NCBI RefSeq assembly: GCF_009863985.1
Contig: NZ_WEZT01000015.1
Coordinates: 1 to 64,000, forward strand
Source of the DNA: Furfurilactobacillus milii
Lineage (GTDB): Bacteria; Bacillota; Bacilli; Lactobacillales; Lactobacillaceae
Length of the DNA stretch: 64,000 bases
Reading direction: 5' to 3'
Position numbers and translations under genes: made by a program. Position 1 is the first letter of the stretch; each line of letters begins with the position of its first letter. This document shows, in pieces, positions 1-64,000 of this stretch. A model generated the notes under the pieces. That model worked only from the letters and a program-made list of their open reading frames with translations. It did not search any database and was not told the origin of the DNA.

Positions 1-99
<99 letters not shown>

Positions 100-104
100 G
101 ATTG

Positions 105-134
105 AAACGTCAATCTGATGATTGGCGTTTTCTT
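105..134 (+). terminator. rRNA operon terminator
   Basis: An 11-bp stem (AAACGTCAATC at 105-115 with GATTGGCGTTT at 120-130, one G-T pair) with a 4-base loop ends in a short T run. It lies directly behind 5S rRNA. Confidence 0.7.
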
Positions 135-140
135 GTATCT

Positions 141-174
141 TGAAAGGCGCCTGATTAAGGCACGGCGCCTTTCA
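141..174 (+). terminator. second hairpin behind the rRNA operon
   Basis: A perfect 11-bp inverted repeat, TGAAAGGCGCC (141-151) and GGCGCCTTTCA (164-174), follows the first terminator. No T run follows, so it may back up termination or act as a processing site. Confidence 0.45.
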
Positions 175-206
175 GCAAGAAATGCTAGCTAGGCGTTGAT
201 TAAACC

Positions 207-235
207 TTGAAGCCAGTGAAAAAGTCCGTTATACT
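207..235 (+). promoter_or_regulatory. promoter of the tRNA-Thr gene
   Basis: TTGAAG (207-212) and TATACT (230-235) are spaced by 17 bases. Predicted transcription start is near 242, ten bases before the tRNA. Confidence 0.65.
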
Positions 236-251
236 AACAGATGTGCTATTT

Positions 252-324
252 GCCGGATTAGCTCAGTTGGTAGAGCATCGGTATCGTAAACCGAGGGTCA
301 GGTGTTCAAGTCACCTATCCGGCA
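252..324 (+). tRNA. tRNA-Thr (anticodon CGT)
   Basis: A full cloverleaf of 73 bases: acceptor GCCGGAT/ATCCGGC, D-stem GCTC/GAGC, anticodon stem TCGGT/ACCGA around loop ATCGTAA, and T-arm AGGTG/CACCT. The anticodon is CGT, threonine. The CCA end is not encoded. It has its own promoter and terminator. Confidence 0.96.
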
Positions 325-348
325 TCTTTTAATTGAATATTCCAGTGC

Positions 349-378
349 AAAACGTCTCGTTATTTGAGGCGTTTTTTA
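349..378 (+). terminator. terminator of tRNA-Thr
   Basis: The stem AACGTCTC/GAGGCGTT with a 7-base loop is followed by a T run. Confidence 0.75.
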
Positions 379-503
379 TTTTTCTAAGTTTATTAATTGA
401 TTATATTGTGCAAAATAGAAATAGCGAGCGTAAATTAGGACAATTAAATGCGATTGCTTTTATAATAGTCATGAGAAGAAAAACACTGAGGGAGGTCATT
501 ATT

Positions 504-1682
504 ATGACAGAAGTTGTGGTATTAGGCGCTGGGTACGCTGGATTACGAACGGTCCGCGAATTGAGCGGCACATCGAACGTACACGTAACCTTAATAGATC
601 GAAATTCATATCACTATGAGGCCACTGCATTACATACTGTGGCAATTGGCACAAATGAAGCTGACCACATCACTTTTGACATCCGTAAGGCTATTCCTAA
701 AGAAGTAACCTTTAAGCAAGACAATGTGACACGCATCGATCCCCAAGATAAAACGGTAACGTTAGAGAAAGAAGCAACACCGTTAAAATATGATTATCTA
801 GTTGTTGCACTAGGATTTGAGTCAGAAGACTTTGGCATTAAAGGAGCGGCGACATACGGATTACCACTCCAAGATATTGATAGTGCCAAAGCAATTAGGA
901 AACATCTTGAAGAACGTTTGGCCGCATACAATGACACACACGATGAACGGGATCTGCACATTATCGTATGTGGTGCCGGCTTCACGAGTATCGAACTGCT
1001 GGGAGAATTAGTCTATCGCATGCCTTCACTAGTTGAACAGTATCATTTGCCAGCAGATAAAATTCAAATTACTTGTCTTGAAGCAATGCCAAAGATTTTA
1101 CCAATGTTCGATCAAAAGCTTGTCGATTTTGCCGTACAATTCTTAGCAGATCATGGTGCAATCATTCATACATCTACGCCAATTGACGAAGTGACAGATC
1201 ACAGTGTCATTAGTGGGGATAATGTTTACGAAGCCAACACCATTATTTGGACTACTGGGGTTCGCGGCAGCCACGTTATCAGTGATTCACAATTTGATCA
1301 GAAACGAAACCGCGTGGCAGTGACGAGTCAGCTTACTATGAAAGATCATCCTGAAGTGTTCATCATTGGTGATAGTAGTGCGGTTCCTGATCCAGCTAGT
1401 GGACGTTTTTACCCAACTACGGGACAAATTTCTATTGCTCAAGCGACCCACACAGCCAAGAATATTAAGGCATCGATTGACGGGACCCAATTATCTGACT
1501 TTACTTATAAATCTTTGGGAACAGTTTGTTCACTGGGACCAACGACTGGTATTGCAGAGATAGGTGATTCAGGTCGGATTAAATTGAAGGGTCGTAAAGT
1601 TGCTCTTGTTAAAAAGATGGTTAATGACCGTTCAATTATGGAAGAAAGTGGCTTTGCAAACATGATGCGAAATCTAAGTTAA
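504..1682 (+). CDS. NAD(P)/FAD-dependent oxidoreductase, type II NADH dehydrogenase-like
   Basis: A 392-residue flavoprotein of the NDH-2 / pyridine nucleotide-disulphide oxidoreductase class. It probably passes electrons from NADH to membrane quinone or oxygen. The N-terminal FAD fold GAGYAGL is at about residues 8-14, a second Rossmann motif CGAGFTSIE in the middle, and the late FAD contact IIGDSS near residue 285. The ATG at 504 is chosen because GGAGG (491-495) precedes it by 8 bases; an in-frame extension to 333 has no ribosome-binding site and runs into the tRNA terminator. It stands alone between two terminators. The electron acceptor cannot be told from sequence. Confidence 0.85.
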   Translation: MTEVVVLGAGYAGLRTVRELSGTSNVHVTLIDRNSYHYEATALHTVAIGTNEADHITFDIRKAIPKEVTFKQDNVTRIDPQDKTVTLEKEATPLKYDYLVVALGFESEDFGIKGAATYGLPLQDIDSAKAIRKHLEERLAAYNDTHDERDLHIIVCGAGFTSIELLGELVYRMPSLVEQYHLPADKIQITCLEAMPKILPMFDQKLVDFAVQFLADHGAIIHTSTPIDEVTDHSVISGDNVYEANTIIWTTGVRGSHVISDSQFDQKRNRVAVTSQLTMKDHPEVFIIGDSSAVPDPASGRFYPTTGQISIAQATHTAKNIKASIDGTQLSDFTYKSLGTVCSLGPTTGIAEIGDSGRIKLKGRKVALVKKMVNDRSIMEESGFANMMRNLS

Positions 1683-1693
1683 AAATAGTCAGA

Positions 1694-1733
1694 AAAAACT
1701 CTCTCACCGCGTTTTCGGTGGGAGAGTTTTTAC
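1694..1733. terminator. bidirectional terminator
   Basis: CTCTCACCG and CGGTGGGAGAG form a strong stem flanked by A and T runs. It sits between the converging oxidoreductase gene and the phosphoesterase pseudogene and has T runs for both strands. Confidence 0.85.
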
Positions 1734-1738
1734 ATTAG

Positions 1739-3297
1739 TCACAGAACTTTTGTATTCGCTACTACTCGATAAGTGCTAGTTGGCACTACAGAGACGATTT
1801 GACGTTTTGAAAAATAATGGGCAATTAGCTCGGCCATGTCAATGGGCACAGTTTTAATTATTTTATCAGCAGAGAACATATGAAATTCGCCACCGCCAAT
1901 TGCACGATATTGATTGAGAACGATGTGCAAACGATCTGTTTTCTTGACTGATTCGCCATGGTAGATCAGTTCGGTAACACGATCGTCAAGTGGTCTGGTT
2001 ACATCGACCGTGTAATTTATGCCGGCAAATAGATCGTAGTTATAATGTTGAACTTTTGGATCGGTGTAATCTTTGCTGACACCAACTTGCTGACCGTCCC
2101 ACTGCCAATAATGCGCGCATTGTTCTACGGCCGCACGTAAATCTGCACCGGTGATTTCTAAAACGGCTAAGGTGTTTGGATACGGATAGCTGATTTCAAC
2201 ATCACGCATTGTAACTTCACGGTCTAGCCCTGCCACCTCGTTGGTGAACAAGGCGGTGCTGGAGAGGTCAACTCCGGCGGCTTCCATCTGAACTTGGTTA
2301 ATAAAGTCGAGGTAGGGGTGCCCGTGTAATCTGGCCATCATAGGATCGCTAATATGTGCATCTTCCTCTAGCTGACCAATGGTCGTATCCAACCAGTTCT
2401 CTGTAGCCATTTCGCTCTTTGCTAATGGTTCATTGATTTGTATTCGTGGCTGCACTGTAGCGGTTTTAATCAGCGAAGCTTCACTATGGGTTATGACATG
2501 ATCTTCCACGGTGAGGTTAATTTGGCCAACGTAAGCACCGCGATAGCCTGGCTGTGTTGTTGGCACACCATTCACGTGGGTTGCAATAGAACGGTGTTGA
2601 TGGCCTGTAACGAGGGCGTCGATGCCGGGACTTTAGAAAGGGCAGAAGCTTCGTTTTCGCCAGTTTCTAGTTCAGTTGGTCGATTTGTATCCAAATCGCA
2701 TTCAAATCCGCCATGATAGGCAACGATGACAATATCAGCTAATTGATGAAGCTTAGGCACGTAATTTTTTGCCGTTTGTAATGCGGAAACAAAGGATAAA
2801 CCACGAACGTGATCTAAGGGTTCCCAGTGGCTAATGTAAGAGGTGGTGAGCCCTAAAATAGCTACTCGAAGACCGTTATGAGTGAAGATTTTGTAAGGAT
2901 TACCGAAATAAGGCCGTCCTTGTTCATCCAGGATGTTTGCACACAAGATAGGGTAATTCCGTTTTGAAAGTACATGTTCCATATACTCCCGACCGTAATT
3001 AAACTCATGGTTGCCCAAGATACCGACATCATAATTGACGTTATTGGCGACGTTACTGAGCAAGGGTGCAGATGTCTGATCAAAATGATTTAGGTAGTAG
3101 GTTAGCGGGGAACCTTGAATAAAATCGCCGTTTTCAATGGTTAGCACCATATCTTGTGGATCTGACTGACTCCTTATTGTGTCAATGACTGTCGCAGCAC
3201 GCGCTAGACCAAACGGTGATTGCTGATTGGCAGTTCGAAAATCTGTTGGGTAGAAATAGCCGTGAATATCACTAGTAGATAAAATTGTTAATTTCAT
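1739..3297 (-). pseudogene. 5'-nucleotidase / cyclic phosphodiesterase (UshA-like), frameshifted
   Basis: Two reading frames together make one metallophosphatase of about 515 residues. The N-terminal 241 residues (3297-2572) carry the metal motifs STSDIHG and GNHEFNYG; the C-terminal part carries the 5'-nucleotidase substrate domain. Near 2627-2629 the frame is lost: one more G in the plus-strand GGG run (one C in the coding strand) would restore GIDALVTGHQHR, which holds the last metal-binding His pair. Without it the first product ends at 2572 and lacks GHQH. The separate downstream frame starts at a GTG at 2575 and lacks most motifs. Members usually hydrolyse nucleotides outside the cell, but no signal peptide is seen here. 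It ends the UgpC-A-E-B operon, 11 bases behind the MBL gene. A sequencing error is possible. Confidence 0.85.
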
Positions 3298-3308
3298 GGA
3301 GAACCCCT

Positions 3309-4556
3309 TTAAAACGAGTAAATTTCATCATAGTTTGGTAAAAAAAGGTGAGTATCTAATTCTGACATGGCAGCGACGGCCGCTTCTGGATGAAATGAAT
3401 GCCAGATACCTGTAGTTTGCGCGTTAACGTTTTTAGCAATGGCAATGAGCGCATTCCGAGTAGCATGGCCTGAACTGCCTAAGTACTGATATTCGGCGTG
3501 ATGTTGTGCGAGAAATTCCTGTAGTTTCATGTAACGAGGATCGTAATTGCCAAGTGGTTCGCCATTACTGTGTAAATATAGGAATTTTGGGCAGCGAGAC
3601 AATACTTGTAAATCAGCGTAACTATTCTGTAGACAAAAACGTTCTGGCTCGTGCTGAATAGTGGACATGGAAACGGGAATTAACATCGCAAAATCCTGTT
3701 TGTTAAGTCGTTCTGTTTCTTGAACGTGAATTAATGCTTCAGGATAAAAGCTACTTAATAAGCGGGCGTATGGTAATTCCCAGACAACGGGGCGATTATA
3801 CGCATTTGCTGTTTGATTAAAGCGTAATAATCGCTCAAGGTTTCGTGGATACGGATTAATGACAAGGAGACGCTCATCATTTTGAATCAGTTGCCTAAAG
3901 GTACGCTGAACATCATCTTCACTGACTGGTTCAGAAAATTCTAAATTCTGTTTCGGTTCAAAGCTGAAGCTCGTGCCCTCTAGCATAAAGAGATCCAGAT
4001 GAGCTGCTCGAAATGCGTTTATCCAGTTGTGAACACGTTCTAGGTGAGGACCATGAAGACGAACGTCGCCAGAGTGACCAAAGGAGTGGTGACCATCGCT
4101 AACTAGCAAAGCAGCGGCTCCGAAAGCATCATGGTCGCTAGCAAAACCTGTTACAGAAAGGTCGCCGATTTGAATAGTGTGATCATATTCAAATGCATGA
4201 AGATTAATTCCTAGAGGCATTGCCAGGCCAGAGCCAGCTAAGTTTTGATACAGTCGATACGATTCATGAGAGATATAAACCGGAATGTTACTGCGCAGGT
4301 AGGCTAATGCTGCCGTGTGGTCTAAGTGCAAATGACTGATAAAAATGGCTTCATGTTGAAAGGCGTGTTTCTGATTATCCTGAAACAGCTCATTAAGTGC
4401 AGGTAAACTGTGTTGTGCAATCAACGTTCGGACATCTGTTTCTTCGCTATTTTCAGTCATACCGAAGTCCATAATGACTCGAGATGTTTCGGTGGCAATT
4501 TCCATGATGTTGCCGCCAATGGTGGATAAACCGTTTAAAAATCGAACAGTAGTCAT
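3309..4556 (-). CDS. MBL-fold metallohydrolase
   Basis: A 415-residue metallo-beta-lactamase-fold enzyme. The zinc motif SHLHLDHT is near residue 78-85, a further GHSGDVR motif near 160 and a late GHATR near 365 that fits the RNase J/CPSF-like or lactonase arrangement. No signal peptide is present, so it is probably cytoplasmic. It lies between the solute-binding protein gene and the phosphoesterase pseudogene on the same strand, which suggests work on the imported phosphorylated compound rather than RNA decay, but this is inference from context. The substrate is unknown. Confidence 0.8.
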   Translation of the reverse strand: MTTVRFLNGLSTIGGNIMEIATETSRVIMDFGMTENSEETDVRTLIAQHSLPALNELFQDNQKHAFQHEAIFISHLHLDHTAALAYLRSNIPVYISHESYRLYQNLAGSGLAMPLGINLHAFEYDHTIQIGDLSVTGFASDHDAFGAAALLVSDGHHSFGHSGDVRLHGPHLERVHNWINAFRAAHLDLFMLEGTSFSFEPKQNLEFSEPVSEDDVQRTFRQLIQNDERLLVINPYPRNLERLLRFNQTANAYNRPVVWELPYARLLSSFYPEALIHVQETERLNKQDFAMLIPVSMSTIQHEPERFCLQNSYADLQVLSRCPKFLYLHSNGEPLGNYDPRYMKLQEFLAQHHAEYQYLGSSGHATRNALIAIAKNVNAQTTGIWHSFHPEAAVAAMSELDTHLFLPNYDEIYSF

Positions 4557-4690
4557 AGATTAGCCTCTTAATATAAATACAGATATTGGCATATGTGGGG
4601 AAAGCAGATGTTCTATGTAGCAGGGCGACGTTCTGACACAAACGTCGCCTGTTTGGGATAAAAATACTTAATGTGACAATGTTTGAAAAA

Positions 4691-5974
4691 CTAGTTTGCT
4701 GAAGTAATTTGCTTTGCTTGTTTAGCAAGCTTTGTTAACGCATCTTTTGCGGACGTGTTCTTAGTGAGCATGCTGTTAAATGCGTCACCTTTGTCGTTAT
4801 AGTATTCACCGAAACCAGCAAAGGCAGGTTGGGCGAATGCTTTTGGTAATGAGTTTACAGCTGCTTTGTTCTCAGGGTGTTGTTTCAAAAAGCTTTGGTA
4901 ATCTGCGGAGTTAGTAGCTGATTTTGATAATGGTACATAACCAGTTAATTTAGCCCACTTAGTAGCAGTTTTTGCTTTAAGTAGATACTTCATAAAGTCG
5001 TAAGCGCCACGTTTTTGCTTGGTGTTTGCACCTTTAAATAGCACTAAGTCGTTACCTGCGACTTCCGTACCACTCTTACCTTCATATGAAGGAACAGGGG
5101 CGGTGGTCCAGTTTAATGTTTTAGGTGCTTGTAACTTCGTTTGGGTCAAACCGGCGGAAGAACCAATGTAGAAAGCCGATTTCCCGTTAACAAAGTTTTT
5201 GGTCCAGTAGTTATCGGAGCCAGCTGATTTAGCCGTGCCATCCTTAACCATGTCTAGAACCAAATTGGCGGCCGCAATGGACTTCTTGTTGGCTACCTGA
5301 ACTTTGCCAGTGCTGGAGACGGGCGTTACACCAGCCGCGTGCGCCATACCTTCCCATTCCATGTCAAAACTCTTGTCGAATCCGTAAGCATAGATTCCAT
5401 CTTTTTTCAGCTTGGCACCATCTTGTTTCAATTGATCCCAAGTCTTAGGAATGCTCAGGTGATATTTCTTCAGAATGTCTTTGTTTACATACATAATGCG
5501 CGTTGACTTTGAAAATGGTGTTGAGTAGTAAGTGTTACCAATCTTGGATCCGGAAAGAAAGGCTGGGTAAATGTCCTTTTTCGCTTTTGATGACATGCCC
5601 TTATACATTGGATTTAAATTATCGATAAAGCCATGGTGTTGATAATCAGGTAGGTTTGTATAGGTTGTCATGCCCAAAACAGGCAGACTATGTGACTTGG
5701 CTGCGGCCATGACCTTTTGGTTCATTTGGGTGTAGTCACCTTGCGAGGTGGCGACAACTTGGTACTTAGTTTGCGACTGATTGTAGTCGTTAACGATTGT
5801 GTTGAGATTCTTTTGATAAGGGCCAGTTAAACCGCTCCAAAAAGTAATCTTTGTTCGGTTTGTCGAAGTATCGGCGGCATGTGCAGGTCGCAGCGCCGTT
5901 AATGTAATACCGGCTGCAGCAGCTAGCGTTGCCAGCAGCATCAAACCTTTATGGGTCTTCATGATCTTTTTCAT
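4691..5974 (-). CDS. ugpB: ABC transporter solute-binding protein, UgpB-like
   Basis: A 427-residue extracytoplasmic family 1 binding protein. A signal peptide spans residues 1-34 and ends AHA|AD. Then follow the typical ITFWSGLTG start and a middle stretch YYSTPFSKSTRIMYVNKD that resembles the glycerol-3-phosphate/glycerophosphodiester binder UgpB. There is no cysteine in the signal region, so no lipobox: unusual for a Gram-positive binding protein, which would normally be lipid-anchored. It is preceded by both permease genes and the ATPase. The ligand is inferred only from family resemblance. Confidence 0.8.
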   Translation of the reverse strand: MKKIMKTHKGLMLLATLAAAAGITLTALRPAHAADTSTNRTKITFWSGLTGPYQKNLNTIVNDYNQSQTKYQVVATSQGDYTQMNQKVMAAAKSHSLPVLGMTTYTNLPDYQHHGFIDNLNPMYKGMSSKAKKDIYPAFLSGSKIGNTYYSTPFSKSTRIMYVNKDILKKYHLSIPKTWDQLKQDGAKLKKDGIYAYGFDKSFDMEWEGMAHAAGVTPVSSTGKVQVANKKSIAAANLVLDMVKDGTAKSAGSDNYWTKNFVNGKSAFYIGSSAGLTQTKLQAPKTLNWTTAPVPSYEGKSGTEVAGNDLVLFKGANTKQKRGAYDFMKYLLKAKTATKWAKLTGYVPLSKSATNSADYQSFLKQHPENKAAVNSLPKAFAQPAFAGFGEYYNDKGDAFNSMLTKNTSAKDALTKLAKQAKQITSAN

Positions 5975-6061
5975 CCTTTCTCAAACAGAAGTGACATTCC
6001 CGATACAAACACCTGATTCTCGATGGCAACACCCCTTTCGGTGCAAAGCTGTTAAAGCGGT

Positions 6062-6886
6062 TTAACCCTTAAGACCTGATTTACTAATACCAGCAATGAT
6101 GTATTTTTGTAGGCACAGATAAACGATGATCATTGGCAAGATAACAAATGTTGATGCCGCCATGAGGAGTTGAAATTGTGTCCCGGCGTCGCTGGTGAAG
6201 GCATTCAAACCAACGGGAAGCGTTCTTACTTTAGCCGTGTTAGTCACAATAAGTGGCCACATGAATGAATTCCAACTGCCAATGACTTCCAAGATACCGA
6301 TTGCGGTGATGGCCGACTTGGATAGCGGCACCATCATAGTCCAGAGGAAGTGCCAATCTGATGAACCATCTAATTTGGCCGCGTAATAGAGTTCGTTTGG
6401 AATGGCGTTGAATGTCTGACGTAAGGTGAAAACGGCAAAAAAACTGGCTAACCAGGGGATGATCAACGCACCAAAGGTGTTAATCAGACTAAATTTTGAT
6501 AAGGTAACGAAATTTGGAATAATCAACATTTCGCCAGGAACCATCATGGTCGATAAGAAGAGCGCGAATAGAAAGTTTTTGCCATAGAAGTTAAGCCGGG
6601 AAAATGCAAAGGCGGCTAAAATCGTTGTAAATAACTGACCAATCGTTGTGACCGTGGTGACGATAAGACTATTGATAAAATATGTTAAAAATGGGGCAGC
6701 GTGCCATGCAGTAACGAAGTTTTGCCACTGCAGGTGCTTTGGAATCCATGTTGGCGGCACCCTAACCGTTTCTGGGGCTGTTTTTAAAGCGGTTGAGAGC
6801 ATCCAGATGAAGGGCACTAACATCGTAATGGCACCCAGCGTCAAAATGATTATGAGTAAAGCCTGACTGATTCGCTTTTTCGTCAT
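6062..6886 (-). CDS. ugpE: ABC transporter permease, UgpE/MalG-type
   Basis: A 274-residue inner-membrane subunit with about six hydrophobic segments. The cytoplasmic EAA loop that contacts the ATPase reads YYAAKLDGSSDWHF near residues 165-180. It pairs with the upstream permease, from which it is separated by 24 bases. An AGGAG-like site (AAAGGAGCTTCGC before ATG) supports the start. Role: half of the membrane channel of the UgpC-A-E-B importer. Confidence 0.88.
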   Translation of the reverse strand: MTKKRISQALLIIILTLGAITMLVPFIWMLSTALKTAPETVRVPPTWIPKHLQWQNFVTAWHAAPFLTYFINSLIVTTVTTIGQLFTTILAAFAFSRLNFYGKNFLFALFLSTMMVPGEMLIIPNFVTLSKFSLINTFGALIIPWLASFFAVFTLRQTFNAIPNELYYAAKLDGSSDWHFLWTMMVPLSKSAITAIGILEVIGSWNSFMWPLIVTNTAKVRTLPVGLNAFTSDAGTQFQLLMAASTFVILPMIIVYLCLQKYIIAGISKSGLKG

Positions 6887-6910
6887 GCGAAGCTCCTTTT
6901 GAACAATCGA

Positions 6911-7807
6911 CTAAGCATAGTGCACGTGCTTTCTGCTGTACCAAAATTGAATGATGGTGACGACGAGAATAAGTAAAAATAAGACGACACCTGATGCGGC
7001 CGCAATACCATATTTCCATTCTGAGTAAAATTTTTGGTACAGGTAGAAAACAATGGTGAGCGTCGATTTACCTGGACCAGGTGAGCCACCAAACAGAACA
7101 AAAATTTCGTCGAATACTTTGAAACCACTGATGACGCTGGTGACACTAACTAGGAAGGTCATTGGTGAAAGCAGTGGCAAGGTAACATGAATGAAGCGTT
7201 GCCAAGCATTTGCGCCGTCAATTTGTGCTACCTGATCGTAACGTTTGTCGATATTACTCAGGCCGACGAGGAAGAGAATGATATTGAATCCCAATCCTTT
7301 CCAAATGGTCATAATAATTAATGCGGGCATTGCCCAATGAGGATCATTTAACCAGTCAATAGGATGAACGCCGAAATGACTTAAGAATGCGTTGAGCAGG
7401 CCGTATTGATCGTTATAAATCCACTGCCAGACCAGAGAGATGGCAACCGTGCTGGTAACAAAGGGCAGAAAGTAAGCTGTTTTGAATAGGCCGGCTAAAA
7501 AGCGAACGCGGTGTAATAAAAGGGCAATGATCAGTGATAAAAGAACGGAGAATGGCACGACCCCGAGGACAAAGATCAGCGTATTACGAACAGACAAATA
7601 GAAGTCAGGATCCGAAAAAATAAACTTATAATTGGCCCATCCAAGAGCACTGACCTTATCGGTAAAGAAGTCGTACTTCGTATAAAAACTCATCGCAAAA
7701 GATTTAAAAATGGGATAGATGTTAAACACCAACGTAATGATCAGCATTGGCGCAAGGTAGGCGAATGCAATCAACGTTGACTTAATTGTCGGATGTTGTT
7801 TGATCAT
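6911..7807 (-). CDS. ugpA: ABC transporter permease, UgpA/MalF-type
   Basis: A 298-residue permease with six predicted membrane segments; the EAA loop YDQVAQIDGANAWQRF is near residues 200-215. Its start overlaps the end of the ATPase gene by four bases (ATGA, 7804-7807), which points to translational coupling. The second half-channel UgpE-type gene follows. Confidence 0.88.
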   Translation of the reverse strand: MIKQHPTIKSTLIAFAYLAPMLIITLVFNIYPIFKSFAMSFYTKYDFFTDKVSALGWANYKFIFSDPDFYLSVRNTLIFVLGVVPFSVLLSLIIALLLHRVRFLAGLFKTAYFLPFVTSTVAISLVWQWIYNDQYGLLNAFLSHFGVHPIDWLNDPHWAMPALIIMTIWKGLGFNIILFLVGLSNIDKRYDQVAQIDGANAWQRFIHVTLPLLSPMTFLVSVTSVISGFKVFDEIFVLFGGSPGPGKSTLTIVFYLYQKFYSEWKYGIAAASGVVLFLLILVVTIIQFWYSRKHVHYA

Positions 7808-8913
7808 GCGTGGATTACCTCGGTTGGTTTCAACGGTGATACGTTGGTCGCAACGGTCTCAGGCCAGATGCGGTTACCTGACTGATTGAAAACAAAGACA
7901 CCTTGTGGTCTCAAGGCAAACTGAAGTGATTTGCCATTGCGACCTAAATCCTGTTCTCGGAAACCGTCTGCAATAATCGTGTGACCGCCATAATTAAGGG
8001 AAAGGCTTGTTTCTCGTCCGAAGCGGTTGGATTGAACCTGAGTGCCAGTAAGCGGAAGCATAGTTAAGTGGTCATGCGGATCGGTAGCGGGCACGATACT
8101 CTCAGCACGAATGGCAACGGTAGTACCGTCTGAAAGGACGCTGGTAGGGACAACAGTTTTAAAATCGTCACGAACGTTTGCAAACGGAATGGTATTTATG
8201 ATTGGCGATCCAATGAACTTAGCAACAAAAAGGTTGTCAGGTTGATCGTAAAGGCGATTAGGTGTCGTGAACTGTTGGATTTTGCCCTCGTTTAGAACCA
8301 TGATTTGGTCGGCGATATGAATGGCTTCCTCCTGATCGTGGGTCACGAAAACAGTGGTCACGCCAGTTTCCTTTTGAATGCGACGGATCTCTTCACGCAT
8401 TTCTACCCGCAATCGGGCATCGAGGTTAGAAAGGGGTTCGTCAAGTAATAAGATGCTCGGCGATTTTGCTAGGGCACGAGCGATTGCGACTCGTTGTTGC
8501 TGTCCGCCGGAAAGTTCGCTGGGTTTCTTAGATAATTCAGTTTCAACATGGACCAATGCCGCGAGTTCACGCCCTCGTTTGAGTCGGTCTGCTTTCTTAA
8601 CCTTGGCCATTTTCATCGGAAAACAAATGTTATCCAACACGGACATATGAGGATAAAGTGCATAGTTCTGAAAAACCATTCCCACTTTGCGTGCCAGAGC
8701 GTCTTTTTTCGTAACGTTCTGATCACCAAAGAAAATTTGACCACCGGTTGGCGAAAGCAAACCACTAATCAAATTCAAGGTTGTTGACTTGCCACAGCCA
8801 CTTGGGCCGAGCAAACAGGTCAACTGTCCTTCAGGAATGGTAAAACTGATATTATTTAAAATGTTGTTTACGTTGTCGTATGCTAACGAAACGTTTTGAA
8901 ACTTTACATCCAC
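7804..8913 (-). CDS. ugpC: ABC transporter ATP-binding protein, UgpC/MsmK-type
   Basis: A 369-residue ATPase of the sugar/glycerophosphate importer class. Walker A is GPSGCGKST (about residues 35-43), signature LSGGQQQRVAIARAL, Walker B ILLLDEPLSNLD, followed by the regulatory OB-fold tail of MalK-type proteins. The GTG at 8913 is preferred: AAAGGG lies just upstream and the product then starts VDVKFQNVSLAY as family members do. An in-frame extension up to 9045 would add 44 unlike residues and overlap the 5' leader. First gene of the operon; such ATPases may serve several importers. Confidence 0.87.
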   Translation of the reverse strand: MDVKFQNVSLAYDNVNNILNNISFTIPEGQLTCLLGPSGCGKSTTLNLISGLLSPTGGQIFFGDQNVTKKDALARKVGMVFQNYALYPHMSVLDNICFPMKMAKVKKADRLKRGRELAALVHVETELSKKPSELSGGQQQRVAIARALAKSPSILLLDEPLSNLDARLRVEMREEIRRIQKETGVTTVFVTHDQEEAIHIADQIMVLNEGKIQQFTTPNRLYDQPDNLFVAKFIGSPIINTIPFANVRDDFKTVVPTSVLSDGTTVAIRAESIVPATDPHDHLTMLPLTGTQVQSNRFGRETSLSLNYGGHTIIADGFREQDLGRNGKSLQFALRPQGVFVFNQSGNRIWPETVATNVSPLKPTEVIHA

Positions 8914-9061
8914 AATGAGACACCCTTTCGTAAACTGAATAGTAAGCAGATATTGGAAAGCGTGAACAAGGAATATCTGCGCCGATAGATTGTTGTACTG
9001 ACGTCGTTTACTCATTACTAATCGTGATTTGAAAATGATTGGCAATGTCTAACCAACAATC

Positions 9062-9089
9062 AGTATACACGATTGAAAACGAGTCTCAA
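9062..9089 (-). promoter_or_regulatory. promoter of the UgpC-A-E-B operon
   Basis: Read on the minus strand, TTGAGA (9084-9089) and TATACT (9062-9067) are spaced by 16 bases. The transcript would carry a leader of about 140 bases before the GTG of the ATPase gene. Confidence 0.6.
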
Positions 9090-9414
9090 GTTATCTAATG
9101 TTCGTTTTATTTAACTAAAAACTCATAAATAAATATATTAATAAAATCATTTAGAACAGAATGTGAACTATACAAACTTTTGACTTATGATGTAATGAAA
9201 ATGGTTGATGCGAATTTTTACCGTTTTACCCGCATTTATTCAAGCAATGTTGTGATTGTAAAGAAAACGGTTACCATTATTTCGTTTGTCAGCGTTGAAA
9301 ACCCCAAAAAACAAAACTGGTTTAAGACAATGATTAATTCAACAAGAACAGTCAAATGTGAAAAGTTGATTAGACTTTTTCTCATTAAGGAGTAAAATTA
9401 TTTTATTCTAATTT
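9090..9414. other. AT-rich intergenic region, no gene seen
   Basis: This stretch between the importer operon and pepC has no convincing coding frame; a 71-codon plus-strand frame lacks a ribosome-binding site. A weak cre-like string near 9259-9275 (AAGAAAACGGTTACCAT) has several mismatches and is not called. Confidence 0.5.
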
Positions 9415-9429
9415 TTGGAGGCATCGTGA

Positions 9430-10764
9430 ATGAGTGAAGCAGAATTAACACGACCGGTTTTAGACGCGGCCACAATTGCAGATTTACAAGCAGACTATGC
9501 CAAACAGCCACAGGCGGCTATTTTGGAACGTACGGTGACGAAAAACGGTGTTAAAGCAGCCAGCTGTGATAATCATGCAGCGACGCGATTAAACCGAGCT
9601 TTTTCAATCGAAGTTGATACAGGTGCGGTCTCTAATCAGAAGCATTCCGGTCGTTGTTGGTTGTTTGCAACGCTCAATACGTTGAGGCACAGCATGGCCA
9701 AGCAATATAAGATTAAGGATTTCGAGTTATCACAGAGTTATTTATTTTTCTGGGACCGTGTTGAACGCGCCAATACTTTCTATACAAAGATGATTGAGGA
9801 TACCACAAGGCCAATCGATGACCGTGAAGTGCAAAAGTTAATGTCGATGGCCGGTACCGATGGTGGCCAATGGAATATGGCTGCCGGTTTAGTTCAAAAG
9901 TACGGCGTCGTGCCTAGTTATGTAATGCCTGAAGTGCACAATACTGAGGATAGCTCAGAAATTGAATTAGCATTGAACACTAAAGAACGTAAAGACGCTG
10001 TTGCGTTGCGCACATTGGTTAGCAATGGTGCTAGTGAGGAACAACTTGAGGCGGCTCGTCGACAAATGTTGCGAGAAGTTTACCGCATGGCGGCCTACGC
10101 ATTCGGTGAACCACCGGTAAAGTTTGATTTCGAATATACCGATGACGATAAAAAATATCACATTGATCGCGATTTGACCCCGAAGGATTTCTTGAACAAA
10201 TACTTCACAGCTGACTTTAACGACTATGTGGTGGTCACTAATTCTCCTGATAAGGCGTACAACAAACTGTATGCAATGCCGGCTCAAGACAATATTGAAA
10301 GTGGCAACCCAATTCACTTTTTAAATGTGCCGATGGATGAACTGAACAGGGTCGCAACAGCTCAGCTAAAAGATGGTGAGACCGTTTGGTTTGGTAATGA
10401 CGTGTTACAACAAATGGACCGGAAGACTGGTTATTTGGATAGCAATCTGTTCCAAACGGATGCCTTATTTAACGTTGACTCTCAGATGAGTAAGGCTGAT
10501 CGTTTGCTCACGGGGCAAGGTGAAGTTTCCCATGCGATGACCTTAACCGGTGTTGATGTCGTCGATGATCAACCACGACGTTGGAAGGTTGAAAACTCAT
10601 GGGGCAAAGAAAACGGGGCCGATGGTTACTTCGTCATGAGTGCTGACTGGTTTAATGATTACGTTTATGAAGTGGTCGTTAATAAAAAGTATCTGACATC
10701 TGATCAACAGGCCTTATTGACGACTGAACCAACAATTTTGCCAAGCTGGGATCCATTGGCTTAG
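9430..10764 (+). CDS. pepC: aminopeptidase C (bleomycin hydrolase family)
   Basis: A 444-residue cysteine aminopeptidase of family C1B. The active-site Cys is in HSGRCWLFA (about residues 75-83), the His in VSHAMTLTGVD, and the Asn in KVENSWGKENG. It is cytoplasmic and forms hexamers in known members, trimming peptides taken up from casein or other protein. Length matches the family (about 440-450). The ATG at 9430 follows TTGGAGG by 8 bases. No clear terminator follows. Confidence 0.95.
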   Translation: MSEAELTRPVLDAATIADLQADYAKQPQAAILERTVTKNGVKAASCDNHAATRLNRAFSIEVDTGAVSNQKHSGRCWLFATLNTLRHSMAKQYKIKDFELSQSYLFFWDRVERANTFYTKMIEDTTRPIDDREVQKLMSMAGTDGGQWNMAAGLVQKYGVVPSYVMPEVHNTEDSSEIELALNTKERKDAVALRTLVSNGASEEQLEAARRQMLREVYRMAAYAFGEPPVKFDFEYTDDDKKYHIDRDLTPKDFLNKYFTADFNDYVVVTNSPDKAYNKLYAMPAQDNIESGNPIHFLNVPMDELNRVATAQLKDGETVWFGNDVLQQMDRKTGYLDSNLFQTDALFNVDSQMSKADRLLTGQGEVSHAMTLTGVDVVDDQPRRWKVENSWGKENGADGYFVMSADWFNDYVYEVVVNKKYLTSDQQALLTTEPTILPSWDPLA

Positions 10765-10809
10765 TGAAACAAAGAAAAGATTAAAAAATGAGAATTACCT
10801 CAAGTTTAT

Positions 10810-10839
10810 TTGCATGTGAACTAGGTTTGAAATTATAAT
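10810..10839 (+). promoter_or_regulatory. promoter of the lipoprotein gene
   Basis: TTGCAT (10810-10815) and TATAAT (10834-10839) are spaced by 18 bases, 47 bases before the ATG. Confidence 0.55.
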
Positions 10840-10886
10840 CTACATTATGAGTTCAGTTCGCAGGGAAATCCTGGAGGGAGTTATTT

Positions 10887-11519
10887 ATGAAGAAGGTTAT
10901 TCAATTCGGTGTGGTTGCTTTATCAGCCTTGGTTTTGGCCGGTTGTTCATCGTCAGCAACATCTAAGTCATCGAATAGTTCATCAGTTCGGAGCAGTAAA
11001 ACGCAATCATCTACCTCAAAGAAAGTTTCTTCATCCAGTGATGCCCAACAAGCAAGCTCGACATCAAGTCAAACGGACGATAATGCTTCCTCAACGACAG
11101 ATGATAACAGTGCCTCAACGTCTAGCGCCGCAACTTCTAGTCAAAGTGCTAGTAGCGCTGCTGTAAGTAGCAGTGCTGCCGCAACCAGTTCAAAAGCTGC
11201 CAGTCAACAACCGGCTCAGAGCTCGGCTACTTCATCACAAAGCGCCACACAGGCCGGTACAGCTAGTTCAGCTTCGGCCGTGATAACGAGTCAGGCGCAA
11301 GCTTTAAACACGCTGGTTAGCCAATATGGGACCAATAATGGGGATACCGCCTATCAGTACCTCGGGGCATCCACAATCAATGGTCAAACGGCGTATAACT
11401 TTGATGGCTTCTCAAAACAAGCCATGCAAAGCGGGCAACGTGGTCAAACAGGTGCCTACTATGTCTTTGCGAACGGAAAAGTGGTTAACACATTCACGGA
11501 TCCAGATGCGATTAAGTAA
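10887..11519 (+). CDS. serine/threonine-rich lipoprotein of unknown function
   Basis: A 210-residue exported protein. The signal peptide ends in the lipobox LAGC (Cys about residue 20). Residues 21-130 are a low-complexity Ser/Thr/Ala/Gln linker likely to span the wall. The last 75 residues form a small folded domain (from QALNTLVSQYG to the end) with QTAYNFDGFSKQ and GAYYVFANGKVV. I do not recognise that domain. GGAGG precedes the ATG by 9 bases. It is single-gene, with its own promoter and terminator. Confidence 0.85.
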   Translation: MKKVIQFGVVALSALVLAGCSSSATSKSSNSSSVRSSKTQSSTSKKVSSSSDAQQASSTSSQTDDNASSTTDDNSASTSSAATSSQSASSAAVSSSAAATSSKAASQQPAQSSATSSQSATQAGTASSASAVITSQAQALNTLVSQYGTNNGDTAYQYLGASTINGQTAYNFDGFSKQAMQSGQRGQTGAYYVFANGKVVNTFTDPDAIK

Positions 11520-11554
11520 CGCTCATTAAAGTTTAAAATTTGGCATACGAATAC

Positions 11555-11596
11555 AAAAATGGCTTCTTCTCGGTAATCGAGAGGAAGTCATTTTTT
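11555..11596. terminator. bidirectional terminator
   Basis: AAATGGCTTCTTCTCG and CGAGAGGAAGTCATTT form a long imperfect stem with T runs on both sides. It separates the lipoprotein gene from the converging oxidoreductase gene. Confidence 0.8.
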
Positions 11597-11623
11597 GTCG
11601 TTCTGGATATCCTGCAAGATTCA

Positions 11624-12568
11624 TTACTCATGATTCGCAATAACGACAATCTTGCCGATCTTGTGCGAGTTAACCATAGCCTGGTGAGCCTGAGCAATGT
11701 CTGTCAGTTTAAACGTTTGGGCGATAGGTAATTGTAGACGATGATCCTTGATGAGCGCGACGGCTTGACTCAATAACTGAGCGTTAACGTTTGTCGATTG
11801 AAAGTTGGTGAGGTAACCAGGTATTTCAAACGGACTGAAATCGGGTAATGACCATTCGCCACCAAGACCGCCGGTAACAACGGCAGTACCCGTAGGAGCA
11901 AGGTGTTGCAGAGAATCCCGGAGCGTTGAGGTGCCAACTAATTCCAGAATGCCATCAAATGAAGTGGTGGTCTCCAAGCTGCCACAATCGAGTAAAGTTT
12001 CGTCCGCACCAAGGTTTTGTAATGTGGTTAGTTTGTCAGAATTCCGTGAAGTCGTTGAAACGGTGTAGCCCATCGCTTTTGCTAATAACAGAGCGGCAAT
12101 ACCGGCGTTGCTGGTTCCACCACGAATCAACAGGTGCGCACCTGTCGATAGGCGCAGACGATTCAACGATCCGTAGGCGGTGTAAAAGCTTTCTGGAATG
12201 GTTGCGAGTTGCGCCCACGAGTCTTTAATTGGTAATGGGTACAGCTGATGATTGGGGATGAGGGCATATTCTTCGTAACTCCCGTCAAACTCGCGACCGA
12301 GACCGCCCATGAGTGTCATCACCGTTTGACCAACATGAAAACCACTATCAGTCGTGGTGTCAGAAACTGTGCCAACTGCTTCGATACCAATGACGCGTGG
12401 GAACTTAACGTCTGGTGACTCACCGTTACGTGTGAGCAATTCAGCATAATTCAGGCCAAAAGCCATAATTTTCAACACGCTATCAGTGGATGTTGAAACT
12501 GGTATTGCGCGTTCTTCTGCGTGAAAGGTGTGTTCGTTTCCTGGATGATTCAAAACCATAGCTAACAT
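11624..12568 (-). CDS. zinc-type alcohol dehydrogenase-like / quinone oxidoreductase (MDR family)
   Basis: A 314-residue medium-chain reductase without the catalytic zinc cysteines, as in NADPH:quinone oxidoreductases. The N-terminal GroES-like half carries NYAELLTRNG, and the Rossmann motif is GGTSNAGIAAL in the middle. The start is taken at the second of three close ATGs because GGAGG lies 7 bases before it; an upstream in-frame stretch overlaps the transporter gene. It follows the osmoprotectant ATPase gene by 43 bases on the same strand and is probably co-transcribed. The substrate is unknown. Confidence 0.82.
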   Translation of the reverse strand: MLAMVLNHPGNEHTFHAEERAIPVSTSTDSVLKIMAFGLNYAELLTRNGESPDVKFPRVIGIEAVGTVSDTTTDSGFHVGQTVMTLMGGLGREFDGSYEEYALIPNHQLYPLPIKDSWAQLATIPESFYTAYGSLNRLRLSTGAHLLIRGGTSNAGIAALLLAKAMGYTVSTTSRNSDKLTTLQNLGADETLLDCGSLETTTSFDGILELVGTSTLRDSLQHLAPTGTAVVTGGLGGEWSLPDFSPFEIPGYLTNFQSTNVNAQLLSQAVALIKDHRLQLPIAQTFKLTDIAQAHQAMVNSHKIGKIVVIANHE

Positions 12569-12611
12569 CATAAGACCTCCAAACAATATCATCAGGTTAA
12601 CGGACGATGTG

Positions 12612-13592
12612 TTAATGACTGCGATAATCACCGATGAACTTGAATAACTGATCACGGGTTAATAGCCGTGCGGGGCCGCCCTCAGACTGGATTAACACAG
12701 CTTCACTGCTTTCTAAGGGTGTGAGCGCATCGCTGACGGTTTGGTCACCGGTTAGCGTGACGCGCTCATCGCCACTTGCCGTCGTCCTCGGGTCATTAAC
12801 ATCTTGCAAATAACCCATTACAGACAGCTTGCTGAGTAACACATGATACACATCATGGGCCATTGAATTTTCAAACAAACGTTGGACAAATTGATCGGCT
12901 GGATGGCGAACGATTTCGTCTGGTGTACCAACCTGCAAGAGTTTGCCTAAGCGCATGACGCCGATGCGGTCGCCTAATTTCAGCGCTTCATCCATGTCGT
13001 GAGTGACGAAAACAACCGTGGTATTGAGTCGGTGATGGATGTCGATGACCAGATTTTGTAGTTGGGTTCGCGAAATGGGATCGAGGGCGCTGAATGGTTC
13101 ATCCATCAGGACAATCTGTGGCTGGCCAGCAAACGCACGCAGAATGCCGACCCGCTGTTGTTCACCACCGGACAACTCGTCTGGCATGCGATCGCGGTAC
13201 GTTTGCGGATCTAAATCGACATCGTTGAGTAACTGATCGACCAGCGTGCTTGTGTCAGCCTTGGATTGCTTTTTCATGCTGGGGATGAGGGCGACGTTTT
13301 GCGCGACAGTCATGTTAGGAAACAGGGCAATCTGTTGAAGAACATAGCCAGTTTGCAAACGTAGTTCACGCACGTTGTAGTCCTTGATCCGTTTGCCGTT
13401 GAAATAAATGTTGCCATAGGTAGGTTCCAGCAGCTCGTTGATCATCCTCAAAGTGGTTGTTTTACCGCTACCGGAGGCGCCGACGAGAACGAAGATTTCG
13501 CCGCGGTTGACCGTGAAGGACACGTCGTCGACTGCTTGCTTGTTGCCGTAATTTTTTTTGACGTGATCAAACGTAATTAAAGTTTCTGCCAT
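12612..13592 (-). CDS. osmoprotectant ABC transporter ATP-binding protein (OpuC/ProV type)
   Basis: A 326-residue ATPase. Walker A GASGSGKTT, signature LSGGEQQRVGILRAF, Walker B IVLMDEPFSALD. The last 70 residues replace the usual paired CBS domains with a shortened tail, so salt sensing may differ. Its ATG shares one base with the stop of the permease gene (TAATG). Role: powering uptake of betaine, carnitine or choline-like solutes under osmotic stress; the exact solute is inferred from the family. Confidence 0.9.
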   Translation of the reverse strand: MAETLITFDHVKKNYGNKQAVDDVSFTVNRGEIFVLVGASGSGKTTTLRMINELLEPTYGNIYFNGKRIKDYNVRELRLQTGYVLQQIALFPNMTVAQNVALIPSMKKQSKADTSTLVDQLLNDVDLDPQTYRDRMPDELSGGEQQRVGILRAFAGQPQIVLMDEPFSALDPISRTQLQNLVIDIHHRLNTTVVFVTHDMDEALKLGDRIGVMRLGKLLQVGTPDEIVRHPADQFVQRLFENSMAHDVYHVLLSKLSVMGYLQDVNDPRTTASGDERVTLTGDQTVSDALTPLESSEAVLIQSEGGPARLLTRDQLFKFIGDYRSH

Positions 13593-15127
13593 TATCGTGC
13601 ACCTCCTAAAAGATGGTGAATCGTCAGATAGTGCTTGGCCACGCTGGCGGCGGATTGTTGTTTAACATTAACCTCATAGTTCATTTCTTGCATATCACGC
13701 TCGCTGATGTGGCCGGCGAGTTTATTGAGTGCTGCAATAATTTTAGGGTTCTTGTTAGCAAACGTCGTATTCATTAATGGTGCGCCTTGATATGTCGGGA
13801 ATAATTGTCGATTATCTTGTAAAGCCACTAACCGGTACTGGCGAATTTGAGAATCAGTGGAGTAACCATCTGTCAGATTGATTTTGCCGCTATTAATCGC
13901 CTCATATCGTAAGTCCGGATCCATTGATTGCGTTTTGAAGTTAAGGCCATACTTGCTTTGCAAACCTTTGTAACCGTCTGTGCGATCCAAAAATTCGAGA
14001 TCAAAACCGCCAAGCAAGTTACCCTCAACCTTTTGTAAATCAGCAATTGTTTTAATATTGTGCGCGTCCGCGTAACTCTTTTTAATCACAACGGCATAGG
14101 TGTTGTTGTAAGCCATCGGTTTCAAATAGGTCATGTGGAACTGTTGAGACAGATCGTTTTTAGCGTACTGGTAAAGTTGAGCAGGCGGTGTGCCAATTTC
14201 TTTTTGGTTTTTCGTTGGTTTGACCAAACTTTCCAACACAGTGCCAGTGAATTCAGGGTAAATGTCGATTTGCTGACTCTTGAGAGCATTGAACAAGAAG
14301 GCTGTTTGACCAAAGTTAGCTTTGAGGACGACTTTGTCGCGCGGATCTACTTGGTGAATCATATCTTTGTACATATTAATTAAAATATCTGGTTCAGAGC
14401 CCATTTTACCGGCAATCGTAATGGTCTGTGGTGCGGGTTGAACAGCATGATAGAGACCAACGCCGGAAGGGACTAAAATAATCAGGGCAAGAGTCGCCAC
14501 GGCATAGCGTAACTTGCTCTTCTGTAAGATGAAAATAATGCCGCTGAACACAATTGCCAGTAACGCTGACGCAATCGCACCAATAAGGGTCATACTATTG
14601 TTATTGCGGTCAATCCCCAGCAAGATGAAGTCCCCTAGGCCACCAGCGCCAATTAAGGCCGCTAGGGTGGCAGTGCCAATAATCATGACTAACGCTTGTC
14701 TAATGCCAGCAATAAGGGTTGGCATAGCGAGGGGAAATTCGACCCGGATTAACTTTTCAGTTCGTGTCATGCCAAACGCATCGGCTGCTTCTTCAAGTGA
14801 CGGGTCGATGCCGGTGATCCCAGTTAACGTGCCCGTAAAGATTGGAAGGAGCGCGTAAACGACTAGTGCAATAACGGCTGGGACAGTCCCAATCCCGACA
14901 ATGGGAATTAATAATCCAAGTAGGGCCAGCGATGGAATGGTCTGAAAGACACCAGTAATTTGGGTCAGCACATTGGCAGCTCGTCGATGACGGACAACCA
15001 ATAAAGCAAGTGGGATTCCAATTGCCATAGCGATCAGCAAGGACACCAGCGATATTTGGATATGCTGCCAAATGGCACTCATCAGGTCAGATCGTCTGCT
15101 AATTAATGTTTGCCAAAATTCGTTCAT
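13592..15127 (-). CDS. osmoprotectant ABC transporter, fused permease and substrate-binding protein
   Basis: A 511-residue fusion. Residues 1-225 are a ProW/OpuCB-type permease with about six membrane segments and the EAA loop LEEAADAFGMTRTEKL. From about residue 235 a ProX/OpuCC-type binding domain follows (ITIAGKMGSEPDI, then DIYPEFTGT), tethered outside the cell by a membrane segment. Such fusions are common in lactic acid bacteria and make separate lipoprotein anchoring unnecessary. First gene of the operon; the TetR gene lies divergently 100 bases away. Confidence 0.92.
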   Translation of the reverse strand: MNEFWQTLISRRSDLMSAIWQHIQISLVSLLIAMAIGIPLALLVVRHRRAANVLTQITGVFQTIPSLALLGLLIPIVGIGTVPAVIALVVYALLPIFTGTLTGITGIDPSLEEAADAFGMTRTEKLIRVEFPLAMPTLIAGIRQALVMIIGTATLAALIGAGGLGDFILLGIDRNNNSMTLIGAIASALLAIVFSGIIFILQKSKLRYAVATLALIILVPSGVGLYHAVQPAPQTITIAGKMGSEPDILINMYKDMIHQVDPRDKVVLKANFGQTAFLFNALKSQQIDIYPEFTGTVLESLVKPTKNQKEIGTPPAQLYQYAKNDLSQQFHMTYLKPMAYNNTYAVVIKKSYADAHNIKTIADLQKVEGNLLGGFDLEFLDRTDGYKGLQSKYGLNFKTQSMDPDLRYEAINSGKINLTDGYSTDSQIRQYRLVALQDNRQLFPTYQGAPLMNTTFANKNPKIIAALNKLAGHISERDMQEMNYEVNVKQQSAASVAKHYLTIHHLLGGAR

Positions 15128-15227
15128 AAAATCAGCTCCTTAACAACGTAGATAACCAGGCAGGAGAATAATGACATGCTATAATGACCATGTTTAGTGA
15201 ACGAGGTCAGTGAAAGGGATGATCAGC

Positions 15228-15833
15228 GTGTCTGCTAAAGTGAGTCGAGCACAACAGAAACAACAAACCAAAACACGTCTTTTTCAGGCGGCGGTAAAAT
15301 TGATTAAAGCGCAAGGATACGCAAAGACCACGATTCGTCAGATAACTCGTGAGGCAAATGTGTCTTCAGGCACGTTTTACGTTCATTACACGTCCAAAGA
15401 AGACATTATTCGTGAGCGTTATTATGACGAATTGGCCAACTATGTGAGAGAAAACTATGACGCTTATGTATCAGAACATCCGTCAGCAACGGTAGAAGAA
15501 CGTATTTTGGCGTTCAGCATGCTTCAGTTGCAATTGTCTGCGGATCAAGGCTGGCAAGTGGTTACATTGGTGTTTACTTCATTCTTTCAGGAAACATTGA
15601 ACCAGGAGTTCAAATTACGTGACTGGAAGATGCTTAATACGTTAAGAGAATTAATGCAACAGCTAAACGATGAACAAAGATTGGCAAACCACGATCCAGA
15701 GTTGGCATTTCAACAGTTATATACGTCTGTTCGGGGAATCATGGCGACCTGGGCATATAGTCGCGGTAACTTTGATTTAGTAGCATCTGGCAGGGCCTAT
15801 TTGACGACCGTTTTGCATGGATTAATGAGTTAA
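15228..15833 (+). CDS. TetR/AcrR family transcriptional regulator
   Basis: A 201-residue repressor-type protein. The N-terminal helix-turn-helix reads TTIRQITREANVSSGTFYVHY (residues about 35-55), the C-terminal half is the helical ligand/dimer domain. GTG at 15228 is favoured (AAAGGG nine bases before), but ATG at 15219 or GTG at 15210 in the same frame are possible. It is divergent from the osmoprotectant operon, with about 100 bases between, so control of that operon is a fair guess. Its ligand is unknown. Confidence 0.85.
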   Translation: MSAKVSRAQQKQQTKTRLFQAAVKLIKAQGYAKTTIRQITREANVSSGTFYVHYTSKEDIIRERYYDELANYVRENYDAYVSEHPSATVEERILAFSMLQLQLSADQGWQVVTLVFTSFFQETLNQEFKLRDWKMLNTLRELMQQLNDEQRLANHDPELAFQQLYTSVRGIMATWAYSRGNFDLVASGRAYLTTVLHGLMS

Positions 15834-15971
15834 TAGATTGATTCACTGAACGTGTTCACTTAATGCGATCATTGTATTCACCGACGTTCCTTTACGCAAT
15901 TATCTGTCTTCGACCGTTGGCAATTGTGATTAAATTAGGCGGATTAGTGGTGTCCGTTAGTTTAAATAAAA

Positions 15972-16010
15972 AGCACCGCATCAGATTAACGTTGATCTGA
16001 CGCGGTGTTT
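15972..16010 (+). terminator. terminator of the TetR gene
   Basis: GCACCGCATCAGAT and ATCTGACGCGGTG form a strong stem followed by TTTCGTTT. The 130 bases between the TetR stop and this hairpin hold nothing else I can name. It may also serve the converging GNAT gene. Confidence 0.7.
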
Positions 16011-16048
16011 CGTTTGTTAGCGGACTTACCGTTTATATTGACGCTTTT

Positions 16049-16507
16049 TTAATTGTGAGGGATAAAAGGATAACGGTCTAATTGGGTATCTTCCAAGGTG
16101 ATGTTTGGTGGCGTGGCTAGATTATCACGTTTGACCTCGCGGAATTGTAATCGCGCGTAGAAATCACGGGCAGGTTGATTGGCGATGACAACTTTTAACT
16201 GCATTGGTCCAGTTGCTTGTGACCGCATGTAATCGATGAGCTGACTAGCAACGCCCTGATGACGGTAGTCTGGGTCAATAAAAAGCAAATGAATAAAATT
16301 GGCTAACCGATAAAATGACAAGAAACCAACCACGCGTTCATCAATGGTGGCGACGATAATCATTTCGTGATGACTATCGCGCTCAAAATCTGTTAATTGT
16401 GGATTGGCGACCCAGGGAAACTCCTGCTGGCGGTCTAATAAATAGATATTTTCAAGTATTGCGTAATCACTAATTGCGGCGGGTCGAATACGAATCTGAT
16501 CTAACAT
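16049..16507 (-). CDS. GNAT family N-acetyltransferase
   Basis: A 152-residue acetyltransferase. The acetyl-CoA loop reads DPDYRHQGVASQLI near residues 75-88, followed by the family's beta5-alpha4 part VANQPARDFYARLQF. The start at 16507 has GGAG eight bases before; an eight-codon extension does not. It is divergent from the glycosylase gene. The acceptor substrate is unknown. Confidence 0.85.
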   Translation of the reverse strand: MLDQIRIRPAAISDYAILENIYLLDRQQEFPWVANPQLTDFERDSHHEMIIVATIDERVVGFLSFYRLANFIHLLFIDPDYRHQGVASQLIDYMRSQATGPMQLKVVIANQPARDFYARLQFREVKRDNLATPPNITLEDTQLDRYPFIPHN

Positions 16508-16570
16508 GACTAAAACTCCATTTTTCGTCAAAATTCAAAATAAGGTAAAATACCATTAGAGGAATAAGAT

Positions 16571-17236
16571 ATGAATTTAAAACCACTATACAACATTTTA
16601 GAAACGAATATGGGCCGTCAAAATTGGATGTCGACGGATGCGTTGTGGGCACAGTCGCCATTTCAGGTGATGTGGGCAGCCATTCTGATTCAAAATGCCA
16701 GTGCAAACAATGGCGATGCAGCGGCACGGTCGCTATTAGCGGCAACGGACAATGATCCGGCTAAGATTCGAGCATGCACACCAGAAAAATTGGCCGACAT
16801 CATTAAACCAGCGGGACTCTACCGTACAAAAGCAAAATACATCATGGCCGCCGCTGAGTGGTCTGGTACTCACGATGACAACGTGGCGGAAATTGAAGCC
16901 CTAGATCGAGAGACGTTGCAGGCAGAACTGCTTAACGTAAAGGGTCTCGGTAATGAAACCGCAGATGACATTATGCTGTATGGCTTTCATAAACCGCTAT
17001 TTATTGCGGACACCTATGCCCGTCGTCATTTTGGTTGGCTTGGCATAGACGTGCCTAAAAAATATCGTGATTTTCAAACGTTGGTGGAGGCAGACGCTGG
17101 CCTGAACTGGGACGAATATCAGGAACTGCATGCTCTGATCGATGAATTTGGTAAGAAGGTTAAGAATCAACAGCAGTGGGATGCCAGCTTTATGGGCGGA
17201 TTTACGCTCTCCGGTACAGAAAGGACAGTCAAATGA
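16571..17236 (+). CDS. HhH-GPD family DNA glycosylase (endonuclease III / MagIII-like)
   Basis: A 221-residue base-excision repair protein. The helix-hairpin-helix LLNVKGLGNETADDIMLYG is near residues 118-136 and the catalytic Asp in FIADTYARRHFGWLG shortly after. The four C-terminal iron-sulphur cysteines of endonuclease III are missing, as in the 3-methyladenine glycosylase MagIII, so alkylated bases are a likely target. GAGGA precedes the ATG. It overlaps the following ATPase gene by four bases (ATGA), a sign of coupling. Confidence 0.85.
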   Translation: MNLKPLYNILETNMGRQNWMSTDALWAQSPFQVMWAAILIQNASANNGDAAARSLLAATDNDPAKIRACTPEKLADIIKPAGLYRTKAKYIMAAAEWSGTHDDNVAEIEALDRETLQAELLNVKGLGNETADDIMLYGFHKPLFIADTYARRHFGWLGIDVPKKYRDFQTLVEADAGLNWDEYQELHALIDEFGKKVKNQQQWDASFMGGFTLSGTERTVK

Positions 17237-18489
17237 CAGGAACAACTAATTTAGATGGTTTTGCCGTTCGTCGCCCCTCTGCTGAACCAGTAGTGATTGA
17301 GGCGAATCGCTTATTTAGCCAGCACTTGTTAATCGTGGGACAAACAGGCAGTGGCAAGTCGACTTCAGCGGTGGCATTGCTGAATGCACTGATGCGCCAG
17401 AACCAAACGGGAATCATTTTGGATCCCACGGGCGAATATGCACATTTGCCACATGCAGTGGTTGGCAAATTAGGCGATAACGCCTTTATTGATTTTGCCA
17501 AACTATCGGCTGATCAGTTGGCGGAAATTATCGGTATTGATGACGATATTGTCGTGGCGATCTTGAGCGCTGCGATGACAAGTCTGCGGCTTGCTTATAA
17601 TGTTTTACATCAGGAGACACCTTACGTGAAAGTGGGCGTTTCTTGGACGGACTATGAGGCACAATTAGAAAGGCTGCATGATTTCCCCCGACCATATGAC
17701 ATTCGCTTGTTACCCGATCAGTTGCTGGAAGAATGCGTTCAACCCGCTAGTGATGTGGATGCTGATTTTAGTTTGCTTGGTCAGCAGTATGATCGTCCTC
17801 GCCAGCGACAACTGGTACCGGTACTGGCATCAGTTCGGAAGTTCTTGGCCGATCCGACGATGCAACGGTTGTTCCGTTTGCCCCGGCCAAAACGACAATC
17901 CGAACAGGCACATGTGGACGCTTCAGTTAAGACACAGTATGACGTGGTTTATCTGCTGACGATGTTTGCTGCCATGAAATCCCAACACCGTTTTCTCGTG
18001 ATCGACTTATCGGCACTGCGAAGCAATCTTAAGGTTGGCAAACTGGTTGTATCCACATTGGCCGCGACATTGCTGGCAATTAAAACGAACTTGCCACACA
18101 CCGTGCCGATTGTTCTGACGGTTGATGAGGCGCATCGTTATTTGACCGAGGCTGCTAGTCACGTCGGTTGGGTTGACCAAGACGGATTATCGCGAGTTGC
18201 CAGAGAAGGCCGTAAAGCAGGACTGTACCTGATGCTAACAACGCAGAGTCCGCTCGACTTGCCGAGTCAATTGTTAGGTGAATTCGGCAATTTATTGGTT
18301 CACCTTGTGACGACGATTGATGAATTGAGTAAACTACCAATTGTTAATGATATTGGGAAAGAATTGGCCCAACAAAACGTGGGTGAAGCAACCTTTGTCG
18401 GCAACGGGTTTGAAGAGCCGCTGGCAGTGACAATGGTGCGAGCCGGGGATGTTCAGCATGATACGGCGAGCCCTCAATTTAAGAAGTAA
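17233..18489 (+). CDS. HerA-like ATPase (DUF87)
   Basis: A 418-residue P-loop ATPase of the HerA/FtsK superfamily. Walker A is VGQTGSGKST (about residues 36-45), DPTGEYAHLP follows, Walker B is VLTVDEAHRYL (about residue 295) and a TTQSPLDLP sensor-like motif comes after. Known HerA translocases act on DNA ends with the nuclease NurA; no NurA is seen here, and the partner by position is the glycosylase whose stop it overlaps. AAAGGA before the ATG at 17233 decides the start. The function in this pairing is unknown. Confidence 0.8.
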   Translation: MTGTTNLDGFAVRRPSAEPVVIEANRLFSQHLLIVGQTGSGKSTSAVALLNALMRQNQTGIILDPTGEYAHLPHAVVGKLGDNAFIDFAKLSADQLAEIIGIDDDIVVAILSAAMTSLRLAYNVLHQETPYVKVGVSWTDYEAQLERLHDFPRPYDIRLLPDQLLEECVQPASDVDADFSLLGQQYDRPRQRQLVPVLASVRKFLADPTMQRLFRLPRPKRQSEQAHVDASVKTQYDVVYLLTMFAAMKSQHRFLVIDLSALRSNLKVGKLVVSTLAATLLAIKTNLPHTVPIVLTVDEAHRYLTEAASHVGWVDQDGLSRVAREGRKAGLYLMLTTQSPLDLPSQLLGEFGNLLVHLVTTIDELSKLPIVNDIGKELAQQNVGEATFVGNGFEEPLAVTMVRAGDVQHDTASPQFKK

Positions 18490-18520
18490 ACATATATCAC
18501 GAAAAATGTTTATACTATGT

Positions 18521-18560
18521 AAAAAGAACCAGCGAAGAATTGTATTCGCTGGTTCTTTTT
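18521..18560. terminator. bidirectional terminator
   Basis: AAAAAGAACCAGCGAA and TTCGCTGGTTCTTTTT form a perfect 16-bp stem with an 8-base loop. It lies between the HerA-like gene and the converging exporter genes. Confidence 0.9.
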
Positions 18561-18580
18561 ATGAAGATGATCTAAATAGC

Positions 18581-20350
18581 TTATTCAAACACAAACTGAT
18601 TATGGTACAGTTCCGAATAGAATCCATGTTCATCGAGCAACTGCTGATGTGTTCCTTGCTCAATCACATTACCATCTTTCAACACAACAATCTTATCGGC
18701 GTTAAGAATGGTCTTCAATCGGTGAGCGATGACAAAGCTGGTTCGGCCCTGAACCACAGCATCCATCGCTTTTTGAATGCGCGCTTCAGTGACGGTATCA
18801 ACGTTTGAGGTTGCTTCGTCAAGAATCAATAATGATGGGTTAGTGAGGATTGTCCGAGCGATACTGAGCAATTGTTTTTGCCCTGTCGAGAAGACGGAAT
18901 TTTCGTCCGTGACTTTGGTATCGTAGCCATCGTCTAGCGACATGATGAAGTCGTGAATATTGGCTTGCTTAGCCGCCGCAATCATTTCTTCATCGGTGGC
19001 ATCAGGCTTCCCATATTTGATGTTAAAGGCAATGGTGCCGGAGAAGAGTACACTATCCTGTAAGACGATCCCAACGTGGTCACGCAGGTTTGTCATGTCG
19101 ACCTGACGTACGTCCTTATTATCAATGGAAACAGTCCCTGAATCGACGTCATAGAACCGATTTAGCAGGTTCATAACCGTTGTTTTCCCTGAACCAGTGG
19201 GTCCGACTAGAGCGACCATTTTACCTGGTTCAACGTCAATGGAAACGCCGTGTAGAATTTCACGACCTTTATCATAACTGAAATGTACATCGTTTAACGC
19301 AGCGCTGGTGGAGCCGGCAGGAATAATTGCGCCTTTTTCTGGTCTGATTTCCTCGGGTTCATCAAACATCTGATTCAAACGTCGGGCACCAGTAACAGCC
19401 AATTGGAACATGCTATAGAGTGTCGAAATTTGGGTGATTGGTTGATAGAATTGTTGCGAATATTGGACGAAGACAACGACCAAACCAAGGGCAGCGGCGC
19501 GGCTCATCCCAGAATTCATCGCCATCCAGCTACCAGCGAAGATAACAATCGCCGTGTTGACTAATGACATGCCTTGCATCAGTGGGAAGAGCATCCCGGA
19601 GTACGTTTGCGCCCGTGTTGTGGCCTTACGAACGTTTTCGTTGTGAGGCAGGAAACCGTCGATGGACTCCTGCTGCAGACCGTTGGTAATGTTGACTTTT
19701 TGACCGGCAATTTGCTCATTGATATACCCATTCAGTTTACCGACCTCATCTTGCTGAATATCGGTATACTTGCGGGTACGGTTGATTAGAAAGGTAGCCA
19801 GGATGATAGCAACAGGAGCTGAGGCGATGGTGACCCATGCCATTTGCGCGTTCTGCTGGAACATAATGATCAAAATGCCAATCATCAAGGCGACGTTTGC
19901 CATGATTTCACCTAACGCCTCATTGAGGGCATTGGAGATATTATCCAAATCACTGGTGAAACGGCTAAGAATATCACCATCTTGATGGGAGTCAAAGAAT
20001 CGGATCGTCATCCGTTGCAGTTTGCCAAACAAACCACGACGCATGCAGTTCGTTGAGTAACCTGTAATGTAAGTAATTGCGATGTTCATGACGAATGTTC
20101 CCAGGATACCGATGAAATAGAACAGACCCAGTAACCACACGAAATGAACGAACTCGCCTTTATTGCTGACGCCGTGCATTAGCCCGAATACATACTTAGC
20201 CAGGGAAGTAACGGCCTTGCCCAGGTAAATGGGGGCCTTAACCTGGAAGTAGGTAGAGACGATGATAGCAATAATAACAATCGTAAAACTAATCTTATAA
20301 CGTTTCAGATAATGATAGAAGAAACGCATGGAGCGACCAACGTCTGACAT
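18581..20350 (-). CDS. ABC exporter, fused membrane and ATPase domains (second subunit)
   Basis: A 589-residue half-transporter of the multidrug heterodimer type (LmrD/BmrD-like). Six membrane segments are followed by an ATPase with Walker [10 protein letters not shown], signature [14 protein letters not shown] and Walker [13 protein letters not shown]. The signature starts with ST rather than SG and the Walker B Glu is present, a mix often seen in asymmetric heterodimers. Its ATG shares one base with the stop of the partner gene (TAATG). The substrate is not known. Confidence 0.9.
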
Positions 20351-22068
20351 TAGGCTTCCCCCTTTCCCTTTTGTGTCTCGTAAATTTCTTGATAGAAGTG
20401 ATTATTAGCAACCAGTTCTTGATGAGTACCTTCACCAACGAGTTTGCCGTTATCGAGGACTAAAATGCGATTGGCGTTGATTACGGATGAAATTTTTTCT
20501 GCAATGACAAACGTCGTTGTGCCTTTTAGTTCATGGTTCAAAGCTTCCTGAACTAGCTTTTCTGACTCGGCATCTAGCGCAGAAGTAGAGTCATCCAGAA
20601 TCAAAATCTTTGGCCGGCCAATCACGCCTCGCGTAATGGATAATCGTTGCTTTTGCCCACCAGAAAAGTTGCTGGAACGTTCCTCGATATTAGCATCATA
20701 GCGATTTGGCAAACGGTCAATGAACTCAGCCGCCTGCGAAATCTTGCTGGCTCGGTCCATATCAGCAATTGAAGCATTTTTGAGACCTTGCTGAAGGTTA
20801 TGCGCAACGGTACCGGAAAATAGGATGGCCCGTTGCAGTACAAAGGCGACTGTTTTACGTAGTGAACGTTCGTTGACATCTTTCAAGTTAACGCCGCCAA
20901 CACTAACCGTACCGCTTTGCGGGTCAAACAAACGGGGAATAAGCTGAGCTAGAGTGGATTTGCCAGCCCCAGTAGCACCAACAATGCCGATCATTTCGCC
21001 GGGTTTAACGTCGAAGGAAATATCTGACAGGGTTGGTTGGTCATCACCATCATAAGTGAAGGAGACGTGATCGAATTTAACAGATCCGGTTAAGTCTTGC
21101 TCCGGCACATCCTTCTTGTAAACGATGTTCGGCTCAGTGTTCATGATTTCGTTTAACCGGTTTAAGGACACCATTGCACGAGCAGAGAAGGTGAGCATCA
21201 TACCACCATTAATAATGGCAAACATGATTTGCATGAGATAATTAATAAATGACGCAATGGCGGCAACAGCACCGGGGTGTGTTTGGGCAATGTCGCCAGT
21301 GAAGTAGATGGCGGCAACCACTGCCATGTTCCCAATCAACATAAAGGCGGGAATCATTAATGAAAAGAGAATACCGACGCCAATATTTTGGTCATTCAGT
21401 TTGTCAGAGACAGTATTGAATCGCTTTTGTTCATTATTTTCTTGATTGAATGACTTAACTACGCGGACTCCAGTTAAGTTTTCCTTAGCCAGTTCGTTGA
21501 CGCGGTCAATCAGGGTCTGCATTAAACCGAAGCGGCGTCCCATTCGACCAAACGTACTGAGAACGACGAGCATAACAAGCACGATTTGAATCACAATAAT
21601 CCACCAAAGTTGAGGCAGCGTGTTCAGTGCGAGAATCAGCGCACCGACAAACATGATAGGAACTCGGATCAGCGCTTGAAGGACCGTCATAATCAGGTTC
21701 TGAACCTGGTTGATGTCATTAGTTAACCGAACAACTAAACTGCCGGCTGAAAAACGTTCGATGTTGCTAAAAGAAAATGCCTGAATTTTGCGATAGGCCA
21801 TTTCCCGAATCGATGCGGCCATTCCCATAGCTACTTTAGCGGAGAAGATAGTGTTCAAGACACCGGCAATCAAACCAACGAGCGCGATGACGATTAATGT
21901 GATTCCGATCGTTAGTATTTTATGATTGTTGTTGGCGATGATGGCATTGATCACGTTTTGCAGCAATTTAGGTTGCCACAAACTGGCGGCAGCCATTACG
22001 GCCGCCGAAAAAACGGCCCAGAAGATCCCCCAGGCAAAGGGTTTTATGTTGGCGCGGATAATTTTCAA
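20350..22068 (-). CDS. ABC exporter, fused membrane and ATPase domains (first subunit)
   Basis: A 572-residue half-transporter (LmrC/BmrC-like). Walker [10 protein letters not shown], signature [14 protein letters not shown], and Walker [13 protein letters not shown] where the catalytic Glu is Asp, the hallmark of the degenerate site in heterodimeric exporters. It starts with TTG at 22068 after AAGAAGG. The 5' side carries the structured element at 22138-22304, which would be in its leader if transcription begins further upstream. Confidence 0.9.
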
Positions 22069-22137
22069 AGTTAATTAACCTTCTTTCTATGAACTATTGC
22101 TAATTTGATTTTGAGTGTCGGGCTTACGCTATCGGTT

Positions 22138-22304
22138 GTCAACATTGAAACTTCGCTGTGGGACCGGTTCAAGCCGGGAGTGTACCGTCTTTCACCTCGC
22201 CGCCAAGCCTCTGAGAACCGCGAGTCTTGGCGACCGTCCGTGCTGTAAATTCGAGAAGCCCATTCGAATTAACACCACTTTCACTGCTTCGTTTCAATGT
22301 TGAC
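22138..22304. other. structured repeat element, copy A of a four-helix family
   Basis: A closing stem GTCAACATTGAAAC (22138-22151) with GTTTCAATGTTGAC (22291-22304) encloses three hairpins: CGGTTCA/TGTACCG (22165-22171, 22181-22187), CGCCAAG/CTTGGCG (22201-22207, 22226-22232) and AATTCGA/TCGAATT (22248-22254, 22264-22270). The same layout with different but pairing bases occurs at 27671-27840. Helices, not sequence, are kept, so it probably works as folded RNA. The transcribed strand is not certain. I do not recognise the class. Confidence 0.65.
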
Positions 22305-22411
22305 GCCCTTTCGCTCACATCTTGCATTAAAACAGCTTTACTAACACTGTTTACAATTGAGTTTGTGACAGACTATTACTATTCGGAGTTTTTATTGAAA
22401 TGTGAGTGGAG

Positions 22412-22572
22412 GCAAACAGGGACAGAGTTTCGTGGTAGCAATACTTAGTGGGCGTACTTGGGCCACTTAGTATTGCAGGGCGACTTCTGAGGTCGGGTTA
22501 TGAGCTCAGAATCGAGACCTAAGACCGTCTTATGGGCTTGGGTCGGTCCCACGAAACGGCGTCCCTGTTTGC
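22412..22572. other. structured repeat element, copy C of the four-helix family (opposite orientation)
   Basis: A stem GCAAACAGGGAC (22412-22423) with GTCCCTGTTTGC (22561-22572), continued by GTTTCGTGG/CCACGAAAC, encloses a perfect 14-bp hairpin GCAATACTTAGTGG/CCACTTAGTATTGC and two further hairpins. Read on the minus strand it shares GTGGGACCG and CAAGCC with copies A and B at the same place beside the closing stem. Sequence is otherwise diverged, so membership is likely but less sure than for A and B. Confidence 0.5.
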
Positions 22573-22607
22573 TGTAACGGTCAGTCTTGAAAAAACTGAA
22601 TAGATGC

Positions 22608-22757
22608 TTAGTGTCGCCGATGAAGATAAATGGCGACAATGATAACAATGATGAGGAGCAGAATGATGGTGCTCCGCGAATCATGCCCCAAAGCCTGTCG
22701 AAGCAAACGGAAATACCCAATCCCGTGAGGCAAAAAGACGCCTGAAATGGACCACAT
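22608..22757 (-). CDS. small single-span membrane protein
   Basis: A 49-residue product. AGGAGG stands 8 bases before the ATG at 22757 and a TATAAT (22791-22796, minus) lies upstream. Residues 1-28 are mixed and residues 29-43 are nearly all Ile, Leu and Val (TIILLLIIVIIVAIY), ending in LHRRH, so the C-terminus should sit in the cytoplasm. It lies directly upstream of element C on the minus strand. No homologue is recognised. Confidence 0.6.
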   Translation of the reverse strand: MWSISGVFLPHGIGYFRLLRQALGHDSRSTIILLLIIVIIVAIYLHRRH

Positions 22758-22924
22758 GTGTGTTGCCTCCTAAATTACTTTGTTTGACTTATTATACGCA
22801 TTACAAAAATTATGAGAAAGCAATAAGTTGTTTGTGAGCAAATTTCCACAAAAAGGGGTCGCGTTGCTTCCTAAAGATGAGTAAGATGAAATTAGCATTT
22901 ATGCGTATTGGAGGACCAATCCAG

Positions 22925-24370
22925 ATGAACTGGGCACATTTTATTTTTGAAACAATTATCTATGTAAACGCGGTGTTGGCGTTTATTACCGTGTTCCGTG
23001 AACCGCGTGATATTTCAGCGACCTGGGCCTGGCTACTGGTGCTGGTGTTCTTGCCAATCATCGGTTTCATTGCCTACGCCTTTGTCGGTCGGCGATTGCC
23101 GAAGAATCGATTATTTCAAATTCAAGAGCAGGAACAACTGCAGCTTGATGAGCAGCTAGCGCTCCAGCGAGCGGAGCTATCATCAGAGCGAAATGACGCG
23201 GATGATGTAACCGCCACTGCTTTGGGTACAGTTAATTTGTTTATTGAGTCGGATCAAGCCTTTTTAACTCGCAACAACCGGGTGCACATCATTTCTGATG
23301 GGAAAGTGCTGTTCCACCAGATGTTTGAAGACATTGAGCGGGCTAAACAGAGTATCCATATCGAGTTTTACACGATCTATAACGATGACATTGGTAACGA
23401 ATTGTTGCGTTTATTGATTCGTAAGGCCGAAGCCGGCGTGGCTGTGCGAGTATTGTACGATTCATGGGGTTCGATGGGTGTTCGGCCCAAATTCTATGAT
23501 CCATTACGGGCCGCTGGTGGGGAAGCATATCCCTTCCTGCAAACGCGCAGTGCGCTAGTGGATTTCCGGTTGAACTTCCGTGATCACCGTAAAATTGTCG
23601 TGATTGACGGAGCTATTGGCTATACCGGTGGTTTTAACGTCGGTGATCAGTATTTAGGCCGTAAAGAAAAGTTTGGTTACTGGCGTGATACGCATCTTCG
23701 CATCGTTGGGGCTGGCGTTTACGGGCTTCAGTCACGCTTTATCCGTGATTGGAATGCTACCAGTCGTACCAAACCACTAAACGTTACCAATGATTTCTTC
23801 CATATCACTAAGGTGAAGGGCGAAACCAACATGCAGATCGTGTCATCTGGTCCCGATTCTGATAAAGAGCAGATTAAGATGGGCTACTTACGATTGATTA
23901 ACTCAGCACGCAAACGGCTGTGGATCCAGTCGCCGTACTTAATTCCAGATGACTCTGTCCTTGATGCGCTTCGAGTAGCGGCCGGCAGTGGCGTGGATGT
24001 CCGCATTATGATTCCAAGCAAGCCGGATCATGCCTTTGTGTACCGGGCAACCGAGTATTACGCGAAGCAGTTGTCTCGTAACGGGGTAAAAATCTTCAAA
24101 TATCGCAACGGTTTTATCCATTCTAAAACGATGGTCGTTGACGATGGGGTCGCATCTGTTGGATCGGCAAATTTAGATTTTCGTAGTTTCAAACTAAACT
24201 TTGAGGTCAATGCATTCCTGTATGATCCTAAAGTGACTGCTGAGTTGGCTAAGTTGTTTGAAGCTGATATGCGCGTGAGTGAGCTGACGACTTACGAGAC
24301 GTTCGCCCAACAATCGTATTGGCGTAAGTTCAAACAAATATTTTCACGCCTATTGTCACCAATTTTGTAG
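22925..24370 (+). CDS. cls: cardiolipin synthase
   Basis: A 481-residue phospholipase D-family membrane enzyme joining two phosphatidylglycerols to cardiolipin. Two N-terminal membrane segments are followed by two HKD motifs: HRKIVVID (about residue 222) with GGFNVGDQY behind it, and HSKTMVVDDGVASVGSAN (about residue 400). The ATG at 22925 has GGAGG ten bases before it and gives the usual family length; a 16-codon upstream extension is unlikely. Confidence 0.93.
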   Translation: MNWAHFIFETIIYVNAVLAFITVFREPRDISATWAWLLVLVFLPIIGFIAYAFVGRRLPKNRLFQIQEQEQLQLDEQLALQRAELSSERNDADDVTATALGTVNLFIESDQAFLTRNNRVHIISDGKVLFHQMFEDIERAKQSIHIEFYTIYNDDIGNELLRLLIRKAEAGVAVRVLYDSWGSMGVRPKFYDPLRAAGGEAYPFLQTRSALVDFRLNFRDHRKIVVIDGAIGYTGGFNVGDQYLGRKEKFGYWRDTHLRIVGAGVYGLQSRFIRDWNATSRTKPLNVTNDFFHITKVKGETNMQIVSSGPDSDKEQIKMGYLRLINSARKRLWIQSPYLIPDDSVLDALRVAAGSGVDVRIMIPSKPDHAFVYRATEYYAKQLSRNGVKIFKYRNGFIHSKTMVVDDGVASVGSANLDFRSFKLNFEVNAFLYDPKVTAELAKLFEADMRVSELTTYETFAQQSYWRKFKQIFSRLLSPIL

Positions 24371-24391
24371 AGAATAACTATCACAATAGAA

Positions 24392-24434
24392 AGGGACCGG
24401 TTTCGTAGCTAGACTGCGAAACCGGTCCCTCTTT
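24392..24434. terminator. bidirectional terminator
   Basis: AGGGACCGGTTTCG and CGAAACCGGTCCCT form a 14-bp stem, followed by CTTT on the plus side. It lies between cls and the converging dapF. Confidence 0.85.
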
Positions 24435-24441
24435 AGCAAAC

Positions 24442-25473
24442 TTAGTGTTCATCTGCAGTTGGGCGGACATCGCCAAATGACCAATGTGGTAACTGTGATA
24501 CGAATTGATGATAGGCGGTCTCTTCTTGTGTTGCCGCGACTTCTGCACTGGCGAGGTTCCCAGCGTGCAAGTCAGCCTCGCTCAAACGCAAATGATCAGT
24601 AAAGGTCGCGTTGCCGATTAGGTCGATAGTGTACGCGGCGTTTTGATGATGGACACGCGTTTGAACCATCCCGCCTGGATTATAAATGGTCAGGAGTTGG
24701 TCAAACTGAGCGGCTGCGTGAGTCAGCACCCAAATTAGCGATGTGGCCGACATGCCAGTACCACAGGCGTTTGTAAAACCAACGCCGCGTTCAAACGTCC
24801 TCACAAAGAGGGTAGTGTCGTTGATTTCCCAACTAAAGCTGACATTGACGCCGTCAGGGAACCACGGGTTTTGACCGTTTAATTGTTGTCCGAGTTGCCC
24901 TAGGAACGCGGTTGTTAAGGCATTAGGATGGTTATGGTCTGTGAGACTAATCAAATGTGGGTTTGGCACTGCCACAGCGGAAAAGGTTGCAGTGGAATTT
25001 GTTGCAAACGGCAAGCTGTTTTGATTTAAAAGTGGTGTTGTCGGGATTTTATGTAAGCCAATCGAAGTCGCATCGAAACTGACGGGTTGGATGCTGACAC
25101 TGAATGCAGGCACATCTGGCGCAAACGGAGTGACTTGATGAACTGGTAAATCAGCCGCATCTGTTTCAACTTGGAAGTCCGTTTGGTGCGTTTGTTCTGC
25201 AAGATAGCGGCTGACGGTTCGTAGGCCATTGCCACACATGCTTGCTTGACTGCCATCGCGGTTAAAAACCTGCATCCGGCCGATTGCGTTGGGATGCTGA
25301 CTGTCACTGACGACCAGGACACCATCTACTTCGCCTAGACCTGCTGGTGCTGTGTCGTTGACTTGTTTTGCCAAACGACTGAGTTCAGCCGTGGTGAGGG
25401 CATGTTTAAGTTGCCGTTGATCGAGCAGGTAAAAACTATTTTCCGAGCCATGAACACGAATTAAATTAACCAT
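24442..25473 (-). CDS. dapF: diaminopimelate epimerase
   Basis: A 343-residue enzyme turning LL- into meso-diaminopimelate. The two catalytic cysteines are in MCGNGLRTVSRYL and NACGTGMSATS. Product length is a little above the family's usual 270-330. The ATG at 25473 follows GGAGG by 6 bases and overlaps the 3' end of lysC by eight bases. It is in the lysC operon and so under the minus-strand lysine riboswitch, while the other DAP genes lie in the divergent operon. Confidence 0.93.
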   Translation of the reverse strand: MVNLIRVHGSENSFYLLDQRQLKHALTTAELSRLAKQVNDTAPAGLGEVDGVLVVSDSQHPNAIGRMQVFNRDGSQASMCGNGLRTVSRYLAEQTHQTDFQVETDAADLPVHQVTPFAPDVPAFSVSIQPVSFDATSIGLHKIPTTPLLNQNSLPFATNSTATFSAVAVPNPHLISLTDHNHPNALTTAFLGQLGQQLNGQNPWFPDGVNVSFSWEINDTTLFVRTFERGVGFTNACGTGMSATSLIWVLTHAAAQFDQLLTIYNPGGMVQTRVHHQNAAYTIDLIGNATFTDHLRLSEADLHAGNLASAEVAATQEETAYHQFVSQLPHWSFGDVRPTADEH

Positions 25474-26875
25474 GAGTGACCTCCTGTGCTGGTTGACGAA
25501 GTGGCAAGCTAACTGGTTGGTTAAAGAAGTCATTGTAGATGAGGCGAACAGCATCATCAGCCTGCGCTTCCCGAACACCGATCATGATTGAAATCCGTGA
25601 CGCCCCCTGGTTGATCATTTGAACACCGATATGATGAGTGGCTAGTGGGTGCAAGATCCGGTCAATGACGCCGACCTGATTGCGCATGCCTTCGCCAACC
25701 ACCATCAAAATCGCGTAATCATCGATCCACTGAAGACGATCGGGTTGCAATGTTTCTTTGATATCTGCTAGCAAACGAGGGAGAACATCCGTCGGAATTT
25801 GATTGCGATCAAAGATGATCGTTAAATCGTCAATTCCTGAAGGCATATGTTCGTAACTGATGTGGTAGCGGAAGAGGATTTTGAGCAACTTTAATGTGAA
25901 GCCAACTTCCCGGTTCAATAGATAACGATGCAGGTAGAGCGCTGCAAACCGTTTGGAACTGGCCACTCCCGTAATTAATCGCTTAGGCTGCGATTGATTC
26001 GTTGGTACAATCAGTGTTCCTGGCGCACTAGGATGGTTGGTATTCTTGACGCAAATGGGAACCTGGCCTTCAATGGCTGGAATAATTGCCTCATCGTGAA
26101 AAACTGAGAAACCGGCATATGAAAGTTCCCGCATTTCGACGTAGCTCATCTTAGTAATTGGTGCTGGGTTAGCGACAACGTTAGGATTGGCAGCGTAAAT
26201 GGAGTCGACATCCGTAAAGTTCTCGTATTCAGTCGCATGCAAACCACGAGCAAGAATGGCACCTGTGATATCTGAGCCACCACGGGAAAAGGTTACCAGT
26301 TGACCGCCGGTTGTATAGGCAAAGAAACCAGGAACGACCCACAGTTTGTCTTCCGCTAGAAGCTCCTGACGGGCAACGGCCAGGTGTGTGTATGTCTGAG
26401 ATAAAATGGTCGCGTTGTTTGGTTCCTGCGTAGCAATTAAGCCGAGTTCGTGTGGGTCAACGTAACGGGCACTTAATCCTTGTGTATTTAACACCAGCGC
26501 CAGTAACTGGGCGTTTAACTTTTCGCCGTGGGCCTTAAACGCAGCCATTCTAAAGGCTGGGCCACGAAATGATGTCGTTGGTAGGGCCAAAATTTGGTCC
26601 GCCAATGGTTTAAATTGAGCTGCGGAAATATTAAACGCTGTTGCGATTTCTTGATATCTGTCGATGATTTGCTGACCGATCGACTGTTGTGTTTTACCAT
26701 GCGCACGTGCGTAGTCAATCAGTAAATCGGTAACTTTTTCATCGTTCTCATTTCGTTTGCCGGGTGCTGAAACAACAACCACGCGGCGTTGCCTATCCAT
26801 TCGTAAAATCTGCATTACGTCACTAAAATGCGTCGCATCTGCCAAAGAACTGCCACCAAACTTAATTACTTTCAT
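25466..26875 (-). CDS. lysC: aspartate kinase
   Basis: A 469-residue enzyme for the first step from aspartate to lysine, threonine and methionine. It starts VIKFGGSSLAD, has the FSRGGSDITGAILARG motif near residue 200 and two C-terminal ACT domains for amino acid feedback. The leader holds a lysine riboswitch with a terminator (26985-27244), so lysine should switch it off at transcription. It leads the lysC-dapF operon. Confidence 0.95.
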   Translation of the reverse strand: MKVIKFGGSSLADATHFSDVMQILRMDRQRRVVVVSAPGKRNENDEKVTDLLIDYARAHGKTQQSIGQQIIDRYQEIATAFNISAAQFKPLADQILALPTTSFRGPAFRMAAFKAHGEKLNAQLLALVLNTQGLSARYVDPHELGLIATQEPNNATILSQTYTHLAVARQELLAEDKLWVVPGFFAYTTGGQLVTFSRGGSDITGAILARGLHATEYENFTDVDSIYAANPNVVANPAPITKMSYVEMRELSYAGFSVFHDEAIIPAIEGQVPICVKNTNHPSAPGTLIVPTNQSQPKRLITGVASSKRFAALYLHRYLLNREVGFTLKLLKILFRYHISYEHMPSGIDDLTIIFDRNQIPTDVLPRLLADIKETLQPDRLQWIDDYAILMVVGEGMRNQVGVIDRILHPLATHHIGVQMINQGASRISIMIGVREAQADDAVRLIYNDFFNQPVSLPLRQPAQEVTHG

Positions 26876-26979
26876 CGATCCTAACCTCGCTTACCACGGT
26901 CGTTTGTCCAAACAGACCATTGTTTTTGATGTTAGAAGGGGAATCGACACTGAAATCATTCACACCCACGATTACATTT

Positions 26980-27028
26980 AAAAAGCGCACCCAATGACTT
27001 TGTTTAACGAGGTCATTGGGTGCGCTTA
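26980..27028 (-). terminator. riboswitch-controlled terminator before lysC
   Basis: A 14-bp perfect stem GCGCACCCAATGAC/GTCATTGGGTGCGC with a T run on the minus strand lies between the lysine riboswitch and lysC. It is the expected expression platform. Confidence 0.85.
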
Positions 27029-27069
27029 GTCTAATCGAACGTAATCGATATAGTACCGGTTATGTATGG

Positions 27070-27244
27070 TCGTAGATAGCGCCCCGCAACTTTTTTGTTA
27101 GTTGCGACAGTCCTTGGGCTGTTAACCCGAGTCCCAACCCTAACTGAGACGAGTCAGTCAAAGTTTCGGCGAATCATCCTTTCACTAAGCGTCGTTAACC
27201 TCGTCGATTTCCTCTTAGTTACTTTTAATCTTCGCAACCTCTTC
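27070..27244 (-). promoter_or_regulatory. lysine riboswitch of the lysC-dapF operon
   Basis: Minus strand. Conserved lysine-box parts occur in order: AGAGGTTGCG, AAAGTAA, GTGAAAGGATGATTCGCCGAA, GGTTGGGACT, AAGGACTGTCGC and finally GGGGCGCTATCT. The 5' and 3' ends (AGAGG..GCG, GGCGCTATCT) close P1. Binding of lysine should favour the terminator at 26980-27028. Confidence 0.9.
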
Positions 27245-27258
27245 TATGATTACTGGCA

Positions 27259-27286
27259 ATTATAGCGAATTAGTTTTCAATTACAA
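27259..27286 (-). promoter_or_regulatory. promoter of the lysC-dapF operon
   Basis: On the minus strand TTGTAA (27281-27286) and TATAAT (27259-27264) are 16 bases apart, with the start predicted about seven bases before the riboswitch. Confidence 0.65.
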
Positions 27287-27358
27287 TAGCTAAATGAAAA
27301 TAAATGTAAACGCGTTGGTACAGCGCTTTACTTGGGAACATAAAATTTAAATGGGGAC

Positions 27359-27387
27359 TTGACGGGTAATGAAAAGAGCGATATGCT
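27359..27387 (+). promoter_or_regulatory. promoter of the lysA operon
   Basis: TTGACG (27359-27364) and TATGCT (27382-27387) are 17 bases apart, just upstream of the plus-strand lysine riboswitch. Confidence 0.7.
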
Positions 27388-27404
27388 CATTAAAATTAAA
27401 TGTG

Positions 27405-27573
27405 AAAAGAGGTTGCAACCAACAAGAGTAATCAGCGGAGTCGGGTCACGACATAGAAACTGATGAAAGGGGCGGTTGCCGAAGCTGGACGATTGACCAT
27501 CGCTTTGGCTGGGATGTTGATGAATAATCAGCAAACTGTCGTGATGAAAAATTCATCGCGGGGCGCTTACGAC
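27405..27573 (+). promoter_or_regulatory. lysine riboswitch of the lysA operon
   Basis: The lysine-box pattern is clear: AGAGGTTGC, AACAAGAGTAATCAG, GATGAAAGGGGCGGTTGCCGAAG (shortened here in part), TTTGGCTGGGATG, AGCAAACTGTCGTGATG and GGGGCGCTTACG. It faces the one for lysC, 160 bases away. Both lysine operons are thus sensed independently. Confidence 0.88.
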
Positions 27574-27600
27574 ATTCAGAAACGAAATGAATTTATTTTC

Positions 27601-27646
27601 GGGACTCTTTTGCGTACGCACCTATGCAAATGAGCCCCTTTTTTCG
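27601..27646 (+). terminator. riboswitch-controlled terminator before lysA
   Basis: GGGACTCTTTTGC and GCAAATGAGCCCC pair with two mismatches and are followed by six T. It lies behind the riboswitch and before element B. Confidence 0.75.
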
Positions 27647-27670
27647 TGCTATGTTTCTGTGCTTTCGGTT

Positions 27671-27840
27671 GTCAACATTGACACACTCGACCTGGGACCG
27701 GTTCGAGCTTCTCAAGTTCGGAGTCTTTCACCTCGCCGAATAGCCCCGTGGGAACCCGGGTCTCTTCGACCGTCCGTGTTGTAAATTTGAGGAAACCGCT
27801 CAAATTAACATCACTTTCAGGACTCGGTATCAATGTTGAC
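27671..27840. other. structured repeat element, copy B of the four-helix family, in the lysA leader
   Basis: The closing stem GTCAACATTGA (27671-27681) and TCAATGTTGAC (27830-27840) encloses CGAGCTT/AAGTTCG, a CGAA/TTCG-based stem with inner CCCG/CGGG, and AATTTGAG/CTCAAATT (27784-27791, 27799-27806). Conserved with copy A are TCTTTCACCTCGCCG, GACCGTCCGTG and AATTAACA. Hairpin bases differ from copy A but still pair. It lies between the riboswitch terminator and lysA, so it would be in the mRNA leader when the terminator is read through. Confidence 0.65.
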
Positions 27841-27938
27841 GCCCTTCAGTTCACCTTGCAAAAATGATCGTCGTATAGGCAAAGCGCATAACCATTTGGA
27901 CAGACACATAACTTCTAAAAACTAAAAGGAGCAAAAAA

Positions 27939-29270
27939 ATGACAACAACAGTTGAGTCAACGACAAATCATTTAATGATCGGCGGCATGGACACTGTCAA
28001 ACTGGCTGAGCAGTTTGGCACACCGCTGGTTGCTTACGATACGCAGGATATCGTTCGTCAGGTGAAGGCCTTTCAACAGACGTTCGCTAACCACCGAATT
28101 GATGGCGTCGTGAGTTACGCGTCGAAGGCCTTCTGCGTGAAGGGAATCTATCAGCTGTTGGCGCCACTTGGCGTACATGCAGACGTTGTATCGGCAGGAG
28201 AAATGGCAACCGCGTTTGCGGCCGATTTTCCTGCATCTCGACTGAGTTTTCATGGGAATAATAAGTCTGTGGATGAACTAACAATGGCATTGGATCATCA
28301 CCTTGGCACGATCATTGTTGACAATTTCGTTGAACTTCATTTGTTACAACGTTTGCTAAAGGAACGGGACGAAACCATTGCGATTCAAATTCGGGTGACC
28401 CCCGGCGTTAGTGCTCATACGCATCAGTACATTCAAACGGGTCAGGTCGATAGTAAGTTTGGTTTCGACATCGGTTCTGGTCAAGCGGATCAGGCACTGA
28501 AAGAGGCTTTAGCGGATGATCATCTAAATGTTCGTGGCGTTCATGCACATATTGGATCACAAATTTTTGAGAGTACCGGCTTTGTAATGGCAGCCGAGAA
28601 ATTGATTGAACTGTTGACCCATTGGCATGAGGCGTTTGGCTATTCGGCCCAAGTGCTAAATCTAGGCGGTGGGTTCGGCATTAAATATGTAGAAGGTGAC
28701 GATCCACAATCACCGGAGGCCCAGCTTGACACCGTGTTAACGACGATTGAAGCCAGGTTAGGTAATCATCACTTAGAAATGCCGGATATTTGGATTGAAC
28801 CTGGCCGGTCGTTGGTTGGCCCGGCAGGAATCAATTTATATCGGGCTGGCGCAAACAAACGCGTCCCCAGCTTATTGCCTTACGTGGCTGTTGACGGCGG
28901 CATGGGGGATAACATTCGACCAGCGCTGTATCAGGCTGAGTACGAACCAGTATTAGCCAATCATGTGGAAGATTCATCTAAAGAAACCATCCATATTGTC
29001 GGTAAATATTGTGAGTCCGGCGACATTCTAGTAAAAGAAGCGACGTTGCCGGTTACGAAAACGGGCGATGTGATTGCCCTCTTAGCTACCGGTGCCTACG
29101 GTTATTCGATGGCCAGCAATTACAACCGCAATCCACGTCCAGCCGTCATTTTTATCGATCACAAACAAGCCAGTATCGTCGTCCGGCGTGAAACCATCCG
29201 CGACATGCTCGCATTAGATGAGGATTTTAAGAAGAGTGGCACCGAAGCCCTGGGAGAAGTTGAGCAATAA
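27939..29270 (+). CDS. lysA: diaminopimelate decarboxylase
   Basis: A 443-residue PLP enzyme making lysine from meso-DAP, the last step. The PLP lysine is in SYASKAFCVKG (about residue 63), the phosphate loop GGGFGIKY near 245, EPGRSLVG near 287 and the second active-site segment YCESGDILVKE near 355. AAAGGAG precedes the ATG. First gene of the operon, so the last pathway step comes first in the transcript. Its 3' end is the first copy of a tandem repeat reaching into the spacer. Confidence 0.95.
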   Translation: MTTTVESTTNHLMIGGMDTVKLAEQFGTPLVAYDTQDIVRQVKAFQQTFANHRIDGVVSYASKAFCVKGIYQLLAPLGVHADVVSAGEMATAFAADFPASRLSFHGNNKSVDELTMALDHHLGTIIVDNFVELHLLQRLLKERDETIAIQIRVTPGVSAHTHQYIQTGQVDSKFGFDIGSGQADQALKEALADDHLNVRGVHAHIGSQIFESTGFVMAAEKLIELLTHWHEAFGYSAQVLNLGGGFGIKYVEGDDPQSPEAQLDTVLTTIEARLGNHHLEMPDIWIEPGRSLVGPAGINLYRAGANKRVPSLLPYVAVDGGMGDNIRPALYQAEYEPVLANHVEDSSKETIHIVGKYCESGDILVKEATLPVTKTGDVIALLATGAYGYSMASNYNRNPRPAVIFIDHKQASIVVRRETIRDMLALDEDFKKSGTEALGEVEQ

Positions 29271-29490
29271 CGTGGAAGGCGTAGCATTCGGTGGGCTGCC
29301 GGATGAAACGACTTTCGGGTTATGCGCAGGCTTCTGGGCAACAGGTGCACGTTTAGGAAGAGTGCCGCCGAAGCTCGGTAAGGCTCGAGCAACAACGTAA
29401 AGGTGACAGCTTTGGGTTGTGCACAGGGCCTTGAGCGGACAGGTGCACGTTTAAAAGAGTGCCGCCGAAGCTCGGTAACGCAATCATTAA
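29225..29490. repeat. tandem repeat of the lysA 3' end in the lysA-dapH spacer
   Basis: A unit containing AAGAGTGCCGCCGAAGCTCG recurs at 29351-29403 and 29449-29490 and, in diverged form, inside the last codons of lysA (29225-29274, AAGAGTGGCACCGAAGCCC). The first two are followed by GAGCAATAACGT and GAGCAACAACGT. CAGGTGCACGTTTA precedes the last two. The spacer of 231 bases is thus built of duplicated lysA tail. Confidence 0.75.
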
Positions 29491-29501
29491 GGAGGATTCA
29501 A

Positions 29502-30215
29502 ATGGCAGAATTAGATGCGACACAGATTATTCATACGATAGCGACTGCTAAGAAACAAACGCCGGTTAAGGTCACTGTTAGTGGCGATCACTTACGTCAA
29601 CTGACGATTCCAGATGGCATTGAAGCGTTTATGGAAGATCACACGGGGACGTTGTTTGGGAGTTGGCCGGTAGTGAAACCATTTCTTGAATCACACCAAG
29701 ATGTGATTGTGCAAACGCATGTGGAAACCAATGCTACTAATTCAGCTGTTCCGTTATTAGATGCGCGTGAAGTTAATGCCCGCATCGAACCAGGTGCCAT
29801 CATTCGTGATCAAGTAGTGGTTGGTGATCACGCTGTCATTATGATGGGTGCACTGATCAACATCGGCGCTGAGATTGGCGCTGATTCCATGATTGATATG
29901 GGTGCCGTACTTGGTGGCCGGGCAATCGTTGGCAAACATTGTCATATCGGTGCCGGCGCGGTCCTAGCTGGTGTAATCGAACCGGCTTCTGCAGAACCCG
30001 TGCGCATCGATGATGATGTGTTGATTGGAGCTAATGCAGTGGTTATTGAGGGTGTTCATGTCGGTGAACACGCGGTGGTCGGTGCTGGCGCCGTGGTAAC
30101 TGAGGATGTGCCAGCCAATACCGTTGTTGCCGGTGTTCCAGCTAAGGTGATTAAAGTAAACGATGCAAAAACGCAGGCTAAAACGAAACTGCAAGATTCG
30201 TTACGAAAGCTCTAG
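29502..30215 (+). CDS. dapH: tetrahydrodipicolinate N-acetyltransferase
   Basis: A 237-residue acetyltransferase that acetylates tetrahydrodipicolinate, marking the acetylase branch of the DAP pathway. A left-handed beta-helix of hexapeptide repeats ([20 protein letters not shown] and on) runs from about residue 95 to 215. The ATG at 29502 follows AAGGAGG by 6 bases; the in-frame stretch upstream is the tandem repeat, not protein. Also named dapD in related genomes. Confidence 0.93.
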
Positions 30216-30245
30216 CACGTTTGACTGAAAGAAAGCTGGTACTGC

Positions 30246-31394
30246 ATGTCTGAAACGTTAGATTTAATTCATATTCGCCGTCACTTGCACCAAATTCCAG
30301 AGTTGGCACTTCGTGAAACTCAAACAGCTGCATATCTGCGGCAAGTTATTGAAGCGATGCCTCAACAATGGTTGACCACGCATCACATCCCAAGTTTGCC
30401 AACGGCCTTGATGGTTAAAGTTCAAGGAAGTAAGCCGCAACGGTGTATTGGATACCGCACTGATATTGATGCCTTGCCAGTTACAGAAGCGACTGGATTG
30501 CCATATGCGTCGACAAATCCCGGTAGGATGCATGCTTGCGGGCATGATATTCATATGACGGTGGCCCTAGGGGTGCTCAATTACTTTGCGAATCATCAGC
30601 CAAAAGATGACTTATTGTTTTTCTTTCAACCGGCTGAAGAAAACGACAACGGCGGCAAGTTGGCCGTTGAAGCTGGCGCCTTTACTGGCGAATGGCGACC
30701 AGATGAGTTTTATGGGTTGCACGTCAATCCAGAGTTGCCTGCAGGCGTGATTGGATGTCGCAATGGCACGTTATTTGCCGGCACGACTGAAATTAACGTG
30801 GACTTTATTGGCAAGGGTGGGCATGCGGCTTATCCGCATTTGGCTAATGATATGGTAGTTGCCTGCGCTAGCTTTATCATGCAAGCCCAGACCGTTGTCT
30901 CTAGAAGCGTTGACCCAATAGAAGGCGGCGTGGTGACGTTTGGCAAACTGAATGCCGGTAGTATCCGTAACGTCATTGCTGGCCGTGCCAGGCTAGAAGG
31001 GACCATTCGCGGACTAACGCAAGCGATGATTGAACACATTGATCAGCGGTTACAGGCAATCGCCAATGGTATTGCTACGAGTTTCGAGTGTGAAGTCAAT
31101 GTTGAACTGAATCAGGGCGGTTACTTGCCGGTAGAAAATGATCCCCAATTGACGATCCCGTTCATTCAATTTATGAAAAGTGCACCCGATGTGGACTTTG
31201 TTGAAACGGCACCGGCCATGACCGGCGAGGACTTCGGATATATGCTGCATCAATTTCCTGGCACGATGTTTTGGTTAGGGGTGGACGGTCACGCACCGTT
31301 GCACTCTGCCAAAATGACGCCGGACGAGTCCGCTATTAGCAAGGGTGTCACCGCCATTACCGAGTTTTTGGAGGATCGGATGACAAGAGAGTGA
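30246..31394 (+). CDS. dapL: N-acetyldiaminopimelate deacetylase
   Basis: A 382-residue M20-family amidohydrolase removing acetyl from N-acetyl-LL-DAP. Metal-site motifs are MHACGHDIHM (about residues 97-106), QPAEENDNGG (about 129) and a dimerisation domain with GKGGHAAYPH. The late EDFGYMLH and HAPLHSAKM are also present. It follows dapH by 30 bases. Gene names differ between species; DapL is also used for an unrelated aminotransferase. Confidence 0.92.
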   Translation: MSETLDLIHIRRHLHQIPELALRETQTAAYLRQVIEAMPQQWLTTHHIPSLPTALMVKVQGSKPQRCIGYRTDIDALPVTEATGLPYASTNPGRMHACGHDIHMTVALGVLNYFANHQPKDDLLFFFQPAEENDNGGKLAVEAGAFTGEWRPDEFYGLHVNPELPAGVIGCRNGTLFAGTTEINVDFIGKGGHAAYPHLANDMVVACASFIMQAQTVVSRSVDPIEGGVVTFGKLNAGSIRNVIAGRARLEGTIRGLTQAMIEHIDQRLQAIANGIATSFECEVNVELNQGGYLPVENDPQLTIPFIQFMKSAPDVDFVETAPAMTGEDFGYMLHQFPGTMFWLGVDGHAPLHSAKMTPDESAISKGVTAITEFLEDRMTRE

Positions 31395-31486
31395 TGCTCG
31401 ACTTCGGTTGAATCCGAGCAATAAGAAGCAAAACAAATGATTCGGTGGTTTTCCGAATAGTTCTCACCAATAGGGAGGAATTTAAA

Positions 31487-32401
31487 ATGTTTGAACAAAA
31501 TGATTTATTAACAGCGATCATCACACCATTTACCGAAGATGATCATATTGATTTCGAGGCATTAACGCGATTAACAAATATGCTCATTGAAACTGGTTCA
31601 CGCGGGTTTGTCATCGGTGGGACGACGGGTGAGACACCAACGCTAACGCACGAAGAAAAGATTGAACTCTATACCCGTTTTGAACAGATTGTGGCCGGTC
31701 GTGGTGTCGTTATCGCTGGGACAGGCAGCAATAATACAGCTGCGACAATTGCCCTAAATCAGGAAGTCGATGCGATTGACGGGATTGATGCGACGTTGGT
31801 CGTTGTCCCTTATTACAACAAACCTAATCAACGGGGGATGATTGCTCATTTTACAGCGGTTGCTCAAACTGCTACTAAGCCGATCGTCATTTACAACATT
31901 CCTGGCCGAACTGGTGTCAACATGACGAACGAAACGATTCTCCAACTTGCACAAGTGCCGAACATCAGTGGTGTTAAACAGTGTGGTAGTGATGCAGATT
32001 TGGCGGCGTTAATTAATGATGCGCCGACAGGTTTTGCTGTTTACAGTGGCGAAGATGCCCAAGCGTTATTAGTGAAGGCACTGGGTGGAACTGGCGTTAT
32101 TTCCGTTGCCAGTCACGTATATGGTCCAGCTATGCGACAGGAATACGACGCACTAGAACAAGGTAATGTTACACGTGCCGGTCAGATTCAACGTGACTTG
32201 ATGCCAAAGATGGCTGCGTTATTCATGTATCCATCACCATCACCAGTCAAGGCCGTTTTAAATGCTCAGGGACTACCGGTTGGTAACCCACGTTTGCCAA
32301 TCGTTCCTCTGAATGACACTGAGCAAACCATTTTGGCACAACGCTTAGGCGTTCACCAACTAAGCGATATTCCGTTGGCAGAAAACACGGAGGCGGTATA
32401 G
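31487..32401 (+). CDS. dapA: 4-hydroxy-tetrahydrodipicolinate synthase
   Basis: A 304-residue aldolase joining pyruvate and aspartate semialdehyde. [15 protein letters not shown] is near residues 44-58, YYNKPNQRG near 107, [11 protein letters not shown] near 135, and the Schiff-base lysine in GVKQCGSD near 162. The ATG at 31487 follows GGGAGGA by about 7 bases; 14 upstream codons are excluded. The 92 bases before hold two small hairpins. Confidence 0.95.
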
Positions 32402-32404
32402 AAA

Positions 32405-33193
32405 ATGAGTGAGTCAAAGATTCGTGTTATTGTCGCTGGCTTTCGTGGCAGTATGGGGACTGCTAGCTGCCAGGCAATTTTAAACGATGAGCGGTTTGAA
32501 TTGACTGGTGTGTTTGATCCTCATGCTGCACTAACGGACGGGAATGACACACATTTGCCAAGCCAAGTTGTCGTTGCCACTACGGAAGACGAGTTGCCTG
32601 AGGCGGACGTTTGGTTAGACTTTACAACGCCCACTGTAGTTGAACACAACGTTGAAGTGGCCCTGCAACACGGGTTAGTCCCATTGGTTGGCACGAGTGG
32701 CTTAACGACAGTACAAATAAAATCATTACAAGCATTGGCTGCCTCAGCTCATTTAGGTGGGTTGATCGTTCCCAACTTTGGATTGTCAGTGGTGTTACTA
32801 ACTCAGTTTGCTAAACAGGCGGCTAAGTATTTTCCGAACGCGGAGATTATTGAAATGCACCATGCCGATAAACGGGATGCACCATCTGGTACGGCCGTTG
32901 CTACTGCCCATGCAATCGCCGCTGGTCGGCAACAACAGCCAGATCCCGATCATACTGAAAGCAGCGTGGATGGCGTGCGTGGCGGAATTGTCGACAACGT
33001 TCCGATTCATGCAGTCCGGTTGCCTGGTTATCTAGCACATGAACAAGTGTTGTTTGGCGGAACGGGCGAAGCGCTGACGATTCGGCAGGACACGTATGAT
33101 CGTGAGTCATTTATGGTTGGCGTCAAGCTAGCATTGAGCAAAGTGACAACATTAACAGAATTAAAGGTTGGTTTGGAACAGGTTTTAGATTAG
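32405..33193 (+). CDS. dapB: 4-hydroxy-tetrahydrodipicolinate reductase
   Basis: A 262-residue NAD(P)H-dependent enzyme. The Rossmann motif VAGFRGSMGT is at residues 10-19, VGTSGLT in the middle and the family signature EMHHADKRDAPSGTA near residues 149-163. It starts three bases behind dapA. Confidence 0.95.
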   Translation: MSESKIRVIVAGFRGSMGTASCQAILNDERFELTGVFDPHAALTDGNDTHLPSQVVVATTEDELPEADVWLDFTTPTVVEHNVEVALQHGLVPLVGTSGLTTVQIKSLQALAASAHLGGLIVPNFGLSVVLLTQFAKQAAKYFPNAEIIEMHHADKRDAPSGTAVATAHAIAAGRQQQPDPDHTESSVDGVRGGIVDNVPIHAVRLPGYLAHEQVLFGGTGEALTIRQDTYDRESFMVGVKLALSKVTTLTELKVGLEQVLD

Positions 33194-33232
33194 CGTCGTA
33201 CCGCGAATTGATACGGTCAAAGGAGAATGTAT

Positions 33233-34429
33233 ATGCCAGAATTAGAAGCTCAGTTAACGGGGATGACACGGCCCGTGTTTGACCAAATTGTGCCATCAGC
33301 GATTCGTCAATTTGATAATCAAATAAAGGATATTCCTGGCATCCTGAAATTAACGCTTGGTGAGCCAGATTTTAACGCGCCAGACCATGTTAAGCAGGCG
33401 ACCATCGATGCAATCAATCAGAATCGCTCTCATTACGCACCGGCTGCCGGGTTACCAGAGCTACGAGAAGCGATTAGTACATACTTAACCAAATTGAATC
33501 AGGTTACTTACGATCCCCAAACGGAAATATTGGTAACAGTGGGTGCCACAGAAGCGATTGCGGCCGCGATGGGAACTGTTTTGGGAGCGGGCGACGAGGT
33601 GATTATTCCAACACCCATTTTTCCGTTGTACATTACGACTGCCCAGATTGATGGCGCTACGCCAGTGTTGGTTGATACTTCAGCAGATGACTATGTATTA
33701 ACACCGGCTCGGCTAACGGCTGCATTGGCTGCCCATCCGCGTGCAAAGATGTTGGTTTTGAATTATCCAACCAATCCAACTGGTGTCACTTACACAGACT
33801 CGCAGTTGCAAGCATTGGCCGCAGTGATTCGTAAGCATAAGTTGCTCGTGTTGGCTGATGAAATCTATTGTGAATTAGCCTACGACCAGCCTCATGTATC
33901 CATTTCCACATTGTTACCAGAGCGGACAATCGTGATTAATGGCGTTTCCAAGACGTTTGCCATGACTGGTTACCGGGTTGGTTACTTAGCGGCACCGGCT
34001 GCACTAACCCAGCAGATTGCCAAACTACATGGCGCCTTGGTTACCACCGCACCGACACCAATGATGGCGGCGGCCACTGATGCTTTGCAACATGGGGCAG
34101 CAGACACGGCAGCCATGAAGGCTCAGTATCACGAACGTCGTGATTTTCTGGTACAGGCGCTCAATCAACTGGGCTTTACCACGGCTCAACCAAATGGCGC
34201 TTTTTATGTGTTTGCCAAAATACCGGCGGAGGAACAAGATGACCGAACTTTTGCACTTAAGGTCGCTCAACAGGCAAAGGTAGCCGTTGTTCCAGGCAGC
34301 TGTTTCGGACCTGGTGGTGAAGGCCACGTTCGGTTGTCATACGCCGCCGACATGGACAAATTGCAGGAAGCTGTCAAACGACTGGCAGCCTATCGTGCCA
34401 ATAAATTATCGGTTGATGTTTCGGCTTAA
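33233..34429 (+). CDS. patA: class I aminotransferase, N-acetyl-LL-diaminopimelate aminotransferase
   Basis: A 398-residue PLP enzyme. NYPTNPTGVTY lies near residue 178, and the PLP lysine in NGVSKTFAMTGYRVGY near 240. Its place between dapB and asd points to the transamination of N-acetyl-2-amino-6-oxopimelate. The second of two nearby ATGs (33233) is better spaced from AAAGGAGA than the one at 33227. Confidence 0.9.
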   Translation: MPELEAQLTGMTRPVFDQIVPSAIRQFDNQIKDIPGILKLTLGEPDFNAPDHVKQATIDAINQNRSHYAPAAGLPELREAISTYLTKLNQVTYDPQTEILVTVGATEAIAAAMGTVLGAGDEVIIPTPIFPLYITTAQIDGATPVLVDTSADDYVLTPARLTAALAAHPRAKMLVLNYPTNPTGVTYTDSQLQALAAVIRKHKLLVLADEIYCELAYDQPHVSISTLLPERTIVINGVSKTFAMTGYRVGYLAAPAALTQQIAKLHGALVTTAPTPMMAAATDALQHGAADTAAMKAQYHERRDFLVQALNQLGFTTAQPNGAFYVFAKIPAEEQDDRTFALKVAQQAKVAVVPGSCFGPGGEGHVRLSYAADMDKLQEAVKRLAAYRANKLSVDVSA

Positions 34430-34471
34430 CTAAATGATCGAGTGGAGTGAAACTTGAAAGGAAGCAATTTA

Positions 34472-35539
34472 ATGCAATCATTTAATGTCGCAATTCTTGG
34501 TGTTACTGGTGCAGTTGGCACACGGATGTTACAACAATTGGAAAAGTCTGATATCGCGGTTGATCGATTGGTGCTGTTGGCATCAGCACGTTCAGCTGGT
34601 CAAACACGCACCTTTCGTGGCCAGTCTTATACGATTGAAGAGGCCACAACGGACTCGTTTAAAGGTATCGATATTGTCTTGTCGTCAGCTGGCGGTTCAG
34701 TTTCCAAAGCATTGCTACCAGCAGCGGTGAAGGCAGGAGCCGTTTGTGTCGATAACACCAGTGCCTTTCGGATGGAGCCGGATGTCCCTTTGGTCGTGCC
34801 TGAAGTGAATCCAGAAATGTTGAGTCAGCATCAAGGTATTGTTTCCAATCCAAACTGCAGTACCATTCAAATGGTTGTTGCGTTGGCACCGATTGATCGT
34901 CAGTATAAGTTACATCAAGTCCTAGTTTCGACTTATCAAGCGGCTTCTGGTGCTGGTCAACGGGCAATGAACGAGTTATTCGATGAGGCCCAACAACGTC
35001 ATGAAGGCGAAGAGGAGACGGCTGCCATCTTACCCGTCAAGGGTGCTGAACATCACTATCCATTGGCGTTTAACTTGTTGCCACAGATTGATGTCTTTGA
35101 AGATGATGGTTTTACTCACGAAGAATGGAAGATGATTCACGAAACTAAAAAGATTTTGCGTGGCGACATGAATGACACAGAACTCAAGGTGTCTGCAACC
35201 TGTGTCCGCGTGCCTGTGCCAATTGGCCATGGTGAAAGCGTTTATTTTGAAACGCACCAAACACCAGCTGTACCAGACATGCAGGATCTACTGGCACATT
35301 CAAAGGGTGTCGTGCTGCAGGATGATCCCGCACACCAAGTTTATCCGCAACCGATTAACGCAGCTGGTCATGGCGAAACGTTTGTCGGCCGGATGCGAGC
35401 AGACCGGGAAAATCCAGGCGCTTATCACATGTGGGTCGTTGCTGATAACCTACTTAAAGGGGCAGCATTGAATGCGGTTCAAATCGCACAGGAACTGATT
35501 AAACGTGATTTAGTGCGTGTTCCTGAAGTAACTAAATAA
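34472..35539 (+). CDS. asd: aspartate-semialdehyde dehydrogenase
   Basis: A 355-residue enzyme reducing aspartyl phosphate. VAILGVTGAVGTRML is the N-terminal Rossmann motif, the catalytic Cys is in NPNCSTIQM (about residue 131), and the His in RVPVPIGHGESVYF (about 250). AAAGGAAG precedes the ATG at 34472. Last gene of the operon; a terminator follows. Confidence 0.95.
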   Translation: MQSFNVAILGVTGAVGTRMLQQLEKSDIAVDRLVLLASARSAGQTRTFRGQSYTIEEATTDSFKGIDIVLSSAGGSVSKALLPAAVKAGAVCVDNTSAFRMEPDVPLVVPEVNPEMLSQHQGIVSNPNCSTIQMVVALAPIDRQYKLHQVLVSTYQAASGAGQRAMNELFDEAQQRHEGEEETAAILPVKGAEHHYPLAFNLLPQIDVFEDDGFTHEEWKMIHETKKILRGDMNDTELKVSATCVRVPVPIGHGESVYFETHQTPAVPDMQDLLAHSKGVVLQDDPAHQVYPQPINAAGHGETFVGRMRADRENPGAYHMWVVADNLLKGAALNAVQIAQELIKRDLVRVPEVTK

Positions 35540-35546
35540 AGTGCAA

Positions 35547-35587
35547 AAAACATCACGCTGATTTTTTAATATCAGCGTGATGTTTTA
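35547..35587. terminator. terminator of the lysA-asd operon
   Basis: AACATCACGCTGAT and ATCAGCGTGATGTT form a 14-bp stem with T run; it can serve both strands. Confidence 0.9.
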
Positions 35588-35634
35588 GGTTACTTTGATT
35601 ACATGATGTTGAAACAATTAACCAGTTAATGAGA

Positions 35635-37122
35635 CTAAGAAACGTGGATCGAACTCGACTTAGTTGCCGCAGTGACATAGAAATGAGGGTCATCGCCGAC
35701 AGCACCATCTTTGAAGTTAGTCGTATTGTGATCGTAGATGGCGTTGTCAGGACCGGTGATAGAACCACTCTTGGCGTCTAAGTCAAAGTTATACTCGACG
35801 CCCTTAGCGAATTCTAGTTTGATTGAACTGGAGTGCGCTGTGGTATCAAGGTTGCCAGTGAGGTCACTGAAACTTAGGCTAATTGACCCTGAATTGGCGT
35901 TGAACGCACCAGCACCGATTAAGTTAGTGCCGCGGACAGAGCCTGAGTGTGAGTCAACATCGAACTTAGCAACCGTAGTGTCAGCCAAACGAATTGAACC
36001 GCTATGAGCACGAGCACGTAATAGACCCGCAACAGTGGTTTGCTTAATGCGAACGGAACCAGAGGATGCGTTGACATCCAAATCTTTAAAGTGGGCACCA
36101 TTAATGCGAATGGAACCACTGTTTGCTTCCAAACGAACCTGGTTCAGAGCACCGGTATGGCTGAAATTAACGCTGCCTGAGGCACTGTTAACCAGTAAAT
36201 CACCTGCAAAGGATGCTGGAATGAGTAGTTGAACACGAACCCGCAGTGGTAACAGGTGAGGCCGTGATCCGTTATAAATCGACAGGGTACCATTCTCCAA
36301 CTTAGTTTGTGCAAGATAGCTGTCATTAGCACGATTCATGTATTCCCGGAAGATGATGTGATCATCATCGGGATTGCTTAAAATTCGGACGCTACTGTCA
36401 GCATATTTAAAGTCGATTCGCTGAACTTGATCGGCAGAAAATTGTTGTTCGTTGGCAAGCGCTAAACTGTCCACGTAGATTTCAGTATCGACCGGTTCTT
36501 GTTCATTAAATTGCTGATCGAAGTTTGAAAATGTGTCGTCATTGGCATGGGGATCGAACTTGTCAGTATGTGGTTGCTGCTTTTTTTCCGCAAACGAACC
36601 GGCAACTGTTTTGCCGCCGTCCGTGTGAATGCCACGATTGTCGATTACAAGATTACCCATCCGAATACCGTCGTTTGTGACAGTAAACGTACCGTTATTG
36701 ATGTTGATGCCATCGCTATCAATATTCACTGCTTTGCCACCGTTAACTTTAATACCATTGTCGTCGATGCTGAGCACTTTGCCACCATCGATAATTACCT
36801 TGCCATCAGCAATATCGATGTGGTGACCGTGACTGTAGGCATGCTCATGTGACGTTTGTTTGGCATCGTCGGAATGAGTATCTTGATCAGTAGCATTTTT
36901 TTCGGCGTTAATTTCATCCACTAAGTCGTCGAGATTGCCTAATCCTTCAAAAGCTCTGTTGACGGCGTCCGTGATGGTGGCGCCTTTTTTTTCATTGTCG
37001 TGGGCGGCCTCACTTAAATCAGCAGCCAACTCTTCACGTAATTCATGCATTTCTTCCGTGTCAGGATAAGCCTTAAACGTTTCATCCAAACGCCGGTTAA
37101 CCATCGTATCAATTGTGTCCAT
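35635..37122 (-). CDS. DUF4097-type beta-repeat protein with an N-terminal HAAS/permease-prefix-like domain
   Basis: About 495 residues. The first 60 residues are a charged helical domain (TMVNRRLDETFKAYPDTEE) as in HAAS/DUF1700-type proteins partnered with PadR. A His/Asp-rich linker follows, then short repeats around IDNGIKVNGG. From about 320 to 460 come beta-solenoid repeats each with an SGSV or SGSI turn (ASGSVN, NSGSIR, SSGSVR, HSGSIR, HSGSVR). No membrane segment is seen. Start is ATG 37122 or 37128; it overlaps padR by 14-20 bases. Role unknown, probably envelope-related by family. Confidence 0.75.
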   Translation of the reverse strand: MDTIDTMVNRRLDETFKAYPDTEEMHELREELAADLSEAAHDNEKKGATITDAVNRAFEGLGNLDDLVDEINAEKNATDQDTHSDDAKQTSHEHAYSHGHHIDIADGKVIIDGGKVLSIDDNGIKVNGGKAVNIDSDGININNGTFTVTNDGIRMGNLVIDNRGIHTDGGKTVAGSFAEKKQQPHTDKFDPHANDDTFSNFDQQFNEQEPVDTEIYVDSLALANEQQFSADQVQRIDFKYADSSVRILSNPDDDHIIFREYMNRANDSYLAQTKLENGTLSIYNGSRPHLLPLRVRVQLLIPASFAGDLLVNSASGSVNFSHTGALNQVRLEANSGSIRINGAHFKDLDVNASSGSVRIKQTTVAGLLRARAHSGSIRLADTTVAKFDVDSHSGSVRGTNLIGAGAFNANSGSISLSFSDLTGNLDTTAHSSSIKLEFAKGVEYNFDLDAKSGSITGPDNAIYDHNTTNFKDGAVGDDPHFYVTAATKSSSIHVS

Positions 37123-37465
37123 TGTCATCAATCCTCCCGGTAATCAGGTCATCAATAATCTTTTTGGCAAACGCCCAGTCTGCGACGTTTTTTGCGAGTA
37201 GGCGGGTACCTTGTTCGGTTAGTTTATAGTATTTTCGGCGGCCACCCTGAGTCTCGTCGCCCCAATAGCTTTCGATATCACCATTGCGTTCCATGCGGCG
37301 AAAAGCAGTGTATAAAGTGGCTTCGTTTAATTCATATGCATCGTGGCTCAGTTCGCGGACGGCCTTAGCAATTTCATAACCGTAACTGTCGCCCTGGCTA
37401 AGAATATTAAGAATGATGGTCGTCGTGTGTCCCCGAATGATATCTTTAGAAATTTCGGGTTTCAT
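37109..37465 (-). CDS. PadR family transcriptional regulator
   Basis: A 118-residue winged-helix protein with SYGYEIAKAVRELS and LNEATLYTAFRRMERNG, then GGRRKYYKLTEQG. The ATG at 37465 has GGAGG 7 bases upstream; a long in-frame extension to 37669 crosses the promoter. It overlaps the DUF4097 gene and probably controls that operon, as many PadR proteins do. Confidence 0.9.
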   Translation of the reverse strand: MKPEISKDIIRGHTTTIILNILSQGDSYGYEIAKAVRELSHDAYELNEATLYTAFRRMERNGDIESYWGDETQGGRRKYYKLTEQGTRLLAKNVADWAFAKKIIDDLITGRIDDNGHN

Positions 37466-37502
37466 GAATGTACCTCCAGTAGTTGTTCGTTTGATTGAGT
37501 AT

Positions 37503-37531
37503 AATTTATCACCAATTACTGTGTGTGTCAA
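37503..37531 (-). promoter_or_regulatory. promoter of the padR-DUF4097 operon
   Basis: On the minus strand TTGACA (37526-37531) and TAAATT (37503-37508) are 17 bases apart, about 40 bases before the padR ATG. The remaining bases up to 37807 show no further gene. Confidence 0.6.
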
Positions 37532-37807
37532 AGTATTGTTTAAGGTTTTCTGTTCAAGTTTCAAATGCAGCCGCCTAGTTACTGTGCTCACTGTTGACGG
37601 CCCTGTCGCTGAGATAGTGGACAATTTCTTTGAAATACCTGATACTCGTAAATTAAAAAATTGGTGCAATTCTATTCACATCAATGCTAATGTATAACTT
37701 AGCAATTATGATTTCATTTTGGTCTACAAACACTGTGCTAATGCGGATGCAAGCGTTCCTTGCTCGTCAATGAAGCAAGCTACTGGTACCTTTTAGGAGT
37801 GAAGATG

Positions 37808-38368
37808 ATGCAAACAAAAGGTGAAATTCTCTCGGCCAATTTAAAGAGGGCACGTAATCAATTACGGCTCACACAGTCTGAGGCTGCTAAACAACTAAAT
37901 GTTTCACGTCAGGCTATTTCTAACTGGGAGACAGGGCGCAATCTGCCAGATGTTTTATTGCTGCAACAAGCGGCAGACGTCTATCAAACGTCTGTTGACG
38001 CATTGATGAATGCTTCCGCAGTGACAACGATATCGGCTAAGTTCTCAAAAGTCTTGATCGTAATCGCAGAAACTATCTTGGTAACTATTCGGATGACACA
38101 GTTATCCACAATTGCTGGTCTAAGAATGATGGATGGTTTGATTGTGATTGTGGCAATGTTGCTATTTATATTCAAGATTAGAAGAACGCAACTTGTTTCT
38201 GCAACGATATTGATAGGTGTGTTAAACCTTATTGCCGCGTGGCAGTCGCAGATCGACTTAAATTTTGGCATGCGATTTGCTTGTTTTGTAGCAGGCATTT
38301 TGCTGCTGTTACAAGCTATTATTGGTTTGACTAGGAGGATCACTGAGAACCATCATTTTCAACATTGA
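37808..38368 (+). CDS. HTH (XRE family) regulator with membrane domain
   Basis: A 186-residue protein. The N-terminal helix-turn-helix TQSEAAKQLNVSRQAISNWE (about residues 24-43) is followed by four hydrophobic segments from about residue 80 on (ILVTIRM, LIVIVAMLLFIF, ATILIGVLNLIA, FVAGILLLL). A membrane-tied repressor is likely. ATG 37808 (AGGAG seven bases before) or 37805 are possible. The next small membrane gene follows by 18 bases. Confidence 0.8.
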   Translation: MQTKGEILSANLKRARNQLRLTQSEAAKQLNVSRQAISNWETGRNLPDVLLLQQAADVYQTSVDALMNASAVTTISAKFSKVLIVIAETILVTIRMTQLSTIAGLRMMDGLIVIVAMLLFIFKIRRTQLVSATILIGVLNLIAAWQSQIDLNFGMRFACFVAGILLLLQAIIGLTRRITENHHFQH

Positions 38369-38386
38369 TGTTCGGGGTGGTTAGCG

Positions 38387-38593
38387 ATGAAACGATTGTG
38401 GTGGTTGGTGACTATTGTCTGGAGCTTTCTGCTTGGATGCGCAGTGGCAATTGTCATGACACGTACGGTGGATGGGGCAGGTGTGACACAAACGCCTGCG
38501 TTGCGAATTATTTCACTGGTAATCTTAGGGATAGTTATTGCTTTCGTTTGTGCCTGTCAATTGATTTGGTGGCTAATTATGCGCCGGCATTGA
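38387..38593 (+). CDS. small two-span membrane protein
   Basis: A 68-residue product with hydrophobic stretches at about residues 5-24 and 40-63 joined by a polar loop. GGGGTGG lies before the ATG. It probably shares a transcript with the HTH gene. Function unknown. Confidence 0.65.
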   Translation: MKRLWWLVTIVWSFLLGCAVAIVMTRTVDGAGVTQTPALRIISLVILGIVIAFVCACQLIWWLIMRRH

Positions 38594-38614
38594 GACCTTA
38601 ATTTAAATCAGACC

Positions 38615-38645
38615 AAAAAGCCGCCCATCAATTAAGATGGACGGT
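38615..38645 (-). terminator. terminator of the minus-strand transcript
   Basis: Minus strand CCGTCCATC and GATGGGCGG (one G-T pair) form a 9-bp stem followed by CTTTTT. On the plus strand it also stands behind the small membrane protein gene. Confidence 0.75.
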
Positions 38646-38956
38646 TTCTCTGTCATCCGGTCATCGCAAACATCTCATGACGCTGTTGCCAAGTTGATCT
38701 TTGCTCACGGATTACTGCCGGTCACACACCGGCTGTTTAATTGTGCGACCCCGCGGGAGTCACTTATATTGGTGGCGGATTCTAGGTTGCCGCCTGCCTG
38801 TTATCAGCTGATGAACAACTTCATCCAACTGACCCTGTGGTTCTTAGGAAGGAATCTTTCTAAGGCCAACGCTTTTTTCGTGGTCATGATTCACTCACTG
38901 GCCATTCGTCTAAGCGTCTAATTGTAATGGGATGTTCGCTCCCTGGACGATGTTTA

Positions 38957-39046
38957 TCAGAACAATACCATTTCACGGTGAAGTGACTTCATGATGTCTA
39001 ACACCAACCATTCCGACACGTAGTCCAAACTGTGTTCTAAACTCAT
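38957..39046 (-). CDS. possible 29-residue peptide
   Basis: ATG at 39046 to TGA at 38957, encoding a peptide starting MSLEHSLDYVSEWL. A GGAAGGAAG stretch ends ten bases before the ATG, right behind the predicted transcript start. No homologue is recognised and codon evidence is too short to judge. Confidence 0.3.
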   Translation of the reverse strand: MSLEHSLDYVSEWLVLDIMKSLHREMVLF

Positions 39047-39092
39047 TAAAGGCCAACTTCCTTCCTCACTTAGAAGTATAGCAAACGTTGAA

Positions 39093-39106
39093 TGAAAGCG
39101 CTACCA
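39093..39106. promoter_or_regulatory. cre-like site (CcpA)
   Basis: TGAAAGCGCTACCA fits the catabolite element pattern TGWAARCGYTWNCW at every position. It covers the -35 region of the minus-strand transcript at 39068, so repression on good carbon sources is likely. Confidence 0.6.
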
Positions 39107-39138
39107 TTATTTACTATTTTCGATATTAAAATTTAAAT

Positions 39139-39152
39139 CGAACAAATGTTTG
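39139..39152. promoter_or_regulatory. LexA-like box before addB
   Basis: CGAACAAATGTTTG follows the Gram-positive SOS pattern CGAACRNRYGTTYC in 13 of 14 positions. It lies 80 bases before addB. Confidence 0.4.
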
Positions 39153-39231
39153 TACATCTATTTCACCGAGAATCAGATTCGGGTAAAATGGATACAACGA
39201 GTTAGTTCCGCAGAAGAAAGGGGCAAAAAAC

Positions 39232-42200
39232 GTGTCGTTAAACTTTATTTTGGGCCAAGCCAAATTTGATCATCGTCAGGAAATGATTGAGCAAATGCGT
39301 GCCTCCATGGCTGAGCATCCAAAAGATCAATACTTCGTTTTGGTTCCTAACCACATTAAGTTCAATGCTGAGGTTGGTGTATTAAATGCATTGAAAGAAG
39401 CCACGGATAAGACGAACCAGTCACTCTATGCAAATGGCCAAATTCAAGTATTTTCGTTTACTCGATTAGCTTGGTATTTTATGAAAAACACGCCGACTTA
39501 TCAACTACCGCGTTTATCAAACGCTGGGTTAAGTATGCTGATTTATCACATTATTGCGCAACACCAGGCTGAATTGACCGTTTTTGCCGGTGAACTTAAC
39601 CAAACCGGTTTTATTAATCAGCTGGTTCGCCAATTTTCCGAGTTAAAGGTCGGTCAGGTTAGTGCGGCGGATTTGCAACATATCGCGGGTTCTTTGGAAA
39701 CTAGTGAACAGGCAGATCTAGGCGGCAAACTCCATGATTTGGCAATTGTATATGAGGCATACACAGAGACTTTAAGCGGCAATTATGTCGATAATGCTGA
39801 CCTAGTGAACCAGTTAACTGATTTTTTGGCGCAGGGCAATGAACTTAAACACGCCCATATTTATTTAGACGGATACGCTACTTTTTCTGCACAGGAACAA
39901 CAATTAGTCACCGTAATGATGAAACAGGCTGCTTCGGTCACCGTTTCGTTGGTTATGCAGCGTGCTCCGAAACAAACGCCTGAATTAGGTGATCTATTTT
40001 ATGAGCCGTCATTGACGTATTTGAAACTAGTTCAGTTAGCTCGTGAAAACCAGATTCAGATTAAGTTAGACACGACTGCTAAGAAATTGCGGGTAAGCAC
40101 TGAATTAGCTAAGTTAGACGATTATTGGGTCGCCAGCGTTCCCGCCAAACGCCTGCCGGTTGAGCAACTCTCAGCTCAAACGAATTTACGTGTGTTCACT
40201 GCTGAAACACGTTTGGACGAACTTAACCAAGTTGCCCGCCAGATTCGAACGATGGTTGCCCAACAGCCTGAACGGTATCATTATCGTGACTTTTTAGTGT
40301 TGAGCCGACATTTAGCACCGTATGAAAACTTTGTTGGTCCAGTGTTTGATCAGATGGAAATTCCTTATTTCGATGATTCAGACAAACCGATGGACAAGCA
40401 CCCACTGATTGAATTAATCAGTGCTTTATTTGACGTACGCGACCATTATTACCGTTATCAAGATGTGATGCGGTTGTTAAAAACGGAGCTGTTAATTCCC
40501 CGTACATTGGGACAGGAAATGTCAGTCAAAGATTTTCGACAGGCGTTGTCGCTAACGGAAAATTGGGTATTGAAAACCGGTATTGAGGGCTCTCGTTGGG
40601 TTGAAAAAGAAGATTGGACGTATTGGCGTTTACAACATGTCGATGATGAGACCCTCACGGAAGCAGACGTTGAGGTTCAACGTCAAATAAACGTTATTCA
40701 CCATTTCATTGGGGCCGTCTTGCCCCCCTTTTTCAAAAAATTAGATAAAGCCACTAATGGTACCGAGACAGCCAAGATTTTGTATCAGTTTTTAGCTGAT
40801 AATGGGGTGATTGATTGCCTGAATTCATGGCGGGTAACGGCTACCGATAACGGAGACTTAGATCGTGCAAGCCGCAATGAGCAGGCATGGAATACATTTA
40901 CCGGCATTTTGGACGAGTATGTCAGTCTCTTAGGAGAGGCTGCTGACTTTGATGTCGATGAATTTGCTGCGTTGCTGTTGAATGGATTCGAAGGCACCAA
41001 TTATACTCAAATTCCGGCAACCTTAGACCAAGTGACTATTTCAGAAACGGGAATTGTCCAACTAAATGATTATCAGGTTGTTTTCCTAATCGGGGCTACT
41101 GATGATGTTATGCCAGATCAGGTCGCTGAAAGTAGTATTTTAACCGATGGTGATCGAGACCGATTAGCCCCTAAACTCGCGGATAATCAATTTTTAACGT
41201 TAAGCGCGGGTACGCGAATGACATTTGATCCATATATTAACTACATGGGATTCCTGACTGGATGCCAGCAATTGATCTTATCGTATCCGCAAGGAGGAAC
41301 TGATGAAAACGGCCTTCAACCGTCACGCTACGTCACGAGCATTGTGAACCACTTTCAATTGCCTGTCGTTACCTACACCGCCACTCCAAATGTGGCAACG
41401 CAGCAAGCCAGTGCACTGCAACCGTTTATTGGCTCGCCACGATTTGCACTGACTAATTTGATTAAGGTTAGCTATCAGGCCAAAGAGACCCAGTTACCGT
41501 TGCCAAAGCCATGGGTGTTCGTGTACCGCTGGTTGCGATTGTCTTCCGTTAAAACGTTAACGGATCAATTATTAGCGGGAATAGATTACCGAAATACACC
41601 ACAACCATTACGGCCTGATATTGTACAAGGTCTTTATGGTGATCAGTTAAATACTTCCATTTCACAGCTTGAGACATTCTATAGAAATCAGTATGAGTAC
41701 TTTCTTAAGTTTGGGCTACGTTTAAATGAACGAGATGAATTCGAATTATCTGCCGCTAGCACTGGGGAGTATTTCCATATGGCGCTGGATCAGCTGATGA
41801 AGTTGGTAGTCAGTCGGCAACTAGATTTAAGTCAGCTGAGTGAATCTGCCATCAATGATCTCGTAAGTGAAGTGATGCCAACGGTCAATGACCAACCGCA
41901 ATTTGCTATTCTTAACAGTTCCCACCGCATGGGATATATTCGCAATCAGTTAATTGAAACCATCAAACGGATGGCGACGGTTATCGGGCAACAACAGCAA
42001 ATTACGCCGATGCGGACGTTAGCTACGGAAGTATTGTTCGGCCATGTTGGGGCGGATTCAGGGATGCCAGCTTTGTCGTTCAAACTGCACGGGGATCGTC
42101 ACATTAACGTGCGTGGAAAAATAGACCGAGTTGATGGAATGAATGTTGGCAGTAAAGAATACTTGAGTGTTGTGGATTATAAATCTGGCCGACGTACATT

Positions 42201-42840
42201 TGATTTTGAGCAAGCCTACTACGGGCTATCAATGCAGATGCTGACGTACCTTGATGCCCTTCGCCAAGATGCCGATTCAGTGAGCCCTAGTCAGTTAAAC
42301 TCACTAGCAGGTGCTTTATACCTACACATTCAAAGTGCAGGCATTTCGCTAAATAAACTGGGTAAGGGTAAACGTTTGGACCTAAATGACTTGGCATCTA
42401 TCAGCGATGCGTTGCTGTCAGCCCACAAGTACCAAGGTGTGTTGGTTGCTGATCCTGTCATTCTGACAAACTTAGATCAGGACATTGCAGATGGCGGCCA
42501 CTCAAAAGTTTATCCATTGGCTCTAAAAAAAGATAAAACATTGTCCGCGACGGCTAAGACAGTCATTACTGCTGAACAACTGAATGATTTATTGTCATAC
42601 GAGGAACAACTCATTGTTAACGCGGGTAATCAGATTTTTGCCGGATCAGATAAGCTCAATCCATTCCAAAATGCCCGCAAACAGACAGGGTTGCAGTATT
42701 CACCATACACTGCGGTTATGCGATTTGACGCAATGCTACCTGAAAATCGCTATCACGTGTTGGATAAATTAACGCCAGCAGATGTGCTTCATCGCATTGA
42801 TCCAAAGCAACAGGAGGATGATAAAGATGGCAACAACTAA
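39232..42840 (+). CDS. addB: ATP-dependent nuclease subunit B (RexB type)
   Basis: A 1202-residue subunit of the AddAB/RexAB helicase-nuclease that resects double-strand breaks. The nuclease site is near residue 980 with LSVVDYKSGRR. The N-terminal Walker A of true AddB is absent (FILGQAKFDH in its place), and the C-terminal segment QTGLQYSPYTAV lacks the iron-sulphur cysteines; both mark the RexB variety of lactobacilli and streptococci. GTG start at 39232 after AAAGGGG. Its end overlaps addA by 14 bases. Confidence 0.93.
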   Translation: MSLNFILGQAKFDHRQEMIEQMRASMAEHPKDQYFVLVPNHIKFNAEVGVLNALKEATDKTNQSLYANGQIQVFSFTRLAWYFMKNTPTYQLPRLSNAGLSMLIYHIIAQHQAELTVFAGELNQTGFINQLVRQFSELKVGQVSAADLQHIAGSLETSEQADLGGKLHDLAIVYEAYTETLSGNYVDNADLVNQLTDFLAQGNELKHAHIYLDGYATFSAQEQQLVTVMMKQAASVTVSLVMQRAPKQTPELGDLFYEPSLTYLKLVQLARENQIQIKLDTTAKKLRVSTELAKLDDYWVASVPAKRLPVEQLSAQTNLRVFTAETRLDELNQVARQIRTMVAQQPERYHYRDFLVLSRHLAPYENFVGPVFDQMEIPYFDDSDKPMDKHPLIELISALFDVRDHYYRYQDVMRLLKTELLIPRTLGQEMSVKDFRQALSLTENWVLKTGIEGSRWVEKEDWTYWRLQHVDDETLTEADVEVQRQINVIHHFIGAVLPPFFKKLDKATNGTETAKILYQFLADNGVIDCLNSWRVTATDNGDLDRASRNEQAWNTFTGILDEYVSLLGEAADFDVDEFAALLLNGFEGTNYTQIPATLDQVTISETGIVQLNDYQVVFLIGATDDVMPDQVAESSILTDGDRDRLAPKLADNQFLTLSAGTRMTFDPYINYMGFLTGCQQLILSYPQGGTDENGLQPSRYVTSIVNHFQLPVVTYTATPNVATQQASALQPFIGSPRFALTNLIKVSYQAKETQLPLPKPWVFVYRWLRLSSVKTLTDQLLAGIDYRNTPQPLRPDIVQGLYGDQLNTSISQLETFYRNQYEYFLKFGLRLNERDEFELSAASTGEYFHMALDQLMKLVVSRQLDLSQLSESAINDLVSEVMPTVNDQPQFAILNSSHRMGYIRNQLIETIKRMATVIGQQQQITPMRTLATEVLFGHVGADSGMPALSFKLHGDRHINVRGKIDRVDGMNVGSKEYLSVVDYKSGRRTFDFEQAYYGLSMQMLTYLDALRQDADSVSPSQLNSLAGALYLHIQSAGISLNKLGKGKRLDLNDLASISDALLSAHKYQGVLVADPVILTNLDQDIADGGHSKVYPLALKKDKTLSATAKTVITAEQLNDLLSYEEQLIVNAGNQIFAGSDKLNPFQNARKQTGLQYSPYTAVMRFDAMLPENRYHVLDKLTPADVLHRIDPKQQEDDKDGNN

Positions 42841-45800
42841 GTTAAATTTCACACCGGCCCAGGATGCCGCCATTCATCATGCCGGCCACAATGTTTTAGT
42901 TTCAGCTTCAGCTGGTTCTGGGAAAACCCGTGTATTAGTCGAACGTGTAATTACCAAATTATTGGATGAGAGCAATGATACAGACATCACTAATTTACTG
43001 GTGGTGACGTTTACTAATGCAGCAGCTAAAGAAATGCGTGACCGTATTCAAACCACATTAAGGCGTGAAATAAATAAAAATGACGGTGAAGATGCCGACA
43101 GTAACAAACGGCGTCGTCAGCTGTTACATCAGTTAAATCTGCTTGGCAGCGCCGATATTAGTACCTTGGACGCATTTTGTTTGCGACTAGTTCAGAAATA
43201 CTATTATGTCATTAAACTTGATCCAGTTTTTCGTCAGCTGGCCGATGAAACAGAAGCCCAGTTACTAAAAGAAGATGTTTGGGGCGATTTACGTGAAACC
43301 TTGTACGCCAACGATAATAATGGTCGATTTGCTGAGCTAACCCGTAATTTTTCTAACGATCGTGATGATGAGGGATTACAGGACCTAGTCTTTAGACTCG
43401 CAACGTTTGCCACTGCAAAAGCTAAGCCTGATGCATGGCTGGAGAGTTTAGTCAATCAGTACAAATTATCCGATGGAAGTCTTTGGGAAAGCGATTTAGC
43501 GCAGCAATACATCCAGCCGAGTGTGACCAGCGCAATTCAACAGTGTTTGGCAGATATTCAAACGGCTAATAACATTGTTGCTGGTTTCTCAAGTGATGAC
43601 TATATTGCCAAGTGGCAGAAGGTCCTAGCGCCCTTAACCGACCGATTTACAAAGTTGCAGGATGAACTAACGACGACAAACTGGGATTCACTGCGAGATG
43701 AATTGGCTAGTGTTGATACTGGTCGGGCACCTGGGCTAAGAAAATTAGAAGCCGATGATCAACGTGTTCATGATCAGTTAAAAACGTTACGAGGTGGTTT
43801 GAAAAAGCGCCTAGAACAGCTAATTGATCGTTACTTTGTTTTAAACGAAGCTGACATTAAAAAGGTTAACCAGCATGCGAGTGAATTAGTTGCGCAACTT
43901 GCTGACGTGGTAAAGCAGTTTATGTCAGCCTTTGCAGCTGCAAAACGTCAACGACACTTAGTTGACTTTGGTGACCTAGAACATTTTGCGTATCAAATTT
44001 TGCAAGATGACAGTGTCCATCAAGAAATTACGAAAAAGTATCACGAGGTACTCGTTGATGAATACCAAGATATCAATGAGCTGCAAGAATCAATTTTGCA
44101 ATCAGTGGCTAGCCAGACGGCTGGTCACGGAAACATGTTCATGGTGGGCGATATGAAGCAATCAATTTATCGCTTTCGCTTGGCTGATCCAACGTTATTT
44201 TTAAAAAAATATAATACGTTTGATACTCATGACCAATTGGCCGAAAAGCCAAATAGCGATGGTGAGCGGATTATCCTGGCCGATAATTTTCGTTCGATGA
44301 AGAATGTTGACGCCTTTACAAATTTGATTTTTTCACAGTTAATGGACGAATCTCTTGGCGAAATGAATTATGCCGGGGATGCTGAATTGCAATATGGACC
44401 AAAGGATTATCCGGAGAAGGATGTTCCAAAAACGCAGGTTATGATTTATGAGAGCGGCACTGACGATGAGTCTGCGGATAGTGATGATGACGAAGAGGAC
44501 GTCACTGACGCTTTGACCATTAATGATCGCGCAGAAGGTCAAATCGTGATGGTAGCAGCTAAAATTCGTGATATGGTAGCCGAAAAGACACAAATTTTTG
44601 ATCGCCAGCAAGGCACCAATCGAGACATGACGTATGGGGATGTCGCATTACTTGTTCCAACCCGTAACAACAATCTGTTACTTCAAGAGCAATTTGCTAA
44701 GCTGGGGGTTCCTCTAGAAGTCCGCGATACTGCGAATTACTTCCAAACAACCGAAATTCAAATTATGATGGCTCTTTTACGAATTATTGATAACCCATAC
44801 CAAGACATTCCATTAGCAGCTGTTTTGCGTTCTCCGATTGTCGGTTTAAATGAAAATGAATTGGCCTACCTACGCATTCAAAACAAAACAAGTGATTACT
44901 ACCAAGCCCTGCTGGATTTTGAACAACGTGTTCAATCAGAACCTGATAAGATAGGTGACTTTGGTCAGCGTGTCCATGAACGTTTGCAACGTTTTTTAAA
45001 GCAGTTAGATCACTTTAGGGATATTGCTCGTCAAAATCAGTTGGTAACGTTAATCTGGACTATCTATCAAGATACTGGCTTTCTTGATTATGTTGCCGGA
45101 ATGCCAGGTGGACAACAACGGGCAAGTAACTTACATGCACTATACGCACGGGCAGCTGATTATGAAAACAGCAGCTTTAAAGGCGTCTTTCAGTTTGTTC
45201 ACTTCATTACGGAAATGCAAAAACGCGATAAGGATTTGGCTGAGGTTAATACGACAAGCAATGACAATGCTGTTTCAGTAATGACAATCCACGGTAGCAA
45301 AGGCCTGGAATTTCCAGTGGTATTTGTCATGGACGCGTCCCACGGTTTCAATCTATCGGATCAGCGGAGCGCTGTGGTGTTGGACGACCATCTTGGTATT
45401 GGAATCACGTGGTACGATCAAAGTCGTCATTTGAAGATAGATACACTGCAGAAAAAATTGGTTGCCAGCGAGTCACTCAAAAAGACTTTATCTGAAGAAA
45501 TGCGGGTGCTGTACGTTGCTCTGACACGAGCACAACAACGTTTGTTTGTGGTTGGCACGTATAAGGATCAGGATGATCTATTAAAGCATTGGCAAAAAGC
45601 AGCTAACAATGCGGCCTTAACGTTAAATACGACACTAAGATCGGAAACTAAGAACTTCATGGATTGGATTGGGATGGCTCTTTTACGATTGCCGTCAGTG
45701 GCCAAACAATTAGGAGTGGATGACTTTGTGATTCCGTTGTCGTCTGAGGTTGTGAACGACACGCGGGCGGATAGCTTCGAATTGGTCTTAAAAACGAAAG

Positions 45801-46672
45801 CTGATTTAGAGGCTGCCGGCATTTTACAAGCAGCGGATGACGAACAACAAACTTACTTGGATGAATTACGTGAAACGGCCAAACAAACCAAGTTTGGTGA
45901 CCTTAACGTTGATGCGTTAGAGCAGGTATTGTCTTTTAGCTATGCAAACGAAGCCGCAACGAAAACGACTGCGTATCAATCTGTCTCAGAATTGAAGCGA
46001 TTGTTCGAAGAACCCGACCAGAATCAGTTTGGTACGCTGGAATTAGACGATCAGGCCAAGGCTCGGTCACGGGTTACTAACAACGAATTAAGGACACCAC
46101 AGTTTATGCAAACGGTCACGGCGCCGAAGCCTACTGAGATTGGGACAGCGACTCATCTAGTTCTGCAGGAAGTAGACTTAAGCGCTGGTCAACCTAGTCC
46201 CGAAGACTTGCAGAATCTTGTTAATCAACTGGTTAAAGATCATGTGTTGACTGATGCGGTGGCTTTGAAAATCAACTTGTCTCAGATTGAGAGCTTCTTT
46301 CACAGCGATTTAGGCAAGCAGGTGCTTGAACATGCGAATGAGGTTCATCGTGAAGCGGCCTTTTCTTTGCTAATACCTGCTTATCAGTTATATCAGGGCA
46401 TTCATCAGCCAGAAGATGAGACGAAGGCTGAGCAAGTGCTCATTCACGGAATTATCGACGGTTATTATATCAAGGATGACGAGGTCACGTTATTTGATTA
46501 CAAGACTGATTATATTGACCCTGCACATCAAGATGAGGGACTTCAAAAGTTGGTTGAGCGCTACCGAGGCCAATTGAACCTTTACGCTGCCGCGCTGACA
46601 AACATGACTAGATTACCTGTAACGCACAAAATTCTTTACGCGTTAGATGCCAGCCGACCGATTGAAATATAA
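42827..46672 (+). CDS. addA: ATP-dependent helicase/nuclease subunit A
   Basis: A 1281-residue UvrD-type helicase and nuclease. Walker A SASAGSGKTRVL (about residues 23-34), motif II VLVDEYQDINELQ (about 410), motif VI-like EEMRVLYVALTRAQQRL (about 890), and the C-terminal RecB-type nuclease motif LFDYKTDYI (about 1225). AGGAGG precedes the ATG at 42827. It acts with AddB on DNA ends. Confidence 0.95.
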   Translation: MATTKLNFTPAQDAAIHHAGHNVLVSASAGSGKTRVLVERVITKLLDESNDTDITNLLVVTFTNAAAKEMRDRIQTTLRREINKNDGEDADSNKRRRQLLHQLNLLGSADISTLDAFCLRLVQKYYYVIKLDPVFRQLADETEAQLLKEDVWGDLRETLYANDNNGRFAELTRNFSNDRDDEGLQDLVFRLATFATAKAKPDAWLESLVNQYKLSDGSLWESDLAQQYIQPSVTSAIQQCLADIQTANNIVAGFSSDDYIAKWQKVLAPLTDRFTKLQDELTTTNWDSLRDELASVDTGRAPGLRKLEADDQRVHDQLKTLRGGLKKRLEQLIDRYFVLNEADIKKVNQHASELVAQLADVVKQFMSAFAAAKRQRHLVDFGDLEHFAYQILQDDSVHQEITKKYHEVLVDEYQDINELQESILQSVASQTAGHGNMFMVGDMKQSIYRFRLADPTLFLKKYNTFDTHDQLAEKPNSDGERIILADNFRSMKNVDAFTNLIFSQLMDESLGEMNYAGDAELQYGPKDYPEKDVPKTQVMIYESGTDDESADSDDDEEDVTDALTINDRAEGQIVMVAAKIRDMVAEKTQIFDRQQGTNRDMTYGDVALLVPTRNNNLLLQEQFAKLGVPLEVRDTANYFQTTEIQIMMALLRIIDNPYQDIPLAAVLRSPIVGLNENELAYLRIQNKTSDYYQALLDFEQRVQSEPDKIGDFGQRVHERLQRFLKQLDHFRDIARQNQLVTLIWTIYQDTGFLDYVAGMPGGQQRASNLHALYARAADYENSSFKGVFQFVHFITEMQKRDKDLAEVNTTSNDNAVSVMTIHGSKGLEFPVVFVMDASHGFNLSDQRSAVVLDDHLGIGITWYDQSRHLKIDTLQKKLVASESLKKTLSEEMRVLYVALTRAQQRLFVVGTYKDQDDLLKHWQKAANNAALTLNTTLRSETKNFMDWIGMALLRLPSVAKQLGVDDFVIPLSSEVVNDTRADSFELVLKTKADLEAAGILQAADDEQQTYLDELRETAKQTKFGDLNVDALEQVLSFSYANEAATKTTAYQSVSELKRLFEEPDQNQFGTLELDDQAKARSRVTNNELRTPQFMQTVTAPKPTEIGTATHLVLQEVDLSAGQPSPEDLQNLVNQLVKDHVLTDAVALKINLSQIESFFHSDLGKQVLEHANEVHREAAFSLLIPAYQLYQGIHQPEDETKAEQVLIHGIIDGYYIKDDEVTLFDYKTDYIDPAHQDEGLQKLVERYRGQLNLYAAALTNMTRLPVTHKILYALDASRPIEI

Positions 46673-46675
46673 ATA

Positions 46676-46742
46676 AAAAACTGATTTTCTTGATGACTTA
46701 CACGTTAACTGGCGTAAGCACAGAAGAAAATCAGTTTTTTTA
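46676..46742. terminator. bidirectional terminator
   Basis: AAACTGATTTTCTT and AGAAAATCAGTTT form the outer stem, with an inner CTTAC/GTAAG stem, and T runs stand on both sides. It separates addA from the converging DUF1836 gene. Confidence 0.8.
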
Positions 46743-47261
46743 TTGTTGATTAGCATCAATTACACGATGCAGAGCCTTTTTAGCGGAGAGCCAAAATAGA
46801 AAGGCTTCCAGTGCGTCATAACGAATAACCTCTGCGGCAGACATTTCTTGCTGTTGCTGTTCGGCCAAACGAAAATGTTTGAAGGAGTCGTTAGCAGCTT
46901 CTCGATTAAATAGTGTTATGAAATGATCGTAACTTTTTTGCGGTGACTCATTGTCGATGATGTATTGAAGGGCAACTCTAAGCTCTTCAAGCGAAAAAAT
47001 GTTTTTTAAGAGACCAACAATGATAGCACCTGCTAAATGAATCTTATGATAGCTTTTTTTGTCGGGTGCGACTAGAACGTCAGCCTTAAAGTAATTATGC
47101 ATCATTGTTTTAGTCACTATATCGCCGGTAATAGGGCGTAAATACCCATTTGTGAGTTCAATCAGCTGGTCGAGATGAAGGTCGAATCCAGGTAGGTCTG
47201 ACCAATGTGGCAGAATCATCAAATTATTATTTTCGAATGATTGATTCAATGGCTTTGACAT
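46740..47261 (-). CDS. DUF1836 family protein
   Basis: A 173-residue mostly helical, soluble protein. The N-terminal part has LPGFDLHLDQLIELTNGYL and the middle ITGDIVTKTMMHNYFKAD, which resembles a MerR-like helix-turn-helix as described for DUF1836. Its job is unknown, regulation is possible. It follows the DegV gene by 24 bases and is likely co-transcribed. Confidence 0.8.
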   Translation of the reverse strand: MSKPLNQSFENNNLMILPHWSDLPGFDLHLDQLIELTNGYLRPITGDIVTKTMMHNYFKADVLVAPDKKSYHKIHLAGAIIVGLLKNIFSLEELRVALQYIIDNESPQKSYDHFITLFNREAANDSFKHFRLAEQQQQEMSAAEVIRYDALEAFLFWLSAKKALHRVIDANQQ

Positions 47262-47285
47262 ATTAATGGGGCGTCCTTTCTGACA

Positions 47286-48146
47286 TTAACCTACCTGTAC
47301 CGCGATACCGACAAGTCCGGGACCAGTATGAACGCCAAGGGCAGGGGAAATGTTTCCTGTCTCAATATTAAGTGATGGAAAGCGGTTTTGTAAATCCCCT
47401 GTTACCTGATTTAATAGCGGTTCATTGAGACCTTGAGCTACAGCTACCCGCGCGTTTTTGTTGGCGGCGATTTTTTGAGAAGCAAGTTCGACCATTTTCT
47501 GGATAGCCTTCTTTTCTGTGCGCGCTTTAGCGATAGCTGTATAAACACCATCTGAATCACAAGTAATAATCGGTTTAATGTTAAGTGCTGCACCAAAGAA
47601 TCCGGCAACACGGCCGATTCGACCTCCGGCTCTTAGATATTTTAATGTTGGAATATAAATGTAGACGGAACTTTTAGGAACGGAGGCATTGAGCTTATCG
47701 ATGATTGTGGTAAATGGCAATTGTTGGTCAATGAGCGATTCTGCGTAGCTGGCAAACAGGCCACTACCAACACCAATGTTTTTAGTATCGATAACTACCA
47801 TTTGCACGTCGTCCTGTGACTCTGCGATCTGTTTGAAAAGGCTGTTGGTTACCGATAGTGCGCCAGATATGGTGATTCCAATGACATGGGTAAAACCGTG
47901 GCTTTTTAGTGTTGCGAGGCGATTAATGACATCGCCCATCACGGGGCTGGCAGTTTTAGGAAGCTCTTTAGCAGTGGATTGTAAACGATAAAAGTCATCT
48001 GGTTCAATGGTTTCACGGTCGGCGTATGTTTTGCCATCGATCATTAACTGCATTGGCACAGCAACGATGTTTTGATAGTGTGTAAAAATATGTTCAGGCA
48101 CATCGGAGGCCGAATCTACGAGCAAAGCAATTTTTTCTTCTGTCAT
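47286..48146 (-). CDS. DegV family protein (fatty acid-binding)
   Basis: A 286-residue protein of the DegV/FakB fold. VDSASDVPEH marks the start, TISGALSVTNSL and the late SPALGVHTGPGLVGIAV the fatty acid site. Known members present fatty acids to the FakA kinase; no FakA is in this window. The ATG at 48146 follows AAGAAGG. A perfect palindrome lies about 45 bases upstream. Confidence 0.9.
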   Translation of the reverse strand: MTEEKIALLVDSASDVPEHIFTHYQNIVAVPMQLMIDGKTYADRETIEPDDFYRLQSTAKELPKTASPVMGDVINRLATLKSHGFTHVIGITISGALSVTNSLFKQIAESQDDVQMVVIDTKNIGVGSGLFASYAESLIDQQLPFTTIIDKLNASVPKSSVYIYIPTLKYLRAGGRIGRVAGFFGAALNIKPIITCDSDGVYTAIAKARTEKKAIQKMVELASQKIAANKNARVAVAQGLNEPLLNQVTGDLQNRFPSLNIETGNISPALGVHTGPGLVGIAVQVG

Positions 48147-48190
48147 CAAGAGTTTACCTTCTTAGTCGTATTTGAAACGATATTGATTTC

Positions 48191-48219
48191 ATTAATATAG
48201 TATTGAATACTATATTAAT
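48191..48219. promoter_or_regulatory. 13-bp palindrome upstream of degV
   Basis: ATTAATATAGTAT and ATACTATATTAAT are separated by TGA. There is no T run for termination, so an operator is the better guess. It contains a possible -10 (TATAGT/TATATT). Confidence 0.45.
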
Positions 48220-48397
48220 GATCGTGTTTTGTCCAATTTCGGCTTAATTCATTTAATTTTAATAATTGAATAAGAAATTAATTTGAACTCGTCTAGCATT
48301 TGAAAATGTGATACTTTACTGATTGAGAAAGTAATTGATGGCATAACTGCGAGTCTCATGGGGAGAGAATCGACATTATATAGAGAGGGTGGATGAA

Positions 48398-48877
48398 ATG
48401 ATGAACGATAACTGTGAAATTTGCAGACGGATTCAAATGATTAAGGATGGGACGAATCCCTATTTTGTTGCTGAATTATCAACAGGGTATGTAGTAATTG
48501 GCGACAATCAGCACTTTAAGGGATACACCTTGTTTTTGTGCAAACAACATGAGACAGAATTGCATTTTTTGCCACGCGATTTTAAAGAGCAATTTTTGCA
48601 CGAAATGAGTTTGGTAGCGGAGGCTGTTTACGACGCGTTCCATGCTGAAAAAATGAACTATGAGTTATTAGGAAATGGCGACACCCACGTTCACTGGCAC
48701 CTATTCCCTCGCCGAAAAGGCGATACGAAAACACCGGGGCCAGTTTGGTGGTTAGATCGTAACGTTATGTTCAGTGACGGCAACCGGCCAACACCTGAAG
48801 AACTTGACAAGATGAAGCAAACGCTGAAGGCAACACTAACTAAAGTGCTGGCGGCGGATGCTGAAGCGGCAAATTAA
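48398..48877 (+). CDS. HIT family protein
   Basis: A 159-residue nucleotide hydrolase/transferase-like protein. NCEICRRI starts the protein, the histidine triad reads THVHWHLFPRR near residues 90-100. The ATG at 48398 is eight bases behind AGAGGG; an in-frame GTG at 48389 overlaps that site. Substrate unknown, Ap4A or similar nucleotides are typical. Confidence 0.88.
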   Translation: MMNDNCEICRRIQMIKDGTNPYFVAELSTGYVVIGDNQHFKGYTLFLCKQHETELHFLPRDFKEQFLHEMSLVAEAVYDAFHAEKMNYELLGNGDTHVHWHLFPRRKGDTKTPGPVWWLDRNVMFSDGNRPTPEELDKMKQTLKATLTKVLAADAEAAN

Positions 48878-48889
48878 ATAGAACTCAAA

Positions 48890-48936
48890 TAGCGGCAACG
48901 TTCGCCCGAATTACTTCGCGTGAATGTTGCCGCTAT
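48890..48936. terminator. bidirectional terminator
   Basis: AGCGGCAAC-TTCGC and GCGTGAA-GTTGCCGCT form a long stem between the HIT and converging ApbE genes. Confidence 0.75.
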
Positions 48937-48949
48937 TTGTTATCTTTGG

Positions 48950-49900
48950 TTACTCAATTAATTTTAAACGATGATGAACGATCACTAGATCAACAGTGTC
49001 ATCATCGTAAACGAAAGCAGCTCCGTAAATATCGTCGCGGTCTTCTCCCCAACCTGGAATTGGTTTGCCCGCAAAGAAAAGCCGTTTCGTTTCTATTTCA
49101 CACGTGATTGAGTCACGGGCAAAAATAGTGACACCGCTGACGTGTGTTTGCAGGGGATGACCGGTTTCAGGACTCAACAAGTGGTGGTAACGATGACCGT
49201 TCTTAACTAAAACGCGTTCGTAGGTGCCTGACGTGACGGCGGAACCAGCTGGCATTAGCACAGTCAGAAGATCCTCACCACGTGCTTTTGTTGGTGCCTG
49301 AACGCCAACCAGCCATTGACCATTATCGCGTTTAGGCGAAGTACCGACAAATTCAACGTTTCCGCCTAGGTTGATGATACCTGCTTGCACGCCATTGGCA
49401 CGCCATAGATCGCGAATGCGATCAGCAATGTAGCCCTTGGCAATACCGCCTAGATCCAGTTCCATCCCTGGCTCAGTGAGGTACACGCTCTGATCGGCGT
49501 CATTTAGAATGACATTTGCTCCATTAGACAGTGCTAGCCGTTTGGAAATATCCGTTTCATTGGGAACGTTTGCTCCAGCAAAGCCAATTTTCCAAAGTTT
49601 AACGAGTGGTCCAATTAGAGCATTGAAGCCAAAATGTTGGTGGCTCTGCTCAACGGCAGTTTTGATGAGTGCAAACGTGCTTGGGGATACTTGTACAGCA
49701 TGTTTGCCGGACGCATTGTTGACTGCCATAACTTCGGAAATAGGGGCATTAACGGTTAGCTGTTGTTCGTACAGCTGAATGAGCGCGATGCTGTCATCCA
49801 GTACCTTTTCATCTGTCTCACCCATGACCGTTAGCACAATGCGAGTGCCGAGCGCATGGGTTGTTTTTGTTAGTTTTTGCGATGCGAGATTATTAATCAT
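48950..49900 (-). CDS. apbE: FAD:protein FMN transferase (ApbE family)
   Basis: A 316-residue flavin transferase that links FMN to Thr/Ser of target proteins. LGTRIVLTVMG at the start, LDLGGIAKGYIADRI in the middle (about residue 150), GNVEFVGTSP, then GTYERV and HHLLSPETGHP. It lacks a signal peptide or lipobox, so it should act in the cytoplasm, unlike exported ApbE proteins. No flavinylated partner (NqrB, fumarate reductase) is visible in the window. Confidence 0.9.
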   Translation of the reverse strand: MINNLASQKLTKTTHALGTRIVLTVMGETDEKVLDDSIALIQLYEQQLTVNAPISEVMAVNNASGKHAVQVSPSTFALIKTAVEQSHQHFGFNALIGPLVKLWKIGFAGANVPNETDISKRLALSNGANVILNDADQSVYLTEPGMELDLGGIAKGYIADRIRDLWRANGVQAGIINLGGNVEFVGTSPKRDNGQWLVGVQAPTKARGEDLLTVLMPAGSAVTSGTYERVLVKNGHRYHHLLSPETGHPLQTHVSGVTIFARDSITCEIETKRLFFAGKPIPGWGEDRDDIYGAAFVYDDDTVDLVIVHHRLKLIE

Positions 49901-49956
49901 AGTTTGGGTCCTATTGGTTATCTTTCAGTAAGTTCAAAATGTCAGTGTTAATTGAT

Positions 49957-49986
49957 ATTATAGGTCGTGGTCGTTTTTACCGTCAA
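49957..49986 (-). promoter_or_regulatory. promoter of apbE
   Basis: Minus strand TTGACG (49981-49986) and TATAAT (49957-49962), spacing 18. The stretch 49987-50166 shows nothing else. Confidence 0.65.
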
Positions 49987-50166
49987 TGTCAGTATGGATG
50001 AGTACTCAACATTAATAAATTAATAAATAAACTTTGAAGTTTAGTAAAGACACTACTGATATTAACCAGCTAAAAATATTATGCGGTAATATCACAGTGT
50101 ACCCAAAGAGATAAAGATGTTTCCATTTTTACTAGTCAACGGATGTCTGACGTTTGTGAAATTACC

Positions 50167-50195
50167 TTGAATCTTCTTTGGAACAGGGTTATATT
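50167..50195 (+). promoter_or_regulatory. promoter of the tandem tRNA genes
   Basis: TTGAAT (50167-50172) and TATATT (50190-50195), spacing 17. The start would be about 20 bases before the first tRNA. Confidence 0.6.
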
Positions 50196-50224
50196 TTTCT
50201 ATGGCGGTATTTTTAAGGCCTTAT

Positions 50225-50310
50225 GGAGAGTTACCCAAGTCTGGTTGAAGGGACACAATTTCGGTTGTGAGGTCAGCAATGACGCAGAGGTTCAAATCCT
50301 TTACTCTCCT
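50225..50310 (+). tRNA. serine-like tRNA with a six-base anticodon loop, copy 1
   Basis: Acceptor GGAGAGT/ACTCTCC, D-arm CCCAAGTCTGGTTGAAGGG, a long variable arm (GTCA-GCAA-TGAC) and T-arm AGAGG-TTCAAAT-CCTTT build a class II tRNA with serine-type D-arm. The anticodon stem CACAA/TTGTG leaves a loop of only six bases, TTTCGG. No serine anticodon (NGA, GCT) can be read in it, so it should not decode serine codons. Discriminator T, CCA not encoded. A FemX-type gene follows, which suggests use in cell wall synthesis. Confidence 0.8.
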
Positions 50311-50388
50311 TTATGAATCCATGGTAACGTCGGATTAGCGTTAGTGCCTAGCATTCATATAGTTGCATAATTTAACAGTTGTAAATAT

Positions 50389-50474
50389 GGAGAGTTACCC
50401 AAGTCTGGTTGAAGGGACACAATTTCGGTTGTGAGGTCAGCAATGACGCGGAGGTTCAAATCCTTCACTCTCCT
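50389..50474 (+). tRNA. serine-like tRNA with a six-base anticodon loop, copy 2
   Basis: It differs from copy 1 by only two bases, and these are partners: the first T-stem pair is G-C here and A-T there. Such a paired change shows that the fold is kept. Anticodon loop TTTCGG, variable arm and discriminator T are the same. It is 78 bases behind copy 1 and followed by a terminator. Confidence 0.8.
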
Positions 50475-50478
50475 TCTT

Positions 50479-50503
50479 GGGCATCGAAGTTCGGTGCCTT
50501 TTT
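50479..50503 (+). terminator. terminator behind the tandem tRNAs
   Basis: GGCATCGA and TCGGTGCC form an 8-bp stem (one G-T pair) with loop AGT and five T. Confidence 0.8.
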
Positions 50504-50538
50504 AATATCTAACTTTGTAGTATATAAAATGAAATGGT

Positions 50539-51798
50539 GTGAAAACTTTGCAAAAAGTACGCGAATTAACAGTTGAAGAATTCAGAACGTTTGAAGAGAA
50601 ATGTCCCTATGGTTCTTTTTATCAATCTGTGGAACAGGGTAACTTGATGCTAAAAGAAGGCCATAAAGCGGTCTATATGGGTCTTGTAGAAAACGATCAG
50701 ATTATCGTTGCCGGATTAATCGTTGGGATGAAGGTGCACTTTGGTTACCGGTTTGACATTTATGGTGGTCCATTGTTTATGCCCGGTTCAGAAACTAAGG
50801 CTAATTTAGCTGCTTTTGTAAAGCCAGTTGAAAAATATGTTCGTCAGCAGAATGGGATGTTCTTGCGACTGATTCCTAACTTAGCTTTTAAAACATACAA
50901 GGACGATGGCGAACTAATTGCGAGTCATTTTGACACGTTACCTGCATTATTTAAAGAATTAGGATATAACTATCAGAGTTACCACAGCGCTGGTTATGAC
51001 GAAGCAACTCATGTGACCCATTACGAGTATAAAAAAGACGTTCGTGATATGACGGAACAGACGTTGGAAAAAAGCTTCGACAAGAAAGCGCGCTATAACG
51101 TTAAGAAAGCCAAAGAATTTGGTGTTAAGTTACGCGATATTTCTTACGATGAATTACAGGAATTCAAGAAAGATACTGCACTTACGGCTGAACGGTTACA
51201 CTTCCCAGATAAGTCACTAGATTACTATCAGAATGTGTACCGTGAGTTTGGTAATAAAGTTCGCTTTGTGGTTGCTGAAATCGATTCAAACGAATATATC
51301 GATTCGTATCAAAAAAAGATTGCTGCTACCGATGATAAGATTGAAGCGCTCAAACAAAAAAACAAGGGCTACGAACAGCATAAAATCGATGACCTTGAAC
51401 GTCAAAAGGCTAACCATCAAAAGAAAATCGATGTCGCCAAAGATCTTCAAAAACGTTATCCTGCCAAGTTTAATGTTGCCAGAGCGATGTTTGTGATTCA
51501 ACCACAAGAAATCGATTACGTATTTAGTTACACGAATGAAGAATTCAAAACGTTCAAGGGTCCATTCATGTTGCAAGATGCCATGATGAAGGCCGCTGTT
51601 GACCAAAATATTCCGACGTACAACTTCTTGGGTGTTGCCGGACTCTTCGATGGTAGTGACGGTGTGTTTGAATTCAAACAAGGTTTTAATGGCTACACTG
51701 ACGAAATGATCGGTGAATTCTCCAAAGTGTTGATTCCACGGCGTTACAAGTTGTTGAACGCTATTAAGACAGTGTTGGGGCGTAGCAAACGTTTCTAA
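50539..51798 (+). CDS. FemX/MurM-type peptidoglycan bridge aminoacyltransferase
   Basis: A 419-residue FemABX family enzyme. Two GNAT-like halves are present: an N-terminal one with YGSFYQSVEQGNLM and YGGPLFMPG, and a second with NFLGVAGLFDGSDGVFEFKQGF near residues 355-376. Residues about 258-312 form the antiparallel coiled coil (KKIAATDDKIEALKQKN) seen in FemA and MurM. Such enzymes move an amino acid from aminoacyl-tRNA to lipid II. GTG at 50539 or TTG at 50548 may start it; the ribosome-binding site is weak. The two odd tRNAs lie directly upstream. Confidence 0.9.
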   Translation: MKTLQKVRELTVEEFRTFEEKCPYGSFYQSVEQGNLMLKEGHKAVYMGLVENDQIIVAGLIVGMKVHFGYRFDIYGGPLFMPGSETKANLAAFVKPVEKYVRQQNGMFLRLIPNLAFKTYKDDGELIASHFDTLPALFKELGYNYQSYHSAGYDEATHVTHYEYKKDVRDMTEQTLEKSFDKKARYNVKKAKEFGVKLRDISYDELQEFKKDTALTAERLHFPDKSLDYYQNVYREFGNKVRFVVAEIDSNEYIDSYQKKIAATDDKIEALKQKNKGYEQHKIDDLERQKANHQKKIDVAKDLQKRYPAKFNVARAMFVIQPQEIDYVFSYTNEEFKTFKGPFMLQDAMMKAAVDQNIPTYNFLGVAGLFDGSDGVFEFKQGFNGYTDEMIGEFSKVLIPRRYKLLNAIKTVLGRSKRF

Positions 51799-51822
51799 AA
51801 AGTTGAGATTTGAAAGATAAAG

Positions 51823-51876
51823 AAAATAACCGTTTGAAAATTACAAGTTGCACAGTAATTTCCAAACGGTTATTTT
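51823..51876 (+). terminator. terminator of the FemX-type gene
   Basis: AAATAACCGTTTG and CAAACGGTTATTT pair, extended inward by AAATTAC/GTAATTT. T runs are on both sides. Confidence 0.85.
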
Positions 51877-51910
51877 AGTAGCGTTAAATAGAATTGAATG
51901 GAGAAACAAA

Positions 51911-52345
51911 ATGTCTATTATTTCCCATCATGTTAGGACAGAAGACTATGACGCACTAACTATACTGTGGCGTGAAACGGTTGTAACAACGCATAAATTT
52001 TTGAAGGTGGCAGATATTGACCAGATTCAACGAATGTTGCCAGTGTACTTTGATGCAGTTAATTTATTGACATGGTTTGACGGCGAAAAACTAATTGGTT
52101 TTTCTGGCACTAAGAATTATAAACTTGAAATGCTGTTCCTGGACGTTCGTTGTCTGCATCAGGGCTACGGAAGTCAAATTTTGGAACGTCTGATCAATGA
52201 GGACCACATTCAAACAGTGGATGTTAACGAACAAAATCCTGATGCATTAGCCTTTTATCAACATAATGGGTTTCACATTGCGAACCGTGATGCTGAGGAT
52301 AATCAGGGACGTTCATTTCCAATTTTGCATTTAAAGTTAACCTAA
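51911..52345 (+). CDS. GNAT family N-acetyltransferase
   Basis: A 144-residue protein. The acetyl-CoA loop is DVRCLHQGYGSQILERL (about residues 78-94), followed by VNEQNPDALAFYQHNGF. GGAGAA precedes the ATG at 51911. It resembles the small acetyltransferases of the YjaB/ElaA sort; the substrate is unknown. Confidence 0.87.
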   Translation: MSIISHHVRTEDYDALTILWRETVVTTHKFLKVADIDQIQRMLPVYFDAVNLLTWFDGEKLIGFSGTKNYKLEMLFLDVRCLHQGYGSQILERLINEDHIQTVDVNEQNPDALAFYQHNGFHIANRDAEDNQGRSFPILHLKLT

Positions 52346-52453
52346 GTATGCTATCGAGGACAATAAAGCCAGTGCGCTCAAAACTCACCTGTATTCCTAA
52401 TCCAATTAAGGCAAACATTCCTGTAAAATCTCTATTGTAGTCGATTCCGGCTC

Positions 52454-52475
52454 ATCGCATAAAAACGGTGAGAGG
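52454..52475 (+). other. upstream helix of the toxin mRNA
   Basis: CTCATCG and CGGTGAG (one G-T pair) enclose an 8-base loop just before AGGAGG of the toxin gene. Fst-type toxin messages carry such a helix that hinders ribosome entry. Confidence 0.5.
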
Positions 52476-52484
52476 AGGACGAAT

Positions 52485-52583
52485 ATGTTACAAATGTTTT
52501 TGACTATTATAGTGGGCCCGCTTGTTGTCGGCGTACTGCTTATCTTATTTAAGCAGTGGTTGGATCGAAATGATAAGTGGTAA
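52485..52583 (+). CDS. Fst-family type I toxin peptide
   Basis: A 32-residue membrane peptide. GAGGAGG stands before the ATG. The hydrophobic core TIIVGPLVVGVLLILF is followed by KQWLDRNDK, matching the Fst/Ldr pattern of Pro-x-x-Val-Gly, then Trp-Leu and a charged tail. Known members insert into the membrane and disturb the cell when made unchecked. A 15-base repeat across the start codon occurs again behind the gene in the antisense RNA region. Confidence 0.8.
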   Translation: MLQMFLTIIVGPLVVGVLLILFKQWLDRNDKW

Positions 52584-52629
52584 TCGACTACTAATCTAAC
52601 CCGTCCGTTTAAGTACATATTATTCGAAA

Positions 52630-52688
52630 AAAGAACCCCGAAGAGTGGCAGCGCTTCGGGGTTTTGACGAATATGTTACATTTAACTA
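52630..52688 (-). ncRNA. antisense antitoxin RNA of the Fst-type locus
   Basis: On the minus strand TTGCTC (52718-52723) and TATTTA (52695-52700), spacing 17, should start a short RNA near 52688. It holds the complement of the second direct repeat and ends at the shared terminator 52632-52665, about 60 bases long as in the known RNAII. Confidence 0.65.
52632..52665. terminator. bidirectional terminator shared by toxin and antitoxin RNA
   Basis: AACCCCGAAG and CTTCGGGGTT form a 10-bp stem with an A run before and a T run behind. Confidence 0.88.
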
Positions 52689-52912
52689 TCGGTGTAAATA
52701 CAGTTTATCATGTTTTTGAGCAAATGCGAAGTAATAGGGTAAATGTCATTTGAACATGTCTGTGTCAAACACAAGCACATAACTTACCATAGATCATTTG
52801 GATAGTTCAGCTAGTAGCCGTTTTAGTGTATGAGACAGGTGAACATTCTTACACGCTGCTATGACTGTCAGTGCCGACACCAAGGATAATTGATAATCAA
52901 TTTTAAATAAAT

Positions 52913-52968
52913 AAAAATCCTGTTCACAGTTAAGATTTTAACGTCTTAACTATGAACAGGATTTTTTG
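52913..52968. terminator. bidirectional terminator behind gnd
   Basis: AAAATCCTGTTCA-AGTTAAGA and TCTTAACT-TGAACAGGATTTT form a stem of over 20 bp with a single mismatch. The stretch 52724-52912 shows no gene. Confidence 0.85.
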
Positions 52969-53022
52969 TCTAATCTAAATGCATTCAAACAAATAGATTA
53001 CTCACAACATTTAATCCGAAGT

Positions 53023-54465
53023 CTATTGTTCTTCGTACCAAGTGTAGTGGAAGTTACCAGGGCGGTCAGTACGTTCGTAAGTGTGAGCACCGAAGTAGTC
53101 ACGTTGTGCTTGCAACAAGTTAGCTGGCAGAACTTCTGCACGGAAACTGTCGTAGTAAGTGATGGCAGCTGAGAAGCTAGGAACTGGAACCCCAGCCTTA
53201 ACAGCCATGGCAACAACGTCACGAACTGATTCTTGGTACTTAGCAGCGATGTCCTTGAAGTAGTCGTCGAACAACAAGTTAGTCAGCTTAGGATCCTTGT
53301 CAAAGGCATCAGTGATGTTTTGAAGGAAGCCGGCACGGATGATACAACCTGCGCGCCAGATTTGTGCTAATTGACCAAATTGTAAGTCCCAGTCATAAGT
53401 TTCAGAAGCAACACGCAATTGTTCGAAACCTTGTGCGTAGCTCATTAACTTACTGAAGAACAAAGCTTGACGAATCTTTTCGATGAATTCTTTCTTGTCA
53501 CCGATTTCAGCTTTACCTTGGCTCTTAGCTGCTGGTAAGACTTTAGAAGCTTTAACACGTTCGTCCTTCATCATTGAGATGTAACGAGCGTAAACGGATT
53601 CAGTGATAACAGATTGTGGTACTTGGATGTTCAAAGCATCTTCTGAACTCCACTTACCAGTACCTTTGTTGTTACCACGGTCCAAGATCATGTCAAGGAT
53701 AGGCTTTGTCTTGTCGTCGCCTAAGTCATCTTTATGAGTCAAGATGTCGGCGGTGATTTCGATTAAGTAACTGTCCAATTCACCCTTGTTCCATTCTTTA
53801 AAGATGTCAGCCATTTCATCAACAGAAATGCCGGCAACGTTACGCATGATGTTGTAGCTTTCGTCGATCAGCTCTTCATCACCATATTCGATACCGTTGT
53901 GGACCATCTTAACGTAGTGACCAGCACCGTTAGGGCCGATGTACGCTACACATGGTTTGCCATCTTGAGGTGCCTTGGCAGCAATCTGTTCAAGGATTGG
54001 GGCAACTAAGTCATAAGCGGCCTTTTGACCACCAGGCATTAGTGAAGGACCTTGAAGGGCACCTAATTCACCACCGGATACACCCATGCCGATAAAGTTA
54101 ATCCCGGACTTGTCCAGTTCAGCGTTACGAGCCATGGTGTCGTGGAAGTTAGTGTTCCCACCATCGATTAAAACATCACCCTTGTCGAGTAATGGTAATA
54201 ATTCTTGAATAACGGCGTCCGTTGGGGCACCAGCTTTAACCATCATCAAAATCCGACGAGGTGTTTCAAGAGACTTAACGAAATCTTCAATCGTATAACT
54301 AGGAACTAACTTTTTGTCGCCGTGGTCCTTCATCATGTCATCGGTCTTTGAACGTGAACGGTTGTATACACCTACAGTGAAACCGCGACTTTCAATGTTT
54401 AGGGCCAAGTTCTTACCCATAACTGCTAAACCAACAACACCAATTTGTGCTTTTTGATCTGCCAT
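53023..54465 (-). CDS. gnd: 6-phosphogluconate dehydrogenase, decarboxylating
   Basis: A 480-residue enzyme of the pentose phosphate / phosphoketolase route, giving ribulose 5-phosphate, CO2 and [25 protein letters not shown] is the cofactor site, [12 protein letters not shown] and [11 protein letters not shown] follow, the catalytic [14 protein letters not shown] near 128 and the Lys in [11 protein letters not shown] near 183. Length is usual for the family. GAAGG stands before the ATG. Confidence 0.97.
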
Positions 54466-54784
54466 GATAAACCTTCCTTGTTATGTTTTATTGTGAAAAT
54501 CATTATCATTATGGGCACAAACCCGTTATGTCAACGATGTTCCACAATTGTGAAGAGCAACACTATTACAGCTATTATGGTAGTTGATACGCTTACATTT
54601 TTCAACCGCTAGGGGTTCGTTTAATGAAATTAGTTGTGAAATAAATTTACGCGGACAGTTTATAAAACTTGGTTACAATCGTTTGTCATTGTTCTTAAAT
54701 AATTGCCGTAATATTCGACATCGGTTAGACTTGGAATTACTTGTGAAAAAGAAGCAGTCAAACGGAGTAGAAAGAGGGAGACTC

Positions 54785-55963
54785 ATGGACGACGTTGTTA
54801 TCGTCAGTGCTGTGCGCACACCTGTAGGAAAAATGGGTGGCGCATTGGCCAGCTTTAGTGCAGTTGAATTAGGGACCTTAGCGGCTAAGGCTGCAATTAA
54901 GCGGGCAAACGTTGATCCAAGTATCATTGATCAAACGATTGTCGGCAACGTCTTACAGGCTGGCTCAGGGCAAAATGTTGGTCGTCAAATTGGAATCAAC
55001 GCTGGCGTTCCGGAAAGCAGCCCAGCGATGACTGTTAATGAAGTTTGTGGATCAGGTTTAAAAGCGATTCGATTGGGTCAATCAGCCATTGTTATGGGTG
55101 ATGCCGATGCAGTCTTAGTAGTTGGCACGGAAAGCATGACCAATGCACCTTACCTGACGAATGGCATGCGATTGGGGACTAAGTTTGGTGACACAACGAT
55201 GGTTGATAGCATGGAGCATGACGGCCTGACGGATGCCTTTTCAAATCAGCCGATGGGTGTGACTGCCGAGAACGTTGCAGAGCAGTACCACGTTAGTCGC
55301 GAACAACAGGATGCTTTTGCATTGGCCTCACATCAGCACGCAGCCAAAGCCAGTGACGATGGTGCGTTTGCCGATGAAATGCTGCCACTAACCGTTAAAA
55401 ATCGGCATGGAGAAACCGTTATCGACCGCGATGAAACGATTCGTGAAGATACCAGTCTTGAGAAGCTGGCTAAACTTAAGCCGAGCTTTGAACTGGGCGG
55501 TACTGTCACGGCCGGCAATGCGTCGCCACTGAATGATGGTGCTGCTGCCATGATCTTGATGCGTAAAAACAAAGCTGCCGAGTTAGGTTTGAAACCATTG
55601 GCGACCATTAGGGGTTATCAAGAGGTTGGCGTTAATCCACAAACGATGGGCTATTCACCGGTTAAAGCAGTCAGCGAGTTACTTGATAAACAGCATCAGA
55701 CGGTGTCTGATATCGACTTGTTTGAGCTGAATGAAGCTTTTGCAGCACCAAGCGTGGCAGTTGCCCGCGACCTGAAGATTCCGGCAGACAAATTAAATCC
55801 AAACGGTGGTTCGATTGCCATTGGTCATCCCCTTGGGGCGACGGGTGTTCGGATCGTAACGACACTGATTTATGCTTTGAAGCATGCCAATCAACATACA
55901 GGCGTTGCCGGTTTATGTATTGGTGGCGGACTGGGCATTGCGCTTTCTGTGGAAGTTAATTAA
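54785..55963 (+). CDS. acetyl-CoA C-acetyltransferase (thiolase)
   Basis: A 392-residue thiolase joining two acetyl-CoA, probably the entry to the mevalonate pathway. The nucleophile is in [11 protein letters not shown] (about residue 87), the His in [10 protein letters not shown] (about 347) and the second Cys in LCIGGGLG (about 378). GAGGGAG before the ATG at 54785 decides the start; 67 in-frame upstream codons are leader. Confidence 0.94.
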
Positions 55964-55985
55964 AACCTTTAGTATGAGAGAGCGG

Positions 55986-56150
55986 GACATCACACGCTTT
56001 GGCTTTCTCAGGTAACATAAATCCGGCGTTTATGGGTGTTTTTCCCATGAGCGCCGGATTTATGTTAGATGAGCAAAAGTCAGTGTTATGTCTCGCGTTT
56101 GCGGCAATTTTTCATCCGCATGAACTTTTGCAATTGAAGAAAAATTGCTT
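55986..56150. other. pseudoknotted structured element, copy D
   Basis: An outer stem GACATCACAC (55986-55995) with GTGTTATGTC (56083-56092, one mismatch) encloses a 15-bp hairpin AACATAAATCCGGCG/CGCCGGATTTATGTT. A second hairpin uses GCAATTTTTC/GAAGAAAAATTGC (56104-56113, 56136-56148). GCAAAAGT (56073-56080) can pair with ACTTTTGC (56124-56131) in its loop. The same layout is at 62187-62350. Strand and class are unknown. Confidence 0.6.
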
Positions 56151-56256
56151 ACCGAAACAACCTGCTACCATTTTGCTGAAATAAAAGTTGAGCAAAATGA
56201 CTCAGACTTTTAATTTCTATGCTAATTGTGACTGTTAACGACTCTTTTTCATCAAT

Positions 56257-57720
56257 TTAGTTTTGACTTAGCCTGTAAATAACGAGGCCAGCAAGCGAGA
56301 TAATACCGACAATAATCAGCGAAATGCTAATTTGCTGACCGGTGTGTGGCAAAGCCTCTGCCAGAGAATCCTTCTGTTTTGCAGATTCTTTGGTTGAAAC
56401 GAATTGTCCAGTAGATGGCGCATTTGAGGACGAATTTGATGGGCCTGCAACTATTGTTTGGTCACGATTGTCGGATGTCGAAGAGTGGTTGCTGGATGTT
56501 AGGTGACTAGCGCTTGAATCGTTAGAGACAACCACAGAGTTATCCGTTGAACTTTCGTTAGTGTGATTAGTATCTACGTGATGACTGTCTGAATGATCAT
56601 TGTTTTCAACAGAACTGCTGTCACTATTTTCTGATGAACTGTTATTTGAGCTTTCAGAGGCACTATTGGATTCGCTAGTCGAACTTTCATTGGAATCGTT
56701 GTTGTCCGAGCTACTGTTTGATTCTTCGCCAGAGTTATTATTCTCAGAACCACTACCTGTTCCTGAACCAGCAGTTTGTTTCACGCTGGCAGTGGCCTTT
56801 TCAGTATTAGACCCACTGCCGTTTGTTCCCCAGCTCATTGTGGCCGTATTTTTGAACACGGAACTGCCATCAGAGGCAACGGTTGGGTCCTTAAACGTTG
56901 TTAGATAATCAATGACAACCATCTGTGAATCGAGTTTAGCAAACGTTGTTTCAAAACTGTCGCCAGTCACTGACACTGTGTAATCTGCTCCAGCAGTCAG
57001 GGTTTCATCACGCTTATAGCTTGCTTGTGTGGTGGAGTCTGTCCAATGTCCATTAGACACAGTGATGCTGCCAGGGACTAATTGTTGACCAGCATCAGTG
57101 ATGATATCTGAAACTTTTACATTTTCCATCAGCAGTTCATTACGGTTAACCAGAATAGTCCATTTGATTGCGGGGTTGCCGGTGCTGTCAGTCGTGAAAC
57201 TCCCCTTTTTGGACAAGTTATTTGTGGATGGACTGACAATCACTGGGCTTGTTAACGTCCCATTGTTAGTTTCAAACGGCACGTTTTGTTCACCTAATCC
57301 GATTGCTGCCGCATTGAGTTTGGTCGAAAAGGTAATGGTGCCATGGAGGTTACTCAGGGTTGCTGCAGTTTCGTTAAACGTAACCACCATTGTGCCATCA
57401 GTCTTTACGTCGACAGTTCCTAACGCCGTGCCATCGTCAGCAAGCAGCGGAAAAGTTGATTCCTTTGAGACACGAAGGGCGTCTGGCAATTGAATTTTCA
57501 TTTGGTCGTTAGCAACGATGTGAACGTCGTTTGGCACTGCCCAGTCGTAGCGCACGTTGACGTTACTAGCATAGCTAAAATTAGGTCCATTTGTAATTGT
57601 TCCGCTAGTGATGAATTCGTTGCCGTATGTTGCGGCTTGTGCGACTTGAGTGTTAAAAAGGAAGCCAATCATCACGGTGAGCACCACAAGTAGCCAGTTT
57701 ATTAATCGAGAACGTTTCAT
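56257..57720 (-). CDS. LPxTG cell wall-anchored surface protein
   Basis: A 487-residue exported protein. The signal peptide ends in AQAA (about residue 28). Residues 30-300 make up one or two Ig-like adhesin domains as in collagen-binding or SdrC-type proteins. A long Ser/Asn/Glu/Asp spacer follows, then LPHTG, a hydrophobic segment and a short tail, for sortase anchoring. The ATG at 57720 has GGAGGAAG upstream. The Mga-like regulator gene lies before it on the same strand. Confidence 0.9.
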   Translation of the reverse strand: MKRSRLINWLLVVLTVMIGFLFNTQVAQAATYGNEFITSGTITNGPNFSYASNVNVRYDWAVPNDVHIVANDQMKIQLPDALRVSKESTFPLLADDGTALGTVDVKTDGTMVVTFNETAATLSNLHGTITFSTKLNAAAIGLGEQNVPFETNNGTLTSPVIVSPSTNNLSKKGSFTTDSTGNPAIKWTILVNRNELLMENVKVSDIITDAGQQLVPGSITVSNGHWTDSTTQASYKRDETLTAGADYTVSVTGDSFETTFAKLDSQMVVIDYLTTFKDPTVASDGSSVFKNTATMSWGTNGSGSNTEKATASVKQTAGSGTGSGSENNNSGEESNSSSDNNDSNESSTSESNSASESSNNSSSENSDSSSVENNDHSDSHHVDTNHTNESSTDNSVVVSNDSSASHLTSSNHSSTSDNRDQTIVAGPSNSSSNAPSTGQFVSTKESAKQKDSLAEALPHTGQQISISLIIVGIISLAGLVIYRLSQN

Positions 57721-57880
57721 AATTCTATCTTCCTCCCAAATTACTCTTGGAAATAGCGTACGAGAGAAATGAGAGGATAATATCTCAAACTTCACGGCCA
57801 GTTCGATTTTTACGAGAAATCCAATTGGTGAAAAATTGATATACCTAGAAAAATGATAAATTTATGATATTCGGCGCCGA

Positions 57881-59458
57881 TTAAAGGACGCTCTTTGGCG
57901 TTCGATGGCATGGTGGGGTCGTTGCCGATAGTTCGTGGGGATGCTCAGTTAAGCCTCGATTATTTGGGGTAGCTTGGAGTAATTCAGTTATTTTAGTCAA
58001 ATCATCTTCAGATCCTAGATCCGTCAAAATATACGTTTGGGTAGCTTGAATAACAGGTTGATCGGGACAATGATCGGATAAATAAAGATCGTATTGTTTA
58101 TTTGGGTCAAAGACCTCAACTGTCGTTCGCAGTGTTTGATTAAAGTAGTTTTGGCAAATTTGAATAAAGGGTTCGAGCCACATCTCACCAATTTCCGGAT
58201 CGACGGCAATTCTGTAGGTTGGGGCAAATCGCTGTCTCAACGTTAAACGTAGTAGTACCATAAGCTGTTGGACATATCCTGGATCGACAGAAATCTTAAA
58301 TTTGTTTGCTAAGGATGAAACGATGACGCGAGTAAGCTCGTGGGCCTGACGGATGATCAATTCATTATGAAGGCGTTGGTAGTAACGTGTTGTTGTATCT
58401 GGCCGCATAACGTTGATATGACCAGTACAGACGGTGAGGTTGACCAATGTGCGATAGAGAGTAGCGACACTGTATCGCGTAATGGTTGGCGTGTCTAAAT
58501 TGAGCATTGGCTGAACATGTTTTTGGTGAATAGTTTGCGCCGTGCTTGCCAAGGAATCGGTGGGATTGACCATGTCCACAGCGGGTTGCCAAAAGGCGTC
58601 GTCAATGGGAAAAACTTCATGAGCAATACAAAAGATCAATAAACTTTGCTCAAGTTCGGTCTTCTCGATTCGCTGCATAAACGTCGGCATCGAATCCTGT
58701 AATTGCCGCCACAGCTGTTGAAAATGGGGCGCATCCACCATGGTCTTATAGACTTGGCGAGCGAGGGGCGATAAGGTCATTGTCGTGTTCGCATGTCGGT
58801 TGCGCAGCCGAATAATCAGCAGCCATGTATACAGTTTGCGAGGCCCGTCAGCTGCTAGATATTTATTAGACCCATCGATTAATAAACGATGCATTGTCTC
58901 CGCTAAGGGACTGTTGCGCTGCAAATAACGACGGTAAACGTACTGGTCTTTTGGGCAAACATTCCATAGCAGTTCATACATTAAATGTTGAATAGCGAGA
59001 TCTGGGCCAGTGAGCTGCAGTTGGTTGATCTTGACGTGAAATGGCGCTAAAAGATCATTGAGTTCGGCAATCTTACGGTAAAGAGTAGCCACGCTGAAGT
59101 TAAGTTTCGTGGCCAATTGAATGCTGGTTAGATTGGGATTAAGGACGATGTTTTCGATAATACTAATTTTGGGTGTTTGGCGATAGTACGAGAAAATGAG
59201 CGTTTTTAAACTCATTTGACCGTTGATGTGTAAATGAACTTTTTCATTGTTCCATTTAAAGGAAATATCATATTGGATTAGTGAAGGTCTCAGCACCATT
59301 TGGATGGCTTGCAGGTCGTCCATTAATAAATTGCGGCTTGAAAAAGGTAAGGCGTTCGCAATTTTCGAAATTTTGGCCTCGCCATTATTACGGTATAGAT
59401 ATTGCAAAATCCTAATCTGTCGCCGTTCAAACGGCTCTAAAAGATCTTCTTTGTTCAT
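57881..59458 (-). CDS. Mga-like helix-turn-helix regulator
   Basis: A 525-residue protein. Two N-terminal helix-turn-helix parts, NNGEAKISKIANALPFSSRN (about 30-50) and LTSIQLATKLNFSVATLYRK (about 112-131), are followed by PRD-like helical domains and a C-terminal part with FDPNKQYDLYLSD that resembles an EIIB-like fold. Mga proteins control surface adhesins. It sits 160 bases before the LPxTG gene, which is the natural target. Confidence 0.82.
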   Translation of the reverse strand: MNKEDLLEPFERRQIRILQYLYRNNGEAKISKIANALPFSSRNLLMDDLQAIQMVLRPSLIQYDISFKWNNEKVHLHINGQMSLKTLIFSYYRQTPKISIIENIVLNPNLTSIQLATKLNFSVATLYRKIAELNDLLAPFHVKINQLQLTGPDLAIQHLMYELLWNVCPKDQYVYRRYLQRNSPLAETMHRLLIDGSNKYLAADGPRKLYTWLLIIRLRNRHANTTMTLSPLARQVYKTMVDAPHFQQLWRQLQDSMPTFMQRIEKTELEQSLLIFCIAHEVFPIDDAFWQPAVDMVNPTDSLASTAQTIHQKHVQPMLNLDTPTITRYSVATLYRTLVNLTVCTGHINVMRPDTTTRYYQRLHNELIIRQAHELTRVIVSSLANKFKISVDPGYVQQLMVLLRLTLRQRFAPTYRIAVDPEIGEMWLEPFIQICQNYFNQTLRTTVEVFDPNKQYDLYLSDHCPDQPVIQATQTYILTDLGSEDDLTKITELLQATPNNRGLTEHPHELSATTPPCHRTPKSVL

Positions 59459-59648
59459 TATTCCACCTCAGTGTCGTAAATAACTGTTGCCATTAATTAA
59501 TTTACCCACTAAACTAAACGTGTGGTTCTCAAATTTTTCGATAATTTTTGAATTATTGCAAGGCAGTTTTAATCTTCAATTTGTATCTTTAGAATAACGG
59601 AAATGATTTTATTAAGACATTTTTGTGCTTAGGAGGCAAATAGCAGTC

Positions 59649-59864
59649 GTGGAGAAATTAAAGGCTTCATTAACAAACAAGAAACAGTATCATGATGACC
59701 AACTTGGCGATTATAAAATGACCGCTTTGGAGTTGGGCAGTGGCTTTTTTCAGTTCGATATTGATAGTTTGATTTATCAAGGAAGAATTGTTGAATCGCG
59801 TCGGAATGATGGCACGTTTCTAACCACGCTTGGCGATCAAGAACGTGTTATTGAAATCGAGTAG
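59649..59864 (+). CDS. small hypothetical protein
   Basis: About 71 residues, starting with GTG at 59649 (AGGAGG 12 bases before; a TTG at 59625 lies before that site). The sequence, with FFQFDIDSLIYQGRIVES and ERVIEIE, looks like a compact beta-rich domain. No family is recognised. It is divergent from the Mga-like gene. Confidence 0.5.
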   Translation: MEKLKASLTNKKQYHDDQLGDYKMTALELGSGFFQFDIDSLIYQGRIVESRRNDGTFLTTLGDQERVIEIE

Positions 59865-59902
59865 TTAAGATTGTTAGTAATTGAATAAATGATTGTTGAT
59901 GG

Positions 59903-59934
59903 CATCAGTTACTTTTGTTACTGGTGTTTTTTTG
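59903..59934 (+). terminator. terminator of the small gene
   Basis: CATCAGTTAC and GTTACTGGTG pair with one mismatch and are followed by seven T. From here to 60150 nothing further is seen. Confidence 0.65.
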
Positions 59935-60161
59935 CGCGATAGGAACAACGAATTGTTGGTGAAATGATCAATTTGCGAACCTGTTGAGTGTTAGTAAGGT
60001 GACTTGCCGAACTAAAATGTTTGCACGAGCAAATAAATAGTCAAAATGAAAACGGATTCTAGCGAAGATTGCCCCAAAATTGTTACGATACTCATGTGAG
60101 ATAACTTACAAAGCATTTGATGGTCAATTTGTGTACACAGCAAAGATAAGGAGTACAAATC

Positions 60162-61262
60162 ATGCAAATTACAGCAGCTGTTGCGCCAGCTAAAGGTGAA
60201 TCTTTAGTTGTTGAACCCGTTGAATTAGATGACACATTACGCGGTGATCAATTGTTAGTTAAGGTCGTTGCCGTCGGCGTTTGTGGCGCAGATATCATGC
60301 GGGCCAAAACCGGTATGGGACGTAGTGAATTTCCGATTATTTTGGGGCATGAAGGTGCCGGCATTGTCGAGCAGGTCGGTGAAGATGTTCGTGAATTTGA
60401 AGTTGGTGATCATGTGGCAATTTCATATGCTAGCTGTGGTCATTGTCGCCAGTGCTTAGCTGGTCGCCCATATGCGTGTGAACGCTCAGATGAATTGAAT
60501 TTTGGCGGTGTTGATTACTACGGTGGCAGCCGTTTTACTTTAAATGGTCAGCCAGTAACGTCGTTCTTCCAGCAATCGTCGTTTGGTACCTATGCGAAGG
60601 TTCAGGAACGAAACGCTGTCAAAGTAACCAAGGACGTTGATGTCAGTCTGCTCGGGCCACTGGGATGTGGTTTACAAACGGGGGCTGGTACCATTATGCA
60701 CATTCTTAAACCCGAAGTTGGCAGTTCAATGGCAGTGTTCGGTACTGGAACGGTCGGCGATGCAGCCATTATGGCGGCCAAGGCGATGCACGTTGCCAAA
60801 ATCATCGCTGTTGATATCTTTGATACACGGTTGGCAGAAGCCAAGGCACTTGGGGCAACGGATATTATTAACAGCAAGACAGTTGATGATGTGCCCGCAA
60901 TGATTCAAGAAATGACTGACGGTGGTGTGGATTATGCGGTTGTTTCGGCTCCTGCTAATGGATTACCAGAGCAAGCCATCCGCAGTACGGGGATTCTCGG
61001 TCATACCGCAATCATTGGCGGCGCAGCACATGCGGACTTGAGCATGATGAATGACATTCTGGTGCCGGCTCGCCAAGTCACGGGTGTGTTACAAGGATTC
61101 TCACTGCCTAAGTCGTTTATTCCTCAACTGATTCAGTTGTATCAACAGGGTGATTTTCCGTTTGATAAACTGGTTAAGTTTTACGACCTAAAAGATGTTA
61201 ACCAAGCTTTTGAAGACTCATTAAACGGAACCACAGTGAAGGCCATTTTGCGGATGCCTTAA
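60162..61262 (+). CDS. zinc-dependent alcohol dehydrogenase (aryl-alcohol dehydrogenase-like)
   Basis: A 366-residue medium-chain dehydrogenase. The catalytic zinc site is VGVCGADIM with GHEGAG, the structural zinc cysteines are in CGHCRQCLAGRPYAC (about 90-104), the NAD fold is FGTGTVGDAA (about 195). AAGGAG precedes the ATG. It resembles the gene at 63023 in length and layout, and probably oxidises or reduces aromatic or branched alcohols. Confidence 0.9.
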   Translation: MQITAAVAPAKGESLVVEPVELDDTLRGDQLLVKVVAVGVCGADIMRAKTGMGRSEFPIILGHEGAGIVEQVGEDVREFEVGDHVAISYASCGHCRQCLAGRPYACERSDELNFGGVDYYGGSRFTLNGQPVTSFFQQSSFGTYAKVQERNAVKVTKDVDVSLLGPLGCGLQTGAGTIMHILKPEVGSSMAVFGTGTVGDAAIMAAKAMHVAKIIAVDIFDTRLAEAKALGATDIINSKTVDDVPAMIQEMTDGGVDYAVVSAPANGLPEQAIRSTGILGHTAIIGGAAHADLSMMNDILVPARQVTGVLQGFSLPKSFIPQLIQLYQQGDFPFDKLVKFYDLKDVNQAFEDSLNGTTVKAILRMP

Positions 61263-61320
61263 TCAGCGGAAATGACATCAATAAAGCGGAAATCAAAAAT
61301 TTAATCGGGAGGTAAGCATA

Positions 61321-62166
61321 ATGATTTTAGTAACCTCAGCAGCTGGTCACACTGGTCGCGTGATTGTGAGCAAACTAGTAGCCGCTGGATTCGACGTAAA
61401 AGCAACGGACATTAATCCAGCCGTGAAAGATTTGCCAGGTATTCGTGAAGGGGTCATTGCAGATTTAACCCGTGCAGATGAAATCGATAAACTGATTGCA
61501 GATGTTGACAGTGTCGTCGAAATTCCACCCTTGTTTGTCGCAGAAGAAGCGGATATTGGCAAGTATTTGACGGACCAGTTGGCTGCTGCCCACAAACAAT
61601 TTATCTTTATTTCGGTTACGCATCCAATTCTATCTACGTTGCGTCAGCATTTGATGAAACGTGATGTGGAAGAGCACATGATTTATACCGGGATGGTTAA
61701 GGATTATCAATACACGATTTTACAACCGATGCACTATATGCATAATTTCAATCCAAACGTGGTTTATGAAACGGGTGCCTACAATATCTTTTATGATATC
61801 AATACCAAACTTTCCTATGTGGCACCGGAGGACGTTGGTGATGTGGTCGTAGAGGTTGCCCAAAATCCTGAAAAGCATAATAAAGCCACGTATGAATTGG
61901 TAGGTACGGATTACGCTTCACCGGTAGATCTAGTAGCATTGTATAACCGGTTAACAGGCGAGCATGCCGTTGCCAAGCGTGTCGATATGACAGAGTTTCT
62001 TAATCAGGCAGGTATTCAAAATGTTTATTCACGAGATGCCTTTCGCCACCTAGCAGATACGTATAGTAAGTGGGGACTCGACGGTAACTCGAATGTCCTA
62101 CGCTTGTTACTTGGACGCAAACCGACAAGTTATGAAGATTATATGAAGCAGCAGATTAAATTTTAA
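61321..62166 (+). CDS. NmrA-like NAD(P)-binding protein
   Basis: A 281-residue atypical short-chain reductase. TSAAGHTGRVIVSKL is the Rossmann motif; ILQPMHYMHNFNPNV and YVAPEDVGDVVVEVAQNP are typical of the NmrA/HSCARG group, which lack the SDR catalytic Tyr-Lys. CGGGAGG precedes the ATG. It follows the dehydrogenase by 58 bases and may sense or use the same cofactor. Confidence 0.87.
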   Translation: MILVTSAAGHTGRVIVSKLVAAGFDVKATDINPAVKDLPGIREGVIADLTRADEIDKLIADVDSVVEIPPLFVAEEADIGKYLTDQLAAAHKQFIFISVTHPILSTLRQHLMKRDVEEHMIYTGMVKDYQYTILQPMHYMHNFNPNVVYETGAYNIFYDINTKLSYVAPEDVGDVVVEVAQNPEKHNKATYELVGTDYASPVDLVALYNRLTGEHAVAKRVDMTEFLNQAGIQNVYSRDAFRHLADTYSKWGLDGNSNVLRLLLGRKPTSYEDYMKQQIKF

Positions 62167-62186
62167 ATGTTGAAACAGAGCGCGCC

Positions 62187-62350
62187 GACATAACAAGGTT
62201 TGTTTTCTCAGGTAACGTAAAATGGATGTTTACGGGTGATTTCCCGCGAACATCCATTTTATGTTAGATGAGCAAAAGTCAGTGTTATGTCTCGTGTTTA
62301 CGGTAATTTTTCATCCGCATAGCCTTTTGCGGTTGAAGAAAAATTGCTTG
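62187..62350. other. pseudoknotted structured element, copy E
   Basis: GACATAAC (62187-62194) and GTTATGTC (62284-62291) enclose a 17-bp hairpin AACGTAAAATGGATGTT/AACATCCATTTTATGTT. The second hairpin GGTAATTTTTC/GAAAAATTGC follows, with CTTTTGC in its loop facing GCAAAAG. The hairpin arms differ from copy D by paired changes while the linker TTAGATGAGCAAAAGTCAG is identical. Confidence 0.6.
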
Positions 62351-62420
62351 TTGCAGTTTCACTTAAATTTAAATCGAGGTGTTATGCCCTGCTTCTTTTT
62401 GATTTGGGCAAATTCTATAA

Positions 62421-62587
62421 TTAATCCGAACAGAAATTAAAAAGCCCAAAGCAATCACTTACAATGGTAGTAGCTAATTCCAACCAATATAGGGAGTGAT
62501 TACTTACTTGAACTAATTAATCAACGACCATTAAAAATACATCATCAACAGACTGCCATTGAAAGATTCCGGGCTTGTTCGGATTAA
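62421..62587. mobile_element. IS remnant, IS30-like
   Basis: TTAATCCGAACA (62421-62432) and TGTTCGGATTAA (62576-62587) are perfect terminal inverted repeats; AGCCC and GGGCT extend them imperfectly. Inside, a frame ending at the right repeat reads NQRPLKIHHQQTAIERF, like the C-terminal end of IS30-type transposases. The rest of the transposase is gone. The stretch from here to 62860 holds nothing further. Confidence 0.6.
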
Positions 62588-62863
62588 ACTTGTAATTTGC
62601 CTTTGCAAAAAAGAGTTTGTACGGTCAGCTTACAATTTCAGAATTCATTTTTTTATTTGGTCGTTCAATAGTTAAAAACTTGTCACAGTTATGCGCAGTA
62701 AGACAGACGTAAATCGGTTTTAAACATGAATCTTAATCAGATTTTGAGGAATAATATGTTTTGCTCAATGGTTCTCAAAGATACTGAAGATAAACGATTT
62801 TATTTCACTGAATTATTCATACGGGGGTTGAAACCGATTACATTTCGAAATATCATAAAGTCG

Positions 62864-62888
62864 TGGAACGTTCCAAAGTAGCTATAAT
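62864..62888 (+). promoter_or_regulatory. promoter with palindrome before the second dehydrogenase
   Basis: TATAAT (62883-62888) has no good -35; in its place lies the perfect palindrome TGGAACGTTCCA (62864-62875). A regulator binding site is likely. The leader to the ATG would be about 128 bases. Confidence 0.5.
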
Positions 62889-63022
62889 TACATATCGACA
62901 ATGTGCATAAAAAGATAAACAAGCACATAAAGATGTTATTACAGTTGCTCTTAATTGAAGTTGTTCTTGGCGAGCTCATTTGCTCAAAAATTCACCAAAT
63001 AATCATTTGGAGGAAAAACATC

Positions 63023-64000
63023 ATGAAAATTAAAGCAGCAGTTGTTGAAAAAAAGGGTGGTCCGTTTGTTATCAAGGATGATGTTGAGTTATCCGAAATG
63101 CAGGCCGATGATTTACAAATTCACATGGTTGCCAGTGGCATTTGCCATTCAGACGAAGCCTTAAGAAAAGGTGATGCTGAAATCGGCTACCCAATTGTTT
63201 TGGGGCACGAGGGTTCAGGAATAGTTGAAAAGGTAGGCCCAGAGGTTAAAAACTTCAAGGTCGGTGATCACGTTGTTTTGTCATTCTACGGCTGTGGTAA
63301 CTGTGAAAATTGTTTGAAGGGGATGCCGACCCGCTGCCTCAATTACGCAGCTAATAATTTGTCCGGTGTTCGTCCGGATGGCAGTGATCACTTTACTGAG
63401 GATGGTCATCGTGTCAGTGACATGTTTGATCAGTCATCATTTACGACAACCACTGTTGTTCGCGAACGTAACGCGGTTAAGGTTCCTAAGAACTTGGATT
63501 TGCGCCGTCTTGGACCTTTAGGTTGTGGTTATGTAACTGGTAGTGGGACTGTTTTGAATACATTGAAACCAAAGCCTGGCGACACTATCGCTGTGTTTGG
63601 GACCGGGGCCGTTGGTTTAGCTGCGATGATGGCTGGCAAGATTTCTGGTTGTACCACTGTCATTGCCGTTGATGTTGTCGATTCACGTTTGCAATTAGCC
63701 AAGGAACTTGGCGCAACTGACACAATCAACAGCAAGAACGAAGATGCCGTTGCTAAAATCAAGGAGCTAACGGATGGCAAGGGTGTCGACTATGCAGTTG
63801 ATACCACTGGTGTGACGAAAGTTATGGAAGATTCCATTCAGGCACTCGCCCAGGGTGGAACAACGGCAACCATTGCTGTTACAGCTAACCACATTGACCT
63901 AGATACATGGAACGACCTTTGCACAAACGATCGCTCCATCATTGGGGTCAACATGGGCGATTCCATTCCACAAGTCGACATTCCTCGTTTGATCAAGTTC
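63023..64000 (+). CDS. zinc-dependent alcohol dehydrogenase, cut by the window end
   Basis: The first 326 residues of a second aryl-alcohol dehydrogenase-like enzyme. Zinc sites SGICHSDEA with GHEGSG, CGNCENCLKGMPTRC, and the NAD fold FGTGAVGLAA. TTGGAGG precedes the ATG. It shares layout with the gene at 60162 (RERNAVKVPKNL against QERNAVKVTKDV), so the two are probably paralogues. Confidence 0.92.
   Translation, partial: MKIKAAVVEKKGGPFVIKDDVELSEMQADDLQIHMVASGICHSDEALRKGDAEIGYPIVLGHEGSGIVEKVGPEVKNFKVGDHVVLSFYGCGNCENCLKGMPTRCLNYAANNLSGVRPDGSDHFTEDGHRVSDMFDQSSFTTTTVVRERNAVKVPKNLDLRRLGPLGCGYVTGSGTVLNTLKPKPGDTIAVFGTGAVGLAAMMAGKISGCTTVIAVDVVDSRLQLAKELGATDTINSKNEDAVAKIKELTDGKGVDYAVDTTGVTKVMEDSIQALAQGGTTATIAVTANHIDLDTWNDLCTNDRSIIGVNMGDSIPQVDIPRLIKF

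Follow-up and report, generated by a model that had tools for sequence, protein, structure and literature searches.

FemAB-family enzymes build the peptidoglycan bridge with amino acids taken from tRNA, and for most instances it is described as "somewhat unclear" how wall enzymes divert charged tRNA from the ribosome (PMC4052509). The locus studied here raises this question directly: what are two tandem tRNA-like genes with a serine-type body and no serine anticodon doing upstream of a FemX-type gene? They lie in a stretch of 64,000 nucleotides from Furfurilactobacillus milii (hereafter the window), which corresponds to contig C7 in a genome of 2.38 Mb (G000). An original prediction, made from the letters of the window, had seen in them a dedicated tRNA supply for cross-bridge formation, kept away from the ribosome.

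Results

Structure of the tandem RNAs

Copy 1 (50225..50310, plus strand) and copy 2 (50389..50474, plus strand) are each 86 nt long, and ARAGORN reports both as tRNA-???. With 42.1 and 42.5 bits, respectively, they exceed the Rfam gathering score of RF00005, as a tRNA cloverleaf should; together with a third RNA at C6:6880-6967 they are the three weakest of the 57 RF00005 matches in the genome. The acceptor, D, variable and T arms are all intact. The acceptor pairs are G1-C72, G2-C71 and A3-U70, the D loop keeps G19-G20 (G18-G19 in the standard numbering), the T loop reads TTCAAAT and the discriminator base is U73. The variable arm has four pairs, with junctions as in the genome's own tRNA-Ser(UGA) and tRNA-Ser(GCU), which places the body in the serine type. 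The two copies differ at just two bases, and these are mutual partners in the T stem: A49-U65 in copy 1 and G49-C65 in copy 2, with A51-U63 common to both. The original prediction of two serine-like tRNAs without a serine anticodon, differing at two T-stem bases that pair with each other, was thus borne out.

A serine anticodon in a seven-base loop, as in a decoding tRNA-Ser, is present in neither RNA. The loop had been read as six bases, TTTCGG, and this count stands if the standard five-pair anticodon stem is assumed. RNAfold adds an extra U-G pair, which gives a six-pair stem and a UUCG tetraloop. The resulting hairpin, CACAAU-UUCG-GUUGUG, occupies 50254..50269 (plus strand) in copy 1, where its pairs are kept in all seven distinct copies described below, and 50418..50433 (plus strand) in copy 2. 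In the predicted fold, a closed tetraloop hairpin describes the arm better than a six-base anticodon loop does. The gain in fold energy over shuffled sequences is modest, with z values of -1.5 and -1.9 and with 16 and 7 of 200 shuffles folding equally well (RNAfold). Decoding is ruled out by the sequence, as none of the copies has a usable anticodon. The short loop is also genuine, a point that resequencing had been proposed to settle: eight copies in four genomes share it, which excludes a sequencing error as its source.

Serine identity

In our R1 model, whose source sequences include both window RNAs, copy 1 scores 113.9 bits and copy 2 scores 114.5 bits, and in body the two RNAs most resemble tRNA-Ser(UGA). 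Ordinary tRNA-Ser(UGA) of Lactobacillaceae shares with them the D arm, the variable-arm junction, the T arm and, in most cases, U73, whereas its anticodon loop has seven bases; the tRNA-Ser(UGA) of this genome differs further in a longer variable arm and in G51-C63. Across the Lactobacillaceae loci that we read (L036-L060, L008 and L012), ordinary tRNA-Ser(UGA) carries mostly U73 and sometimes A73. At one of them (L059:1501-2133), in a genome from another genus, four tRNA-Ser(UGA) genes follow each other in tandem, and several members of this other genus carry additional copies.

G73 is usual in bacterial tRNA-Ser. U73 was rejected as a mark of lost serine identity, since the ordinary tRNA-Ser(UGA) and tRNA-Ser(CGA) of this genome carry U73 as well. 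The usual alanine signal, G3.U70, is absent because A3-U70 stands in its place. One serS gene scores over the family cut-off in the genome. Given that serine identity depends on the variable arm rather than the anticodon (PMC9976931), that U73 is found in the genome's own serine tRNAs and that there is one SerRS, charging with serine is plausible.

The pairs A49-U65 and A51-U63 are the weak EF-Tu pairs of the wall tRNA-Gly of Staphylococcus aureus (PMC4052509). Both are present in copy 1 and in the tandem copies of three relatives (G001-G003). Copy 2 has G49-C65, and the 88-nt RNA of this genome (see below) has G49-C65 and G51.U63. A51-U63 also occurs in the Val, Arg, Pro, Thr, Leu(UAG) and Ser(CGA) tRNAs of this genome and in one of its Met tRNAs, and tRNA-Val has A49-U65 too. 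As ordinary tRNAs here share them, we have demoted the weak pairs from a proof to a moderate argument, so that weak EF-Tu binding by these RNAs is no more than possible.

The FemX gene and its surroundings

A FemX-type gene does follow the pair, as had been noted. It starts 64 nt downstream of copy 2 (50539..51798, plus strand) and encodes a FemAB-family aminoacyltransferase of 419 aa (PF02388, E=9e-97, 325 bits); in three relatives the pair likewise lies close upstream of the gene. The product spans profile positions 1-405 of 406 and hence a full-length FemAB domain. Its closest solved structure is S. aureus FemA (1lrz, E=1.2e-41, residues 6-414), and it shows 90% identity to proteins from Furfurilactobacillus rossiae DSM 15814 and F. 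milii. Judging from its sequence, FemX would transfer an aminoacyl group from tRNA to a peptidoglycan precursor.

Two FemAB types of the genus are linked to RNAs of this kind, and they sit in different subclades of a FemAB tree with several long branches and some unresolved forks. The genus has two other full-length FemAB types without a tRNA inside 1.5 kb, which means that a FemAB enzyme can do without such an RNA neighbour; in the window's genome, an ordinary tRNA cluster lies ~1.9 kb from one of these RNA-free types. In F. rossiae DSM 15814 (G002:C8:41113-42330), the DNA upstream of the pair has given way to a further FemAB paralogue and to an ORF that, by eye, seems to begin like a hexapeptide acyltransferase, and the promoter-like hexamers described next have been kept. 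With this further paralogue upstream, the tRNA pair in F. rossiae has FemAB genes on both sides.

Upstream of the pair, a consensus scan marked a promoter-like site, TTGAAT-17-TATATT (50167..50195, plus strand), such sites being no more numerous than in shuffles (6 found, 6.5 expected). Its hexamers and spacing are identical in 4/4 aligned loci, including F. rossiae with its rearranged surroundings. After the pair, an intrinsic terminator-like hairpin is followed by a T run (50479..50499, plus strand); here too the scan count is that of shuffles (1 found, 1.3 expected), and a hairpin with a T run stands at this position in 4/4 aligned loci despite 66-67% identity of the whole stretch. A long inverted repeat after femX (51821-51878), which microRNA models match below threshold, may be a terminator that separates femX from the gene after it. 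A G+C-rich hairpin followed by a T run lies at 52627-52687 on the minus strand, where the small-RNA families NsiR1 and SpF66 match weakly, below threshold.

Selection on sequence and fold

Twelve copies were found, and nine entered the pair analysis, seven of them distinct; the three left out are identical to kept ones. In the seven distinct copies, all 25 stem pairs are standard in every copy (175/175 cells), for a structure that was itself derived from the same sequences. When the partners were slid, pairing fell to 46-54%. Four pairs have changed on both sides, a number reached in 17/500 shuffles. The number of further pair types, 9 against 8.9 in shuffles, shows no excess.

The tandem RNAs of this genome are 97-99% identical to those of three relatives, compared with 67-68% for the spacer and 66-67% for the stretch downstream. 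In the same comparisons, femX shows a dN of about 0.054, a dS of 0.98-1.10 and a DNA identity of 84-85%, so its synonymous sites are saturated (dS about 1) where the RNAs are nearly unchanged. The 100-nt segment that precedes the pair shows 95% identity in two of the three relatives, so the RNAs are not the sole conserved stretch; in F. rossiae this segment is rearranged. The complete pairing and the identity of the RNAs beside saturated synonymous sites support the earlier claim that the fold is under selection.

Distribution and co-occurrence

We compared six Furfurilactobacillus genomes, that of the window (G000) and five others (G001-G005), of which G002 is F. rossiae DSM 15814. The window-type femX is found in G000, G001, G002 and G003, and the tandem RNA pair in the same four. 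The second FemAB type is found in G002, G003 and G005 and, truncated, in G000, and an 88-nt RNA in the same four. In G004, both RNAs and both FemAB types are missing. Each RNA type thus occurs only with its FemAB type in 6/6 genomes, a count behind which stand few independent events, as G001-G003 are closely related, and in which the missing tandem pair of G005 is tentative, that genome being 87% complete. By a rough estimate, the probability that chance alone places two loci at most 200 nt from one of five femAB genes is 1e-5.

Outside the genus, a tRNA recognisable to ARAGORN, which detects solely RNAs within its recognition, stands at 0/54 FemAB loci within about 1.5 kb on each side (less at contig ends). 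The 54 comprise 25 and 29 loci among the matches listed; eight are second pieces of counted genes, and one (L115) falls under the family cut-off.

Over 397 family genomes, R1 scores of 96.8-114.5 bits occur, among the matches listed, in five of the six genus genomes only, compared with 66.4 bits for this genome's own tRNA-Ser(UGA) and at most 76 bits among the other family matches listed. The 25 further R1 loci that were read (L036-L060) are all ordinary Ser(UGA). A search of relatives for the six-base loop had been proposed; the short-loop pattern matches in 4 of the 397 family genomes, all of them Furfurilactobacillus. A UUCG-arm pattern matches in 8 of 395 genomes of the order, G000 alone being real. 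The seven others were rejected; one is an ordinary Ser(CGA) tRNA and six are without a tRNA. Plasmid and phage records hold no similar sequence, and viral contigs none by pattern. These R1 and pattern searches reach RNAs of similar build and would miss strongly diverged or differently built ones.

A second locus

The 88-nt RNA of the window's genome (C6:6880-6967) also has no usable anticodon and also stands beside a FemAB match. Its RF00005 score of 32.4 bits exceeds the cut-off of 29, and cmscan with Rfam's fast filters does not report the RNA at its locus. A seven-pair stem closed by a UUUU loop is a possible reading of its arm, a hairpin that appears in the minimum-energy fold and is absent from the centroid; 42/200 shuffles fold equally well. 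The 88-nt RNAs of G002 and G003 are identical to it at 88/88 positions, which says little in the case of G003, as the flank after the RNA is 142/150 identical as well. In G002 and G003, the RNA is divergent from an intact FemAB gene at a distance of about 119 nt (118-119 nt between matches). The FemAB neighbour in the window's genome (L004:1480-2103) has lost its 5' half, whereas the RNA is unchanged; either the RNA is kept without this neighbour or the loss in FemAB is recent. The expectation that relatives would not have these RNAs without a femX-type gene therefore needs a qualification: no such relative was seen among the six genomes, but this genome itself keeps the 88-nt RNA beside a truncated FemAB.

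G005 has a relative of the 88-nt RNA, with a UUCG loop on seven pairs, at the start of a contig. The first 22 bases of that contig recur near the end of the contig with the second FemAB type, which suggests that the two are probably neighbours across the contig break. Three forms of arm have thus replaced the anticodon: a UUCG loop on 6 pairs, the same loop on 7 pairs and a UUUU loop on 7 pairs.

Discussion

We propose that the tandem RNAs and their 88-nt relative are dedicated, non-decoding seryl carriers for wall-bridge synthesis by FemAB enzymes, a reading to which we give a probability of about 0.7 on comparative sequence evidence. The single SerRS of the cell would charge the RNAs, whose acceptor stem, elbow and long variable arm are kept; this is possible because serine identity does not use the anticodon. 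The closed tetraloop hairpin would prevent decoding, so that serine placed on these RNAs would be lost to the ribosome. The adjacent FemAB-family transferase would use the seryl-RNA and add serine to the bridge of a lysine-type peptidoglycan precursor. We infer that the RNAs are expressed, that they are serylated, that this FemX uses them and that serine is the bridge amino acid. The bridge of Lactobacillus rossiae is reportedly L-Lys-L-Ser-L-Ala2. One published table gives the peptidoglycan type of L. rossiae as "not available" (PMC7488000). The dedicated supply that the original prediction had proposed gains comparative support from two loci in two FemAB subclades, the co-occurrence in 6/6 genomes, the selection on the RNAs and the 0/54 loci outside the genus, all of which point to it at the level of sequence.

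To our knowledge, the wall tRNA-Gly genes of S. aureus retain a glycine anticodon and do not cluster with the fem genes. These non-proteinogenic tRNAs, used by FemX, FemA and FemB, are likewise additional isoacceptors believed to be set aside for wall synthesis, and they share A49-U65 and A51-U63 with copy 1, whereas they are of the glycine type and have the D-loop GG, kept here, replaced by UU or CU (PMC4052509). MurM of Streptococcus pneumoniae and FemX of Weissella viridescens are FemAB-family enzymes that transfer Ser or Ala from tRNA to the stem-peptide lysine, and G2-C71, kept in these RNAs, is important to the W. viridescens enzyme; the accessible part of the source mentions no dedicated tRNA gene beside either transferase (PMC4052509). 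Among the literature matches listed, which mostly lie outside subscription journals, we found no description of anticodon-less RNAs in lactobacilli. Wall-dedicated tRNAs are already known from S. aureus; the lost anticodon and the linkage to transferase genes are new.

An unlikely alternative is that the RNAs are uncharged regulators, that is, tRNA-shaped small RNAs that control femAB-type genes or the cell-wall stress response, as proposed for tRNA-Other of Bacillus cereus. Like the RNAs described here, tRNA-Other is a pseudo-tRNA outside translation, and with its cell-wall and antibiotic phenotype, exerted via gene expression, it provides a precedent; unlike them, it retains a Trp anticodon; it accepts lysine poorly, and a genomic island adjoins it (PMC3399842). 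The promoter-like site and the terminator-like hairpin that flank the pair would suit a regulator, as would the persistence of the 88-nt RNA beside a truncated FemAB. However, the acceptor stem, elbow, variable arm and U73, kept as in tRNA-Ser, would be superfluous in a regulator, and the hairpin, whose loop varies between UUCG and UUUU, leaves little for base pairing.

Aminoacyl-tRNA transferases as a class have several acceptors, and it is thinkable, at somewhat longer odds than regulation, that the RNAs are dedicated carriers for a FemAB enzyme whose acceptor is a lipid, a teichoic acid or a protein, or that the amino acid is not serine. MurM accepts mischarged tRNA (PMC4052509), and serine is here a deduction from sequence features. 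Against another amino acid, the long variable arm, A3-U70 and U73 speak against charging with Ala, Leu or Tyr. Against another acceptor, FemX aligns almost end to end with S. aureus FemA, a bridge enzyme, and Furfurilactobacillus entadae is without meso-diaminopimelic acid (PMC12397155), which fits a bridged wall in the genus and does not show one.

That the RNAs are decaying tRNA-Ser pseudogenes, retained by chance or as integration sites, is very improbable: ARAGORN assigns them no identity and they have the lowest RF00005 scores of the genome, but they are tandem copies with no broken pair in seven distinct sequences, pairs changed on both sides and near identity at saturated synonymous distance, and nothing similar is found in plasmid and phage records or, by pattern, in viral contigs.

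If the RNAs are dedicated seryl carriers, a further and more doubtful extension is that each of the two FemAB paralogues has its own anticodon-free seryl-RNA, and that such cognate pairs set the residue and its place in the bridge. On that view, Furfurilactobacillus would have physically split its tRNA pool, with a bridge assembly line outside the genetic code in which tRNA is reduced to an amino-acid handle and an elbow, with a UUCG or UUUU hairpin in place of the anticodon.

RNAs that tRNA finders file as undetermined can be under selection. Were the carrier reading true, the answer to how a wall enzyme diverts charged tRNA would be written in the gene, as an RNA without an anticodon cannot be meant for translation. 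In a sourdough and food bacterium, the question of tRNA diversion would thereby be open to test by the deletion of two small genes.
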